From positions 1 to 44,133 of the forward strand of contig CAMOBD010000006.1 in the NCBI GenBank assembly GCA_946578345.1: DNA of 44,133 bases, given 5' to 3'. This stretch comes from an uncultured Clostridium sp. (GTDB lineage Bacteria > Bacillota > Clostridia > TANB77 > CAG-508). Shown here in pieces: positions 1 through 44,133 of the stretch (position 1 is its first letter; the number at the start of each line of letters is the position of its first letter). A program made the translations under genes and the position numbers. The notes beneath the pieces were generated by a model. The model had not been told where the DNA came from. It saw only the letters and a list, made by a program, of their open reading frames with translations, and did no database searches.

Positions 1-267
1 ATAATCAAAGATATGGATATAAAAGATAAATTAAGACTTGGAATATGTCTATCTAATAGTAGTTGGACTAATATTCTATATGATAAAACAGAAATGTATG
101 AGAAATTTGATACTATGTTAAAAGAAATTGATGAAGAATATAGAACTACTTTAGTAAATTTTGCAAAATATAAGATTGTAATGTTTACAATGGCTAAAAT
201 TATGGAGAAGGAACAAACTGAAAGAAATAAAATTGTATTATATTTGTTTAATAATATAAAGCCATAA
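1..267 (+). CDS. hypothetical protein, 5' end outside window
   Basis: The reading frame is open from the first base to the TAA at 265-267, so the ATG at 13 may be internal rather than the true start; no clear ribosome binding site precedes it. The visible 84-88 residues are Lys/Glu-rich and look mostly helical, with no signal peptide or membrane segment. I do not recognise the family. Codon use (AAA, ATA, AGA) is like the bulk of the window and unlike the block that begins at 416. Confidence 0.5.
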   Translation: MIKDMDIKDKLRLGICLSNSSWTNILYDKTEMYEKFDTMLKEIDEEYRTTLVNFAKYKIVMFTMAKIMEKEQTERNKIVLYLFNNIKP

Positions 268-328
268 ATTTTATTTTTAAAATTTTTAATGTTTTTCAAA
301 TAATTTTTCTGAATTTACATAAAAAGAT

Positions 329-357
329 TTGCGATTACCGTAAATTTGTGATAAAAT
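329..357 (+). promoter_or_regulatory. sigma-A type promoter of the sigma-factor gene
   Basis: TTGCGA (329-334) and TAAAAT (352-357) are separated by exactly 17 bp. The expected start is near 364, so the transcript would begin at a 14-bp perfect palindrome (365-378). Confidence 0.6.
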
Positions 358-364
358 ACTTGCA

Positions 365-378
365 AAGGCTATAGCCTT
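365..378. promoter_or_regulatory. 14-bp perfect palindrome at the transcription start, possible operator
   Basis: AAGGCTATAGCCTT is self-complementary over all 14 bases and lies 7 bp after the -10 box, where a repressor would block initiation. It could equally form a small 5' RNA hairpin, although a loop-free perfect palindrome fits a dimeric DNA-binding protein better. Confidence 0.4.
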
Positions 379-460
379 ATAGTATTTTACGAGGAGGTAT
401 TTTAATCTTTTATTATTGCTTTTAACCAATATCAGTACAGAAAGGAGTTGCTCTATAAGT

Positions 461-1786
461 ATGAAGCTCAGTAGTGAGAAGGAACATCTTGTTTTAGACA
501 ATCAAAGATTAGTTCATTATCTAGTACAGAAGTTGGGGGTAACTCCATATTCTTCAGAGTACGAGGATATTGTTTCTATAGGTACACTTGGATTGGTAAA
601 AGCTGCTATTACTTTTGATTCATCAAAAAAGATTACTTTTGCAACATATGCTTCAAGATGTATAAATAATGAAATTTTTATGCACTATCGGAAAGCTAAC
701 AAATATGCAAATGATATTTCTATTGATGAGCCTATTGGAAATGATGGAGAAGGTAAAGAGCTTACCTTAGGAGACACAATTGCACATTCTGAGTCTGACT
801 TTGTTGAAAGAATAGTAAACAAAGATGCTTTTATTCAGTTAGTGAGTATTATTCTTAACTATCTGGAAGAAAAAACGAGACTTGCAATTCTTTATCGAAT
901 GGGAGAGGTATCACAGACAGATATTGCTGAAAAACTGAGTATTTCTCAAAGCTATGTATCAAGAATTGTAACTAGAGCTACCAACAAAATTCGAGAAGTT
1001 GCTAATCATCAAGTACATTATAAGGAGGTTTTTTCTATGGCTATAGTAGGAGATGAATACAGAATCTCTTTTTCATCCAAAGATATTAGCAAGTTTAACA
1101 AGATTTTTGCAACTCTTTTGCAAAATCTAACATCCACTGAAAAGTTACCTAATTTTAGTGTTAACTGCAACAGAGAACGGATTGTAGTTCAAATACCTGC
1201 ACATCCAGAGTCATTTTCTTTCATTGCACAAATCATTCAAGAAATTGATGATTTTAGCATGACTTTTGTTTCTGATAAAAGTGCATTACCTGCAGACAAT
1301 ACTGTCTCACAGGAAGTTGAGTCAGATGATAAAGATGAAAGCAATGATACAGTTGAAAAAATCGAATCCAGTGCAATAGTACAAAATTCTGATGTGATTT
1401 CAGATGTTGTAAATGAAACTGCAGGATTATCAGAAACAATTGAGGTCATAGAAGAAGTTGCAGCAAGCACTATGGAACAGGAACATCATGATTCGGATAC
1501 TGTTGATACAGCTAAAGAAACATTGGTTGAAAAACCGATTGTCGATGATACTGCATCTGTTTCAGAAGAATTAGATACAGTTGCTGAATCTAAAGTCGAA
1601 AAAGGCAGTCAGGTTAAACAAGTAAGAGATTATATGTTAAGTATGAGTTCTTTTACTATTAAGGATTTGAAACGTTACTTTCCTAATCTGACTACTGGAA
1701 CTATCAATAATGCTTTATATCTTGCTAAGAAAAAGGGGCTTATAACTGCTACAGGTAGAGGTGAATATCGCGTTAATAAAACTTAA
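461..1786 (+). CDS. SigK/SigE-like sigma factor with long C-terminal extension and winged-helix end
   Basis: The first ~190 residues contain sigma-70 region 2 (the segment EDIVSIGTLGLVKA, then FATYASRCINNEI) and region 4 with a helix-turn-helix (SQTDIAEKLSISQSYVSRI). The arrangement resembles sporulation sigma factors SigE/SigK. It is followed by a ~75-residue globular segment, an acidic Ser/Asp/Glu/Val-rich linker (about residues 280-385), and a C-terminal winged-helix-like domain (TIKDLKRYFPNLTTGTINNA). Typical family members end after region 4 at about 240 residues; this one has 441. ATG 461 is preferred, with AAAGGAG at 441-447; a TTG at 416 is also in frame. A second strong ribosome site (TAAGGAGG, 1021-1028) precedes an in-frame ATG at 1037, so the C-terminal half may also be made alone. 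Its target promoters are unknown. Confidence 0.8.
   Translation: MKLSSEKEHLVLDNQRLVHYLVQKLGVTPYSSEYEDIVSIGTLGLVKAAITFDSSKKITFATYASRCINNEIFMHYRKANKYANDISIDEPIGNDGEGKELTLGDTIAHSESDFVERIVNKDAFIQLVSIILNYLEEKTRLAILYRMGEVSQTDIAEKLSISQSYVSRIVTRATNKIREVANHQVHYKEVFSMAIVGDEYRISFSSKDISKFNKIFATLLQNLTSTEKLPNFSVNCNRERIVVQIPAHPESFSFIAQIIQEIDDFSMTFVSDKSALPADNTVSQEVESDDKDESNDTVEKIESSAIVQNSDVISDVVNETAGLSETIEVIEEVAASTMEQEHHDSDTVDTAKETLVEKPIVDDTASVSEELDTVAESKVEKGSQVKQVRDYMLSMSSFTIKDLKRYFPNLTTGTINNALYLAKKKGLITATGRGEYRVNKT
1021..1039 (+). promoter_or_regulatory. internal ribosome binding site and start codon inside the sigma-factor gene
   Basis: TAAGGAGG (1021-1028) lies 8 nt before ATG 1037, which is in frame with the surrounding sigma gene. 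This is a better site than the one for the annotated start. Use of it would give a 249-residue protein made of the post-sigma domain, acidic linker and winged helix. Confidence 0.55.
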
Positions 1787-1795
1787 AATACCACA

Positions 1796-1838
1796 GATAA
1801 GGACATTGCTGTTAGATTTAATTGGCAATGTCTTTATC
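1796..1838 (+). terminator. probable terminator hairpin after the sigma-factor gene
   Basis: A 14-bp stem with one G-U pair (1796-1809 with 1825-1838) and a 15-nt loop begins 9 nt after the stop codon. The tail is only weakly U-rich, so termination may be partial. Confidence 0.55.
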
Positions 1839-2048
1839 TTACAATAAAAAATAGATACACTTTGTACCTGACTTAATTTAGTAAACAAAAATATAAAATA
1901 TATTAATTCATTTATATTTAGAATATATATATAAGTTTAAAATTCAGTTTTTTGAGATTCATCACATTTAATAAAAAAAATTTCCATAAATATTTTTAAT
2001 AAAATTACTTGATTTTTATTTTAGAATCTGTTAATCTTTATATAGTTT
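1839..2048. other. AT-rich intergenic stretch
   Basis: About 210 bp of nearly pure A/T with no open frame of useful length, no convincing promoter and no hairpin I would defend. Together with the structured element at 2049-2186 and the promoter region beyond it, this fills the 676-bp gap between the sigma-factor and helicase genes. Confidence 0.5.
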
Positions 2049-2186
2049 GATTGATATTTGTATCAATCGTCAAGAGAGCCAAAAAGTTGTAAATAACTAC
2101 TTCGTTGGCACCAATAATGAAACTTTCGAACTAATAGAACAGATAGATACAAAATCAATCAGAAATAAAATCTGGTTGATTTTTTG
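2049..2186 (+). ncRNA. candidate structured RNA or attenuator ending in an intrinsic terminator
   Basis: A hairpin (GATTGATA 2049-2056 with TATCAATC 2061-2068) is followed by a GCCAA...TTGGC pairing (about 2079-2110) and a strong intrinsic terminator: 12-bp stem 2151-2162 with 2172-2183, then a T run to 2185. The first arm (GATTGAT) is also complementary to ATCAATC in the terminator stem, so it could act as an anti-terminator. The element lies 277 nt upstream of the helicase gene, which has its own promoter, so it may be an independent small RNA. It matches no riboswitch class I know. Confidence 0.35.
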
Positions 2187-2371
2187 TTTGTCCCCAAATT
2201 AAAAATCACTTTTTTAGTAAACGAATTATAGATAGTTTCTATTATCTTGTAACTCTTGAGTTTTGATAGTATGTCAATATCTGCAATATTGATTTCAAAA
2301 ACAATCTAACAATATGAATATACTATATTTTACATAAAACTACAAGAATTTAATGTGAAAATCAACCAACG

Positions 2372-2400
2372 TTGACACTTTACATAAAAAACGTTATAAT
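2372..2400 (+). promoter_or_regulatory. near-consensus sigma-A promoter of the helicase gene
   Basis: TTGACA (2372-2377), a 17-bp spacer and TATAAT (2395-2400) match the consensus exactly. The 5' leader is about 55 nt and ends in AAGGAGGA just before ATG 2463. Confidence 0.8.
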
Positions 2401-2462
2401 ATAATTAGCACATTGAAAATTTAGAAAAAATCCAATTTCAACTTTTATAAGGAGGACTATTT

Positions 2463-5084
2463 ATGTTGTTACCTATTACTCAGTATAAGGATGAAATTAT
2501 CGAGGCAGTTCGTAATCATTCTTTCACAATTGTGTGTGCTGAAACAGGCTCTGGTAAATCTACACAGATTCCGCAATATTTGGCTAATTACTTTAGTCAA
2601 ATAGTTGTAACTGAACCGCGGATTATGGCAGCAAAAACTTTGGCTAAGCGTGTAGCTGAAGAAATGAGTGTAACTCTTGGTCAAGAAGTAGGATACAGAA
2701 CGGCATATGACAAATGTTCTTCTCCTACTACAAACATCTTATATTGCACCGATGGACTTCAACTTATAAGAACAATATTCAGTGAAGATAACGAAACTGA
2801 AAATGTTTTGATTATCGATGAAGTTCATGAATGGAATCTCAATATCGAAACTCTCATTGCATGGTGCAAATTCATGCACGGAAAGTGGAATACTAAAGTT
2901 GTTATTATGAGTGCAACTTTAGATACTACAAGACTTGCTCATTTCTTTGGTGAAGATGTTGTGGTGTTAAATATACCAGGAAATCTGTATGACGTCTCAT
3001 TAGAACAAAGACCCAAATATGAGTTAATTGATACCATTAAAGAAAACATTAACGATGGCAAAAATATTTTGGTCTTTGTTGCTGGTAAAAAAGAAATCCA
3101 CGGTGTGATTGAAGAACTAAGCCAAGAAAATGCAACTGTTTTGCCACTACATGGAGAAATGGACTGGGATGAACAGAAAAAATGCTTTGAGCATTTTGCT
3201 AATCCAAAAGTCATTGTAGCAACAAATGTTGCCCAGACATCCCTTACAATCCCAGATATTGATGCTGTTGTTGATAGTGGTGAAGCAAGAATATCAATTG
3301 CTGAAAATGGAATTCAGGGATTGTTTTTGAAAGACATTAGCCGGTCTGACATTGCACAACGCAAAGGACGTGCTGGTAGAACAAAATCTGGAAAGTATTT
3401 TCTATGTTCTGATACCCCTATGGAGTATCGAAATGAATATTCTGTTCCAGAAATTCAAAGAAGTATTCTGGATCGAGTTGTTTTGCAACTAGCAACAATT
3501 GGCTTAGATGCTGAGGAACTACAGTTTTACCATCAGCCTGAAATTGAAGCTATACTGACAGCCAAAAAAGAACTTACTGTCATTGGGGCTATTTCTGGTG
3601 ATAACAAAGTAACAGATCTTGGACGCAAGATAGTTAAGATACCTGTTTCTGTTCAGCTTGCTCGAATGATAGTGGAAGCTGAACAATATGGTGTTACAGA
3701 GCAAGTAATAACTATTGCATCAATTATTGAAATGGGAGGTCTTTTGACAAAAGAAAGTCATTATTATGATTTTACTCTCGAGAAAGAAAGCGATTTATTA
3801 GCTGAGCTTGATGTATGGAATTACATAAGTAAAATCGGATATATCGATTTTAAAAAGCTCGGAATTAAAAAGAAAAGTTTCTTTAAGATTAAAGAGCATA
3901 TTCAAAAGTTGAAGGAAACTTTATATGGCATTGTTGAAATGACCCATAACGATGATAGAGATGCAGTTGTAAAATCTTGTTTGAGTGGTTTGGTTTCACA
4001 TATATATGTGAGAGACTATAATAAATATCGTAGTGAAAATGGAACCGAAGTACAACTTGACAGAAACAGTTGCATATCTGACTATTCACAACTTATAGTC
4101 GGTATTCCCAAAACAATCGAATTCAAAAATCGATATGGATGGACTAGTAGCTTGAACTTAGTTGGATTTGCAAGTCAAATAGATGTAAATACACTGTTTG
4201 AGCTTGTACCCAATAGCATCATTGAAGAAACAAGTCTACGTTATTCTAGGAGCATGGATGCAGTTGAAATTACTATCAGAAGAAGCTTTGCGGGAATTAT
4301 AGTAGATACTGAAATCAGTTATGATAACACTCATCCACAATATAATGAACTTAAAGCAAAATATGAGGAAGAGTTAAAGCATTGTAGTAATTCTACGCAT
4401 GCCTCTACGAATCGACAAGAAGTGATAGTAATTGATGGTAAACAGTTTAAAGTATATTATAGTTTATTTGGTAAAGTAGAAGTATACATTGATAATGAAA
4501 CACTGTTTACGACAAATGTAAAAGAAGTTTCCCTTGACACTGGAGAGAAAGTACACTTTTGCTCAGAAGCACTAACTGGTAGAAGTGAAACCAATATGGT
4601 TGCACTAAAAAATGCCGTAGAAATGAATCGCCTAAATAGAATTCGAGAGAGGAAGAGACAGGAATACGAGTCATTAGAGATACATAACCTTGACGATATT
4701 ATTGCAAATGCTTGCAAAATTGGAAGAATCGAACTCACTATGAATAATGGAGGATATGGAAATATACCAGTTCTTGCATATGGCTACCTTGCTCTAAAGA
4801 AAAATGCGGTAACAATTAAACTTGGTGATGATGAAGAAATTGCAAATTCCAATACTCTTGAAGCTCTGCAATATTTATTTTTTAAAGAGATTCAAAAGAA
4901 ATATGGAGAAAGCAAGTTTAGTCATCAAGCCGGTAAGAAAAAGAAAGTTCTGACCGAATCCGAAATGGAGGCGAAAAAGGATTTTGATTCCCTTGTAAGG
5001 GAAGTAATGCTTAGTCTTACTGTTGACAATATATCTGAGAATCTAGAATTCCTTGAGGAATATTATCAGGAGTTAATGAAGTAA
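2463..5084 (+). CDS. DEAH-box (HrpA/HrpB-like) ATP-dependent helicase
   Basis: Superfamily 2 helicase motifs occur in order: Walker A AETGSGKST (residues 26-34), Walker B variant DEVH (about 119-122), motif III SATLD (about 150), a motif V region with VATNVAQTSLTIPDID (about 255-270) and motif VI QRKGRAGRT (about 299-307). A helicase-associated (HA2-like) region follows at about 370-480. The last ~400 residues differ from classic HrpA/HrpB and are not recognised. The family unwinds RNA or DNA 3'-5' using ATP; the substrate here is unknown. At 873 residues it is nearer HrpB than HrpA in length. CGN arginine codons are frequent, unlike genes after 6333. A consensus promoter and a strong terminator make it a single-gene unit. 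Confidence 0.85.
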   Translation: MLLPITQYKDEIIEAVRNHSFTIVCAETGSGKSTQIPQYLANYFSQIVVTEPRIMAAKTLAKRVAEEMSVTLGQEVGYRTAYDKCSSPTTNILYCTDGLQLIRTIFSEDNETENVLIIDEVHEWNLNIETLIAWCKFMHGKWNTKVVIMSATLDTTRLAHFFGEDVVVLNIPGNLYDVSLEQRPKYELIDTIKENINDGKNILVFVAGKKEIHGVIEELSQENATVLPLHGEMDWDEQKKCFEHFANPKVIVATNVAQTSLTIPDIDAVVDSGEARISIAENGIQGLFLKDISRSDIAQRKGRAGRTKSGKYFLCSDTPMEYRNEYSVPEIQRSILDRVVLQLATIGLDAEELQFYHQPEIEAILTAKKELTVIGAISGDNKVTDLGRKIVKIPVSVQLARMIVEAEQYGVTEQVITIASIIEMGGLLTKESHYYDFTLEKESDLLAELDVWNYISKIGYIDFKKLGIKKKSFFKIKEHIQKLKETLYGIVEMTHNDDRDAVVKSCLSGLVSHIYVRDYNKYRSENGTEVQLDRNSCISDYSQLIVGIPKTIEFKNRYGWTSSLNLVGFASQIDVNTLFELVPNSIIEETSLRYSRSMDAVEITIRRSFAGIIVDTEISYDNTHPQYNELKAKYEEELKHCSNSTHASTNRQEVIVIDGKQFKVYYSLFGKVEVYIDNETLFTTNVKEVSLDTGEKVHFCSEALTGRSETNMVALKNAVEMNRLNRIRERKRQEYESLEIHNLDDIIANACKIGRIELTMNNGGYGNIPVLAYGYLALKKNAVTIKLGDDEEIANSNTLEALQYLFFKEIQKKYGESKFSHQAGKKKKVLTESEMEAKKDFDSLVREVMLSLTVDNISENLEFLEEYYQELMK

Positions 5085-5098
5085 GACAGCAAAAAAAC

Positions 5099-5133
5099 AA
5101 AAAGACTACCAGTGACTACTGGTAGTCTTTTTT
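5099..5133 (+). terminator. strong intrinsic terminator after the helicase gene
   Basis: A 15-bp perfect stem (5099-5113 with 5118-5132), a 4-nt loop and a T6 tail. The matching A run on the left side means it can also terminate minus-strand transcripts. Confidence 0.9.
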
Positions 5134-5143
5134 CAAGAAATTT

Positions 5144-5172
5144 TTGGCAATTAACATAAAATATGTTAAAAT
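5144..5172 (+). promoter_or_regulatory. sigma-A promoter of the small membrane-protein gene
   Basis: TTGGCA (5144-5149), a 17-bp spacer and TAAAAT (5167-5172). The spacer contains AACATAAAA, much like the helicase promoter. Confidence 0.7.
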
Positions 5173-5216
5173 AAATTATGCAACTTGCAAAACAAATTTT
5201 TTAGGAGGGAATCCAT

Positions 5217-5621
5217 ATGCGTAAGTTCAAACGGTCAGTAAACGGGGTTGTAATGGGTATTCTAGTAGGAGTGATGATAATATTATTTATGCTATTCTTT
5301 GGTGTGAGAGTGGTAACAGGTAACATTTACGACAGTGAAATTACTTTTATTGAATGGCTTACATTCATCCCTTTGGTAATTGTAATGATATTATTACCAA
5401 TTGCTTTCATTGCAATTCCGCCAGACTTTGATTATGTCGTAAGGACTGAAGAAGATTACATTATCTTTGAGATTTCAAAAGAGGATCATAGAGTACTAAA
5501 AAGGTCATTCACAATCATAGAAGAGAGAAGAAATCAAATAATCTTATATGATGGAGTTTCAAGGATACCTATTGCATATGACCAGGAACTTCGAAAATTC
5601 CTAGATGAAATCAAGACTTGA
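5217..5621 (+). CDS. small membrane protein with two N-terminal helices
   Basis: The 134-residue protein starts with a basic segment (MRKFKRSVNG), followed by two hydrophobic helices at about residues 10-33 and 45-67. A ~65-residue cytosolic tail of mixed charge follows, with beta-rich character. There is no signal cleavage site. I do not recognise the family; the layout recalls small membrane proteins with PH-like tails. It has a strong AGGAGGG ribosome site and its own promoter, and sits in the compositionally distinct block with the helicase. Confidence 0.7.
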   Translation: MRKFKRSVNGVVMGILVGVMIILFMLFFGVRVVTGNIYDSEITFIEWLTFIPLVIVMILLPIAFIAIPPDFDYVVRTEEDYIIFEISKEDHRVLKRSFTIIEERRNQIILYDGVSRIPIAYDQELRKFLDEIKT

Positions 5622-5635
5622 TTTCATAAAACAAA

Positions 5636-5661
5636 AGGGGCTGTCAGAAATGATAGTCCCT
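5636..5661. terminator. weak hairpin after the membrane-protein gene
   Basis: Stem 5636-5646 with 5651-5661 contains two G-U pairs and a GAAA loop. No T run follows on the plus strand, while the reverse direction would have a better U tail, so plus-strand termination is uncertain. Confidence 0.4.
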
Positions 5662-5667
5662 AAAAAA

Positions 5668-5696
5668 TTGCAATTTTATGTAAAATAATATATAAT
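5668..5696 (+). promoter_or_regulatory. sigma-A promoter of the 129-aa protein gene
   Basis: TTGCAA (5668-5673), a 17-bp spacer and TATAAT (5691-5696). A GGAGG site precedes ATG 5744. Confidence 0.75.
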
Positions 5697-5743
5697 AAGT
5701 ATAGATGCTTTAGTGCACAATATTGTATTAGGAGGAATAACTA

Positions 5744-6133
5744 ATGGAAAGAAACATTACGATTACTGCAGCAAACATGTCTGAATTGGTAAGAGAAGCT
5801 TTTACGAAGTGCCTTTTCAAAGAGGGCGAGGACGCTTCCAACTATGTCAAGGTTGAAGGTATTAAGTACACTTTTGCACTTCATCCTCAGCGGTTGGAAG
5901 AACAGCGAGAACTTATAACTGCAATGATCGATGAATTGCCTGCTGAATTTAAGGAAGGTTATACTTTCCTTAGTATCAACACCAATAAAAATGGAGAGTT
6001 ATGGACAGGTGATCACATGGTTTGCGAACAGCTCATTGTTATGGCAATCGGACTAGATTTGATGTCATACTACTTTCCAAGAGAGATGTGGGTTATTCTG
6101 CCTGGTGGTGTACCTTATCTTATTGTTAAATAA
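5744..6133 (+). CDS. hypothetical 129-aa protein
   Basis: This is a soluble protein with no signal peptide or membrane helix. The N-terminal half is Glu-rich and helical (SELVREAFTKCLFKEGED); the C-terminal half has a hydrophobic core segment (VCEQLIVMAIGLDLMSYY) ending in a short beta-like tail (PGGVPYLIVK). I do not recognise the family. Codon use is clearly unlike the downstream genes, with several CGN, GAG and CTG-type codons, which suggests recent acquisition with the neighbouring helicase. It has its own promoter and terminator. Confidence 0.7.
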   Translation: MERNITITAANMSELVREAFTKCLFKEGEDASNYVKVEGIKYTFALHPQRLEEQRELITAMIDELPAEFKEGYTFLSINTNKNGELWTGDHMVCEQLIVMAIGLDLMSYYFPREMWVILPGGVPYLIVK

Positions 6134-6163
6134 CGGTATGCCAGAAATAAGAAATTATTCTTT

Positions 6164-6191
6164 CCACTTCGTAAGAGGTGGTTTCTTTTTT
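6164..6191 (+). terminator. intrinsic terminator after the 129-aa protein gene
   Basis: CCACTTC (6164-6170) pairs with GAGGTGG (6175-6181) across a GTAA loop, followed by TTTCTTTTTT. Confidence 0.8.
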
Positions 6192-6221
6192 GTAAAAATA
6201 CCATAAATAAAGCTCTCTATT

Positions 6222-6257
6222 CAATCTGTACTGTTTTATGGTACAGATTGTTTTTTT
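6222..6257 (+). terminator. second, perfect intrinsic terminator
   Basis: A 10-bp perfect stem (6222-6231 with 6241-6250), 9-nt loop and T7 tail, only 30 nt after the preceding terminator. The pair of terminators insulates the upstream block from the rlmCD-like gene. Confidence 0.85.
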
Positions 6258-6270
6258 CTTAAAATTTATG

Positions 6271-6299
6271 TATACATCTCATAAAAAATATGCTAAACT
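6271..6299 (+). promoter_or_regulatory. extended -10 promoter of the rRNA methyltransferase gene
   Basis: TGC-TAAACT (6291-6299) is an extended -10 element; the -35 (TATACA, 6271-6276) is weak at 17-bp spacing. The segment ATAAAAAATATGCTA is identical to that at the promoter of the CDF exporter (15908-15922). Confidence 0.55.
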
Positions 6300-6332
6300 A
6301 TATATGAGTTATACAAAAAGAAAGGATACAAT

Positions 6333-7691
6333 ATGAACATTCAAAAAAACAAAGAATATGAAGTAGAAATAATTGATAATGGATATGAAGGAGAAGGAAT
6401 AGCTAAGATAGATGATTTTACTATCTTTATTAAAGGTGCAATAAAGGGTGAAACTTGTAAAATACTTATAGTAAAAATAAATAAATCATATGCATTTGGT
6501 AAGTTATTAGAAGTAATAGAAGCTTCAGAAAATAGAGTCCATGCAGATTGCACAACATATAAAAGATGCGGAGGATGTAGTTTAAGGCACATTAAATATG
6601 AGGAAACATTAAAGATAAAGCAAGATATTGTACAAAATTTGGTTAACAAAACATTAGATAAAAAGATAGAAGTAAATAACGTAATTGGTATGAAGCATCC
6701 TTTTTATTATAGAAATAAGCTTCAATATCCAGTAGGAAGAGATAAAAATAAAGCTCCAGTAATGGGAGTGTTTGCAAACAGAACACATGAAATTATACCA
6801 GTAGAAAGTTGCTTAATACAGAATAAAGAGGCAGAAAAAGTTGCAAAAGAAATATTTGGATTTATAAAAGAGAATAATATATCAATATATGATGAGAAAA
6901 CGAGAAAATTTGCTATAAGGCATATTATAGTAAAGATTGGTGTGAAAACAGATGAAATAATGTGCATTATAGTGACAAATGAAGAGAAGATTTATAAAGA
7001 AAATGAGTTAGTAAGAGATATAACTGCTAAATTTCCTAATGTAAAAACAATCATAAAAAATATAAACAACAAAAATACAAATGTCATACTAGGAGACACA
7101 AACATAGTCTTATATGGAGATGGATATATTTTTGACAAATTAGGAGAATACACATTTAAGATATCGGCTAAATCATTTTATCAAACTAACCCAATTCAAA
7201 CAGAAGTGCTATATAATAAAGCAATAGAATTTGCAAAATTAGATAAAGAAGATGTACTTTGCGATTTATATTGTGGAATTGGAACTATTGGAATATTTGC
7301 ATCAAATAAAGTGAAGCAAGTGTATGGAATAGAGATTGTGGAAGAAGCGGTAGAGGCAGCAAAAGAAAATGCAAAGATAAATAATGTAGACAATATAGAA
7401 TTTATTGCAGGAGATGTGGAAAAAGCTTTTAAAGAGTTAATAGAAAAACGTAATGTACAACCTAGTGCGATTATTGTAGACCCACCAAGAAGAGGACTAG
7501 ATGAAGTTACGATAAATAAAATGTTAGAATTAGAGGTGGATAGATTAGTTTATGTTAGCTGTAATCCGGCAACTATGGTAAGAGATATGAAGATGCTAGA
7601 GGAGAAATATGAGGTAAAGGAAATTCAGCCAGTTGATATGTTCCCATATACAAGCCATGTGGAGTGTGTGGCAGTGCTAGAAGTAAAATAA
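6333..7691 (+). CDS. rlmCD: 23S rRNA (uracil-5-)-methyltransferase, RumA/RlmCD type
   Basis: This enzyme transfers a methyl group from S-adenosylmethionine to uracil C5 in RNA. An N-terminal TRAM-like beta-barrel (about 1-60) is followed by the cysteine cluster that holds a 4Fe-4S centre (C73, C79, C82, and a fourth near 161). The methyltransferase domain has DLYCGIGTIGIF (about 309-320), the DPPRRG motif (about 385) and the catalytic cysteine in SCNPAT (about 409). At 452 residues it has the normal family length. TrmFO-independent tRNA m5U54 methylation cannot be excluded from sequence alone, but the Fe-S cluster favours the rRNA subfamily. It is monocistronic or first before the accessory genes. 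Confidence 0.9.
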   Translation: MNIQKNKEYEVEIIDNGYEGEGIAKIDDFTIFIKGAIKGETCKILIVKINKSYAFGKLLEVIEASENRVHADCTTYKRCGGCSLRHIKYEETLKIKQDIVQNLVNKTLDKKIEVNNVIGMKHPFYYRNKLQYPVGRDKNKAPVMGVFANRTHEIIPVESCLIQNKEAEKVAKEIFGFIKENNISIYDEKTRKFAIRHIIVKIGVKTDEIMCIIVTNEEKIYKENELVRDITAKFPNVKTIIKNINNKNTNVILGDTNIVLYGDGYIFDKLGEYTFKISAKSFYQTNPIQTEVLYNKAIEFAKLDKEDVLCDLYCGIGTIGIFASNKVKQVYGIEIVEEAVEAAKENAKINNVDNIEFIAGDVEKAFKELIEKRNVQPSAIIVDPPRRGLDEVTINKMLELEVDRLVYVSCNPATMVRDMKMLEEKYEVKEIQPVDMFPYTSHVECVAVLEVK

Positions 7692-7795
7692 GACAAGTAA
7701 TAGTTGATTCAGTAATATTAAAATATTGGCAATTTCATTGTAAAATTAAGGAATTTATGATACATTACATACAGTAAACATTAGGAGAGTAGAAT

Positions 7796-8128
7796 ATGAG
7801 AGATTATTATAAGTGGTGTGTGGAATTACTAAATAATTGGAAACAAAAAAATGTAGAAAACATAGTTAACCTATTTGATAAGAAGGTAGAGTATTATGAA
7901 ACACCTACAGATAAAATAAGTACTATAAAGGAAATTAGAAAAATGTGGAAAGAGATAAAAGAACAAAATACAAGTGATATTGAGTTCAATATATTATGTG
8001 AAAATGATGAATGTTGTATTGTTAACTTTATTTTGAAAGATACAATATCATATGACATGATATATCAAATAAAATTAAATGAGAACAATAAATGTATATT
8101 TTTAAAACAATGGTATATGGAGGTGTAA
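7796..8128 (+). CDS. SnoaL/NTF2-like protein
   Basis: The 110-residue protein has the NTF2-like layout: an N-terminal helix pair with Trp residues ([12 protein letters not shown]), a ...[15 protein letters not shown] strand segment, then beta strands ending in a Trp-containing strand (FLKQWYMEV). The fold forms a cone-shaped pocket and serves both enzymes and binding proteins, so no substrate can be assigned. TTAGGAGAG precedes ATG 7796. It is followed after 5 nt by the next gene, suggesting co-transcription. Confidence 0.65.
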
Positions 8129-8133
8129 AAAAT

Positions 8134-8484
8134 ATGAATATTGATATTAAGAAAGTTAAAATTATTGTAACTGTACCAGTTGAAAATGTTGAAGAAGTTA
8201 GAAATGCCATATGTAATGAAGGTGCAGGAGTTATAGGAAATTATACATATTGTACTATGACTACAAAATGTATGGGAACTTTTATGCCTTCTGATAATGC
8301 TAATCCATATATTGGTGAAAAGAATAAATTAGCGTTTGTAGAAGAAGAAAAATTAGAAGCAGTATGTGATATTGATATAGCTAAAAAAGTATTGAAGGAA
8401 TTAAGAGAAGTTCATCCTTATGAAGAACCAGGAATAGATATTATTCCACTAATTAATGAAGAAGATTTAATTATAAAGAATTAA
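8134..8484 (+). CDS. stand-alone NIF3/YqfO insertion (PII-like) domain protein
   Basis: The 116-residue protein is a compact alpha/beta domain with the signature VHPYEEP near the C-terminus (about residues 93-99), found in the inserted domain of YqfO/NIF3 family proteins and related to CutA/PII folds. The surrounding NIF3 metal-binding domain is absent, so this is the lone-domain form. The start is ATG 8134, 9 nt after GGAGG at 8120-8124; an upstream in-frame ATG at 8092 would overlap the previous gene and has no ribosome site. Function is unknown; related folds bind small ligands or metals as trimers. Confidence 0.75.
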   Translation: MNIDIKKVKIIVTVPVENVEEVRNAICNEGAGVIGNYTYCTMTTKCMGTFMPSDNANPYIGEKNKLAFVEEEKLEAVCDIDIAKKVLKELREVHPYEEPGIDIIPLINEEDLIIKN

Positions 8485-8505
8485 GTGATAAAAGGAATTT
8501 TAAAA

Positions 8506-9084
8506 ATGATATTATATGCAACCAAGCAAACAATAAAAGAACTGAATATACCAATGCCAAATGAATTATCAACATTTAATAATATGATGGCAAACAAAGT
8601 AATTAAAGAGCAATCAGGAGATGAATTATTGGAATGGGGATTAAAATTATTTTATTTTGATGGGAGAAAATGTGTGCAAGCTGTAAATTTTGCAAGTAAA
8701 TTAACCTTATTTTTATTTGATATAAAAAGTAAAGAAATTGGTGATATTGCAAATGGAATAGCTATGTATTTAAATGAAATCTATAGTCAAGACTTAAAGA
8801 CTAAAAGCATTTTAGAAAGACTTTTTGATGAATATCCAATATGTGCTTTTTCTAGATTAATAAATAAAAGTATAATTGCATCACTTAATCATAATCAATT
8901 TCAATATGCAGATGATGGATATAGATTTTATGAATATATAGATAAAAATATATTAAATACAATAAAGATAAATAAAGATTTTAACTGGAATAACTTGACT
9001 ACCAGAAACATAAATGGAAAAAAGGAATATATTTATCCGGCAGAATATTTTAGAGAGTTACTTATTGAGAGGTATGGAGGATAA
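8506..9084 (+). CDS. DUF6933-like conserved hypothetical protein
   Basis: The protein (192 residues) begins MILYATKQTIKELNI and contains ELLEWGLKLFYFDGRKCVQ, a strand-rich middle, and a SLNHNQFQYADDGYRF segment. From memory this resembles the DUF6933 family of unknown function; I could not check. Start ATG 8506 is chosen because AAGGAA (8492-8497) is correctly spaced; GTG 8485 is an in-frame alternative. The gene is 21 nt from its upstream neighbour and its stop lies 4 nt before the next start, so it is part of an operon. Confidence 0.65.
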   Translation: MILYATKQTIKELNIPMPNELSTFNNMMANKVIKEQSGDELLEWGLKLFYFDGRKCVQAVNFASKLTLFLFDIKSKEIGDIANGIAMYLNEIYSQDLKTKSILERLFDEYPICAFSRLINKSIIASLNHNQFQYADDGYRFYEYIDKNILNTIKINKDFNWNNLTTRNINGKKEYIYPAEYFRELLIERYGG

Positions 9085-9088
9085 GAAA

Positions 9089-9628
9089 TTGGAAATAGAA
9101 AAATCAATCATAATAAAAAAATGTACCGCTAATGATGTGGATTCAATATATGATATTCAAAATATTGTAATTGATAATTTTAAAGAAGAGGAAAAAGGAT
9201 ATTTTTTGCCTTTCAAAAAAGAAACATATTCAAGAATAGTTAATGACCCTATCAATGATGGTGAAATATATGGTGCTTTTATAGACAATAAAATGATTGC
9301 ATGGATTTTCTTATCGGTTTCAAATAGAATGAAAGAATTAAAACAAATGATTCCGAAAATCAAAGGTAATTGTGCTGATATAGATGGAGTTATTGTATTA
9401 CCAGAATATAGAGGCTATGGACTACAAAAAATATTAGTAAAGTATCTTGAAGAAAAAGCTAGAGAAAAAGGAATAAGTAATATTATTGCAGAAGTTACAT
9501 TTGGGAATGTTTATAGTTTAAGAAATTTAAAAGATTTAGGATATGAAGAGAAAACTTGGTATCAAAAAGATGAAAATATTAAAAGGTATATTTTGTTAAA
9601 GAAATTAGGAGAAGCGGAAAATGAGTAA
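9089..9628 (+). CDS. GNAT-family N-acetyltransferase
   Basis: The GNAT core is clear: a central beta strand (IDGVIVLPEYRG) leading into the acetyl-CoA pyrophosphate-binding loop RGYGLQK (about residues 110-116), then helix and the terminal strand-loop (NVYSLRNLKDLGYEE). The acceptor substrate is unknown. The best start is TTG 9089, with GGAGG at 9076-9080 and 8-nt spacing. ATG 9074 is also in frame but is too near any ribosome site. The end overlaps the next gene by 8 nt, indicating translational coupling. Confidence 0.75.
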   Translation: MEIEKSIIIKKCTANDVDSIYDIQNIVIDNFKEEEKGYFLPFKKETYSRIVNDPINDGEIYGAFIDNKMIAWIFLSVSNRMKELKQMIPKIKGNCADIDGVIVLPEYRGYGLQKILVKYLEEKAREKGISNIIAEVTFGNVYSLRNLKDLGYEEKTWYQKDENIKRYILLKKLGEAENE

Positions 9629-10232
9629 TACTATAAAACCAATAATATTTGATTTAAATGATGTAAGGAAAAAAGCTGAAAATGGTGATAAATTTGCGTG
9701 CTATATTTTAGGAAGAAGTTATGATAGTGAAGAAAATGGAGCAGAGCAAAGTTTTGAAAAAGCGATGTACTGGTATGGGAAAGGAAAAGAGTTAAGAGAT
9801 CCTTGCTCAGCCTATGGAGTTGGTGCTTGTTATTATTTTGGAGATGGAGTAGAACAAGATAAAGAAAAAGCAAAACAAATACATGTAGAGGCGTATAAAC
9901 CACTATTAGAACTTATAAATGAGGAAGAACAAAATCCAAGAAAACAAGCATTTTCAAAATTTTGTTTAGGAGCTTATTACTATTTTGGATTTGGAGATAT
10001 TGAAAGAGATGAAAAGAAGGCATTTGAATTGATATATGATTGTGCAATGCAAGGACATCTTCCAGCAATTTATGATTTAGGAGCGAATTTTTATTATAAC
10101 GGAGTTGGAACAGAAAAAAACTTGAAATTATCAGAGTATTACTTAAAAATAGCAGTAAGTGCAGGATTACCAAGAGCAAAAACTAAGTATGAACAATATA
10201 AAAGTGAATATGAAAGTGAACTAGAAAAATAG
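9621..10232 (+). CDS. Sel1-like repeat (TPR-like) protein
   Basis: The 203-residue protein holds about four Sel1-like repeats with the typical A..LG..Y..G.GV..D..KA...Y pattern, for example GACYYFGDGVEQDKEKA and GANFYYNGVGTEKNLKL. Such helical-repeat proteins act as protein-protein interaction scaffolds. There is no signal peptide, so it is predicted cytosolic. It overlaps the GNAT gene by 8 nt, and may act with it, though the sequence does not show how. Confidence 0.8.
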   Translation: MSNTIKPIIFDLNDVRKKAENGDKFACYILGRSYDSEENGAEQSFEKAMYWYGKGKELRDPCSAYGVGACYYFGDGVEQDKEKAKQIHVEAYKPLLELINEEEQNPRKQAFSKFCLGAYYYFGFGDIERDEKKAFELIYDCAMQGHLPAIYDLGANFYYNGVGTEKNLKLSEYYLKIAVSAGLPRAKTKYEQYKSEYESELEK

Positions 10233-10281
10233 TGTGTAGATATCTTATAAAATGAGATACTTGATAGAGGAGGAATTTGAA

Positions 10282-10833
10282 ATGGAAAATTATTTTATTA
10301 TTCATGGCTCATTTGGAAGCCCTTTTGGAAATTGGTTTAGTTGGTTACATGATTTTATAGAGGAGGATGGAAAACAAGTATATGTACCAGACTTTCCTAT
10401 TGGAGTAGGATATCAAAAATATGAAAATTGGAGCAAGTTGCTTAAATATTATTTGGATTTAGGGTTAATAAATGAGAATACTACAATTATAGGACATAGT
10501 ATAGCACCAATATTCATATCAAAATTTTTAGTTGAAAATAAAGTAAAAGTTAAAAAATTAATATTTGTGTGTGGATTTAACAACTACCTAGGAATAAATG
10601 AAGAATATGATAATGTTAATAAATCTATGTATTTTGATAATTTAGAAGATGTGAAACAATATTCTAATGAAATAATTTGTTTCTATTCAGATAATGATCC
10701 ATATGTAAAATATGAAGTAGAAAAAGATTTTGCAGACAAAATTGCAACAGAGCAAGTTTTTATACCAAATGCAGGACATATCAATAGTGAAAGTGGATAT
10801 GTTACATTTGAGGAAATTGTCAATTATCTTTAA
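10282..10833 (+). CDS. RBBP9/YdeN-like alpha/beta hydrolase
   Basis: A short serine hydrolase (184 residues). The N-terminal strand-turn FIIHGSFGSPFGNWFSWL matches the RBBP9/YdeN group, the nucleophile lies in GHSIA (about residues 73-77), the acid in SDNDPYV and the histidine in NAGHIN. All three members of the catalytic triad are therefore visible. The substrate is unknown. ATG 10282 is chosen because GAGGAGG (10267-10273) is 8 nt upstream; ATG 10252 is in frame but lacks a ribosome site. It is last in the 7796-10833 gene run. Confidence 0.8.
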   Translation: MENYFIIHGSFGSPFGNWFSWLHDFIEEDGKQVYVPDFPIGVGYQKYENWSKLLKYYLDLGLINENTTIIGHSIAPIFISKFLVENKVKVKKLIFVCGFNNYLGINEEYDNVNKSMYFDNLEDVKQYSNEIICFYSDNDPYVKYEVEKDFADKIATEQVFIPNAGHINSESGYVTFEEIVNYL

Positions 10834-10842
10834 AATAAAAAT

Positions 10843-10894
10843 ATTGCCGTTTTTATTCGTAAATAATGCTAAATTTACGAATGAGAACGGCAAT
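10843..10894. repeat. two-part inverted repeat (long hairpin) between hydrolase and KAP genes
   Basis: ATTGCCGTT (10843-10851) pairs with AACGGCAAT (10886-10894), and inside it ATTCGTAAAT (10855-10864) pairs with ATTTACGAAT (10873-10882). The two perfect stems are separated by a symmetric 3/3 internal loop. No T run follows on the plus strand. It starts 9 nt after the hydrolase stop codon. Confidence 0.7.
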
Positions 10895-10935
10895 AAAACA
10901 ATGAATAAAAAGGAAAGTAGAGAAAGGATAATAAT

Positions 10936-12873
10936 ATGGAATATTTAAAAGAAAACGAGATTGAACAAATAATAATAAATTATGCAACAAAAGAAAAAAG
11001 TAATTATGCAATTTTACTAGATGGTGCATGGGGATGTGGAAAAACTTTTTTTGTAAAAAACAAAATAATTCCTAAGATTGATGAAACAACTAAAAAAAGT
11101 ATTTATGTGTCGTTATACGGATTAAGCGATATAAAAGATATAGACAAACAAATATATTTTGGAATATTAGAGAAACTAGCTCCAAATAACAAGAAAATAG
11201 ACATTATGAAAAAAGGTGGTAATATAGTTATAACAGGATATAAAATTATTAATGAAGCTATTGGAGGCAAATTACCGATGGTATCTTCGGATAATATAAC
11301 TAGCATCATAAGTCTATTTAAAAATATTCAAGATTATTTTCTTATTTTTGATGATTTAGAAAGGTGTAATATTCTACCAAATATTGTATTAGGATATATA
11401 AATAAATTTGTTGAACACAAAAATTGCAAATGCATTATAGTAGCTAATCAAAAAGAAATATCAAAGGTTAGTATTTTGGATAATATAGAAGTTAAATATT
11501 TAGTCGCATTAGATAAAAGAATAGATTTTAAAGATAAGAAAAAAGATGTTTTAGCAGCTGCATTTGGCACGCAAGCAAAAACACAAGAAGAAAACAAAAT
11601 TGAAGTAAGCGATTTAAAAAATAGAATAGAAAAAATATTTGATGAAAATATACAATATAATCAGATAAAAGAAAAATTAATAGGAAATACAATATATTAT
11701 AGACCAGAGCTAAAAGATGTACTGATAAATATTGTTAGCAACGACATAAAAGAAGATAATATTAAGGAATTTATTTTAAAATATTCGAAGGAATTAATTC
11801 AATTGTTAGAAAATGAAAGACATATTAATATTAGAACACTAAGAATAGCAATAAATAAATTTGCTCAAGTAATTTATATTATTAATGATATTAAAATAGA
11901 TAATAATGAATTATTGGAAGAAATTTTATACAATGTTTTAATTTACACATTATATTCTACAATCAAGAATAAAACAGGACAAAAAGAATATATGTGGGAA
12001 GAATTTTCAGAATATGGGAATATATATATTGGGAGAAAGAAGATTGCAGCATTTAAATTTATTGATAGGCTAGTAAATAAAGGAGCATTAAACAAAGAAA
12101 ATGTAAAGCATGTAATAAGCGAATATTTAGAAAATTTAAAAACGGAAGGAAGTAATATAAATGATCCCCTAAATAAATTACTAGGATATTGGGAACTTGA
12201 GGATGATGTTATAATTAATAATATCAATGATTTAATTAAAAAAATAGAAAAAAATGAGTACCAATTGGAACAATACCCAAAGATAATTGCATTAGTTATG
12301 AGGATAAAAAATATGGGGTTTGATAAGGAATACTTAGAAAAAATAATTGAATTAATGAAAAATAATATAAAAGTTACGGATATAAAACAATCTAGATTTG
12401 ATGAGTTTGGGGTAATGTTGAATTCTGAAGCTGAAAGTATAGAATATAATTCAATTATGCAACCTATTAGGGAGTTGTTAGAAATACAAAGTGGGAAAAA
12501 TAGAGAAGAAAAAATAAATGATATATTTTTGACTGGTACAGGATGGGGAGAAAGATTTTGTGATTACTGTGATAATGAGGAAAATAGGTCACTTACAGAT
12601 AGAAAATTTGCAGAAATACTTGATATAGAAACAATTTTAAAACTAATAGATGAATCAAATGTAGAAGATATAAGTAACTTTAGAAGACAACTAAATTCAA
12701 TATATGGTTTTAGTAATATAAATGAGTATTACAAAGAAGATATTGAAAATTTAAACAAACTGAAAAAAGGCTTACAAAATTTAAAGTTGGAAAACTATGG
12801 AAAATCTAAAACTGCAAATATTAAATGGCTAATAGAAAATATAGAAAGTATTTTAGAAAGATTAAATAAGTAA
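10936..12873 (+). CDS. KAP-family P-loop NTPase, possible phage-defence protein
   Basis: The Walker A loop GAWGCGKT lies at residues 30-37 and the KAP-type Walker B with adjacent acidic pair, LIFDDLERC, at about 136-144, followed by a sensor-like strand (KCIIVANQKEI). The remaining ~450 residues are Lys/Asn/Ile-rich and helical, with no membrane segments seen, unlike classic membrane-inserted KAP members. Related KAP NTPases include PifA, which blocks phage T7 growth. The gene stands alone after a long hairpin and before decayed sequence, an arrangement seen for exchangeable defence genes. The defence role is inference. Start ATG 10936 follows AAAGGA. Confidence 0.7.
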   Translation: MEYLKENEIEQIIINYATKEKSNYAILLDGAWGCGKTFFVKNKIIPKIDETTKKSIYVSLYGLSDIKDIDKQIYFGILEKLAPNNKKIDIMKKGGNIVITGYKIINEAIGGKLPMVSSDNITSIISLFKNIQDYFLIFDDLERCNILPNIVLGYINKFVEHKNCKCIIVANQKEISKVSILDNIEVKYLVALDKRIDFKDKKKDVLAAAFGTQAKTQEENKIEVSDLKNRIEKIFDENIQYNQIKEKLIGNTIYYRPELKDVLINIVSNDIKEDNIKEFILKYSKELIQLLENERHINIRTLRIAINKFAQVIYIINDIKIDNNELLEEILYNVLIYTLYSTIKNKTGQKEYMWEEFSEYGNIYIGRKKIAAFKFIDRLVNKGALNKENVKHVISEYLENLKTEGSNINDPLNKLLGYWELEDDVIINNINDLIKKIEKNEYQLEQYPKIIALVMRIKNMGFDKEYLEKIIELMKNNIKVTDIKQSRFDEFGVMLNSEAESIEYNSIMQPIRELLEIQSGKNREEKINDIFLTGTGWGERFCDYCDNEENRSLTDRKFAEILDIETILKLIDESNVEDISNFRRQLNSIYGFSNINEYYKEDIENLNKLKKGLQNLKLENYGKSKTANIKWLIENIESILERLNK

Positions 12874-13059
12874 TTTTAAATCAAAAACATTTTTATATCT
12901 CAATTTAAATGAGGACAGGATAGCGTGCATCACTCAACGCCTATACACATAGAAGTACAGGTCTGCTAGAATTAATAAAAGAACAAAAAAGTTATGCAAA
13001 TCGGTGAACTTGCAGATAATTGATTATACAAAGTCTAAAAATTTAAAAAATTAACATAA
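12874..13059. other. non-coding, probably decayed sequence after the KAP gene
   Basis: No open frame of useful length. A short frame (12994-13023) reads MQIGELADN before a stop, recalling the N-terminus of MerR-type regulators, but it has no ribosome site and is too short to call. The GC-richer patch near 12910-12970 does not match anything I know. Confidence 0.4.
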
Positions 13060-13224
13060 AAGTATTTAGAATATACAAAAGCAAAAGAAGATGAAATTGA
13101 GCTAAACGGTACATATTCATGGGGTTCAGAGGCAGAAGCTTATCTTATAGTTAAAGATTATAAATATTTATTGGGAACAGTACCAACATTTATAGAATTT
13201 ATAGAAAGAGAGATTCTTGAGTAA
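13060..13224 (+). pseudogene. C-terminal remnant of an unknown gene
   Basis: A 54-codon open stretch without any start codon runs from just after an in-frame TAA (13057-13059) to TAA 13222-13224. It reads as ordinary protein (for example NGTYSWGSEAEAYLIVKDYK), so it looks like the tail of a gene whose front part has been lost. Parent family not recognised. Confidence 0.45.
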
Positions 13225-13248
13225 AAATGATATATTTTTATAGATTTG

Positions 13249-13277
13249 TTGAGTAAAATGTAAATCTGTGATATAGT
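13249..13277 (+). promoter_or_regulatory. sigma-A promoter of the deformylase fusion gene
   Basis: TTGAGT (13249-13254), a 17-bp spacer and TATAGT (13272-13277). A GGAG site precedes ATG 13322. Confidence 0.65.
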
Positions 13278-13321
13278 GTAGGGCATAAGTAGATTTATGG
13301 ATTAAAAAAAGGAGATAAAGC

Positions 13322-14149
13322 ATGGGTAAAGTTTTAAAAATAAGAGAAATAGGAGAGCCTATTCTAAATAGCAAATGTGAGGATGTGGATGTGGAAAATA
13401 TAAATGATGACATTTTAGATGTTATAGAAGATTTAAAGGCAACATTAGAATATGGTACAGGGTTAGGAATAGCTGCACCACAAATAGGTGTAAATAAAAG
13501 AATTATTGTAGTAGGTGCCAAAAAAGAGAATATAAAATATAATGATGCAGAAGAAATACCAGTAACAGCAATGATAAATCCGACTTGGAAGAAGCTATCT
13601 GAAGATACTGACATACAGTATGAAGGATGCATGAGTGTTCCTAGCATCAGAGGAAAAGTAGAAAGATATAAGAATATAGAAGTGACTTATTATAATGAAA
13701 ATGGAGAGAAAATAGTAAGAGAGCTACAAGGATTTTTTGCAAGATTAGTTCAACATGAATGTGACCATCTAGATGGAATAGTATTTTTAGATAAGGTAAA
13801 AGGTCCAAATGGATTTGCAACTAAAGAAAATATTGATAAATATGATTTAAGAGAAAACGAAAGATTAGATGAAGATTTGGAGCAACTTATGCATAAATTA
13901 TTGGAAGATGAAGAATTAGATCCGCGCTTTATGGAAGCAATTGACTTGGTTGTAGAAGAGGGGATTGTTTCTACGTCATTTTTGCAAAGAAGGCTAAGGC
14001 TTGGTTATAACAGAACAGCTAGAATGATTGATAAAATGGAAGATTTAGGAATTGCATCTGGATTTTATGGAAGCAAGCCACGTAAAGTTCTACTTTCTAA
14101 AGAGAGATGGGAGAGAATAAAAGGACAATTAAATATTCGAAATAAATAG
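13322..14149 (+). CDS. def: peptide deformylase fused to an FtsK-gamma-like winged-helix domain
   Basis: Residues 1-~165 form a peptide deformylase, which removes the formyl group from new proteins. All three metal/active-site motifs are present: GLGIAAPQIG (47-56), EGCMSVP (about 101-107) and QHECDH (about 144-149), so it should be active. After a charged helical linker, residues ~200-258 match the gamma domain of FtsK/SpoIIIE, the winged helix that reads chromosome-orienting sequences: DPRFMEAIDLVVEEG, then STSFLQRRLRLGYNRTARM, then GSKPRKVLL. No translocase motor is encoded. Usual deformylases are 150-190 residues; this has 275 in one uninterrupted frame. Whether the added domain binds DNA or ribosomes is unknown. 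Confidence 0.9.
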   Translation: MGKVLKIREIGEPILNSKCEDVDVENINDDILDVIEDLKATLEYGTGLGIAAPQIGVNKRIIVVGAKKENIKYNDAEEIPVTAMINPTWKKLSEDTDIQYEGCMSVPSIRGKVERYKNIEVTYYNENGEKIVRELQGFFARLVQHECDHLDGIVFLDKVKGPNGFATKENIDKYDLRENERLDEDLEQLMHKLLEDEELDPRFMEAIDLVVEEGIVSTSFLQRRLRLGYNRTARMIDKMEDLGIASGFYGSKPRKVLLSKERWERIKGQLNIRNK

Positions 14150-14249
14150 GAAAGATAGATACATGGAAAATGATGTTACAGATAAAATAGGTAAAAGTTT
14201 TGTATAAAACAACTAATATATTCCTATACTAATTCAAGGAGGGATTAGC

Positions 14250-15836
14250 ATGAGAAAAATTTATTATAACGGGGATTTTATAACATTAGAAAATGAAAAT
14301 CCAGAAGCTATCGTAATTGAGAATGATAAAATTCTAAAATTAGGTAAAGTAAAAGATTTAATTAATTTGAAGGACGGAAATACTGAGGTAATAGATTTAC
14401 AGAGGAAAACAATGATGCCTGCATTTATAGATAGTCATAGCCATTTCTTCGCTGTGGCTGATAATTTAATGCAAGCATCTTTAAATGATTGTACAAGTTT
14501 TAAACAAATACAAGATGCTTTGTTAAAATATAAAAATGATAATAGTGTTGAAGCTGAAAAGTGGATATTCGCGAATGGGTATGACCACAATAATTTAGAA
14601 GAGGGGCAGCATATTAGTAAAAAAGAGATAGATGATATTTTGCCAAATAATCCAGTGGTTATAAAACATCAGTCTGGACATAGTGGTGTTTTAAATTCAA
14701 TGGGATTAGAAATGCTAGGGATAACAAAAGATACACCTTCTCCAGAAGGAGGAAAAATAGAAAAAGAAAATGGTGAGCTTACTGGGTACTTAGAAGAGAA
14801 TGCATTTATATATTATTTAAAGAAAATCCCAATGCCTACTATTGATGAATTACTTGAAGGAGTGATAAGAGCTCAAGAAGAATATGCTTCATATGGCATA
14901 ACAACTGCTCAAGAAGGATATATGACTAAAGAGTTAGTTGCAATTTATAAAGAAATAATGAAAAGAAATGAGCTATTCTTAGATATAGTAGCATTTATAG
15001 AAACAGAAATATTGGACTTAGTTGAAAATGACTTTAAAGAAAATATAAAGAAATATAAAAATAATTTAAAAATAGGTGGTATAAAAATATTTTTAGATGG
15101 CTCTCCTCAGAGTAGAACAGCATGGATGAGGACTCCATATATAGATGATGAAAATTATTTTGGCTATGGAACTATGAATGATATAGATGTACAAAAAGTA
15201 GTTAAAGAAGCATATAATAATAATTTACAAATATTAGCACATTGTAATGGAGATAGAGCTGCAGAACAATATATTAATTCTTTACAGAGTATAGGAGAGA
15301 AAGCTAAGAAAATTAGACCAGTTTTGATACATGGACAACTATTAGGAGTAGACCAATTAGAAATGATAAAAAAATTAGGAGTAATACCATCTTTTTTTGT
15401 TGCACACACGTATTACTGGGGAGATGTGCATATTAAAAATTTTGGAAAAGCTAGAGCAAGCAAAATAAGTCCAGCAGGAAGTTCTAAAGCAAAAGACATC
15501 TTATTTACATTTCATCAAGATGCCCCAGTGATTAAACCAAATATGTTTGAAACAATTTGGTGTGCAGTAAATAGAATAACAAAATCAGGAGAGATATTAG
15601 GAAATGACGAAAAAATTGATGTGCTGGATGCTATAAAAGCAGTAACCATAAATGCTGCTTACCAATATTTTGAGGAAGATAAAAAAGGCAGCATAAAAGA
15701 AGGCAAATTAGCAGATTTAATTATATTAGATAAAAATCCTTTGAAAATAAATAAACAAGATTTGAGAAATGTAAAGGTCTTAGAAACCATAAAGGATGGC
15801 AATACTATTTGGAGAGGACACACATTGCCTAACTAA
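14250..15836 (+). CDS. YtcJ-type amidohydrolase (amidohydrolase family 3)
   Basis: A 528-residue metal-dependent hydrolase. The N-terminal small beta domain (MRKIYYNGDFITL) is followed by the metal-binding DSHSHF motif (about 60-65), HQSGHSG (about 146), the family-typical LDGSPQSRTAWM (about 284), HCNGDRA (about 330), the RPVLIHGQLLG strand (about 355) and an FHQDAPV motif (about 425). The C-terminal barrel closure is ADLIILDKNPL. These proteins hydrolyse amide or related C-N bonds; the true substrate of YtcJ-like enzymes is not settled. AAGGAGGG supports ATG 14250. The leader 14150-14249 has no convincing promoter, so co-transcription with the deformylase gene is possible. Confidence 0.85.
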   Translation: MRKIYYNGDFITLENENPEAIVIENDKILKLGKVKDLINLKDGNTEVIDLQRKTMMPAFIDSHSHFFAVADNLMQASLNDCTSFKQIQDALLKYKNDNSVEAEKWIFANGYDHNNLEEGQHISKKEIDDILPNNPVVIKHQSGHSGVLNSMGLEMLGITKDTPSPEGGKIEKENGELTGYLEENAFIYYLKKIPMPTIDELLEGVIRAQEEYASYGITTAQEGYMTKELVAIYKEIMKRNELFLDIVAFIETEILDLVENDFKENIKKYKNNLKIGGIKIFLDGSPQSRTAWMRTPYIDDENYFGYGTMNDIDVQKVVKEAYNNNLQILAHCNGDRAAEQYINSLQSIGEKAKKIRPVLIHGQLLGVDQLEMIKKLGVIPSFFVAHTYYWGDVHIKNFGKARASKISPAGSSKAKDILFTFHQDAPVIKPNMFETIWCAVNRITKSGEILGNDEKIDVLDAIKAVTINAAYQYFEEDKKGSIKEGKLADLIILDKNPLKINKQDLRNVKVLETIKDGNTIWRGHTLPN

Positions 15837-15903
15837 AAAATCAGCCAGTGAACTGTAACATTAGCCTATCAGAACTTTACAAAAGTAAAAAAATAATTTT
15901 ACT

Positions 15904-15926
15904 ATTTATAAAAAATATGCTATAAT
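15904..15926 (+). promoter_or_regulatory. extended -10 promoter of the CDF exporter, inside an inverted repeat
   Basis: TGC-TATAAT (15918-15926) is an extended -10; a weak TTTACT -35 lies 17 bp upstream. The -10 box falls on the left arm of the 14-bp inverted repeat 15910-15923/15941-15954. A short leader frame of nine codons starts at 15960. Confidence 0.6.
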
Positions 15927-15954
15927 ACAACTTATGTTGCATAGCATATTTTTT
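15910..15954. terminator. perfect 14-bp inverted repeat with T tail, overlapping a promoter
   Basis: AAAAAATATGCTAT (15910-15923) pairs with its exact complement (15941-15954); an inner CAAC/GTTG pair extends it. Transcripts from the amidohydrolase gene would form a hairpin ending in T6, while transcripts from the promoter at 15921 start after the left arm and would escape. A repressor binding site for metal control is the other reading. Confidence 0.55.
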
Positions 15955-16072
15955 GTGCATGATGAATAAGTTTTCACTAATGACTTAGGGGAGTATTTAA
16001 GTTATAGTTAGTTACGGAAATTTTTTGATGCAATTAATCTTTAGTAGAGTAATAAAGAAAAGGGGAAAAACA

Positions 16073-17239
16073 ATGACAAATTTTTTAGTTAAACTTTTTA
16101 TAAAAGACAAAGATAATGTTGAAAATCAAGAGGTAAGAGGAAAGTATTCAATACTTTCTAGCATTACAGGAATAGTTGTAAATGTTTTACTTTCTGTATT
16201 TAAGCTGATTATAGGATTGCTTTCAAATTCTATGTCAATTATTTCAGATGCATTAAACAATGTGTCAGATGCAGGGTCTTCTATAGTTACAATGATTGGA
16301 TTTAAAATGTCGCAGAAGAAAGTAGACGCTGACCATCCTTGGGGTCATGGAAGAATGGAATACATAACAGGATTTTTTGTAGATATACTTATTATTTTAG
16401 TTGGATTTGAATTATTGCAAAGCTCTGTAGATAAAATTATACATCCAGAATTGCCAACTATAAGTAATATTACAATTATACTATTAGTAGTCGCAATCCT
16501 TGCAAAACTATGGCTATTTCTATTCTACAGAAAGATTGCTAAAAAGATAAATTCGGCAGCAATCAAAGGAACAGCATATGATAGTATTTCTGATTCAATA
16601 TCTACCTTAGCTGTACTTGTTTCAGCAATAGTTGCTAAATTCTTTGGAATTACAATTGATGGTTATGTAAGTTTACTAGTATCAATTTTCATATTAATTA
16701 CAGGAATAAAAGCAATAAGAGAAATTATAGACTTACTCTTGGGAATGAAACCAGACCCAGAATTTGTCAAAGAAATAGAAGAATTTGCTATGAAATATGA
16801 TACAATTCAAGGAATACATGACATCATGGTACATGACTATGGACCTGGAAGAAAGATTGTCTCTTTTCATGCAGAAGTACCAGCAGATTCTGATATATGT
16901 AGAGCACACGACATAATAGACCAAATGGAACAGGATATTTTTAATAAATTCCAATGCATAACTACAATACATATGGACCCAATTGTAGTTGATGATGAAG
17001 AAATAAATGAAATGAAAAAATATACAGAAGAGGTTGTAAAAAGTATTAATGATAAGTTCTCTATACATGATTTTAGAATGACAGATGGAGGAGAGAGAAT
17101 AAATCTAATATTTGATTTGGTTATTCCTACTGATGAAAAGGTTGATGTGGAAAAGGTTGTAGCAGATATTAGACAAGAAATACATAAAAAGAACGAAAAG
17201 TATTATGCTGTGATTAAGCCAGAACATTCATATATTTAA
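16073..17239 (+). CDS. cation diffusion facilitator (CDF) family metal exporter
   Basis: Membrane proton/metal antiporter exporting a divalent cation such as Zn, Mn or Fe. The second helix carries SDALNNVSDAGS, with the Asp residues that bind metal, and the loop DADHPWGHGRMEY is the usual CDF signature. Six hydrophobic segments are visible between about 20 and 225, followed by the cytosolic ferredoxin-like dimerisation domain (MVHDYGPGRKIVSFHAEVP). An additional ~80-residue second alpha/beta segment (FSIHDFRMTDGGERINL) extends the tail to 388 residues, longer than FieF (300). ATG 16073 is chosen for AGGGGAAA just upstream; earlier in-frame codons (TTG 16025) lack a ribosome site. Metal cannot be assigned. 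Confidence 0.85.
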   Translation: MTNFLVKLFIKDKDNVENQEVRGKYSILSSITGIVVNVLLSVFKLIIGLLSNSMSIISDALNNVSDAGSSIVTMIGFKMSQKKVDADHPWGHGRMEYITGFFVDILIILVGFELLQSSVDKIIHPELPTISNITIILLVVAILAKLWLFLFYRKIAKKINSAAIKGTAYDSISDSISTLAVLVSAIVAKFFGITIDGYVSLLVSIFILITGIKAIREIIDLLLGMKPDPEFVKEIEEFAMKYDTIQGIHDIMVHDYGPGRKIVSFHAEVPADSDICRAHDIIDQMEQDIFNKFQCITTIHMDPIVVDDEEINEMKKYTEEVVKSINDKFSIHDFRMTDGGERINLIFDLVIPTDEKVDVEKVVADIRQEIHKKNEKYYAVIKPEHSYI

Positions 17240-17252
17240 CCTAAAAAATAAT

Positions 17253-17272
17253 TGCGTTTTGGCGTTGTTAAA
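17253..17272 (+). repeat. left-half copy of the stop-codon-linked structured repeat
   Basis: TTGCGTTTTGGCGTTGTTAA occurs 13 nt after the CDF stop codon and matches the left arm and GTTGTT loop of the full copies at 27875 and 30819; no right arm follows before the next gene. The identical 20-mer occurs at 29177. Confidence 0.6.
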
Positions 17273-17292
17273 TTATATATAAGGAGACTAAA

Positions 17293-18255
17293 ATGCTTAG
17301 TGTACTAGAAGTAAAAAGAAAATTACCAAATGAATTTGTAGAAAAATTATATGAAAACTATACACCTCTTACTGTAGACAAAATCCTATCAGGTATGTCT
17401 GGGGAGAGAAATACTACATTAAGAGTAAATACAATAAAAAGTAATATTCAGGAAGTAATGAATATATTAAAGCAAAATGCAATTAAATTTGATAGAGTAT
17501 CATGGTATAATGATGCTTTGATTTTGAAGAATTGCACAGAAAAGCAAATTCAAAAATTAGAGATTTATGAAAAAGGCTGCATATATTTGCAAAGTCTATC
17601 AAGTATGATACCGCCTTTAGTATTAAACCCAAAGGAAAAAGATAAGGTATTAGATTTGACAGCAGCACCTGGAAGCAAGACTACACAAATGGCAGCGATG
17701 ATGAATAATAAAGGATATATTTTAGCAAATGAATTAGATGGACTAAGGTGTGAAAGACTAAAATACAATGTGGAAAAGCAAGGGGCTAAAATAGTAGAAT
17801 TAAACAATGGAAGAGGAGAAAGCATAGGAAAACAATATGAAAATTATTTTGACAAAGTATTACTAGACGCGCCATGTAGTGGAGAAGGAAGATTTTTAGC
17901 AACAGATGCACGAACATACAGAAACTGGTCAGAGAAGACAGTAAAGGAACTTGCTAAACTACAAAAGAAATTACTAAAAAGTGCATATCTAGCACTAAAG
18001 CCAGGTGGAGAGATGGTGTATTCAACATGTACTTTGAATAGAGAAGAAAATGAAGAAATATTAGAATGGGCATGTAATGAGTTGGATATTGAGATAATTG
18101 ATATAGAAGCAAAAATAGCAAAAGATGCATCTGCATCAAAAAATATACTACCTGCAGTATCTGATATAGCTAAAATAAATAAGGCTTTAAAAATATTGCC
18201 ATCTAAAGAAACAGAAGGATTTTTTGTAGCACGACTTAGGAAAATGTCGTTTTAG
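17293..18255 (+). CDS. RsmF/NSUN-type RNA (cytosine-5-)-methyltransferase
   Basis: SAM-dependent methylation of cytosine C5 in RNA, most likely 16S rRNA. The SAM-binding motif is LDLTAAPGSKTTQMA (about 116-130), and the two catalytic cysteines lie in LLDAPCSGEGRF (about 191-202) and MVYSTCTLNREENE (about 240-253). The N-terminal segment (RNTTLRVNTIK) is the usual substrate-recognition region. At 320 residues the C-terminal PUA-like domain of longer RsmF proteins is absent. Start ATG 17293 follows AAGGAG. The stop codon lies inside the inverted repeat at 18245. Confidence 0.85.
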   Translation: MLSVLEVKRKLPNEFVEKLYENYTPLTVDKILSGMSGERNTTLRVNTIKSNIQEVMNILKQNAIKFDRVSWYNDALILKNCTEKQIQKLEIYEKGCIYLQSLSSMIPPLVLNPKEKDKVLDLTAAPGSKTTQMAAMMNNKGYILANELDGLRCERLKYNVEKQGAKIVELNNGRGESIGKQYENYFDKVLLDAPCSGEGRFLATDARTYRNWSEKTVKELAKLQKKLLKSAYLALKPGGEMVYSTCTLNREENEEILEWACNELDIEIIDIEAKIAKDASASKNILPAVSDIAKINKALKILPSKETEGFFVARLRKMSF

Positions 18256-18301
18256 GGACAGGCCTTAAAACGACAAAATATTCGTTGGGGAAACCTGTCC
18301 C
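18245..18301 (+). repeat. two overlapping inverted repeats across a stop codon, pseudoknot-like
   Basis: TGTCGTTTTA (18245-18254) pairs with TAAAACGACA (18266-18275); its loop contains GGGACAGG (18255-18262), which is exactly complementary to CCTGTCCC (18294-18301). This is the topology of an H-type pseudoknot, or of two alternative hairpins. It ends 28 nt before the start of the metalloprotease gene. Confidence 0.6.
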
Positions 18302-18328
18302 AAAACCGAAAAAATAAGGAGATAATAG

Positions 18329-19066
18329 ATGCAAGAATTAAAATATATAAATATAAAAGATAAAAATATTCCAATAATTATACGAAGTTATAAAAGTTCT
18401 AGGTATTTGAAAATGTATTTTAAGGCAGATGTATTATGTGTTAGCAAACCAAAATATGTTAGTATGAAAAAAACTATGGACTTCATAAAGGAAAACGAGG
18501 ATTATATTTATAAAAAGTATATAGCTATAAGTAATAATAAAGATTTTAAATTAAAGAAATGGGAGACTGGAGAGATTTTTTCATATAAAGGAGAAAAATA
18601 TACCATAGAAAGTGAAGAAGCAAATGAAAATAAAATACAGATAAAATTTGATGAAAAGAATAAAGCTATACATTTATCATATCCTGCTGAACTTGACGAA
18701 GTAGAAAGAAAAGCATACATTGACAAAGGAATAAAGAAAATTTTAAAAAATAATACTGAATATCTATTAGAAGACAAAGTACCTTATTGGAGTAAAATTA
18801 CAAATATTCCGTATAAACAGTTTAAAGTAAATGATGCTACTAGTAAGTTTGGAAGTTGCATACCTAGCACAAAAGTTATGCATTTTTCTTCAAGGCTTAT
18901 AATGCTTCCAGAAGATAAAATAGATGCTATTGTGGTACATGAACTATGCCATATAGTTCATCCAAATCATAGCAAAGAATTTTACAATTTAGTTAGAAAA
19001 TATATACCAGATTATGATGAGATTAATAAATGGCTAAAGAAAAATGGGAAAGCCATAATGTTTTAA
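18329..19066 (+). CDS. YgjP-like (M48-type) metallopeptidase
   Basis: The 245-residue protein matches the YgjP/DUF45 family: an N-terminal beta-rich part (IIIRSYKSSRYLKMYF), a KFGSCIPSTKVMHFSSRLIMLP segment, then the zinc-binding motif VVHELCH (about 206-212) with a second His-rich part (HPNHSKEFY). Family members are predicted zinc proteases of unclear substrate. No signal peptide or membrane helix, so cytosolic. AAGGAG precedes ATG 18329. The last stop codon is the first base set of the long hairpin 19064-19102. Confidence 0.85.
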   Translation: MQELKYINIKDKNIPIIIRSYKSSRYLKMYFKADVLCVSKPKYVSMKKTMDFIKENEDYIYKKYIAISNNKDFKLKKWETGEIFSYKGEKYTIESEEANENKIQIKFDEKNKAIHLSYPAELDEVERKAYIDKGIKKILKNNTEYLLEDKVPYWSKITNIPYKQFKVNDATSKFGSCIPSTKVMHFSSRLIMLPEDKIDAIVVHELCHIVHPNHSKEFYNLVRKYIPDYDEINKWLKKNGKAIMF

Positions 19067-19102
19067 TTGTGCAATTGGGGACTGTCCCCAATTGCACAAT
19101 TA
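19064..19102. terminator. 18-bp perfect hairpin, bidirectional terminator / REP-like element
   Basis: The left arm starts at the TAA of the metalloprotease gene (19064) and pairs perfectly with 19085-19102 around a CTG loop. The core GGGGACTGTCCCC with flanking AATTGCACA recurs at 28008. It separates two convergent genes. Confidence 0.75.
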
Positions 19103-19112
19103 GTTAACATAA

Positions 19113-19856
19113 CTACTCACACATTGAATTGTGAACTCGTTCTTTTAAATCTAATATAGCTTCTTTTTTTCCTAGCAATTTATTAGGATATATTGGTTTT
19201 TGAATTACCAATGTTATAGTAGTTCTAGTTTTTATGAAATTATTTATTTTTTTAGGTTTATTAAATTTAATTACCATAGGCACTACAGGTACATTGTTTC
19301 TCACAGCAAAGTCAAAAGCTCCATTTTTGAAATGTCTAATTTTATCATAGTGTGGCCACAAAGAGCCTTCTGGATAAAAATGTACAGTTTTATTATCTTG
19401 CAAAACTTGGTCTATAGAATCCATAAATGCTTTTGTGTATCTTATATTTTGAGGGATAGGTACTGTATTTAGAAGTTTTATAATTCTACGTACAACTGGT
19501 ATCTTAAAATTTGTTTCTAGTGATGTGAAAAATGTTTTATTTGGTGAATTTGCAAGTCCAACAAAAGTACAGTCCATAGGATGTACATGGTTAGACACTG
19601 TAACTTTTCCAGTGGTAATGTTTTCTACATTTTCTTTACCTTCTATCTTAAAGCCGAAGAAAAATTTATTAATAATGTTCAAGAGCGGATAAGCAATAAT
19701 ATATAGTAGATTAGAAAATGTGTTAAATATAAAGTTATCATTAACAAATTCAAAATCCTCATCTATTTCGAATTTACATGGCTGCCAAAAATGTAATATA
19801 TGAGAATCTTCAGGAATATTTTCTTCTTCCTTTTTATTTATATTCTTTAATTGCAT
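19113..19856 (-). CDS. PlsC-family 1-acyl-glycerol-3-phosphate-type acyltransferase
   Basis: Transfers a fatty acyl chain to a lysophospholipid or glycolipid at the inner membrane face. The catalytic NHVHPMD (NHX4D) motif, the FTSLETNFKIPVVRRI region and the substrate-binding FYPEGSLWP block identify the family. A hydrophobic stretch near residues 45-65 (LLYIIAYPLLNIINKFFFGF) would anchor it. ATG at 19856 is preferred (10 nt after GGAGGAG); a TTG at 19862 is in frame. The start overlaps the end of the upstream glycosyltransferase gene, so both are made together, which points to a membrane glycolipid pathway. Confidence 0.85.
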   Translation of the reverse strand: MQLKNINKKEEENIPEDSHILHFWQPCKFEIDEDFEFVNDNFIFNTFSNLLYIIAYPLLNIINKFFFGFKIEGKENVENITTGKVTVSNHVHPMDCTFVGLANSPNKTFFTSLETNFKIPVVRRIIKLLNTVPIPQNIRYTKAFMDSIDQVLQDNKTVHFYPEGSLWPHYDKIRHFKNGAFDFAVRNNVPVVPMVIKFNKPKKINNFIKTRTTITLVIQKPIYPNKLLGKKEAILDLKERVHNSMCE

Positions 19857-20964
19857 CTTCAAACATCTCCTCCATCTTTCTGATACTATCTTTTAGCCTA
19901 TAATTATTAGCATGCTCAGAGTATTTTAATTCCATTTCCTTTCTATAATCTTCATTTTCAATCCAAAAATCTATTTTATTTGCTAAATCTGTACTATTTC
20001 CAGCTTCAAATAAACTTTCTTTTACTAGAGCAAATTGCTTTGTGGCAGAGTTTGGACTATTAGCTATAATAGGGACATTTCCACATGCAAAAGCTTCAAT
20101 ACAAGAGATAGCCTCGATTTCTGCATCTGCACTATGTACATACAAATCAGTAGATTTTAGTAGATTTATTAAATCCTCAGTATTATAGAATTTCATAACT
20201 GGTGGATTTACTAGTTTTTCTCCTAACTTCCTATATTTTGCTTCTTTAGGACCTCTTCCAGCTAGTACTAATTGAATTTTGTCTGCATATTTAGATTTCG
20301 AAATTGCATCAATTAACACGTCTTGTCTTTTTTCATTAGAATATCTACCTATCATACTAATTACAAATTTATCTTTAAATTCAGGAAGCTTTTCTTTTCC
20401 ATAATATTTAAATTCATCATCTACACCATTTGATATAACATGAAGCTTTGCTGTATACCCATGTTTTTTAAGTTCATTTGCAATAAACTCACTTGGACAA
20501 TGTATATGCGTAAAATGATTAAAAAATGAGTCTCTATAATGTGTATAAATCAAATCATTTACTTTAGTTTTAGTTCCAAGACCAATGGTATATGTAATAT
20601 TTTCAGGTTGTACATGGAATGCAGCAGTATGAGGAATATGTAATTTCTCACATATTTTAAGTCCAGACTTAGATAATAGAAAAGGCATATAAAAATGTAC
20701 AACATCAACACTAGAAATTGCTTTTTCAAGAATTTCTGTATTTGGAATTGCAAAGCTCATGCCTTGTGATTTAATAATATGAGATATTCCAGGTGGTAAA
20801 GGAAGTTCTTTTAAATTGAATTTATACTCATCTTTTTTATCTCCAGTACTAACTACATACACTTCATTTCCAGCTTCTTGCAATCCTTTAGCAAATCTTC
20901 TTGCTGAAATAGTAGTACCATTATTTGAATTATCGAATTGGTCAATTACTATTAATATTTTCAT
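19834..20964 (-). CDS. GT4-family glycosyltransferase, probable diacylglycerol glycosyltransferase type
   Basis: A 376-residue GT-B fold enzyme. The N-terminal domain begins MKILIVIDQFDNSNNGT, with the GT4-typical acceptor-side glycine loop; the C-terminal domain has ISMIGRYSNEKRQDVLIDA, the K/E-containing donor-site region (ADAEIEAISCIEAFACGNVPI). It resembles mono-/diglucosyldiacylglycerol synthases, which move a sugar from a UDP- or GDP-sugar to a lipid. Overlap with the PlsC-like gene supports a membrane-lipid role. Donor and acceptor are not certain. It is the first gene of a minus-strand pair divergent from the dehydrogenase gene at 21212. Confidence 0.85.
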   Translation of the reverse strand: MKILIVIDQFDNSNNGTTISARRFAKGLQEAGNEVYVVSTGDKKDEYKFNLKELPLPPGISHIIKSQGMSFAIPNTEILEKAISSVDVVHFYMPFLLSKSGLKICEKLHIPHTAAFHVQPENITYTIGLGTKTKVNDLIYTHYRDSFFNHFTHIHCPSEFIANELKKHGYTAKLHVISNGVDDEFKYYGKEKLPEFKDKFVISMIGRYSNEKRQDVLIDAISKSKYADKIQLVLAGRGPKEAKYRKLGEKLVNPPVMKFYNTEDLINLLKSTDLYVHSADAEIEAISCIEAFACGNVPIIANSPNSATKQFALVKESLFEAGNSTDLANKIDFWIENEDYRKEMELKYSEHANNYRLKDSIRKMEEMFEDAIKEYK

Positions 20965-21013
20965 AAGTTCTCCTCTTTTATTATTCTAATCATGCCATAA
21001 ATAATACATCATA

Positions 21014-21042
21014 ATTATACAATATATGTCAACAAAATACAA
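21014..21042 (-). promoter_or_regulatory. promoter of the glycosyltransferase-acyltransferase pair
   Basis: On the minus strand TTGTAT (21042-21037) and TATAAT (21019-21014) are 17 bp apart. A consensus TTGACA also lies between them, at poorer spacing to any -10. Confidence 0.55.
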
Positions 21043-21131
21043 TTATTTTAATCAAAGTTGTGATATTCGTAAAATGAAAGATTTTATTGAAAAATATAAG
21101 CTGAAAATCACATAAAAAACATTGATAAATA

Positions 21132-21140
21132 TGCTAGAAT
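21132..21140 (+). promoter_or_regulatory. extended -10 promoter of the SDR gene
   Basis: TGC-TAGAAT follows the AAATATGC context seen at other promoters in the window (6291, 15918, 43772). No clear -35 is present. Confidence 0.45.
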
Positions 21141-21211
21141 ATGATATATTGCATGCAGTATAAATTGATTAAAATATGACAATAATATATATTATTTGAA
21201 AGGTGAATATT

Positions 21212-22078
21212 ATGTGGGCTTTGATTACAGGAGCATCTTCTGGTATAGGAAGAGATATGGCAAGGTATTTGTATAGATTAGGGTATAATTTAATAATAGT
21301 TGCAAGAAATGTAGATAAGTTAAATGAACTGAAGACACAGTTAAGCCAAAATAAATCTAATGATAATATAAAAAAGGTGCAAGCCAAGGAACGAATAAAA
21401 AACGAAATAGAACACAAAAAAGAAAATGAAATAAAAAATAAAAGTACAGACACTCAAGAACAACAAATTATTGTAAAACAAGTTGATTTAAGTGACAAAG
21501 ACCAATGCATAAAACTATATGAAGAAACAAAACATATATCTTTAGATTTACTTGTTAATAATGCTGGATTTGGTGTCTTTGGAGAGTTTATAGACACTGA
21601 CTTAGAGAAAGAAATAAATTTGATAAATACCAATATAACTGCTGTTCATGTATTGACTAAGTTATATTTAAAAGATATGATAAGAAACAACAAAGGGCAT
21701 ATTTTAAATGTTGCATCAATAGCTGGAATGGAGCCGGGACCTCTTATGGCAGCATATTATGCATCAAAATCTTATGTAATAAGGCTGTCACGAGCAATAA
21801 ATAAAGAGATAAAAAAGAGAAAAGCAAATGTAAAAATAAGCGTTTTGTGTCCTGGACCAGTAGACACAAACTTTAATAATGTAGCGAAAGTTGTATTCAA
21901 AGCACCAAGTATGTCAAGCGAAGAAGTAGCAAAATATGGAATAGACAAAGCTTTGAAGGGTAAACTTATTATAATACCAGGATTTTTAAATAAATGTGTA
22001 AGGTTTTTCTCTAAAATAATTCCAGATTGTATTTTAGAGGAAGTGGCTTATCACATTCAAAAAAGGAAGAAGATATAG
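21212..22078 (+). CDS. short-chain dehydrogenase/reductase (SDR)
   Basis: NAD(P)-dependent oxidoreductase. The nucleotide-binding TGASSGIG lies at residues 6-13, NNAG at about 115, the catalytic Ser in NVASIAGM and the Tyr/Lys pair in YYASKSYV, and PGPVDTNF follows. The general group is DltE/YqjQ-like. Unusual: a Lys/Glu/Asn-rich insertion of ~45 residues (about 48-92) sits between beta strands 2 and 3. Start ATG 21212 has AAAGGTG 7 nt upstream; GTG 21203 is also in frame. Substrate unknown. Confidence 0.85.
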   Translation: MWALITGASSGIGRDMARYLYRLGYNLIIVARNVDKLNELKTQLSQNKSNDNIKKVQAKERIKNEIEHKKENEIKNKSTDTQEQQIIVKQVDLSDKDQCIKLYEETKHISLDLLVNNAGFGVFGEFIDTDLEKEINLINTNITAVHVLTKLYLKDMIRNNKGHILNVASIAGMEPGPLMAAYYASKSYVIRLSRAINKEIKKRKANVKISVLCPGPVDTNFNNVAKVVFKAPSMSSEEVAKYGIDKALKGKLIIIPGFLNKCVRFFSKIIPDCILEEVAYHIQKRKKI

Positions 22079-22170
22079 CGGATAATGTTTTAGAGCTTAA
22101 TATTTAAAGTACGCTAAAAAGAAATATAAATTTAGTAAATAGAATTTAATTTAAGAAAGAAGATGAAAAC

Positions 22171-23151
22171 ATGAAAGTAGTAGTAACAGGAGCAACAGGA
22201 CATATAGGTAATGTGCTTGTTAGAGATTTAATTGAAAGAGGATATGAAGTAAAGTCATTAGCTTTAAATGAAAAAAATGGTGAAATACTAAAGGGTTTAA
22301 ATACAGAAATTGTGTATGGAGATGTGCGAAAAATAGAGACTTTGGTAAAAGCATTTGAGGGAGCAGAAATTGTATTCCACTTAGCTGGAATAATTGAGAT
22401 CGGAAGCGGAAATAAGAGAAAAGTACATGAGGTAAATGTTGATGGAAGTAAAAATGTTGTGGCTGCTTGCAAAATGGCTCATGTTAAAAAATTGGTTTAT
22501 ACAAGCAGTGTGCATGCTATTCCAGAAGCAGAAGGGGTTATAGCAGAGACAAGAGAGTTTAGCCCTAAATTAGTAAAAGGCACATATGCTAAATCTAAAT
22601 CAGAGGCTACAAATTATATATTAAATTCAAACTCAGAGGATTTGCAGGTAATAATAGTACATCCTTCTGGAGTTATAGGTCCATATGAATACATAAAGTC
22701 AAACATGGGACAACTTATAATAGACTGCGCAAATGGGACTATGAAAGCAAGTATAAAAGGTGGATATAATTTTGTAGATGTAAGAGATGTATCAAATGGA
22801 ATAATACTTGCAGCAGAGAAAGGCAAACCAGGAGAGTGCTACATTCTAGCAGGACACAGCATTACAATAAAAGAATTAATGGCAATTATTGAAAAGCTAA
22901 CAGGGAAAAAAGCACCAAAATTTATTATAGCAAGGTGGTTTGCATATATTACAGGTATATTTTCGGAGCTTTATTACAAAATAGTGCATGAAAAGCCATT
23001 GTTTACGTCATATGCTGTATACACAACAGGAACAAATCATAACTTTTCGATTGAAAAGGCCAAAAAAGAGCTAGGATATACTGTAAGAGATATTGAGGAT
23101 ACCATAAAAGACACAATTGAGTGGTTTAAGAAAAGAGGAGAAATAAAATAG
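22171..23151 (+). CDS. NAD-dependent epimerase/dehydratase (extended SDR, 3-beta-HSD-like)
   Basis: A 326-residue extended SDR: TGATGHIG (about 6-13), the FHLAGI strand, VYTSSVHA with the catalytic Ser region, and the catalytic Tyr/Lys in TYAKSKSEA. The C-terminal part (GHSITIKELMAIIEKLTG) resembles the dihydroflavonol-reductase/hopanoid HpnA-like group that reduces or epimerises small substrates. Substrate not determined. It lies 92 nt after the SDR gene with only weak features between, so the two may be co-transcribed. Confidence 0.8.
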   Translation: MKVVVTGATGHIGNVLVRDLIERGYEVKSLALNEKNGEILKGLNTEIVYGDVRKIETLVKAFEGAEIVFHLAGIIEIGSGNKRKVHEVNVDGSKNVVAACKMAHVKKLVYTSSVHAIPEAEGVIAETREFSPKLVKGTYAKSKSEATNYILNSNSEDLQVIIVHPSGVIGPYEYIKSNMGQLIIDCANGTMKASIKGGYNFVDVRDVSNGIILAAEKGKPGECYILAGHSITIKELMAIIEKLTGKKAPKFIIARWFAYITGIFSELYYKIVHEKPLFTSYAVYTTGTNHNFSIEKAKKELGYTVRDIEDTIKDTIEWFKKRGEIK

Positions 23152-23174
23152 AAAAAAATAAGCAAAAATCCTTA

Positions 23175-23203
23175 TTGCATTCCAAAAAAATGTGTGATAT
23201 AAT
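23175..23203 (+). promoter_or_regulatory. sigma-A promoter of the polysaccharide cluster
   Basis: TTGCAT (23175-23180), 17-bp spacer, TATAAT (23198-23203). The expected transcription start is only about 18 nt before the TTG start at 23228, giving a very short leader that still contains GGAGGA. Confidence 0.75.
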
Positions 23204-23227
23204 AGCGCTGATTTGGAGGAAACAATA

Positions 23228-23941
23228 TTGAAAACAACATATATATTGCAAGTTCCTGTAAGTATCACAAGTTATGATGAAATTATAGATACAATCACAA
23301 AAACAATCGAACGTAAGCAAAAGTACAGTGTAGTTTCCATTAACTTAAACAAAATCATTAAAGCAAATGAAAGCGCTGAAGTAATGAAAATCATTAAATC
23401 TTTTGATTGCTTTATACCAGATGGCGTATCTGTTGTAAGAGCAAGCAAAGAAATAAATGATAGAATTACTGGAATAGATTTGTTTAACAAAATTTGTGAT
23501 GAACATGAAAAAATAGGCGCTAAAATATTTCTTTATGGTGCTAAGCAGGAAATTGTTGAAACGGCAAAGAATAATTTAATAAGAAAGTACAACAATATAC
23601 AAATTGTTGGTATTGAGAATGGCTATGTTAAAGATAATGATTATCTTATAAATAAGATAAATAGCTCAGGAGCCAATATTGTTTTTATCGCAATGGGGTC
23701 ACCAAAGCAAGAAAGATGGATTTATGAAAATAAAAATAAGCTAAATGCAAATATTTTTATTGGAGTTGGTGGAACTTTTGATATAATTAGTGGCAAACTA
23801 AAAAGAGCACCAATGTGGATTCAAAAATGTGGAATTGAGTGGCTTTATAGAACAATAAAAGAACCTAAAAGGTTAAAAAATGTACCTTTACAAATAAAAT
23901 ATTATTTAAAATTAATTAAAGAAAGAAGGAATAGCAAATGA
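23228..23941 (+). CDS. tagA: WecG/TagA/CpsF-family glycosyltransferase
   Basis: The family adds N-acetylmannosamine or its uronic acid to undecaprenyl-diphosphate-GlcNAc, the committed step for wall teichoic acid or ECA-like polymers. Diagnostic segments are VSINLNKIIKA near the N-terminus, FIPDGVSVVRA, the GAKQEIVETA strand, FIAMGSPKQERWI (about 155-168) and IGVGGTFDIISGKLKRAP (about 178-195). Start TTG 23228 is 8 nt after GGAGG; TTG 23213 would place the ribosome site inside the coding region. The stop overlaps the next start (ATGA), so it is coupled to the WecC-like gene, which fits ManNAcA as donor sugar. Confidence 0.85.
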   Translation: MKTTYILQVPVSITSYDEIIDTITKTIERKQKYSVVSINLNKIIKANESAEVMKIIKSFDCFIPDGVSVVRASKEINDRITGIDLFNKICDEHEKIGAKIFLYGAKQEIVETAKNNLIRKYNNIQIVGIENGYVKDNDYLINKINSSGANIVFIAMGSPKQERWIYENKNKLNANIFIGVGGTFDIISGKLKRAPMWIQKCGIEWLYRTIKEPKRLKNVPLQIKYYLKLIKERRNSK

Positions 23942-25164
23942 AAGAAATTAACATGGAAGGAAAAACAATTACAGTACTAGGATTAGGATACATTGGTTTA
24001 CCTACATCAATAGTATTAGCAAAGGCAGGTCATAAAGTAAATGGATATGACCCAAATGAAGAAGTTGTAAAGACTTTAAATGCAGGAAGAATACATATTG
24101 TAGAAAATAATGTTCAAGAGGAATTTAAGAAAGTAGTTGATAGTGGAAACTTCAAGGCTTTTTCAGAAGTTCAACCAGCAGATGTGTACATTATTTGTGT
24201 ACCTACACCATTTAAAGAAGATAATAAAGAAGAAAAATTAGCAGATTTATCATATGTTGAAAGTGCTGCACATACAGTAGCAAAAGTGGTAAAAGAAGGA
24301 GATTTAGTTATATTAGAGTCAACTGTTCCACCACTTACAACAAAAATGGTAGCTGATATAATAGAAAAAGATACTGGAATGTCAAGGGACAAGTTCCATA
24401 CTGTACATTGTCCAGAAAGAGTATTACCAGGAAGAATTTTATATGAATTAGAGCACAATGATAGAATTATCGGAAGTGATAGAGAAGAATCAGCTTTAAT
24501 GGCTAAAAATCTATATGAATCATTCGTAAAAGAAGGAACTTGTTATGTTACAGATGATATTACAGCAGAAATGTGTAAGTTAGTAGAAAATACATTCCGT
24601 GATATTAACATTGCATATGCAAATGAATTATCTATTATCTGCCACGAGCTTGGAATAGATGTATTCAAACTAATTGAACTTGCTAACAAACATCCAAGAG
24701 TAAATATTTTAACACCTGGAGTTGGTGTTGGAGGACATTGTATAGCTGTAGATCCATGGTTCTTAGTAGAGAAATTTGGTGATAATGCAAAATTAATAAA
24801 CACTGCAAGACATGTAAATGATTTTAAACCATTATGGGTATCAAACCAAGTGGAAGAAGAAATCGGACATGACAAAAATGCAAAGATTGGTGTTTTAGGA
24901 CTAGCATACAAACCAAATATAGATGATTTAAGAGAAAGTCCATCAATAATTTTAGCAGAGGACTTAATTAAAAAGGGGTATACTGTATATGGTTGCGAGC
25001 CAAATACAAAGAAAGAAAAAATAAATGATATAGAAGTAAAATCACTTGACTATGTACTAGAAAATTGTGATTATTTAGTAATTACTTTAGCAAATAAAGA
25101 ATTTATCGATGAGAAAGAAAAAATATTTGCTAAAAAGCATTACAACTGCATTGGGTTAAAATAG
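23938..25164 (+). CDS. wecC: UDP-N-acetyl-D-mannosamine dehydrogenase
   Basis: Oxidises UDP-ManNAc to UDP-ManNAcA with two NAD. The N-terminal Rossmann motif is GLGYIGLPTS (about 16-25), followed by VPTPF (about 90) and the STVPPLTTKM segment; the catalytic Cys lies in GVGVGGHCIAVDPWF (about 262-276). The C-terminal domain holds GLAYKPNIDDLRESPS. All key residues of the UDP-sugar dehydrogenase family are present, and at 408 residues it is of standard length. WecB (28073), its substrate producer, and a TagA/WecG transferase lie in the same cluster, supporting ManNAcA rather than glucuronate. Confidence 0.9.
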   Translation: MKEINMEGKTITVLGLGYIGLPTSIVLAKAGHKVNGYDPNEEVVKTLNAGRIHIVENNVQEEFKKVVDSGNFKAFSEVQPADVYIICVPTPFKEDNKEEKLADLSYVESAAHTVAKVVKEGDLVILESTVPPLTTKMVADIIEKDTGMSRDKFHTVHCPERVLPGRILYELEHNDRIIGSDREESALMAKNLYESFVKEGTCYVTDDITAEMCKLVENTFRDINIAYANELSIICHELGIDVFKLIELANKHPRVNILTPGVGVGGHCIAVDPWFLVEKFGDNAKLINTARHVNDFKPLWVSNQVEEEIGHDKNAKIGVLGLAYKPNIDDLRESPSIILAEDLIKKGYTVYGCEPNTKKEKINDIEVKSLDYVLENCDYLVITLANKEFIDEKEKIFAKKHYNCIGLK

Positions 25165-25172
25165 AGAGAATC

Positions 25173-25330
25173 GTTACTATTTAGTGTTAGAATAAATTCA
25201 AAGTCCGCGCAGGGAGTTTCTAATTAAAATCTCCGAACGGAGCAGGGAGCTCCGTCGGGACGGAGTGAGGAGATTTTAATTAGAACTACCGTTGCAGGAC
25301 ATGCACAATTAAAAAACACTAAATAGTAAC
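25173..25330. repeat. large multi-stem palindrome, second structured-element family
   Basis: A 16-bp perfect outer stem (25173-25188 with 25315-25330) encloses GTCC/GGAC, then a long AT stem (about 25214-25233 with 25268-25286) and a GC-rich apex with repeated CGGAG/CTCCG and the motif GCAGGGAG twice. The apex is far richer in GC than the surroundings. It starts 9 nt after a stop codon. No protein frame and no other copy in the window. Confidence 0.75.
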
Positions 25331-25341
25331 TAGGGTACAGG

Positions 25342-27492
25342 ATGGTGTTTATGAAAAGAAAAATTTTATTATATGGAGACCTTAACTTGAATATTGTGGA
25401 TGGATCTTCTATATGGCTTGTGTCTTTAGCTAAATTGTTAGCTAAAGACACAGACAATGTAGTCGATATATTGTTAAAAGAGAAAATAGTAAATGATATA
25501 TTGATAAAAGACCTAACACAATATGATAATGTATCAATATTAAATTCTGATGAATATTTTCCAAAAGAAAAATCAGTTGATATAACTAATATAGTAAAAA
25601 TAATGAACAGAATAGATGAATTAAGGGATTACTCTTGCATTATTGTAAGAGGTTTTAATGTTGTAAACACAATTATAAAAAATGAAAAATTGGCAAACAA
25701 ACTAATTCCATATTTAACAGATTTCTGTCATGATAAAGAAAAAATATCTAGTGAAGAAATTGAAAAATTAACATATATATATAATCATGTAAAGCAATTT
25801 TTTGTTCAAACTACTCAAATGAGAGACTATTTAAAAGATGTGCTTAAAATAGATGGAGAAAAGTTCAAACTTTTAAATCCTATGATTTTCAAAGAGGATT
25901 TAAAAATAAAACCTAAAATGAATAAAACAATTGTATATGCTGGAAAAATTGCATTAGGATGGAACATATTAGAGCTAATAGAAATAATGGACAAACTATA
26001 TGAAAAAGACAAGGAAATTACTCTTCATTTTATTGGAGATAAGTTCAACAGAGATTTAGCAGAGAGAAAAGATGAAATATTAAGTAAGCTTAAAAATATG
26101 CCAAATGTAGTATTCTATGGCTCACTTCCTAAACAAGAAACAACTGAGATTGTTAATTCATGTGAGCTGGGATATTCTTTTAGAAGTACAAAAATAGACA
26201 ATGACCATTCTTTAGAATTATCTTCAAAAATATTAGAATATTGTTTTTGCAATGTTCCATTGATTTTAAGAAGAACAAAAATGCATGAAGATGTTTTAGG
26301 TAAAGATTATCCGTTATTTGTAGAGAGCGTAGACGATTGTGTAGAAAAAATCCTAACATTTTTTAATAATAAAGAAAAATATAGCAAGTTATCACAGAAT
26401 TTGGAAAAATGTGTAGAAAGGTTTTCAACAGAAAATGTATATAAAAGTGTAGTTTCAGCTTTGGATGTATTTCCTAAAAAGAAAATGAGACTACTAATTT
26501 CTGGACATGATTTAAAATTTATAAAACCTCTATTTCCATACTTTGAAAAAGAATTTGATTTAACAGTTCAAGAGATAGAAGAGTATACGAATTTAGATGT
26601 AACTCAGTCAAAAGCCTTGTTGGAAAAGACTGACATAGTATGGTGCGAATGGTTATTACTAAATGCAAGATGGTATTCAAATCATGTATATGCACATCAA
26701 AAATTATTTATTAGAGCACACAGGTTTGAAATCTCTAAAAATTATGGAAGTAAAGTAAGATGGAATAGAGTAAATTTACTAATTACAGTTTCATATTACT
26801 ATATGGAGAACTTTATGGAAAAGTTCAGAATACCAAGAGAAAAAATAACTGTAATAAATAACTTTATAGATGTTAATTCATATCCTACAGAAAAAGAAGA
26901 AGGATACAAATATAACTTGGCAATGATAGGAATTCTTCCAAAAAGAAAAGGATTTGATAAAGCTATAGATTTACTAATTAACTTGAAGAAGAAGAATCCT
27001 AAATATAAATTATATGTTGCAGGAAAAAGACCTGAGGAATTTCCAAACACAAAAGTTATTCCAGAAGAAAGAGAATACTATGCGAAAGTTGACCAAAAAA
27101 TTAAAGAAAACAATTTAGAAGATTCAGTAATTTATTCTGGATGGGTAAAGACTGGGGATTTCCTTAAAAACATAGGATATACTTTATCATTGAGCGACAA
27201 AGAGTTTCCAGAGAGCTTCCATGTTTCACCATTTGAATGTATGGCAAGTAATGGAATAGGGCTTTCACTTGATTGGGAAGGTATAGAATATATATATCCT
27301 GAGTATGTGATTTGCAAAAGTGTAGAAGAAATGGCAGATAAAATAGAAGAGTATAACAAGGATAACAAGAAATATAAAGAATTTGCAAAAAAAGGTAGAG
27401 ATTTTACTAAGGAAAACTATGATTTGTCACTTATTTGGAACCATATTTCAAAAATACTAGATAATAGAGGAGGAATGCATGATGAAAAATAA
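25342..27492 (+). CDS. two-domain glycosyltransferase (tandem GT-B modules)
   Basis: At 716 residues this is twice a normal GT4 enzyme. The first module (1-~370) runs from KRKILLYGDLNLNIVDGSS through a donor-side region (TIVYAGKIALGWNILELIE and the SLELSSKILEYCF helix). The second (~378-716) begins MRLLISGHDLKF and holds NLAMIGILPKRKGFDKAIDL and the donor-site FPESFHVSPFECMASNG. No signal or membrane segments. It probably adds two sugars, or one module is degenerate; the first shows the weaker donor motif. Start is uncertain: ATG 25342 or ATG 25351, neither with a good ribosome site. It overlaps the next gene by 11 nt. Confidence 0.75.
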   Translation: MVFMKRKILLYGDLNLNIVDGSSIWLVSLAKLLAKDTDNVVDILLKEKIVNDILIKDLTQYDNVSILNSDEYFPKEKSVDITNIVKIMNRIDELRDYSCIIVRGFNVVNTIIKNEKLANKLIPYLTDFCHDKEKISSEEIEKLTYIYNHVKQFFVQTTQMRDYLKDVLKIDGEKFKLLNPMIFKEDLKIKPKMNKTIVYAGKIALGWNILELIEIMDKLYEKDKEITLHFIGDKFNRDLAERKDEILSKLKNMPNVVFYGSLPKQETTEIVNSCELGYSFRSTKIDNDHSLELSSKILEYCFCNVPLILRRTKMHEDVLGKDYPLFVESVDDCVEKILTFFNNKEKYSKLSQNLEKCVERFSTENVYKSVVSALDVFPKKKMRLLISGHDLKFIKPLFPYFEKEFDLTVQEIEEYTNLDVTQSKALLEKTDIVWCEWLLLNARWYSNHVYAHQKLFIRAHRFEISKNYGSKVRWNRVNLLITVSYYYMENFMEKFRIPREKITVINNFIDVNSYPTEKEEGYKYNLAMIGILPKRKGFDKAIDLLINLKKKNPKYKLYVAGKRPEEFPNTKVIPEEREYYAKVDQKIKENNLEDSVIYSGWVKTGDFLKNIGYTLSLSDKEFPESFHVSPFECMASNGIGLSLDWEGIEYIYPEYVICKSVEEMADKIEEYNKDNKKYKEFAKKGRDFTKENYDLSLIWNHISKILDNRGGMHDEK

Positions 27493-27877
27493 AATTATAC
27501 AATTTGTAAAAAATCATCCTTTTCTATATAATTTAGCTAAAAAGTTTAACAGAAAACTAAATAGAGTTCCTGTAAAAGTAGATTATGTTACAAGGATTAT
27601 TTACTATACGTATACTATGAAAAGTGAAGAAGATCTAGAGAAAATTAGAAAACATTATAGCACAATAAAAAAACTAAATACAAAACCATTTGTAATAATT
27701 GATAATAATGAACTTAATAAATTTATTCATAAATATATAAGAGAAAATACAGATATAATGTTTGCAAGTTTAGATTATTTCAAGAAATATCATAAATTGC
27801 TTAGTGCAAATAGAATGATATTGTTAGATTTTAATAAAGATTATGAGAGTGAGGAGTTACTAGAGTATTTACAATAG
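27482..27877 (+). CDS. small hypothetical protein in polysaccharide cluster
   Basis: 131 residues, basic and helical at the N-terminus (KNKIIQFVKNHPFLYNLAKKF), then alternating strand and helix (KPFVIIDNNELNKFIHKYI). No signal peptide or known motif. It starts within the preceding glycosyltransferase gene with GAGGAGG 8 nt upstream of ATG 27482. Its stop codon is the first three bases of a structured repeat (27875), so the present 3' end may have been set by that insertion. A truncated glycosyltransferase-associated protein is one possibility, but unproven. Confidence 0.6.
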   Translation: MKNKIIQFVKNHPFLYNLAKKFNRKLNRVPVKVDYVTRIIYYTYTMKSEEDLEKIRKHYSTIKKLNTKPFVIIDNNELNKFIHKYIRENTDIMFASLDYFKKYHKLLSANRMILLDFNKDYESEELLEYLQ

Positions 27878-28000
27878 TTGAAAAATAATTGGCTTTTGGC
27901 GTTGTTAAACTTCGCGTGCGAAAATCCTCAGCGTACACAAAGTACGCCTCCGGTTTTCTTGCTCGTTTGCCTAGCCAAAAGCACAATTCTTTTCCAACTA
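27875..28000 (+). repeat. structured stop-codon-linked palindrome, full copy A
   Basis: Nested stems run from TAGTTG (27875) to CAACTA (28000): outer TTTTGGC/GCCAAAA, AAAC/GTTT, GAAAA/TTTTC with CC/GG, and apex GCGTAC/GTACGC around ACAAA. Unpaired GTTGTT (left) faces GCCTA (right). It starts in the stop codon of the preceding gene. Confidence 0.85.
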
Positions 28001-28007
28001 GAAAAAA

Positions 28008-28034
28008 TGCAATTGGGGACAGACCCCAATTGCA
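28008..28034. terminator. REP-like GGGGACAGACCCC hairpin
   Basis: TGCAATTGGGG (28008-28018) pairs with CCCCAATTGCA (28024-28034) across ACAGA. Core and flank match the hairpin at 19064; both are followed by a GTTAACATAA sequence. It lies directly after repeat copy A. Confidence 0.65.
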
Positions 28035-28072
28035 CAGAAAGTTAACATAAATCAAAAGAAAGGAAAATGAAT

Positions 28073-29176
28073 ATGGTAAAAGTAATGACAATTTTTGGTA
28101 CTAGACCAGAGGCTATAAAAATGGCACCAATTGTAAAAGAATTAAAGTCAAGAAAAGAAGTAGAATGTATTGTATGTGTTACTGCACAACATAGACAGAT
28201 GTTAGACCAGGTTTTACATGTGTTTGATATTAAGCCAGAATATGATTTGGATATTATGAAACAAGGACAAACTTTAAGTGATATAACTTCAAGAGTTTTA
28301 CTTGGCTTGGAAGAAGTTATAAAAAAGGAAAGACCAGATATCATATTAGTTCATGGAGATACAACAACAACTCTTGCTGGTAGCATGGCAGCTTTTTATA
28401 ATCAAGTTAAAATTGGACATGTTGAAGCAGGGCTAAGAACATGGAATATTCAGTCTCCTTTTCCGGAGGAGGCTAATCGCCAAATGGTGGACTGTATAAC
28501 AGATTTTTATTTTGCACCTACTGAAAAAAGTAAAGAAAACTTACTTAGAGAAGGAAAAGATGAGTCAAAAATATATGTTACAGGTAATTCCGCAATAGAT
28601 GCACTAAAAACAACTGTATCTAAAGATTACTATAATGAAATATTTGATTGGCTTGGAGATGACAAATTAATATTACTTACAGCTCATAGAAGAGAAAATT
28701 TAGGAGAGCCAATGAGACATATGTTTAGAGCTATAAGACGTGTACTAGATGAGAATGAAGGGTATAAAGTAATTTATCCGGTTCATCTAAATCCACTTGT
28801 AAGACAAGTTGCAGATGAGGTTTTTGAAGGTGATGATAAGATTAAATTAATTGAGCCACTTGAAGTAATAGACTTTCACAATTTCTTGAACAAAGCTTAT
28901 ATAATTTTAACTGATAGTGGAGGAATACAAGAAGAAGCTCCATCTCTTGGAAAACCTGTATTGGTTTTAAGAGACACAACGGAAAGACCAGAAGGAATAG
29001 AAGCAGGTACTCTTAAACTTGCTACTACTAATGAAGATAGAATATATAGCTTGTTAACAGAGCTTATAAAAGATAAGGATGAGTATAACAAAATGGCAAA
29101 GGCATCTAATCCTTATGGAGATGGGACTACTAGTAGGCAGATTGCTGACATCATCATAGAGAAACTTGGAAAATAG
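28073..29176 (+). CDS. wecB: non-hydrolysing UDP-N-acetylglucosamine 2-epimerase
   Basis: Interconverts UDP-GlcNAc and UDP-ManNAc, supplying the WecC-like dehydrogenase. The N-terminus IFGTRPEAIKMAP (about 5-17), VCVTAQHRQMLDQVL, VHGDTTTTLAGS (about 93), GHVEAGLRT (about 114), FPEEANRQMVD (about 128), LTAHRREN (about 205) and the C-terminal LTDSGGIQEEAPSLGKPVLVLRDTTERPE block are all present, so it should be fully active. 368 residues is normal. ATG 28073 is preferred (9 nt from AAAGGA); ATG 28067 is in frame. The stop codon adjoins a half copy of the structured repeat. Confidence 0.95.
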   Translation: MVKVMTIFGTRPEAIKMAPIVKELKSRKEVECIVCVTAQHRQMLDQVLHVFDIKPEYDLDIMKQGQTLSDITSRVLLGLEEVIKKERPDIILVHGDTTTTLAGSMAAFYNQVKIGHVEAGLRTWNIQSPFPEEANRQMVDCITDFYFAPTEKSKENLLREGKDESKIYVTGNSAIDALKTTVSKDYYNEIFDWLGDDKLILLTAHRRENLGEPMRHMFRAIRRVLDENEGYKVIYPVHLNPLVRQVADEVFEGDDKIKLIEPLEVIDFHNFLNKAYIILTDSGGIQEEAPSLGKPVLVLRDTTERPEGIEAGTLKLATTNEDRIYSLLTELIKDKDEYNKMAKASNPYGDGTTSRQIADIIIEKLGK

Positions 29177-29196
29177 TTGCGTTTTGGCGTTGTTAA
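29177..29196 (+). repeat. left-half copy of the stop-codon-linked repeat
   Basis: TTGCGTTTTGGCGTTGTTAA starts immediately after the wecB stop codon (TAG 29174-29176). The same 20-mer is found after the CDF gene (17253). No right half is present before the next start at 29232. Confidence 0.65.
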
Positions 29197-29231
29197 GAGA
29201 GAAATAAAAGTTTAAAAGAAAGGAATCGAGA

Positions 29232-29972
29232 ATGGAGAATGCAATTGAAGTTAAAGATTTGCATGTGAAGTATAGAGGTCTAAAGAAGATGTCTATAAAA
29301 CAATCACTTGCAAAGTTTAAATTGAATAGAGTAGAGATATTCGAAGCATTAAAAGGGGTTAGTTTTAATGTTGAAAAGGGTAAAATCATGGGCATTATTG
29401 GAAAGAATGGTAGTGGAAAGTCTACTTTACTAAGAGCTGTTGCGGGTATATTTGCGCCAGATGAAGGAATTGTTGACTTAAAGGGAAATACCGTTTCATT
29501 AATGTCTATTGGTGCTGGTTTTCAAACAAAGTTAACAGGATTTGAAAATATTATTCTTTGTGGTTTGTTGCTGGGATTTAGTGAAGAACAAATAAGGAAA
29601 AAGATACCTGACATTATAGAATTTTCTGAGTTAGGAGATTTTATATATAAGCCCGTGAAGACTTATTCTAGTGGTATGTATTCAAAATTGTCTTTTTCAA
29701 TTACTGCAATATTAGAGACAGATATTATGCTTATTGATGAGGTTTTAAGTGTAGGTGATATACATTTTAAAGAGAAAAGTAGTAAGAAAATGCATGAAAT
29801 TATTAAAGATGAGAATAAAACTGTCATGATTGTTTCTCATAGTATGAGTACAATAAAAGAATTATGTGATGAAGTATTGTGGCTAAATGATGGAGTATTA
29901 ATGGAAAGAGGAGATACTGAGACAGTTACAAAACATTATGAGGAATTCATGAAAAATTTAGGTAAAAAATAA
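29232..29972 (+). CDS. tagH: polysaccharide/teichoic acid export ABC transporter, ATP-binding protein
   Basis: Energises export of the undecaprenyl-linked polymer. Walker A GIIGKNGSGKST (about 54-65), a Q-loop (IGAGFQTKLTGFEN), the ABC signature in YSSGMYSKLSF (about 145-155), Walker B IMLIDEVLSVGD (about 165-176) and the H-loop Ser-His (VSHSMS) are present. The N-terminal segment (KVKYRGLKKMSIKQS) is typical of Wzt/TagH nucleotide-binding proteins; the long C-terminal polymer-binding domain of O-antigen Wzt is absent. AAAGGAA precedes ATG 29232. The membrane partner is the next gene. Confidence 0.9.
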   Translation: MENAIEVKDLHVKYRGLKKMSIKQSLAKFKLNRVEIFEALKGVSFNVEKGKIMGIIGKNGSGKSTLLRAVAGIFAPDEGIVDLKGNTVSLMSIGAGFQTKLTGFENIILCGLLLGFSEEQIRKKIPDIIEFSELGDFIYKPVKTYSSGMYSKLSFSITAILETDIMLIDEVLSVGDIHFKEKSSKKMHEIIKDENKTVMIVSHSMSTIKELCDEVLWLNDGVLMERGDTETVTKHYEEFMKNLGKK

Positions 29973-30031
29973 AGTGTGAACTATTACAGTTTTCTACTTG
30001 AATAAATCAAGAAAACTAGAATGGGGGTAAA

Positions 30032-30814
30032 ATGAAGAAATTTTTTAGCAATATAAGAAAATATTATAAATATGCTGTATATCAAGCAAAAGCAGAACTA
30101 AAATCTGAAATTGCAAATTCATACCTAAACTGGATTTGGTGGTTTTTAGATCCAATATGTTATATGCTTATATACACATTCATAGTTGAAATTGTATTTA
30201 AAACTAGTGAGCCATATTTTCCTGTTTTTGTATTTTTAGGATTAACAGCATGGGATTTATTTAATAGAACTATAACTGGAAGTGTAAAACTAGTAAAAAA
30301 TAATGTTGGAACGATTAATAAAGTATATGTACCAAAATATATTTTTCTACTATCAAAGTCTTTTGTGTTTTTGTTTAAGTATATAATATCATTTATAGTA
30401 ACAATAGCACTTATGATAGTATTCCAAGTACCAGTTACATGGCAAGTACTAAACTTCCCACTAATTTTAATTTGCTTATATACAGTAGCATTTGGAGCAG
30501 GTACAATTATGCTACACTTTGGTGTGTTTGTAGAGGACTTATCAAATATAACAAATATATTATTTAGATTGTTATTCTACTTTTCAGGAATATTTTATAA
30601 TATTTCAACAAGAATACCAAAGCCAATTAGTACTGCAATGTTAATATGCAATCCAATAGCTTTTTGCATTAATCAGTTTAGAAAGATATTTATTGATGGA
30701 ATAGCTCCAAATTATATTGGATTATTATTGTGGTTTTTAATGGGCTGTGTATTGACTGCAATAGGCGTTAAACTTATTCACAAGTATGAGAGTAGCTATG
30801 CAAAAGTTGTATAA
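30032..30814 (+). CDS. tagG: ABC-2 type polysaccharide export permease
   Basis: Six predicted membrane helices (for example about 36-57, 68-86, 110-133, 142-163, 175-192, 230-250) with the cytosolic N-terminal coupling region (YAVYQAKAELKSEI) and the extracytoplasmic loop typical of Wzm/TagG. NPIAFCINQFRKIFIDG is the usual conserved block before the last helix. It pairs with the TagH-like ATPase to move the polymer across the membrane. The 59-nt gap to tagH holds an imperfect hairpin (29987-30016), and GGGGG stands before ATG 30032. Confidence 0.88.
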   Translation: MKKFFSNIRKYYKYAVYQAKAELKSEIANSYLNWIWWFLDPICYMLIYTFIVEIVFKTSEPYFPVFVFLGLTAWDLFNRTITGSVKLVKNNVGTINKVYVPKYIFLLSKSFVFLFKYIISFIVTIALMIVFQVPVTWQVLNFPLILICLYTVAFGAGTIMLHFGVFVEDLSNITNILFRLLFYFSGIFYNISTRIPKPISTAMLICNPIAFCINQFRKIFIDGIAPNYIGLLLWFLMGCVLTAIGVKLIHKYESSYAKVV

Positions 30815-30818
30815 TAAC

Positions 30819-30939
30819 GTTGAAAAATAATTGGCTTTTGGCGTTGTTAAATTTCGCTTCGAAAATCCTCAACGTGCAAAAAGCACGCCTCCGGTTTTCT
30901 TGCTCATTTGCCTAGCCAAAAATCCAATTATTTTCCAAC
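30819..30939 (+). repeat. structured stop-codon-linked palindrome, full copy B
   Basis: Same plan as copy A with compensatory differences: apex CGTGC/GCACG instead of CGTAC/GTACG, and AAAT/ATTT instead of AAAC/GTTT; GTTGTT and GCCTA are unchanged. It begins 4 nt after the tagG stop codon. Confidence 0.85.
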
Positions 30940-30977
30940 TCATACATAAGAATATATAATAACAAAGGGAGAGAAAA

Positions 30978-33131
30978 ATGTCTAGAAAGTTAAAGTATAA
31001 TATTGATGTATCTTTACATGAAAACCAGATTCACATAGAGGTTAGTGGATTGAAAAATCCTTGGTTTATAAGAGGATACTATTTATATAAAGATGGCAAT
31101 ATGTGTAAGAGGGCTGTAAAGGATAACTTAAGCCCTTCTTATGATTTTACACTAGAGGAGGATGGACTGTATTTTGTTAAAGTGTATATAAAAAACGGAG
31201 ATGAGATGCAAACAACAAATTCTGTTACTGTTGCGTATTTTAAAGATGCAACAAAAAAAGAATTTGATGATTTACTAAAACAAAAGCATGATAAGAAATA
31301 CAGCAAAAAAATTGACATTTTTGAGTTAAAAGAGCCTTTTCAAAATTTTGCTATTGTAGTGTCAAATAAAGAAATAGATGTTAAATCTATAAAAAAAGAA
31401 ATGCCAAAGAAATTTAATTTTCAGCACACAGTAAAAAATAATATTCAGAATCTAATTATTTCATCAGAAGAAATAATAGAAAATAAGGATAGAAGACTCA
31501 TTTTCTCTGGATTTTGCAAATATAATAATGATATATTAATAGGAAATAAACAGGCAAGCGTTATAGATAGTTCACAAGAACTAATTGAAACTGTAGGAAA
31601 TTTTACATTTGCATATTTAGAAAAAGAAAAATTTATAATAGGTAAAGATTATTTTGGAACAACCAGCATTTTTTATTATAATACCCCAGATTGTACTATA
31701 GTTTCAAATGAATACCATATTCTAATTACAATTATGAAAGCATTAGGGCTAAAGATGGAGTTGGACGAGGAAGTTGCTATTGCAAACCTAAGTTTTTATA
31801 AAAGTCAGGTGTTTGAGCAACATTTAACTAAAAGGATGGAAGTTAAGGGAGTTTATCAACTTCCAATTGAAAAATATATAGAAATTAGTAATGGTAAATT
31901 TGAACTAAAAGATACATCAATGGTTGAGTTATTAAAAAAAGATTTTGACGTAAAAGATTACGAAAAATTGTTAAAGCAAGCAGCAGATGAAATTATGGAA
32001 AATATTAAACTTGTATATAACTCTGATAAATTTAAAAATGTTATAGTTGATGTAACAGGTGGAACTGATTCAAGAATTGTATTTGCTGGAGTAACTAATA
32101 TTGATGATAAAAATAATAAGACGCAAATCCATACAGCAGATGATAAAAGAACTAAGGATATTACTATCGCAATACCTTTAAATAATTTATATGGTTATAA
32201 ATATGATACAATTCCAGAAACTTTAGAATACAAAGATTTTGAAGATGGATACAAAGTTTTAAGAAGTCTTAACTTAGGTGCATATTATTATATAGATTAT
32301 TATAGAGGAAGAAGAGAAGCTGACCAAACTATTAGGCTAATGGGCGGTGGCGGAGAAGCTATCGCAAGACCTTATTATACTAAATATTTATTGCATGATG
32401 AGATAGCAGATATCAAAAATTCAAAAGACTTTGTAAGAGAATTCTTCAGTAGAAGACCAGAGGATATGTTACTAGGAGATAAGAATGGAATAGAAAATTG
32501 TGTTAATGTTTTTAGTGATGAAATTGACAAAACAATTGGTGAGGGAGTATTGCAAAAGTTTGAAAATACTTATATGATTTTAAGAAGTGGAACACATCTT
32601 AATCATAGAGGTAACCAAACACAAGGTTTTATAGAATGGTTTCCTGTCTATTCTAAAACAGCTTTTTTCCTAAAAATGAAAACATATTATATATTTAAAA
32701 GTACTAAATTGGCATTTGATTTAATACAATATTTAAATCCTATTTTAGCAAATATTCCATATGAGAAAAAAGAGAATAATATGGAATATGAAAGAATAAA
32801 AGATACATTGTTAAAACAAGAGCCACGTTATGGAAATCTAAAACTAACCTTAAATAAAGATGCTACAAATTGGGAGCAAGCTAATATAGAGAAAGAGAAA
32901 GTTACAAAACTTAAAAAACCAAAAAAAGTTAATTGCACTAGAGAAGAAAGATATAATGATTTAGTGGATGCGTTTATTTATTTGATAAGCAATTCAAGCG
33001 AGCAATTTAAAGAAGTAGTAGGTTTACCAATTTATCATTGGATAATAAATAATAAGCAAAGTGATAAAAACTTAACAGTTCTTTATAACAAAGTATATTC
33101 ACTAATTGACCAAATAAATATAATAAGGTGA
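30978..33131 (+). CDS. asparagine-synthase-like protein with N-terminal beta-sandwich
   Basis: Residues ~5-95 form a beta-rich, Ig-like domain (HENQIHIEVSGLKNPWFIRG...). Residues ~110-330 look like the class-II glutamine amidotransferase fold of asparagine synthetase but lack the N-terminal catalytic Cys, so ammonia release from glutamine is unlikely. Residues ~350-650 carry the PP-loop (DVTGGTDSR, about 358-366), which adenylates a carboxylate. The likely role is amide or other ATP-driven modification of a sugar acid such as ManNAcA, or an unrelated ligation; this is inference from its place in the locus. 717 residues, no membrane segment. GGGAGAG precedes ATG 30978. Confidence 0.65.
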   Translation: MSRKLKYNIDVSLHENQIHIEVSGLKNPWFIRGYYLYKDGNMCKRAVKDNLSPSYDFTLEEDGLYFVKVYIKNGDEMQTTNSVTVAYFKDATKKEFDDLLKQKHDKKYSKKIDIFELKEPFQNFAIVVSNKEIDVKSIKKEMPKKFNFQHTVKNNIQNLIISSEEIIENKDRRLIFSGFCKYNNDILIGNKQASVIDSSQELIETVGNFTFAYLEKEKFIIGKDYFGTTSIFYYNTPDCTIVSNEYHILITIMKALGLKMELDEEVAIANLSFYKSQVFEQHLTKRMEVKGVYQLPIEKYIEISNGKFELKDTSMVELLKKDFDVKDYEKLLKQAADEIMENIKLVYNSDKFKNVIVDVTGGTDSRIVFAGVTNIDDKNNKTQIHTADDKRTKDITIAIPLNNLYGYKYDTIPETLEYKDFEDGYKVLRSLNLGAYYYIDYYRGRREADQTIRLMGGGGEAIARPYYTKYLLHDEIADIKNSKDFVREFFSRRPEDMLLGDKNGIENCVNVFSDEIDKTIGEGVLQKFENTYMILRSGTHLNHRGNQTQGFIEWFPVYSKTAFFLKMKTYYIFKSTKLAFDLIQYLNPILANIPYEKKENNMEYERIKDTLLKQEPRYGNLKLTLNKDATNWEQANIEKEKVTKLKKPKKVNCTREERYNDLVDAFIYLISNSSEQFKEVVGLPIYHWIINNKQSDKNLTVLYNKVYSLIDQINIIR

Positions 33132-33135
33132 GATA

Positions 33136-33996
33136 ATGAAAATAAAATCATATTTGAAATTAATGAGGATAAAACACTATTTAAAAAACTTATTGATTTT
33201 TTTACCACTGATTTTTAGTATGAGCTTTAATAATTTAGAAAATAATATAAATACTTTTATAGGATTTATATTATTTTCATTTGTGTGCTCAATAGTCTAC
33301 ATAATCAACGACTTAGGTGATATAGAAAAAGATAAAAGACACCCAAAGAAATGCAAAAGACCGCTTGCATCTGGAGAGGTATCTAAAAAAGAAGCGTATG
33401 TGTTATTAATTGTTTTGGCTATAATAGTAGTTATAGGAAATATTCTAATTAATGCGAATATTTATAGCATTATAATTTTATTAATATACCTAGTTTTAAA
33501 TATTTTATATAGTAAAATACTTAAAAATATTCCATTATTAGATGTAATATGCTTGGTTATTGGATTTGTGCTAAGAGTTGTATATGGAGCTTCAATAATC
33601 AATGTAGAAGTTTCAAATTGGCTATATCTAACAATTATTTCGTTTTCATTCTATTTAGCATTAGGAAAAAGAAGAAACGAATTAGTAGCTGGAACAAATA
33701 CAAGGGATGTTTTAAAATTTTATAACAAGGATTTCCTAGATAAAAACATGTATATGTTCTTAACTCTTATGATTGTGTTTTATTCAATGTGGTGCGTAGA
33801 TAGTAGCAATATAGCTAAATTCGGAAATAATCTCATTTTTACAGTGCCAATACTAATGCTTATAGCTATGAAATATAGCCTAAATATAGAGGGAGATTCG
33901 GATGGAGACCCAGTAGAAGTACTTTTATCAGATAGGATATTAATGTTATTGGCATTAATCTTTATAATTGCTATTGGAGTGATTGTTTTAATATAG
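33136..33996 (+). CDS. UbiA-family prenyltransferase, decaprenyl-phosphate phosphoribosyltransferase-like
   Basis: Eight or nine membrane helices with the two UbiA aspartate motifs: NDLGDIEKDKRHPKK (about 59-73) followed by KRPLASGEV, and the second region around SKILKNIPLLDV (about 130). The KRPL-xSG segment and the RIKHYLKN N-terminus are typical of 5-phosphoribosyl-monophospho-decaprenol synthase (mycobacterial Rv3806c type) rather than quinone UbiA enzymes. That enzyme joins PRPP to a polyprenyl phosphate, the source of ribose or arabinose donors. It lies 4 nt after the previous gene. Substrate is inferred. Confidence 0.75.
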   Translation: MKIKSYLKLMRIKHYLKNLLIFLPLIFSMSFNNLENNINTFIGFILFSFVCSIVYIINDLGDIEKDKRHPKKCKRPLASGEVSKKEAYVLLIVLAIIVVIGNILINANIYSIIILLIYLVLNILYSKILKNIPLLDVICLVIGFVLRVVYGASIINVEVSNWLYLTIISFSFYLALGKRRNELVAGTNTRDVLKFYNKDFLDKNMYMFLTLMIVFYSMWCVDSSNIAKFGNNLIFTVPILMLIAMKYSLNIEGDSDGDPVEVLLSDRILMLLALIFIIAIGVIVLI

Positions 33997-34048
33997 ATAA
34001 CAGAGAAAGATAAATTTATAAAATAGAAGAATGAAAAAGGGGAAGACA

Positions 34049-35365
34049 ATGGACAAAAATCTTGAACTTATTAAGAAACGAAAATTTAATAGAGACATAT
34101 CATGGGAAGAAATAAAAAAGGCTATAAAAAACTTTGAAGATAAAATCTCGAAATATTATGGCATATTGTTTTATATGCTAGTTGTTTTCATTATATTATT
34201 TACATTAGCAAGTATAATAAAAAACAAGACAAATTTTTATAGTGAAGATTTAACTTTTAGATGGAAAAATGTTCTATCATATGATGACATGCTTTATTCG
34301 AGAGACATATATACTGTAAATCAGAATTATGAAGAAAAAGTTATGCATATGTGCATACATCCATTCTTTGATTTTATGGCACAAGGTGTTGCTACAATTG
34401 AAAATATGATTTTTACGAATAACAATCCTACAGATCATTATTATCATATAGTACTTTTTCAAATACTAATAAATTTGATAGGAGTTTTCTATTTATATAA
34501 AATACTTAGGGAAGAAATAGGACTAAAGAAAATATGGTGTTTTTTGACCATTACTATCTATGAAATTGCTACTGTTACATTATTGGGAACTTTTATTATA
34601 GAATCATTTTTGATTAGTGGTACTTTATTGATTTTGAGTTATTACTATTTGTCTAAACAAAAATTAGTAATATCAACTATTCTTGGTATATTAGTAGCAG
34701 GAATGTGTATCACAAATAGTATAGCTTTTGCAATTATGGCAATCTTCTTACTTAAAGATAAAAAGAACATACTCAAAGTTGGCGTCTCTTGTGTTGTAGG
34801 TTTTTTACTTGTTATGCTAATTTTACCATATAGAGAATATATTTTTGAAAGCTTTTTTAACTCTATAAAAACACAAAAGGATACATATACGCTAGATTAT
34901 GGCTTGGTTGAGTTTATAAAAATGGCATTTTATTATATAGGTGCATCGCCAATATTCTTCTTAAATTCAATACACATTGTTACACCAGCAAAAGGATTGG
35001 ACTATTTTATTTTTGATTTATCATCAAGTAAATTAGTAATGATTGCAACTATAATGTTCTTTATTTTTATATTGTATAATGTGATAAGAAACATTAAAGA
35101 TAGAAATATGCTAGCGGCGTTTGGGGTATTCGTATATAATATGTTTATCCATGTTATATTGAGGTTTGGATTATATGAAGGAACAATTTACGGATTACAT
35201 TACCTATTTGCAGAAATATTAATGTTTGCATTTGGATTTAAAATAAAAAATAAAATTATTAGAAGAGTATTTATATGTTTTTCAATATTATTACTACTTG
35301 TACAAATCAGATATAATATGAATGGAATGTTAAACTTATTATTGTTATTCAAGGATTGGAAATAA
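34049..35365 (+). CDS. polytopic membrane protein, GT-C-like
   Basis: Roughly ten hydrophobic helices in 438 residues, beginning with a basic cytosolic tail (RKFNRDISWEEIKKAIKN). After the first helix there is a long outside loop containing SYDDMLYSRDIY, an acidic pair where GT-C enzymes hold their catalytic Asp. GT-C enzymes use polyprenyl-phosphate sugars, which fits the UbiA-like gene just upstream. Another reading is a polymerase or flippase-like protein. Start ATG 34049 follows AAAGGGGAAG; ATG 34031 would be too early. The family is not identified with confidence. Confidence 0.55.
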   Translation: MDKNLELIKKRKFNRDISWEEIKKAIKNFEDKISKYYGILFYMLVVFIILFTLASIIKNKTNFYSEDLTFRWKNVLSYDDMLYSRDIYTVNQNYEEKVMHMCIHPFFDFMAQGVATIENMIFTNNNPTDHYYHIVLFQILINLIGVFYLYKILREEIGLKKIWCFLTITIYEIATVTLLGTFIIESFLISGTLLILSYYYLSKQKLVISTILGILVAGMCITNSIAFAIMAIFLLKDKKNILKVGVSCVVGFLLVMLILPYREYIFESFFNSIKTQKDTYTLDYGLVEFIKMAFYYIGASPIFFLNSIHIVTPAKGLDYFIFDLSSSKLVMIATIMFFIFILYNVIRNIKDRNMLAAFGVFVYNMFIHVILRFGLYEGTIYGLHYLFAEILMFAFGFKIKNKIIRRVFICFSILLLLVQIRYNMNGMLNLLLLFKDWK

Positions 35366-35401
35366 TATAAGATAAAAGAAAAAACGATGGAGGAAAATAG
35401 A

Positions 35402-36499
35402 GTGAAAGAACATAAAGCAAGTAATGCTTTAATTTATACAGAAAATAACAACCGAATAGAAAAACAAAGAAATCATTATGTAGATGCGCTTAAGGGAATT
35501 GCTATCATATTGGTTGTACTTATTCATACAGCTTTTCATAGTGGGCATGCATATGTGCCAAGATGGTTTGCAAATTTTACATTACTTTTTGAAGTGCCTA
35601 TGTTTTTCTTTTTAGCAGGATGGTCTTTTGCATATTCAAAGAATAATAAATCATATTTGAAAAGTTTGATAATTACTCAAATTAGATATATGATTTTCAT
35701 GGTTATAATATTTATTTTAATAAAAATTACTAACTACATACATATTAGTAATAATCCAGTGAGTGTTGGAGTGCTTTCAAAATGGATGTTTCATGAATAT
35801 TCTTCTACTGCACCATTTACTAGTGTCCTTGACTCATTGTGGTTTTTCAAAGTATATTTCATAGTAAGTATACTTGGTGCAATGTTGTTAAAATTATTTA
35901 ATAGAAAAGCTTCAAAAGTATTAACTCTAATATGCTATATTGGTGTGTTTATAATTACTTTTATATTTCCAAGTTTAGGAAAAGTAAATTTAGGAATAGA
36001 ACTTAGTTATTTGTTTTTCTATTTATTCTTTTACATGCTGGGAAATTTAACTAAAGATAAAAAATTGAATTTAGCGGAAACAATAATTATTATTACATCA
36101 TTAATTTGTATGTTATTTTTAATAAACAAAGTTACTCCAATAAATATATTTGATATACAAGGTAATAAATTCCCACCTAATTTTGTGTTTTTGATATGGT
36201 CATCTTTTGGTGTAGTTATTGTATTATTATTGAAAAAATACTTTATAAACTGCAAAGAAAATATATTAAGTAAAATCGGACAAAACTCTATATATGTATA
36301 TTTTGCTTAAGGGATAGGTGCATCAATTTTATACTTTATCTCTCCTTATATAACAATGGAGTGGTATTATAAATTTATAATAATGTTTGCAATAAATTTG
36401 GTTTTAACAGGAATAATAACAGTTATATTAAAATTAATAATTGAACCAATTGCTAAGTTTTTTAAGAAACTTTTGAATGAGAAAGCATATAGACGTTAA
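35402..36499 (+). pseudogene. acyltransferase family 3 (OafA/WecH-like), interrupted by an in-frame stop
   Basis: O-acetyltransferase-type membrane protein: HYVDALKGIAIILVVLIHT (about 24-42) carries the family's first-helix His, followed by FEVPMFFFLAGWSFAYS and several further helices. The frame meets TAA at 36308-36310 after YVYFA but continues cleanly for 62 more codons (GIGASILYFISPYITMEW...) to TAA 36497-36499, adding the expected last membrane helices. A C-to-T change of a CAA Gln codon would explain it. Start GTG 35402 (7 nt after GGAGGA) is preferred; ATG 35387 is in frame. Gene loss, assembly error, or stop-codon readthrough are the options. Confidence 0.75.
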
Positions 36500-36540
36500 G
36501 TGTGAATTGTAACAATAAAAAAGTTAAATCTTAAAATTTG

Positions 36541-36570
36541 TTGAAATTGAAGTTGGATTTGTGGTAAAAT
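36541..36570 (+). promoter_or_regulatory. promoter of tyrS
   Basis: TTGAAA (36541-36546), an 18-bp spacer and TAAAAT (36565-36570). The leader is short, with no room for a T-box. Confidence 0.6.
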
Positions 36571-36603
36571 AGAACAAGATTTTCAAAAAGAGGAGTGATT
36601 ACA

Positions 36604-37812
36604 ATGTCAAAAGTTTATGAAGAATTAATGGAAAGAGGTTATATTGAACAAATTACTCATGAAGAAATAAAGGATGTTTTAGATAATAACCAAATTCCTT
36701 TTTATATAGGATTTGATCCAACTGCTGACAGTTTACATGTAGGTCATTTTGTTTCAATGATGGTAGCAAGTCACATGCAAAAAGCAGGTCACAAACCAAT
36801 TATTTTAATTGGTGGTGGAACAGCAACTATAGGAGACCCTTCTGGAAAAACTGATATGAGAAGAATGATGTCAAGAGAAGAGATTAATCATAATGTGGAA
36901 TGCTTTAAAAAGCAATTATCTAAATTTATTAGTTTTGAAGGAGATAATGGCGCAATAATAGTAAACAATGCAGATTGGCTTTTAAAGCTTAACTTTGTTG
37001 AATTTATGAGAGATATTGGCTCATTGTTTTCAGTAAACAAAATGTTAGCTGCAGAATGCTATAAGCAAAGAATGGAAAGAGGATTAACTTTCTTTGAACT
37101 TGGATATATGCTTATGCAATCATATGATTTTTTACATTTATATAATACATATGGATGCAAACTTCAAATGGGTGGAAATGACCAATGGTCTAACATCTTA
37201 GGAGGAGTTGACTTGATTAGAAGAATTGGACATTCTGATTCTTATGGATTAACATTTAAACTTCTTACTACAAAAGAAGGAAAGAAAATGGGTAAAACAG
37301 AAAAAGGAGCATTATGGCTAGACGCTAATAAAACATCTCCATATGAGTTTTACCAATATTGGAGAAATATCGATGATGCTGATGTAAAAAAAGTTTTATC
37401 ACTTTTAACATTCTTACCAATGGAAGAAGTGAACAGATTATCTAGCTTAAAAGATGAGCAAATCAATGAGGCTAAAAAAGTAGCCGCATTTGAAATAACA
37501 AAATTAATACATGGAGAAGAAGAAGCTAAAAAAGCTGAAGAAGCAGCAAAAGCATTATTTGAAGGACAAGGCTCACTAGAAAATATGCCAACATCAAAAG
37601 TAGATGCAAACATATCTATTTTGGATGCGATTATAACAGCTGGAATGGCACCTTCAAAAGGTCAAGCTAGAACATTAATAAATCAAGGTGGAATTACATT
37701 AAATGATGAGAAAATAAGTGATGTAAATTATGTTTTATCGGACGAAGACTTTAAAGAAGGTTATGCGATTTTAAGAAAAGGTAAGAAAGTATATCATAAG
37801 TTGGAAAAGTAA
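36604..37812 (+). CDS. tyrS: tyrosyl-tRNA synthetase
   Basis: Charges tRNA-Tyr with tyrosine. The class I HIGH-type motif reads HVGH (about 43-46), preceded by [13 protein letters not shown]; the Tyr-binding region includes [12 protein letters not shown] and GGNDQWSNI; the KMSKS-type loop is KMGKT (about 228-232). The C-terminal S4 RNA-binding domain ([19 protein letters not shown]) completes the usual 400-residue bacterial enzyme. ATG 36604 has GAGGAG at good distance; GTG 36595 lies in the ribosome site. It appears to be monocistronic with lepA close downstream. Confidence 0.95.
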
Positions 37813-37856
37813 ATGTTAAGTTGGGGATATTCCTGATTTATCACAAGGAGTGAAAA

Positions 37857-39668
37857 ATGCAAGACAGGAAGAAGTTTATAAGAAATTTTAGTATAATAGC
37901 ACATATAGACCATGGAAAGTCAACTTTAGCAGACAGGTTAATTGAGATGACTGGTGTGCTTTCTAGTCGTGAAATGGAAAGCCAAGTATTAGACAATATG
38001 GATATTGAGCGTGAAAGAGGAATAACCATAAAATCTCAAGCTGTTAAAATGATATATAAAGCTAAAGATGGAAATGAATATGAACTTAATTTAATAGATA
38101 CACCAGGACATGTGGATTTTAATTATGAAGTTTCAAGAAGTTTAGCTGCATGTGATGGTGCGGTATTGGTAGTTGATAGTACACAAGGTGTTGAAGCACA
38201 AACACTTGCAAATGTGTATTTAGCAATAGACAATAATCTGGAGATTTTACCAGTTATAAATAAAGTGGACTTGCCAAATGCTAGGCCAGATGAAGTTAAA
38301 GCAGAAATAGAAGATATAATTGGTATACCAGCACAGGATGCACCATGTATATCAGCTAAAACTGGACTTAATGTGGAAGAAGTATTAGAAAGAATAGTAA
38401 GTGACTTACCAGCACCTACAGGAGACGAAAATGCACCACTAAAATGTTTGATATTTGATTCTATATATAATGATTACAAAGGTGCTATAGCATATGTTAG
38501 AGTAAAAGATGGTACTGTAAAAGTTGGAGACGAAATAATGCTTATGGCAAATAAAAAATCTTTTACTGTTACAGAAGTAGGATATTTTGAGCCAGGAACA
38601 TATGCTCCAAGTGACAAGTTGGAAGCAGGAGAAGTTGGATATATTGCAGCAAGTATAAAAAGTTTGTCAGATATTAGAGTTGGTGATACAATTACATCTA
38701 AGGATAGACCTGCAGATGAACCATTGCCAGGATACAAAAAAGTAAATCCTATGGTATATTGTGGAATTTATCCTGTAGATGGAAGTGATTATGAAAATTT
38801 AAAAGTGGCATTAGAAAAGTTAAAGCTAAATGATGCTGCATTAGAATATGAGCCAGAATCTTCTGGAGCATTAGGATTTGGATTTAGATGTGGATTTTTA
38901 GGATTGCTACATTTAGAAATAATTGAAGAAAGATTGGACAGAGAGTTCGATTTAAGTTTGATCACTACATCTCCTTCGGTTATTTATAAAGTACATAAAA
39001 CAGATGGACAAGTTATAGAATTATACAATCCAGCTGATTTACCGCCAACAAGTGAAATATCATACATGGAAGAGCCAATGGTAACAGCAGAAATATTAAC
39101 GCCAAAAGAATTTGTAGGAAATATAATGGAAATATGTCAAAATAGACGTGGAATATATATAGACATGAAATATTTAGATGAAAACAGAGTTACACTTATA
39201 TATGAAATGCCATTAAATGAAATAATATATGACTTCTTTGACCAACTTAAATCTAGAACAAAAGGATATGCTTCTTTTGATTATGAATTTAAAGAGTATA
39301 AAAGGTCAGATCTAGTAAAACTAGATATTCATGTAAATGGACAGCCAGTAGATGCTCTTTCATTCATTGTTCACAAGGACAATAGCTATGAGAGAGGAAG
39401 AAAAATGGTTGAAAAATTAAAGACAGTTATACCAAGACAATTATTTATTATACCAATTCAAGCAGTTATCGGTGGCAAGGTCATTGCAAGAGAAACAATA
39501 TCAGCTCTAAGAAAAGATGTTTTAGCAAAATGCTATGGTGGAGATATAACAAGAAAGAAAAAACTTCTAGAGAAACAAAAACGTGGTAAGAAGAAAATGA
39601 GGCAAATTGGCAATGTAGAGATACCACAGGAGGCTTTTCTTAGTGTTCTTAAACTAGATGAAGAGTGA
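37857..39668 (+). CDS. lepA: elongation factor 4 (LepA), back-translocating GTPase
   Basis: Ribosome-associated GTPase acting on stalled or mis-translocated ribosomes. The G-domain motifs are AHIDHGKST (about 14-22), DTPGH (about 79-83) and NKVD (about 135-138); the N-terminus [19 protein letters not shown] is diagnostic. EF-G-like domains II, III and V follow, and the C-terminal LepA-specific domain ([26 protein letters not shown]) is complete. 603 residues is normal. AAGGAG precedes ATG 37857. A full copy of the structured repeat begins 2 nt after its stop. Confidence 0.97.
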
Positions 39669-39670
39669 CC

Positions 39671-39794
39671 CAAGTGAAAGATAATTGTTTTTGGCGTTGT
39701 TGCACTTCGTTTGAAATTTATTCAACGTACACCAAGTACGCCTCATAAATTTCAAACTCGTGCGCCTAGCCAAAAAGCAATTCTTTTTCACTTG
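39671..39794 (+). repeat. structured stop-codon-linked palindrome, full copy C
   Basis: CAAGTG...CACTTG outer arms enclose TTTTTGGC/GCCAAAAA, GCAC/GTGC, the 13-bp stem GTTTGAAATTTAT with its exact complement, and apex CGTAC/GTACG. GTTGTT, TTC/TC and GCCTA positions are as in copies A and B although the stem sequences differ. Confidence 0.85.
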
Positions 39795-39891
39795 TAGTGA
39801 GAGAAGTACTTTTATTAGTATGCAGAAAATGTTATGAAAAATTAATTAATAAATAAATTTATAGAGCTACTAGCTCGGATTGGAGGTAAAA

Positions 39892-40341
39892 ATGGAAAAT
39901 AAAAAGAAAATGGGAATAGGTGTAGGAGTAATCGTACTAAATGAGAAGAATCAATTATTATTAGGACTTAGAAATGATGACCCAGAAAAGGCAGATAGCG
40001 AATTACATTTAGAGGGAACATGGACAATGCCTGGAGGGAAATTAGAATTTGGAGAAAGTTTTGAAGAAGCGGGTATAAGGGAGACAAAAGAAGAGACAAA
40101 TTTAGATGTCGAAGATGTAGAAGTAATATGCTTTGCAAATGATAAAAATCAATATGCACAGTTTGTAACAGTAGGGATGATAGCAAAAAAGTATTCTGGA
40201 GAAGTAAAAACTATGGAGCCAGATGAAATAGTGGACTGGAAATGGTTTGATGTAGATAATTTGCCTAAGAACTTATATTTCCCAAGCGAGAAAGTATGGA
40301 AGAATTATTTGGCTAATAAGTTCTACGATAAGAATTTGTAA
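39892..40341 (+). CDS. Nudix hydrolase
   Basis: Hydrolyses nucleoside diphosphates linked to another group. The Nudix box is complete: GGKLEFGESFEEAGIRETKEETN (split here as GGKLEFGESFEE and REtkEETN), positions about 44-66, with the REXXEE metal ligands. The preceding LLGLRNDDPEKAD and the C-terminal DWKWFDVDNLP are typical of the MutT/NUDT15-like group. 149 residues. Start ATG 39892 with GGAGG 7 nt upstream; TTG 39880 is in frame but lies in that site. The next gene, 16 nt downstream, also concerns nucleotides. Confidence 0.88.
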   Translation: MENKKKMGIGVGVIVLNEKNQLLLGLRNDDPEKADSELHLEGTWTMPGGKLEFGESFEEAGIRETKEETNLDVEDVEVICFANDKNQYAQFVTVGMIAKKYSGEVKTMEPDEIVDWKWFDVDNLPKNLYFPSEKVWKNYLANKFYDKNL

Positions 40342-40357
40342 TTTTTGGAGTAATCAT

Positions 40358-40726
40358 ATGAAAATTTATATAGGGCATGCAAAACAGTGGGATTATGAAA
40401 ACAATTTATATAATCCTATTTTGAAATCTAAATTGAATAAAGAACATGAAATTATTTTACCTCATTTAAATGATAGAAACTTTAACACAAAAGATGTAAT
40501 TGCAAAATCCGATTTGTTCATTGCCGAAGTCTCAAAACCATCACTAGGTTTAGGTATTGAAATAGGTAGAGCAGAACAAATGGGCAAGAAAATCCTATGT
40601 ATATACAAAAAAGGTGAAAAAGTTTCTAGTAGCATAAAATATGTGGATGCTATTTTGATAGAGTATAATGATGAAAAAGATATGATAGATAAAATAAAAA
40701 AAGAAATAGAGAACATAAGTAAATAG
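40358..40726 (+). CDS. nucleoside 2-deoxyribosyltransferase / DNPH1-like hydrolase family protein
   Basis: The 122-residue protein begins with the strand MKIYIGHA and has the family's signature DLFIAEVSKPSLGLGIEIGRAEQMGK (about 52-77; acidic residues E56 and E67 lie in the expected positions). Members cleave or transfer the base from (deoxy)nucleosides or nucleotides. It is close in sequence plan to 2'-deoxynucleoside 5'-phosphate N-hydrolases. With the Nudix enzyme just upstream it may clean up damaged nucleotides; that pairing is inference. Confidence 0.75.
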   Translation: MKIYIGHAKQWDYENNLYNPILKSKLNKEHEIILPHLNDRNFNTKDVIAKSDLFIAEVSKPSLGLGIEIGRAEQMGKKILCIYKKGEKVSSSIKYVDAILIEYNDEKDMIDKIKKEIENISK

Positions 40727-40781
40727 CAAAAAAGAGAGAAAGGTTGAAAACTAATTATAACAGAAAGGGACATGGTTAGTG

Positions 40782-41555
40782 ATGGATAAAAATGAATTGA
40801 AAATAAATAGACAAGAAAATGAATTCAACGACCAAGTAGAAGGAAGAAATGCTGTACTTGAACTTTTGGAATCAGACAGAGATATAAATAAAATATTTAT
40901 ATCAGACGGAGAAAAGCATGGCTCTATAAATAAAATTATAGCGTTGGCAAAAGAAAAAAAGGTTATAATAAATGAAGTAAGTAAAACTAAATTAAATCAG
41001 ATGTCACAAACTGAAAACAACCAAGGGGTTATAGCAATTGTTCCACCTTTTAATTATTGTGAAATAGATGACATACTTGATTTAGCCAAAAACAGAAATG
41101 AGAAACCTTTTGTTCTTATATTAGACGGGATAGAAGACCCACATAATTTGGGTTCTATAATAAGAACTGCAGAAACTGCTGGTGTTCATGGAATAATAAT
41201 TCCAAAAAGAAGAGCAGCTAATGTAAATAGTACAGTTGCGAAAGTATCTGCAGGTGCGGTAGAATATATGAAAATAGCTAGAGTTAACAATATAAATGAT
41301 GCAATAAACACTTTAAAAGAAAATGACATTTGGATTTGTGGAACTGATATGAATACAGACAAGTACTATTACGACGAAGACTTCACAGGAGGAATCGGAA
41401 TTGTAATAGGAAGTGAAGGATATGGCATGAGTAGATTAGTAAAAGAAAACTGTGACTTTTTAGTAAAGATACCAATGAAAGGAAAAATAACCTCTCTTAA
41501 TGCGTCTGTGTCTGCGGGTATTGTGATGTATGAGGTGGTAAAACAAAGAAAGTAG
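40782..41555 (+). CDS. rlmB: RlmB/TrmH-family 23S rRNA 2'-O-ribose methyltransferase
   Basis: SpoU/TrmH knot methyltransferase, probably acting on G2251 of 23S rRNA. The N-terminal substrate domain starts QVEGRNAVLELLESDRDINK; the SAM knot motifs are LILDGIEDPHNLGSIIRTAE (motif 1, with the catalytic Asn and Arg), IVIGSEGYGMSRLV (motif 2) and IPMKGKITSLNASVSAGI (motif 3). Length 257 is normal. ATG 40782 follows GAAAGGGA; GTG 40779 is adjacent. Repeat copy D begins 1 nt after the stop. Confidence 0.9.
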   Translation: MDKNELKINRQENEFNDQVEGRNAVLELLESDRDINKIFISDGEKHGSINKIIALAKEKKVIINEVSKTKLNQMSQTENNQGVIAIVPPFNYCEIDDILDLAKNRNEKPFVLILDGIEDPHNLGSIIRTAETAGVHGIIIPKRRAANVNSTVAKVSAGAVEYMKIARVNNINDAINTLKENDIWICGTDMNTDKYYYDEDFTGGIGIVIGSEGYGMSRLVKENCDFLVKIPMKGKITSLNASVSAGIVMYEVVKQRK

Positions 41556-41556
41556 A

Positions 41557-41678
41557 GTTGCAAAAATAAACGGCGTCTTGCGTTGTTAAAATTTAGATAA
41601 AAAATCCTCAGCGTACACAAAGTACGCCTCCGGTTTTTTACTAAATTTTGCCTAGCAATACTTGTTTCTTTTTGCAAC
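41557..41678 (+). repeat. structured stop-codon-linked palindrome, full copy D
   Basis: Outer GTTGCAAAAA/TTTTTGCAAC, TTGC/GCAA, a long AAAATTTAG/CTAAATTTT stem, CC/GG and apex GCGTAC/GTACGC. GTTGTT and GCCTA are kept. Stem sequences differ from copies A-C but remain paired. Confidence 0.85.
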
Positions 41679-41700
41679 AACGAGTGAGAAAGTAGACTAG

Positions 41701-41750
41701 CATCATAAATTTCAAATTTGTGAGCCTAGCCCAAATAACAATTCTTTTTT
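41701..41750 (+). repeat. degenerate right-half copy of the same repeat
   Basis: The CATAAATTTCAAA segment followed by GAGCCTAGCCCAAA and CAATTCTTTTT aligns with the right half of copy C (39743-39789). The left half is missing. Confidence 0.6.
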
Positions 41751-41807
41751 ATCCTTGCTTAGTGTATTATAAATAAAAAAATTAATCCTAAAAGGAGCTG
41801 TGTATGT

Positions 41808-43499
41808 ATGAAGAGTAAAAAGAAAATTTTGTTAATAATCATTCCAATAGTAATTGTACTTATTATAGCAGCGATAATAGCAGTGCTATATTTTACAACA
41901 GATCTATTTAAGTCTAATGAAGAGTTATTCTGGAAATATTTTGCTCAAAACCAAGATGTATTTGATGTGATTAAAAATGATAAACAAGCTGAGCAAAGTC
42001 AATTTAAAACAAATAACTCTTATACTTCTGATGGCAATTTATCTTTAGTAATTGCGCAAGGAGAAAATAGTTCAAAGCAATTGAATGTAGTGACTACAGC
42101 AAGACATGATATTACTACAAATAGAACATATGCTGACGCAACTTTAAAAAATGGAGATATAGATTTATTTAAAGCATCTTATATAAATAGTGGAGATATT
42201 TATGCTGTAAGTTGTGATGAAATATTTCAAGGATATGTTGGCACAGAAAATTCTGGACTAACTCAATTGGCAGCAAATTTTGGAATAGAGAATTTTCCGG
42301 ATAGTATTAATGTAAATGAATATACAAATCTATTAGATATTACTGATGAAGAATGGGCTCACATTTCGGAAACATATCTGCCAGTAATAATGAATGTAAT
42401 ATCTGAAGAAAGTTATACAAAGTCATCACAAGAAATACAAGTAAATGGACAAACATATAATGCGAACGTATACGGCATACAAATAACAGGAGAAAATCTA
42501 AAACAATTAATAATAAACGCGTTAACTACATTAAGAGGAGATACGCAAACATTAGTAATGCTAAGTAACAAACTTTCTACACTTGGCTTGGGAATTGAAT
42601 ATACAGATACGAGCAATTTGGCATTAAAAATAGATGAATTAATAGATAATATGCAAAATGTAACCATAGGAGACAATCTTTATATAAATGTATATGAAAA
42701 TAATGGTGAAGTTATAAGAACAGAAATAAATTTAGAAAATACTATTAATTTAGTATATGATAGAACATCTAGCTCTAGCAGTTTGACTATAGATTTAATA
42801 GGAACAATGATAGAACAAGAAATAATTGATGAAAGCATTGACAATACAAATATAACTGATGCAAATAATATGAGCGGAGATGTTACAACTTATAATGCAA
42901 ATAATGAGACAGATAATACAGCTACTAATGAAAATGTAGTAGATAATGAAGATACAATTGTAAGTATGGAAAACACAGAAAGTATGAACACTACTGTAGA
43001 AGAAAATGTTAATGGAAATAGTGCTCTTGAAGGAAATAGTATAGCAGGAGAAAATAACGGTATTACCGACAGTTCTGATGAAGTAATAGACTTATCAACT
43101 ACTCAAGATACAAGTGTAAGTAGCACAAGGATAGTAATTACTAAAAGCAATACAGATAATTTAACAACGAATACTATTCAGATAATTCCAAACACAGATG
43201 TATCTAATGAAAATATTACAATAACAATAAATATGAGTAATGTTCAAAATGATTCCATAAATAATTCATATGAGATAGTAGCAAACACACTTAATGGTGA
43301 ACAGACAGAAACATCAACTATTACATATGATACCAGTACAATCAGAGCAGATCAAGTTGAAGAAATACCTGAACTAACAGGAAGTAATACTGCTATAGCA
43401 AGCAACTATGATGCGAATACATTTAATACATTCCTTAGTAATTGGGTAAATTTATTTATGAATGCATTATCGGAGAAATTAACTGTTTTAGGTTTTTGA
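41808..43499 (+). CDS. membrane-anchored extracytoplasmic protein, Asn/Thr/Ser-rich C-terminal part
   Basis: A single N-terminal membrane helix (about 5-30, after KSKKK) with no cleavage site anchors a 530-residue outside domain. Residues ~40-325 look like a folded beta-rich domain with repeated strand patterns (SDGNLSLVIAQGENSSKQ, YINVYENNGEVIRTEINLENT). Residues ~340-440 form a low-complexity Asn/Asp/Thr/Ser/Glu linker. A more ordered C-terminal part ends in a hydrophobic helix (FLSNWVNLFMNALSEKLTVLGF). No LPXTG motif. Family not recognised; a lipid- or wall-binding surface role is possible. AAAGGAG precedes ATG 41808. Confidence 0.7.
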   Translation: MKSKKKILLIIIPIVIVLIIAAIIAVLYFTTDLFKSNEELFWKYFAQNQDVFDVIKNDKQAEQSQFKTNNSYTSDGNLSLVIAQGENSSKQLNVVTTARHDITTNRTYADATLKNGDIDLFKASYINSGDIYAVSCDEIFQGYVGTENSGLTQLAANFGIENFPDSINVNEYTNLLDITDEEWAHISETYLPVIMNVISEESYTKSSQEIQVNGQTYNANVYGIQITGENLKQLIINALTTLRGDTQTLVMLSNKLSTLGLGIEYTDTSNLALKIDELIDNMQNVTIGDNLYINVYENNGEVIRTEINLENTINLVYDRTSSSSSLTIDLIGTMIEQEIIDESIDNTNITDANNMSGDVTTYNANNETDNTATNENVVDNEDTIVSMENTESMNTTVEENVNGNSALEGNSIAGENNGITDSSDEVIDLSTTQDTSVSSTRIVITKSNTDNLTTNTIQIIPNTDVSNENITITINMSNVQNDSINNSYEIVANTLNGEQTETSTITYDTSTIRADQVEEIPELTGSNTAIASNYDANTFNTFLSNWVNLFMNALSEKLTVLGF

Positions 43500-43532
43500 C
43501 AAGTGATTGGGGACAGACCCCCAATTGCTTGT
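43499..43532 (+). terminator. REP-like GGGGACAGACCCC hairpin at the stop codon
   Basis: ACAAG and ATTGGGG pair with CCCCAAT and CTTGT across a 2-nt mismatch, overlapping the TGA of the preceding gene. The GGGGACAGACCCC core is shared with 28008. Confidence 0.6.
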
Positions 43533-43585
43533 TTATGGAATACCATAATGGAATAAATTTCCATAAACTTTTTTAGAAAAAACTA

Positions 43586-43614
43586 TTGACTAAACAACAC
43601 TAAGGTGGTATTAT
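43586..43614 (+). promoter_or_regulatory. rRNA operon promoter P1
   Basis: TTGACT (43586-43591), 17-bp spacer, TATTAT (43609-43614). Expected start near 43621, inside the left arm of a small hairpin (43619-43640). Confidence 0.65.
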
Positions 43615-43618
43615 AGAT

Positions 43619-43644
43619 ATTAGCTTCTGGCGAAGCTAATTTTT
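43619..43644 (+). terminator. small hairpin with T tail between rRNA promoters
   Basis: ATTAGCTTC (43619-43627) pairs perfectly with GAAGCTAAT (43632-43640) around TGGC, then TTTT. It can stop read-through from the upstream gene; transcripts from P1 start within the left arm and may partly escape. Confidence 0.55.
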
Positions 43645-43750
43645 ATTACTTAAAAAGCATTAAAATAGGTAGTAAAATTAAGGAATAATTTAACATAAAA
43701 AATATAAAGAAAATTTTCGAAAATTTTCTTAAAAAAATTCAAAAAAAGTA

Positions 43751-43780
43751 TTGACATTATATTAATAATTATGCTAAAAT
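43751..43780 (+). promoter_or_regulatory. rRNA operon promoter P2
   Basis: Consensus TTGACA (43751-43756), 18-bp spacer and extended TGC-TAAAAT (43772-43780). The upstream 60 bp is almost pure A/T with A tracts, as in UP elements. Confidence 0.75.
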
Positions 43781-44078
43781 ATTTCTTGTCGTCGAGTTAA
43801 TCGATTGAGAACATAAAAAGCACATTGAAAAGTAAACAATAAACTTTGAGAAACCAATAAAGCGGTAGTAAAACTACCAAAAAAGATTGAACGCGAAAGC
43901 GTGAAAAATAGAGCTAAGAACTCAAATAAATTTGATTAGAAATAATTAGATTATAGAGGGTTTCGAGAAGCAAGTTATGCAAGGAAGACGAAGAAAAATC
44001 GACGAGATAGTACTCAGTGTACATCGAGGAGGTTTTTACTGAAGTCTGACACAGCAGAACGAAGCTTATCGGAAACCG
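43781..44078 (+). other. 16S rRNA leader with processing-type hairpins
   Basis: No protein frame. A GGTAGT/ACTACC hairpin (about 43864-43878) and an ACGC-GAAA-GCGT tetraloop hairpin (about 43892-43903) are visible, followed by the purine-rich region expected to pair with sequence beyond the 16S 3' end for RNase III-type processing. That partner lies outside the window. Confidence 0.6.
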
Positions 44079-44133
44079 AATAACATGAGAGTTTGATCCT
44101 GGCTCAGGATAAACGCTGGCGGCGCACATAAGA
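44079..44133 (+). rRNA. rrs: 16S ribosomal RNA, 5' end only
   Basis: The universal 5' sequence AGAGTTTGATCCTGGCTCAG starts at 44088, followed by the conserved AACGCTGGCGGC block. The exact mature 5' end is estimated about 9 nt upstream. The gene continues beyond the window. Confidence 0.97.

Follow-up and report, generated by a model that had tools for sequence, protein, structure and literature searches.

A single gene of an uncultured Clostridium sp. probably makes a gene switch together with the partner or brake of that switch. The gene occupies positions 461 to 1,786 on the forward strand of the window, the 44,133-nucleotide stretch analysed here, which corresponds to contig C6 in a genome assembly of 1.8 Mb; the near relatives of that genome are metagenome assemblies of gut Clostridia. 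Translation from ATG 461 would yield a sigma factor of the SigK/SigE type that carries a regulatory part at its C-terminus, and translation from ATG 1037, which has the stronger ribosome site, would yield the regulatory part alone: a globular domain, an acidic linker and a winged helix. Given the weaker start of the full-length protein, the short one would probably outnumber it; the two most likely assemble via the shared globular domain, and such an assembly would set the activity level of the sigma factor or its location on DNA. We give this reading, in which a gene within a gene yields a short product that joins the full-length sigma factor and tunes it, a probability of about 0.6.

The open frame encodes 441 aa from ATG 461. 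Sigma-70 region 2 (488–700; Pfam PF04542, Sigma70_r2, aa 10–80, E 2e-13) and region 4 (854–997; PF04545, Sigma70_r4, aa 132–179, E 1.6e-6) both score above the Pfam gathering scores, placing the product in the sigma-70 family. Among NCBIfam models, SigK and SigE fit best, with the closest sigma regions at 146 and 137 bits, yet these scores lie far below the family cut-offs (252 and 339, respectively). Orthology to SigK or SigE was rejected on these scores and because two paralogues in the same genome, separate SigE-like (C54) and SigK-like (C41) genes of ordinary length and without the add-on, fit those models far better. In the AlphaFold2 model, the sigma helices are followed by an approximately 80-residue beta-beta-alpha-beta-beta-alpha domain (1022–1258; strands 191–196 and 199–204, helix 212–225, strands 233–236 and 241–246, helix 251–264), which has no Pfam family, then by a predicted disordered, acidic linker (1259–1600; aa 267–380 at pLDDT ~30), whose length differs widely among relatives and is almost nil in one (L008), and finally by a C-terminal winged helix (1601–1774; aa 381–438). 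A sequence-only reading of this DNA had proposed exactly this order of SigK/SigE-like regions, globular segment, acidic linker and winged helix in one frame, and had called for structure prediction of residues 190–270; Pfam, NCBIfam and AlphaFold2 bear it out. A terminator-like inverted repeat (AAGGACATTGC ... GGCAATGTCTT; 1795–1840, forward strand) closes the unit, and DNA similarity to the genome G006 stops here.

Database searches returned little beyond the sigma regions. The nested product had no match in Pfam, and a PDB sequence search with it gave weak matches only, the best being winged-helix regulators (E 0.03). Foldseek of the globular domain against viral and PDB structures found nothing at E 0.001, no relatives of the domain were found in viral contigs, and an Rfam search of the window was without a match. 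Downstream, the window encodes an 873-aa HrpA/HrpB-like DEAH helicase that falls below both family cut-offs (2463–5084) and a 129-aa protein (5744–6133) that matches phage family phrog_26039, function unknown (E 2e-23).

The putative second start lies at the boundary between the sigma regions and the globular domain, as expected for a gene within a gene: a strong ribosome site and an in-frame start codon stand together there. The site, AAGGAGGT (1022–1029, forward strand), has the strongest anti-Shine-Dalgarno (anti-SD) pairing in its own ORF, rank 1 of 432 codon positions, and ATG 1037–1039 follows 8 nt after GGAGG (7 nt after the T of GGAGGT), the 8 nt being the distance given for the near-ideal ribosome site in the sequence-only reading. 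Among the 249 internal in-frame ATGs in the long ORFs of the window, only three, ATG 1037 included, have a strong Shine-Dalgarno (SD) site within 18 nt ahead, and in the other two the site lies 1 and 11 nt from the ATG; together with the rank, this argues that the site is more than chance. Its anti-SD energy of −11.8 compares with −8.5 for the full-length start, whose ribosome site AAAGGAG (441–447, forward strand) is spaced 13 nt from ATG 461. In predicted accessibility, the internal site is average only. The nested ORF (1037–1786, forward strand) is predicted to encode a separate protein of 249 aa. Its start falls 2–3 residues inside the first predicted strand, after the conserved V190-F191, and the fold of the short product may therefore be weakened at its edge in the structural model.

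The region ahead of the full-length start has features of its own. In the sigma gene and most of its close relatives, a promoter-like motif, a covarying hairpin and an SD-like box AGGAGGTATTTTAA follow one another within 329–405. The promoter-like element, TTGCGA-17-TAAAAT with an extended −10 (329–358, forward strand), recurs upstream of most close homologues; no other gene of the genome has it, the element being single-copy at up to 3 mismatches. The hairpin AAGGC-TATA-GCCTT (365–378, forward strand) lies near the presumed 5' end of the transcript; for four of its five pairs, at least one homologue has both sides changed, and the covariation score of the hairpin is 0.337, compared with 0.158 when shuffled (0/500). 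The conserved SD-like box GAGGAGGTATTTTAA (391–405, forward strand; alignment A4, anti-SD energy −12.9) has no start codon at the usual distance and could be an mRNA stabiliser or a ribosome standby site. At 455–457, 6 nt upstream of ATG 461, several relatives have an ATG (ATG AGT ATG) that is ATA here, which accounts for the 13-nt spacing of the full-length start; yet other relatives have ATT, CTG or GTG as the upstream start codon. Judged from these sequences, it looks as if full-length translation had been weakened repeatedly by changes of the upstream start codon.

Whether the internal start is maintained was judged from relatives searched in the genus, family and order, to which the wider class added one marginal match; all of them are metagenome assemblies. 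The collection scans used profile A3, profile A1 being too diverse for these, and the bacterial collection contributed 21 loci that carry organism names, every one of them from an uncultured metagenome assembly. Calling an SD at an anti-SD energy of −7 or lower, we found an SD with a start codon at the homologous position in 23 of 38 aligned homologues, across an order of gut Clostridia; in 21 of the 38, the site is the strongest anti-SD of its own ORF. A start codon occupies that position in all 23 homologues with the SD and in 1 of the 15 without it (Fisher p 1.6e-9, uncorrected for relatedness). When mapped on the tree, the internal-start label needs about 6 changes, fewer than any shuffle. 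Several winged-helix homologues (L090, L008, L041, L061 and L074) do without the site, which is therefore not essential for every sigma factor of this type. One genome (G174; L112, L061) has three sigma-plus-domain paralogues, all without the internal start; two of them have the winged helix.

The codons of the junction speak for selection. Nearly all homologues with the peptide KEVFSM have the junction DNA AAG GAG GTN TTY TCN ATG. Ranking the codon columns by surprisal gave no information, since six-codon amino acids dominate such a ranking, and we instead compared Lys/Glu codons pairwise in 16 representatives that share no more than 75% identity and have Lys-Glu at the junction. These codons match at 100% at the junction, compared with 70% elsewhere (saturation ~65%); the junction is always AAG-GAG, and the share of AAG and GAG in the same genes is only ~23%. 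Were there as few as five effective lineages, the chance of such a match would still be about 4e-7. The site also outlasts changes around it: in another family, L063 keeps GAGGAGGTG with its ATG, and L060, a long branch (1.5 changes per site) adjoining L092, has the peptide changed to KGAYFM, and AAAGGAG-8 nt-ATG is still there, rank 1 of 261. By these comparisons the internal start is under selection across the homologues, and the second translation start once proposed from the sequence gains strong support, being retained at the synonymous and even the non-synonymous level. The site tracks the winged helix, occurring in 18 of 22 long forms and in 5 of 16 short forms, an association suggesting that the winged helix mediates the action of the short product; four of the five short forms with the site sit among long forms on the tree.

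In the genome G104, the add-on exists as a gene in its own right. There, a sigma-plus-domain gene ends in a stop and, after a gap, is followed by a separate gene whose product corresponds to the nested protein (profile position 12 to 206) plus a second winged helix. This gene has a single ribosome site, the homologous GGAGG, which is spaced 8 nt from the homologous ATG. Separate-gene homologues were one of the checks suggested at the outset, and here the add-on has a gene of its own beside a sigma-plus-domain gene. Since the site is kept at near-saturated synonymous positions and this stand-alone gene exists, comparison makes it very likely that internal initiation is real and selected. A second sigma copy in G104 (L110:3832–5162) has its region 4 frame broken at an A-run, possibly a sequencing error, and an open add-on frame behind GAGGAGGT and a GTG; its intact paralogue L050 has neither. 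Elsewhere, a free-standing protein of three related winged helices, without sigma regions or globular domain, is encoded in G039 (L043:1522–2184) between mscL-like and ribosome-hibernation-factor-like genes. In G021, the assembly of a different species, 1388 bases (L004:1171–2558, on a contig shared with L076) are 99.93% identical to window 726–2113; this copy spans most of the sigma gene, and its flank has no real match in G000. The near-identity reflects either a recent transfer or an assembly or binning error, and a mobile-cassette reading was set aside because of the possible error and because the left flank is partly syntenic in genus g38.

Could the motif be kept for something other than a second protein? 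A pause of the ribosome where the sigma regions meet the globular domain, or the peptide KEVFSM alone, might preserve AAGGAGGT; the motif does lie at a domain boundary and KEVFSM is itself conserved. However, the amino acids do not explain why only the rarer AAG and GAG are used, the ATG is kept at start-codon distance with non-start codons in all but one of the SD-less homologues, and the G104 gene starts at the homologous ATG, so we regard this explanation as improbable. Still more remote is the idea that a sigma gene and a neighbouring regulator gene became one when a stop codon near 1020 was lost, with the ribosome site left as a relic; the sequence-only reading, too, had raised a joining of two genes by stop-codon loss. 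The site and ATG are placed where a second gene would begin, and G104 does have two genes. But the globular domain, V190-F191 upstream of the ATG included, is fused to the sigma factor in 38 of 38 homologues, distant ones and those without the internal start or without the winged helix among them, which makes stop-codon loss at ATG 1037 unlikely. The linker and winged helix have been gained and lost separately, being absent in L039, L040 and L042 and with the winged helix doubled in L084 and L096. Moreover, the G104 sigma gene retains its own copy of the domain, so that the separate gene looks derived, and a relic would decay, whereas this site is conserved at near-saturated synonymous positions.

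How the short product would act is a matter of analogy. Among known systems, phage endolysin genes make two polypeptides via in-frame internal starts, with the short form binding the long one; there, too, a strong internal ribosome site lies between the domains of one gene and the C-terminal product can join the full-length protein (1:5 in one case; PMC9430671). Endolysins are, however, phage lysis enzymes rather than transcription factors and have no sequence relation to the sigma gene. In Rpn genes within genes, a variable C-terminal domain is translated separately as RpnS, which binds and blocks full-length RpnL (PMC10327210); that pair is a nuclease toxin and its antitoxin, whereas the window gene encodes a sigma factor. 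AerR comes as long and short isoforms of one bacterial transcription regulator whose N-termini differ and whose effects are opposite, but the isoforms differ by only 41 N-terminal residues and AerR is not a sigma factor (PMC6199135). ECF41 sigma factors share a fused C-terminal part that controls activity, placed after region 4 as here, a position that is analogous only. Our gene lacks an ECF-type sigma sequence, its best models being SigK and SigE, and the available portion of the ECF41 paper credits the fused domain itself with regulation and reports neither an internal start nor a winged helix (PMC3426412).

The main rival to the oligomer partner, plausible by analogy though we hold it distinctly less probable, makes the short product a true anti-sigma factor that would bind region 2 or 4 in trans and bar the full-length protein from RNA polymerase. 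The tail and sigma factor are always encoded together, and no separate anti-sigma gene was seen adjoining the window gene; intragenic antitoxins made from internal starts exist (PMC10327210), and in ECF41 sigma factors the C-terminal part fused to them acts as an inhibitor (PMC3426412). A plain inhibitor would, however, be oddly joined to every sigma factor of the family, even in those cases that lack a separate copy; the winged helix points to DNA binding, and the AlphaFold2 model of the full-length protein (pTM 0.37) has no reliable contact between sigma and tail. The oligomer-partner model, which we prefer, rests on the endolysin and Rpn analogies and on fold matches of the globular domain model. 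A fold search ranked DCoH-type structures best (Z 6–7), with Pcc1 and the regulatory domains of aspartate kinase below; the matches as a whole lie at Z 5–7, which may reflect a common arrangement only, and the best DCoH-type match (Z 6.9, rmsd 2.8 over 77 residues) lies below the level separating relatives from common arrangements. The name DCoH denotes a dimerisation cofactor. The DCoH/pterin dehydratase Pfam families, run against 20 members of our family, gave no match at E 0.01.

Sigma factors are usually controlled by separate anti-sigma genes, by proteolysis or by cis-acting domains. The in-frame internal start is already known as a coding strategy; a search of openly licensed papers for internal starts in sigma factors or for comparable fused sigma factors did not turn up the present arrangement. 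Nested products of this kind are missed by automatic annotation, and the codon test used here, which looks for the rarer AAG-GAG conserved where synonymous positions are near saturation, could find more such genes. We consider it an even bet that a sigma family of gut Clostridia encodes its own trans-acting regulator in-gene, pairing with it via the shared uncharacterised domain, making the ratio between the two start sites the determinant of sigma activity. If true, producing a sigma regulator from the same mRNA via a second start would amount to control in a compact and testable form.
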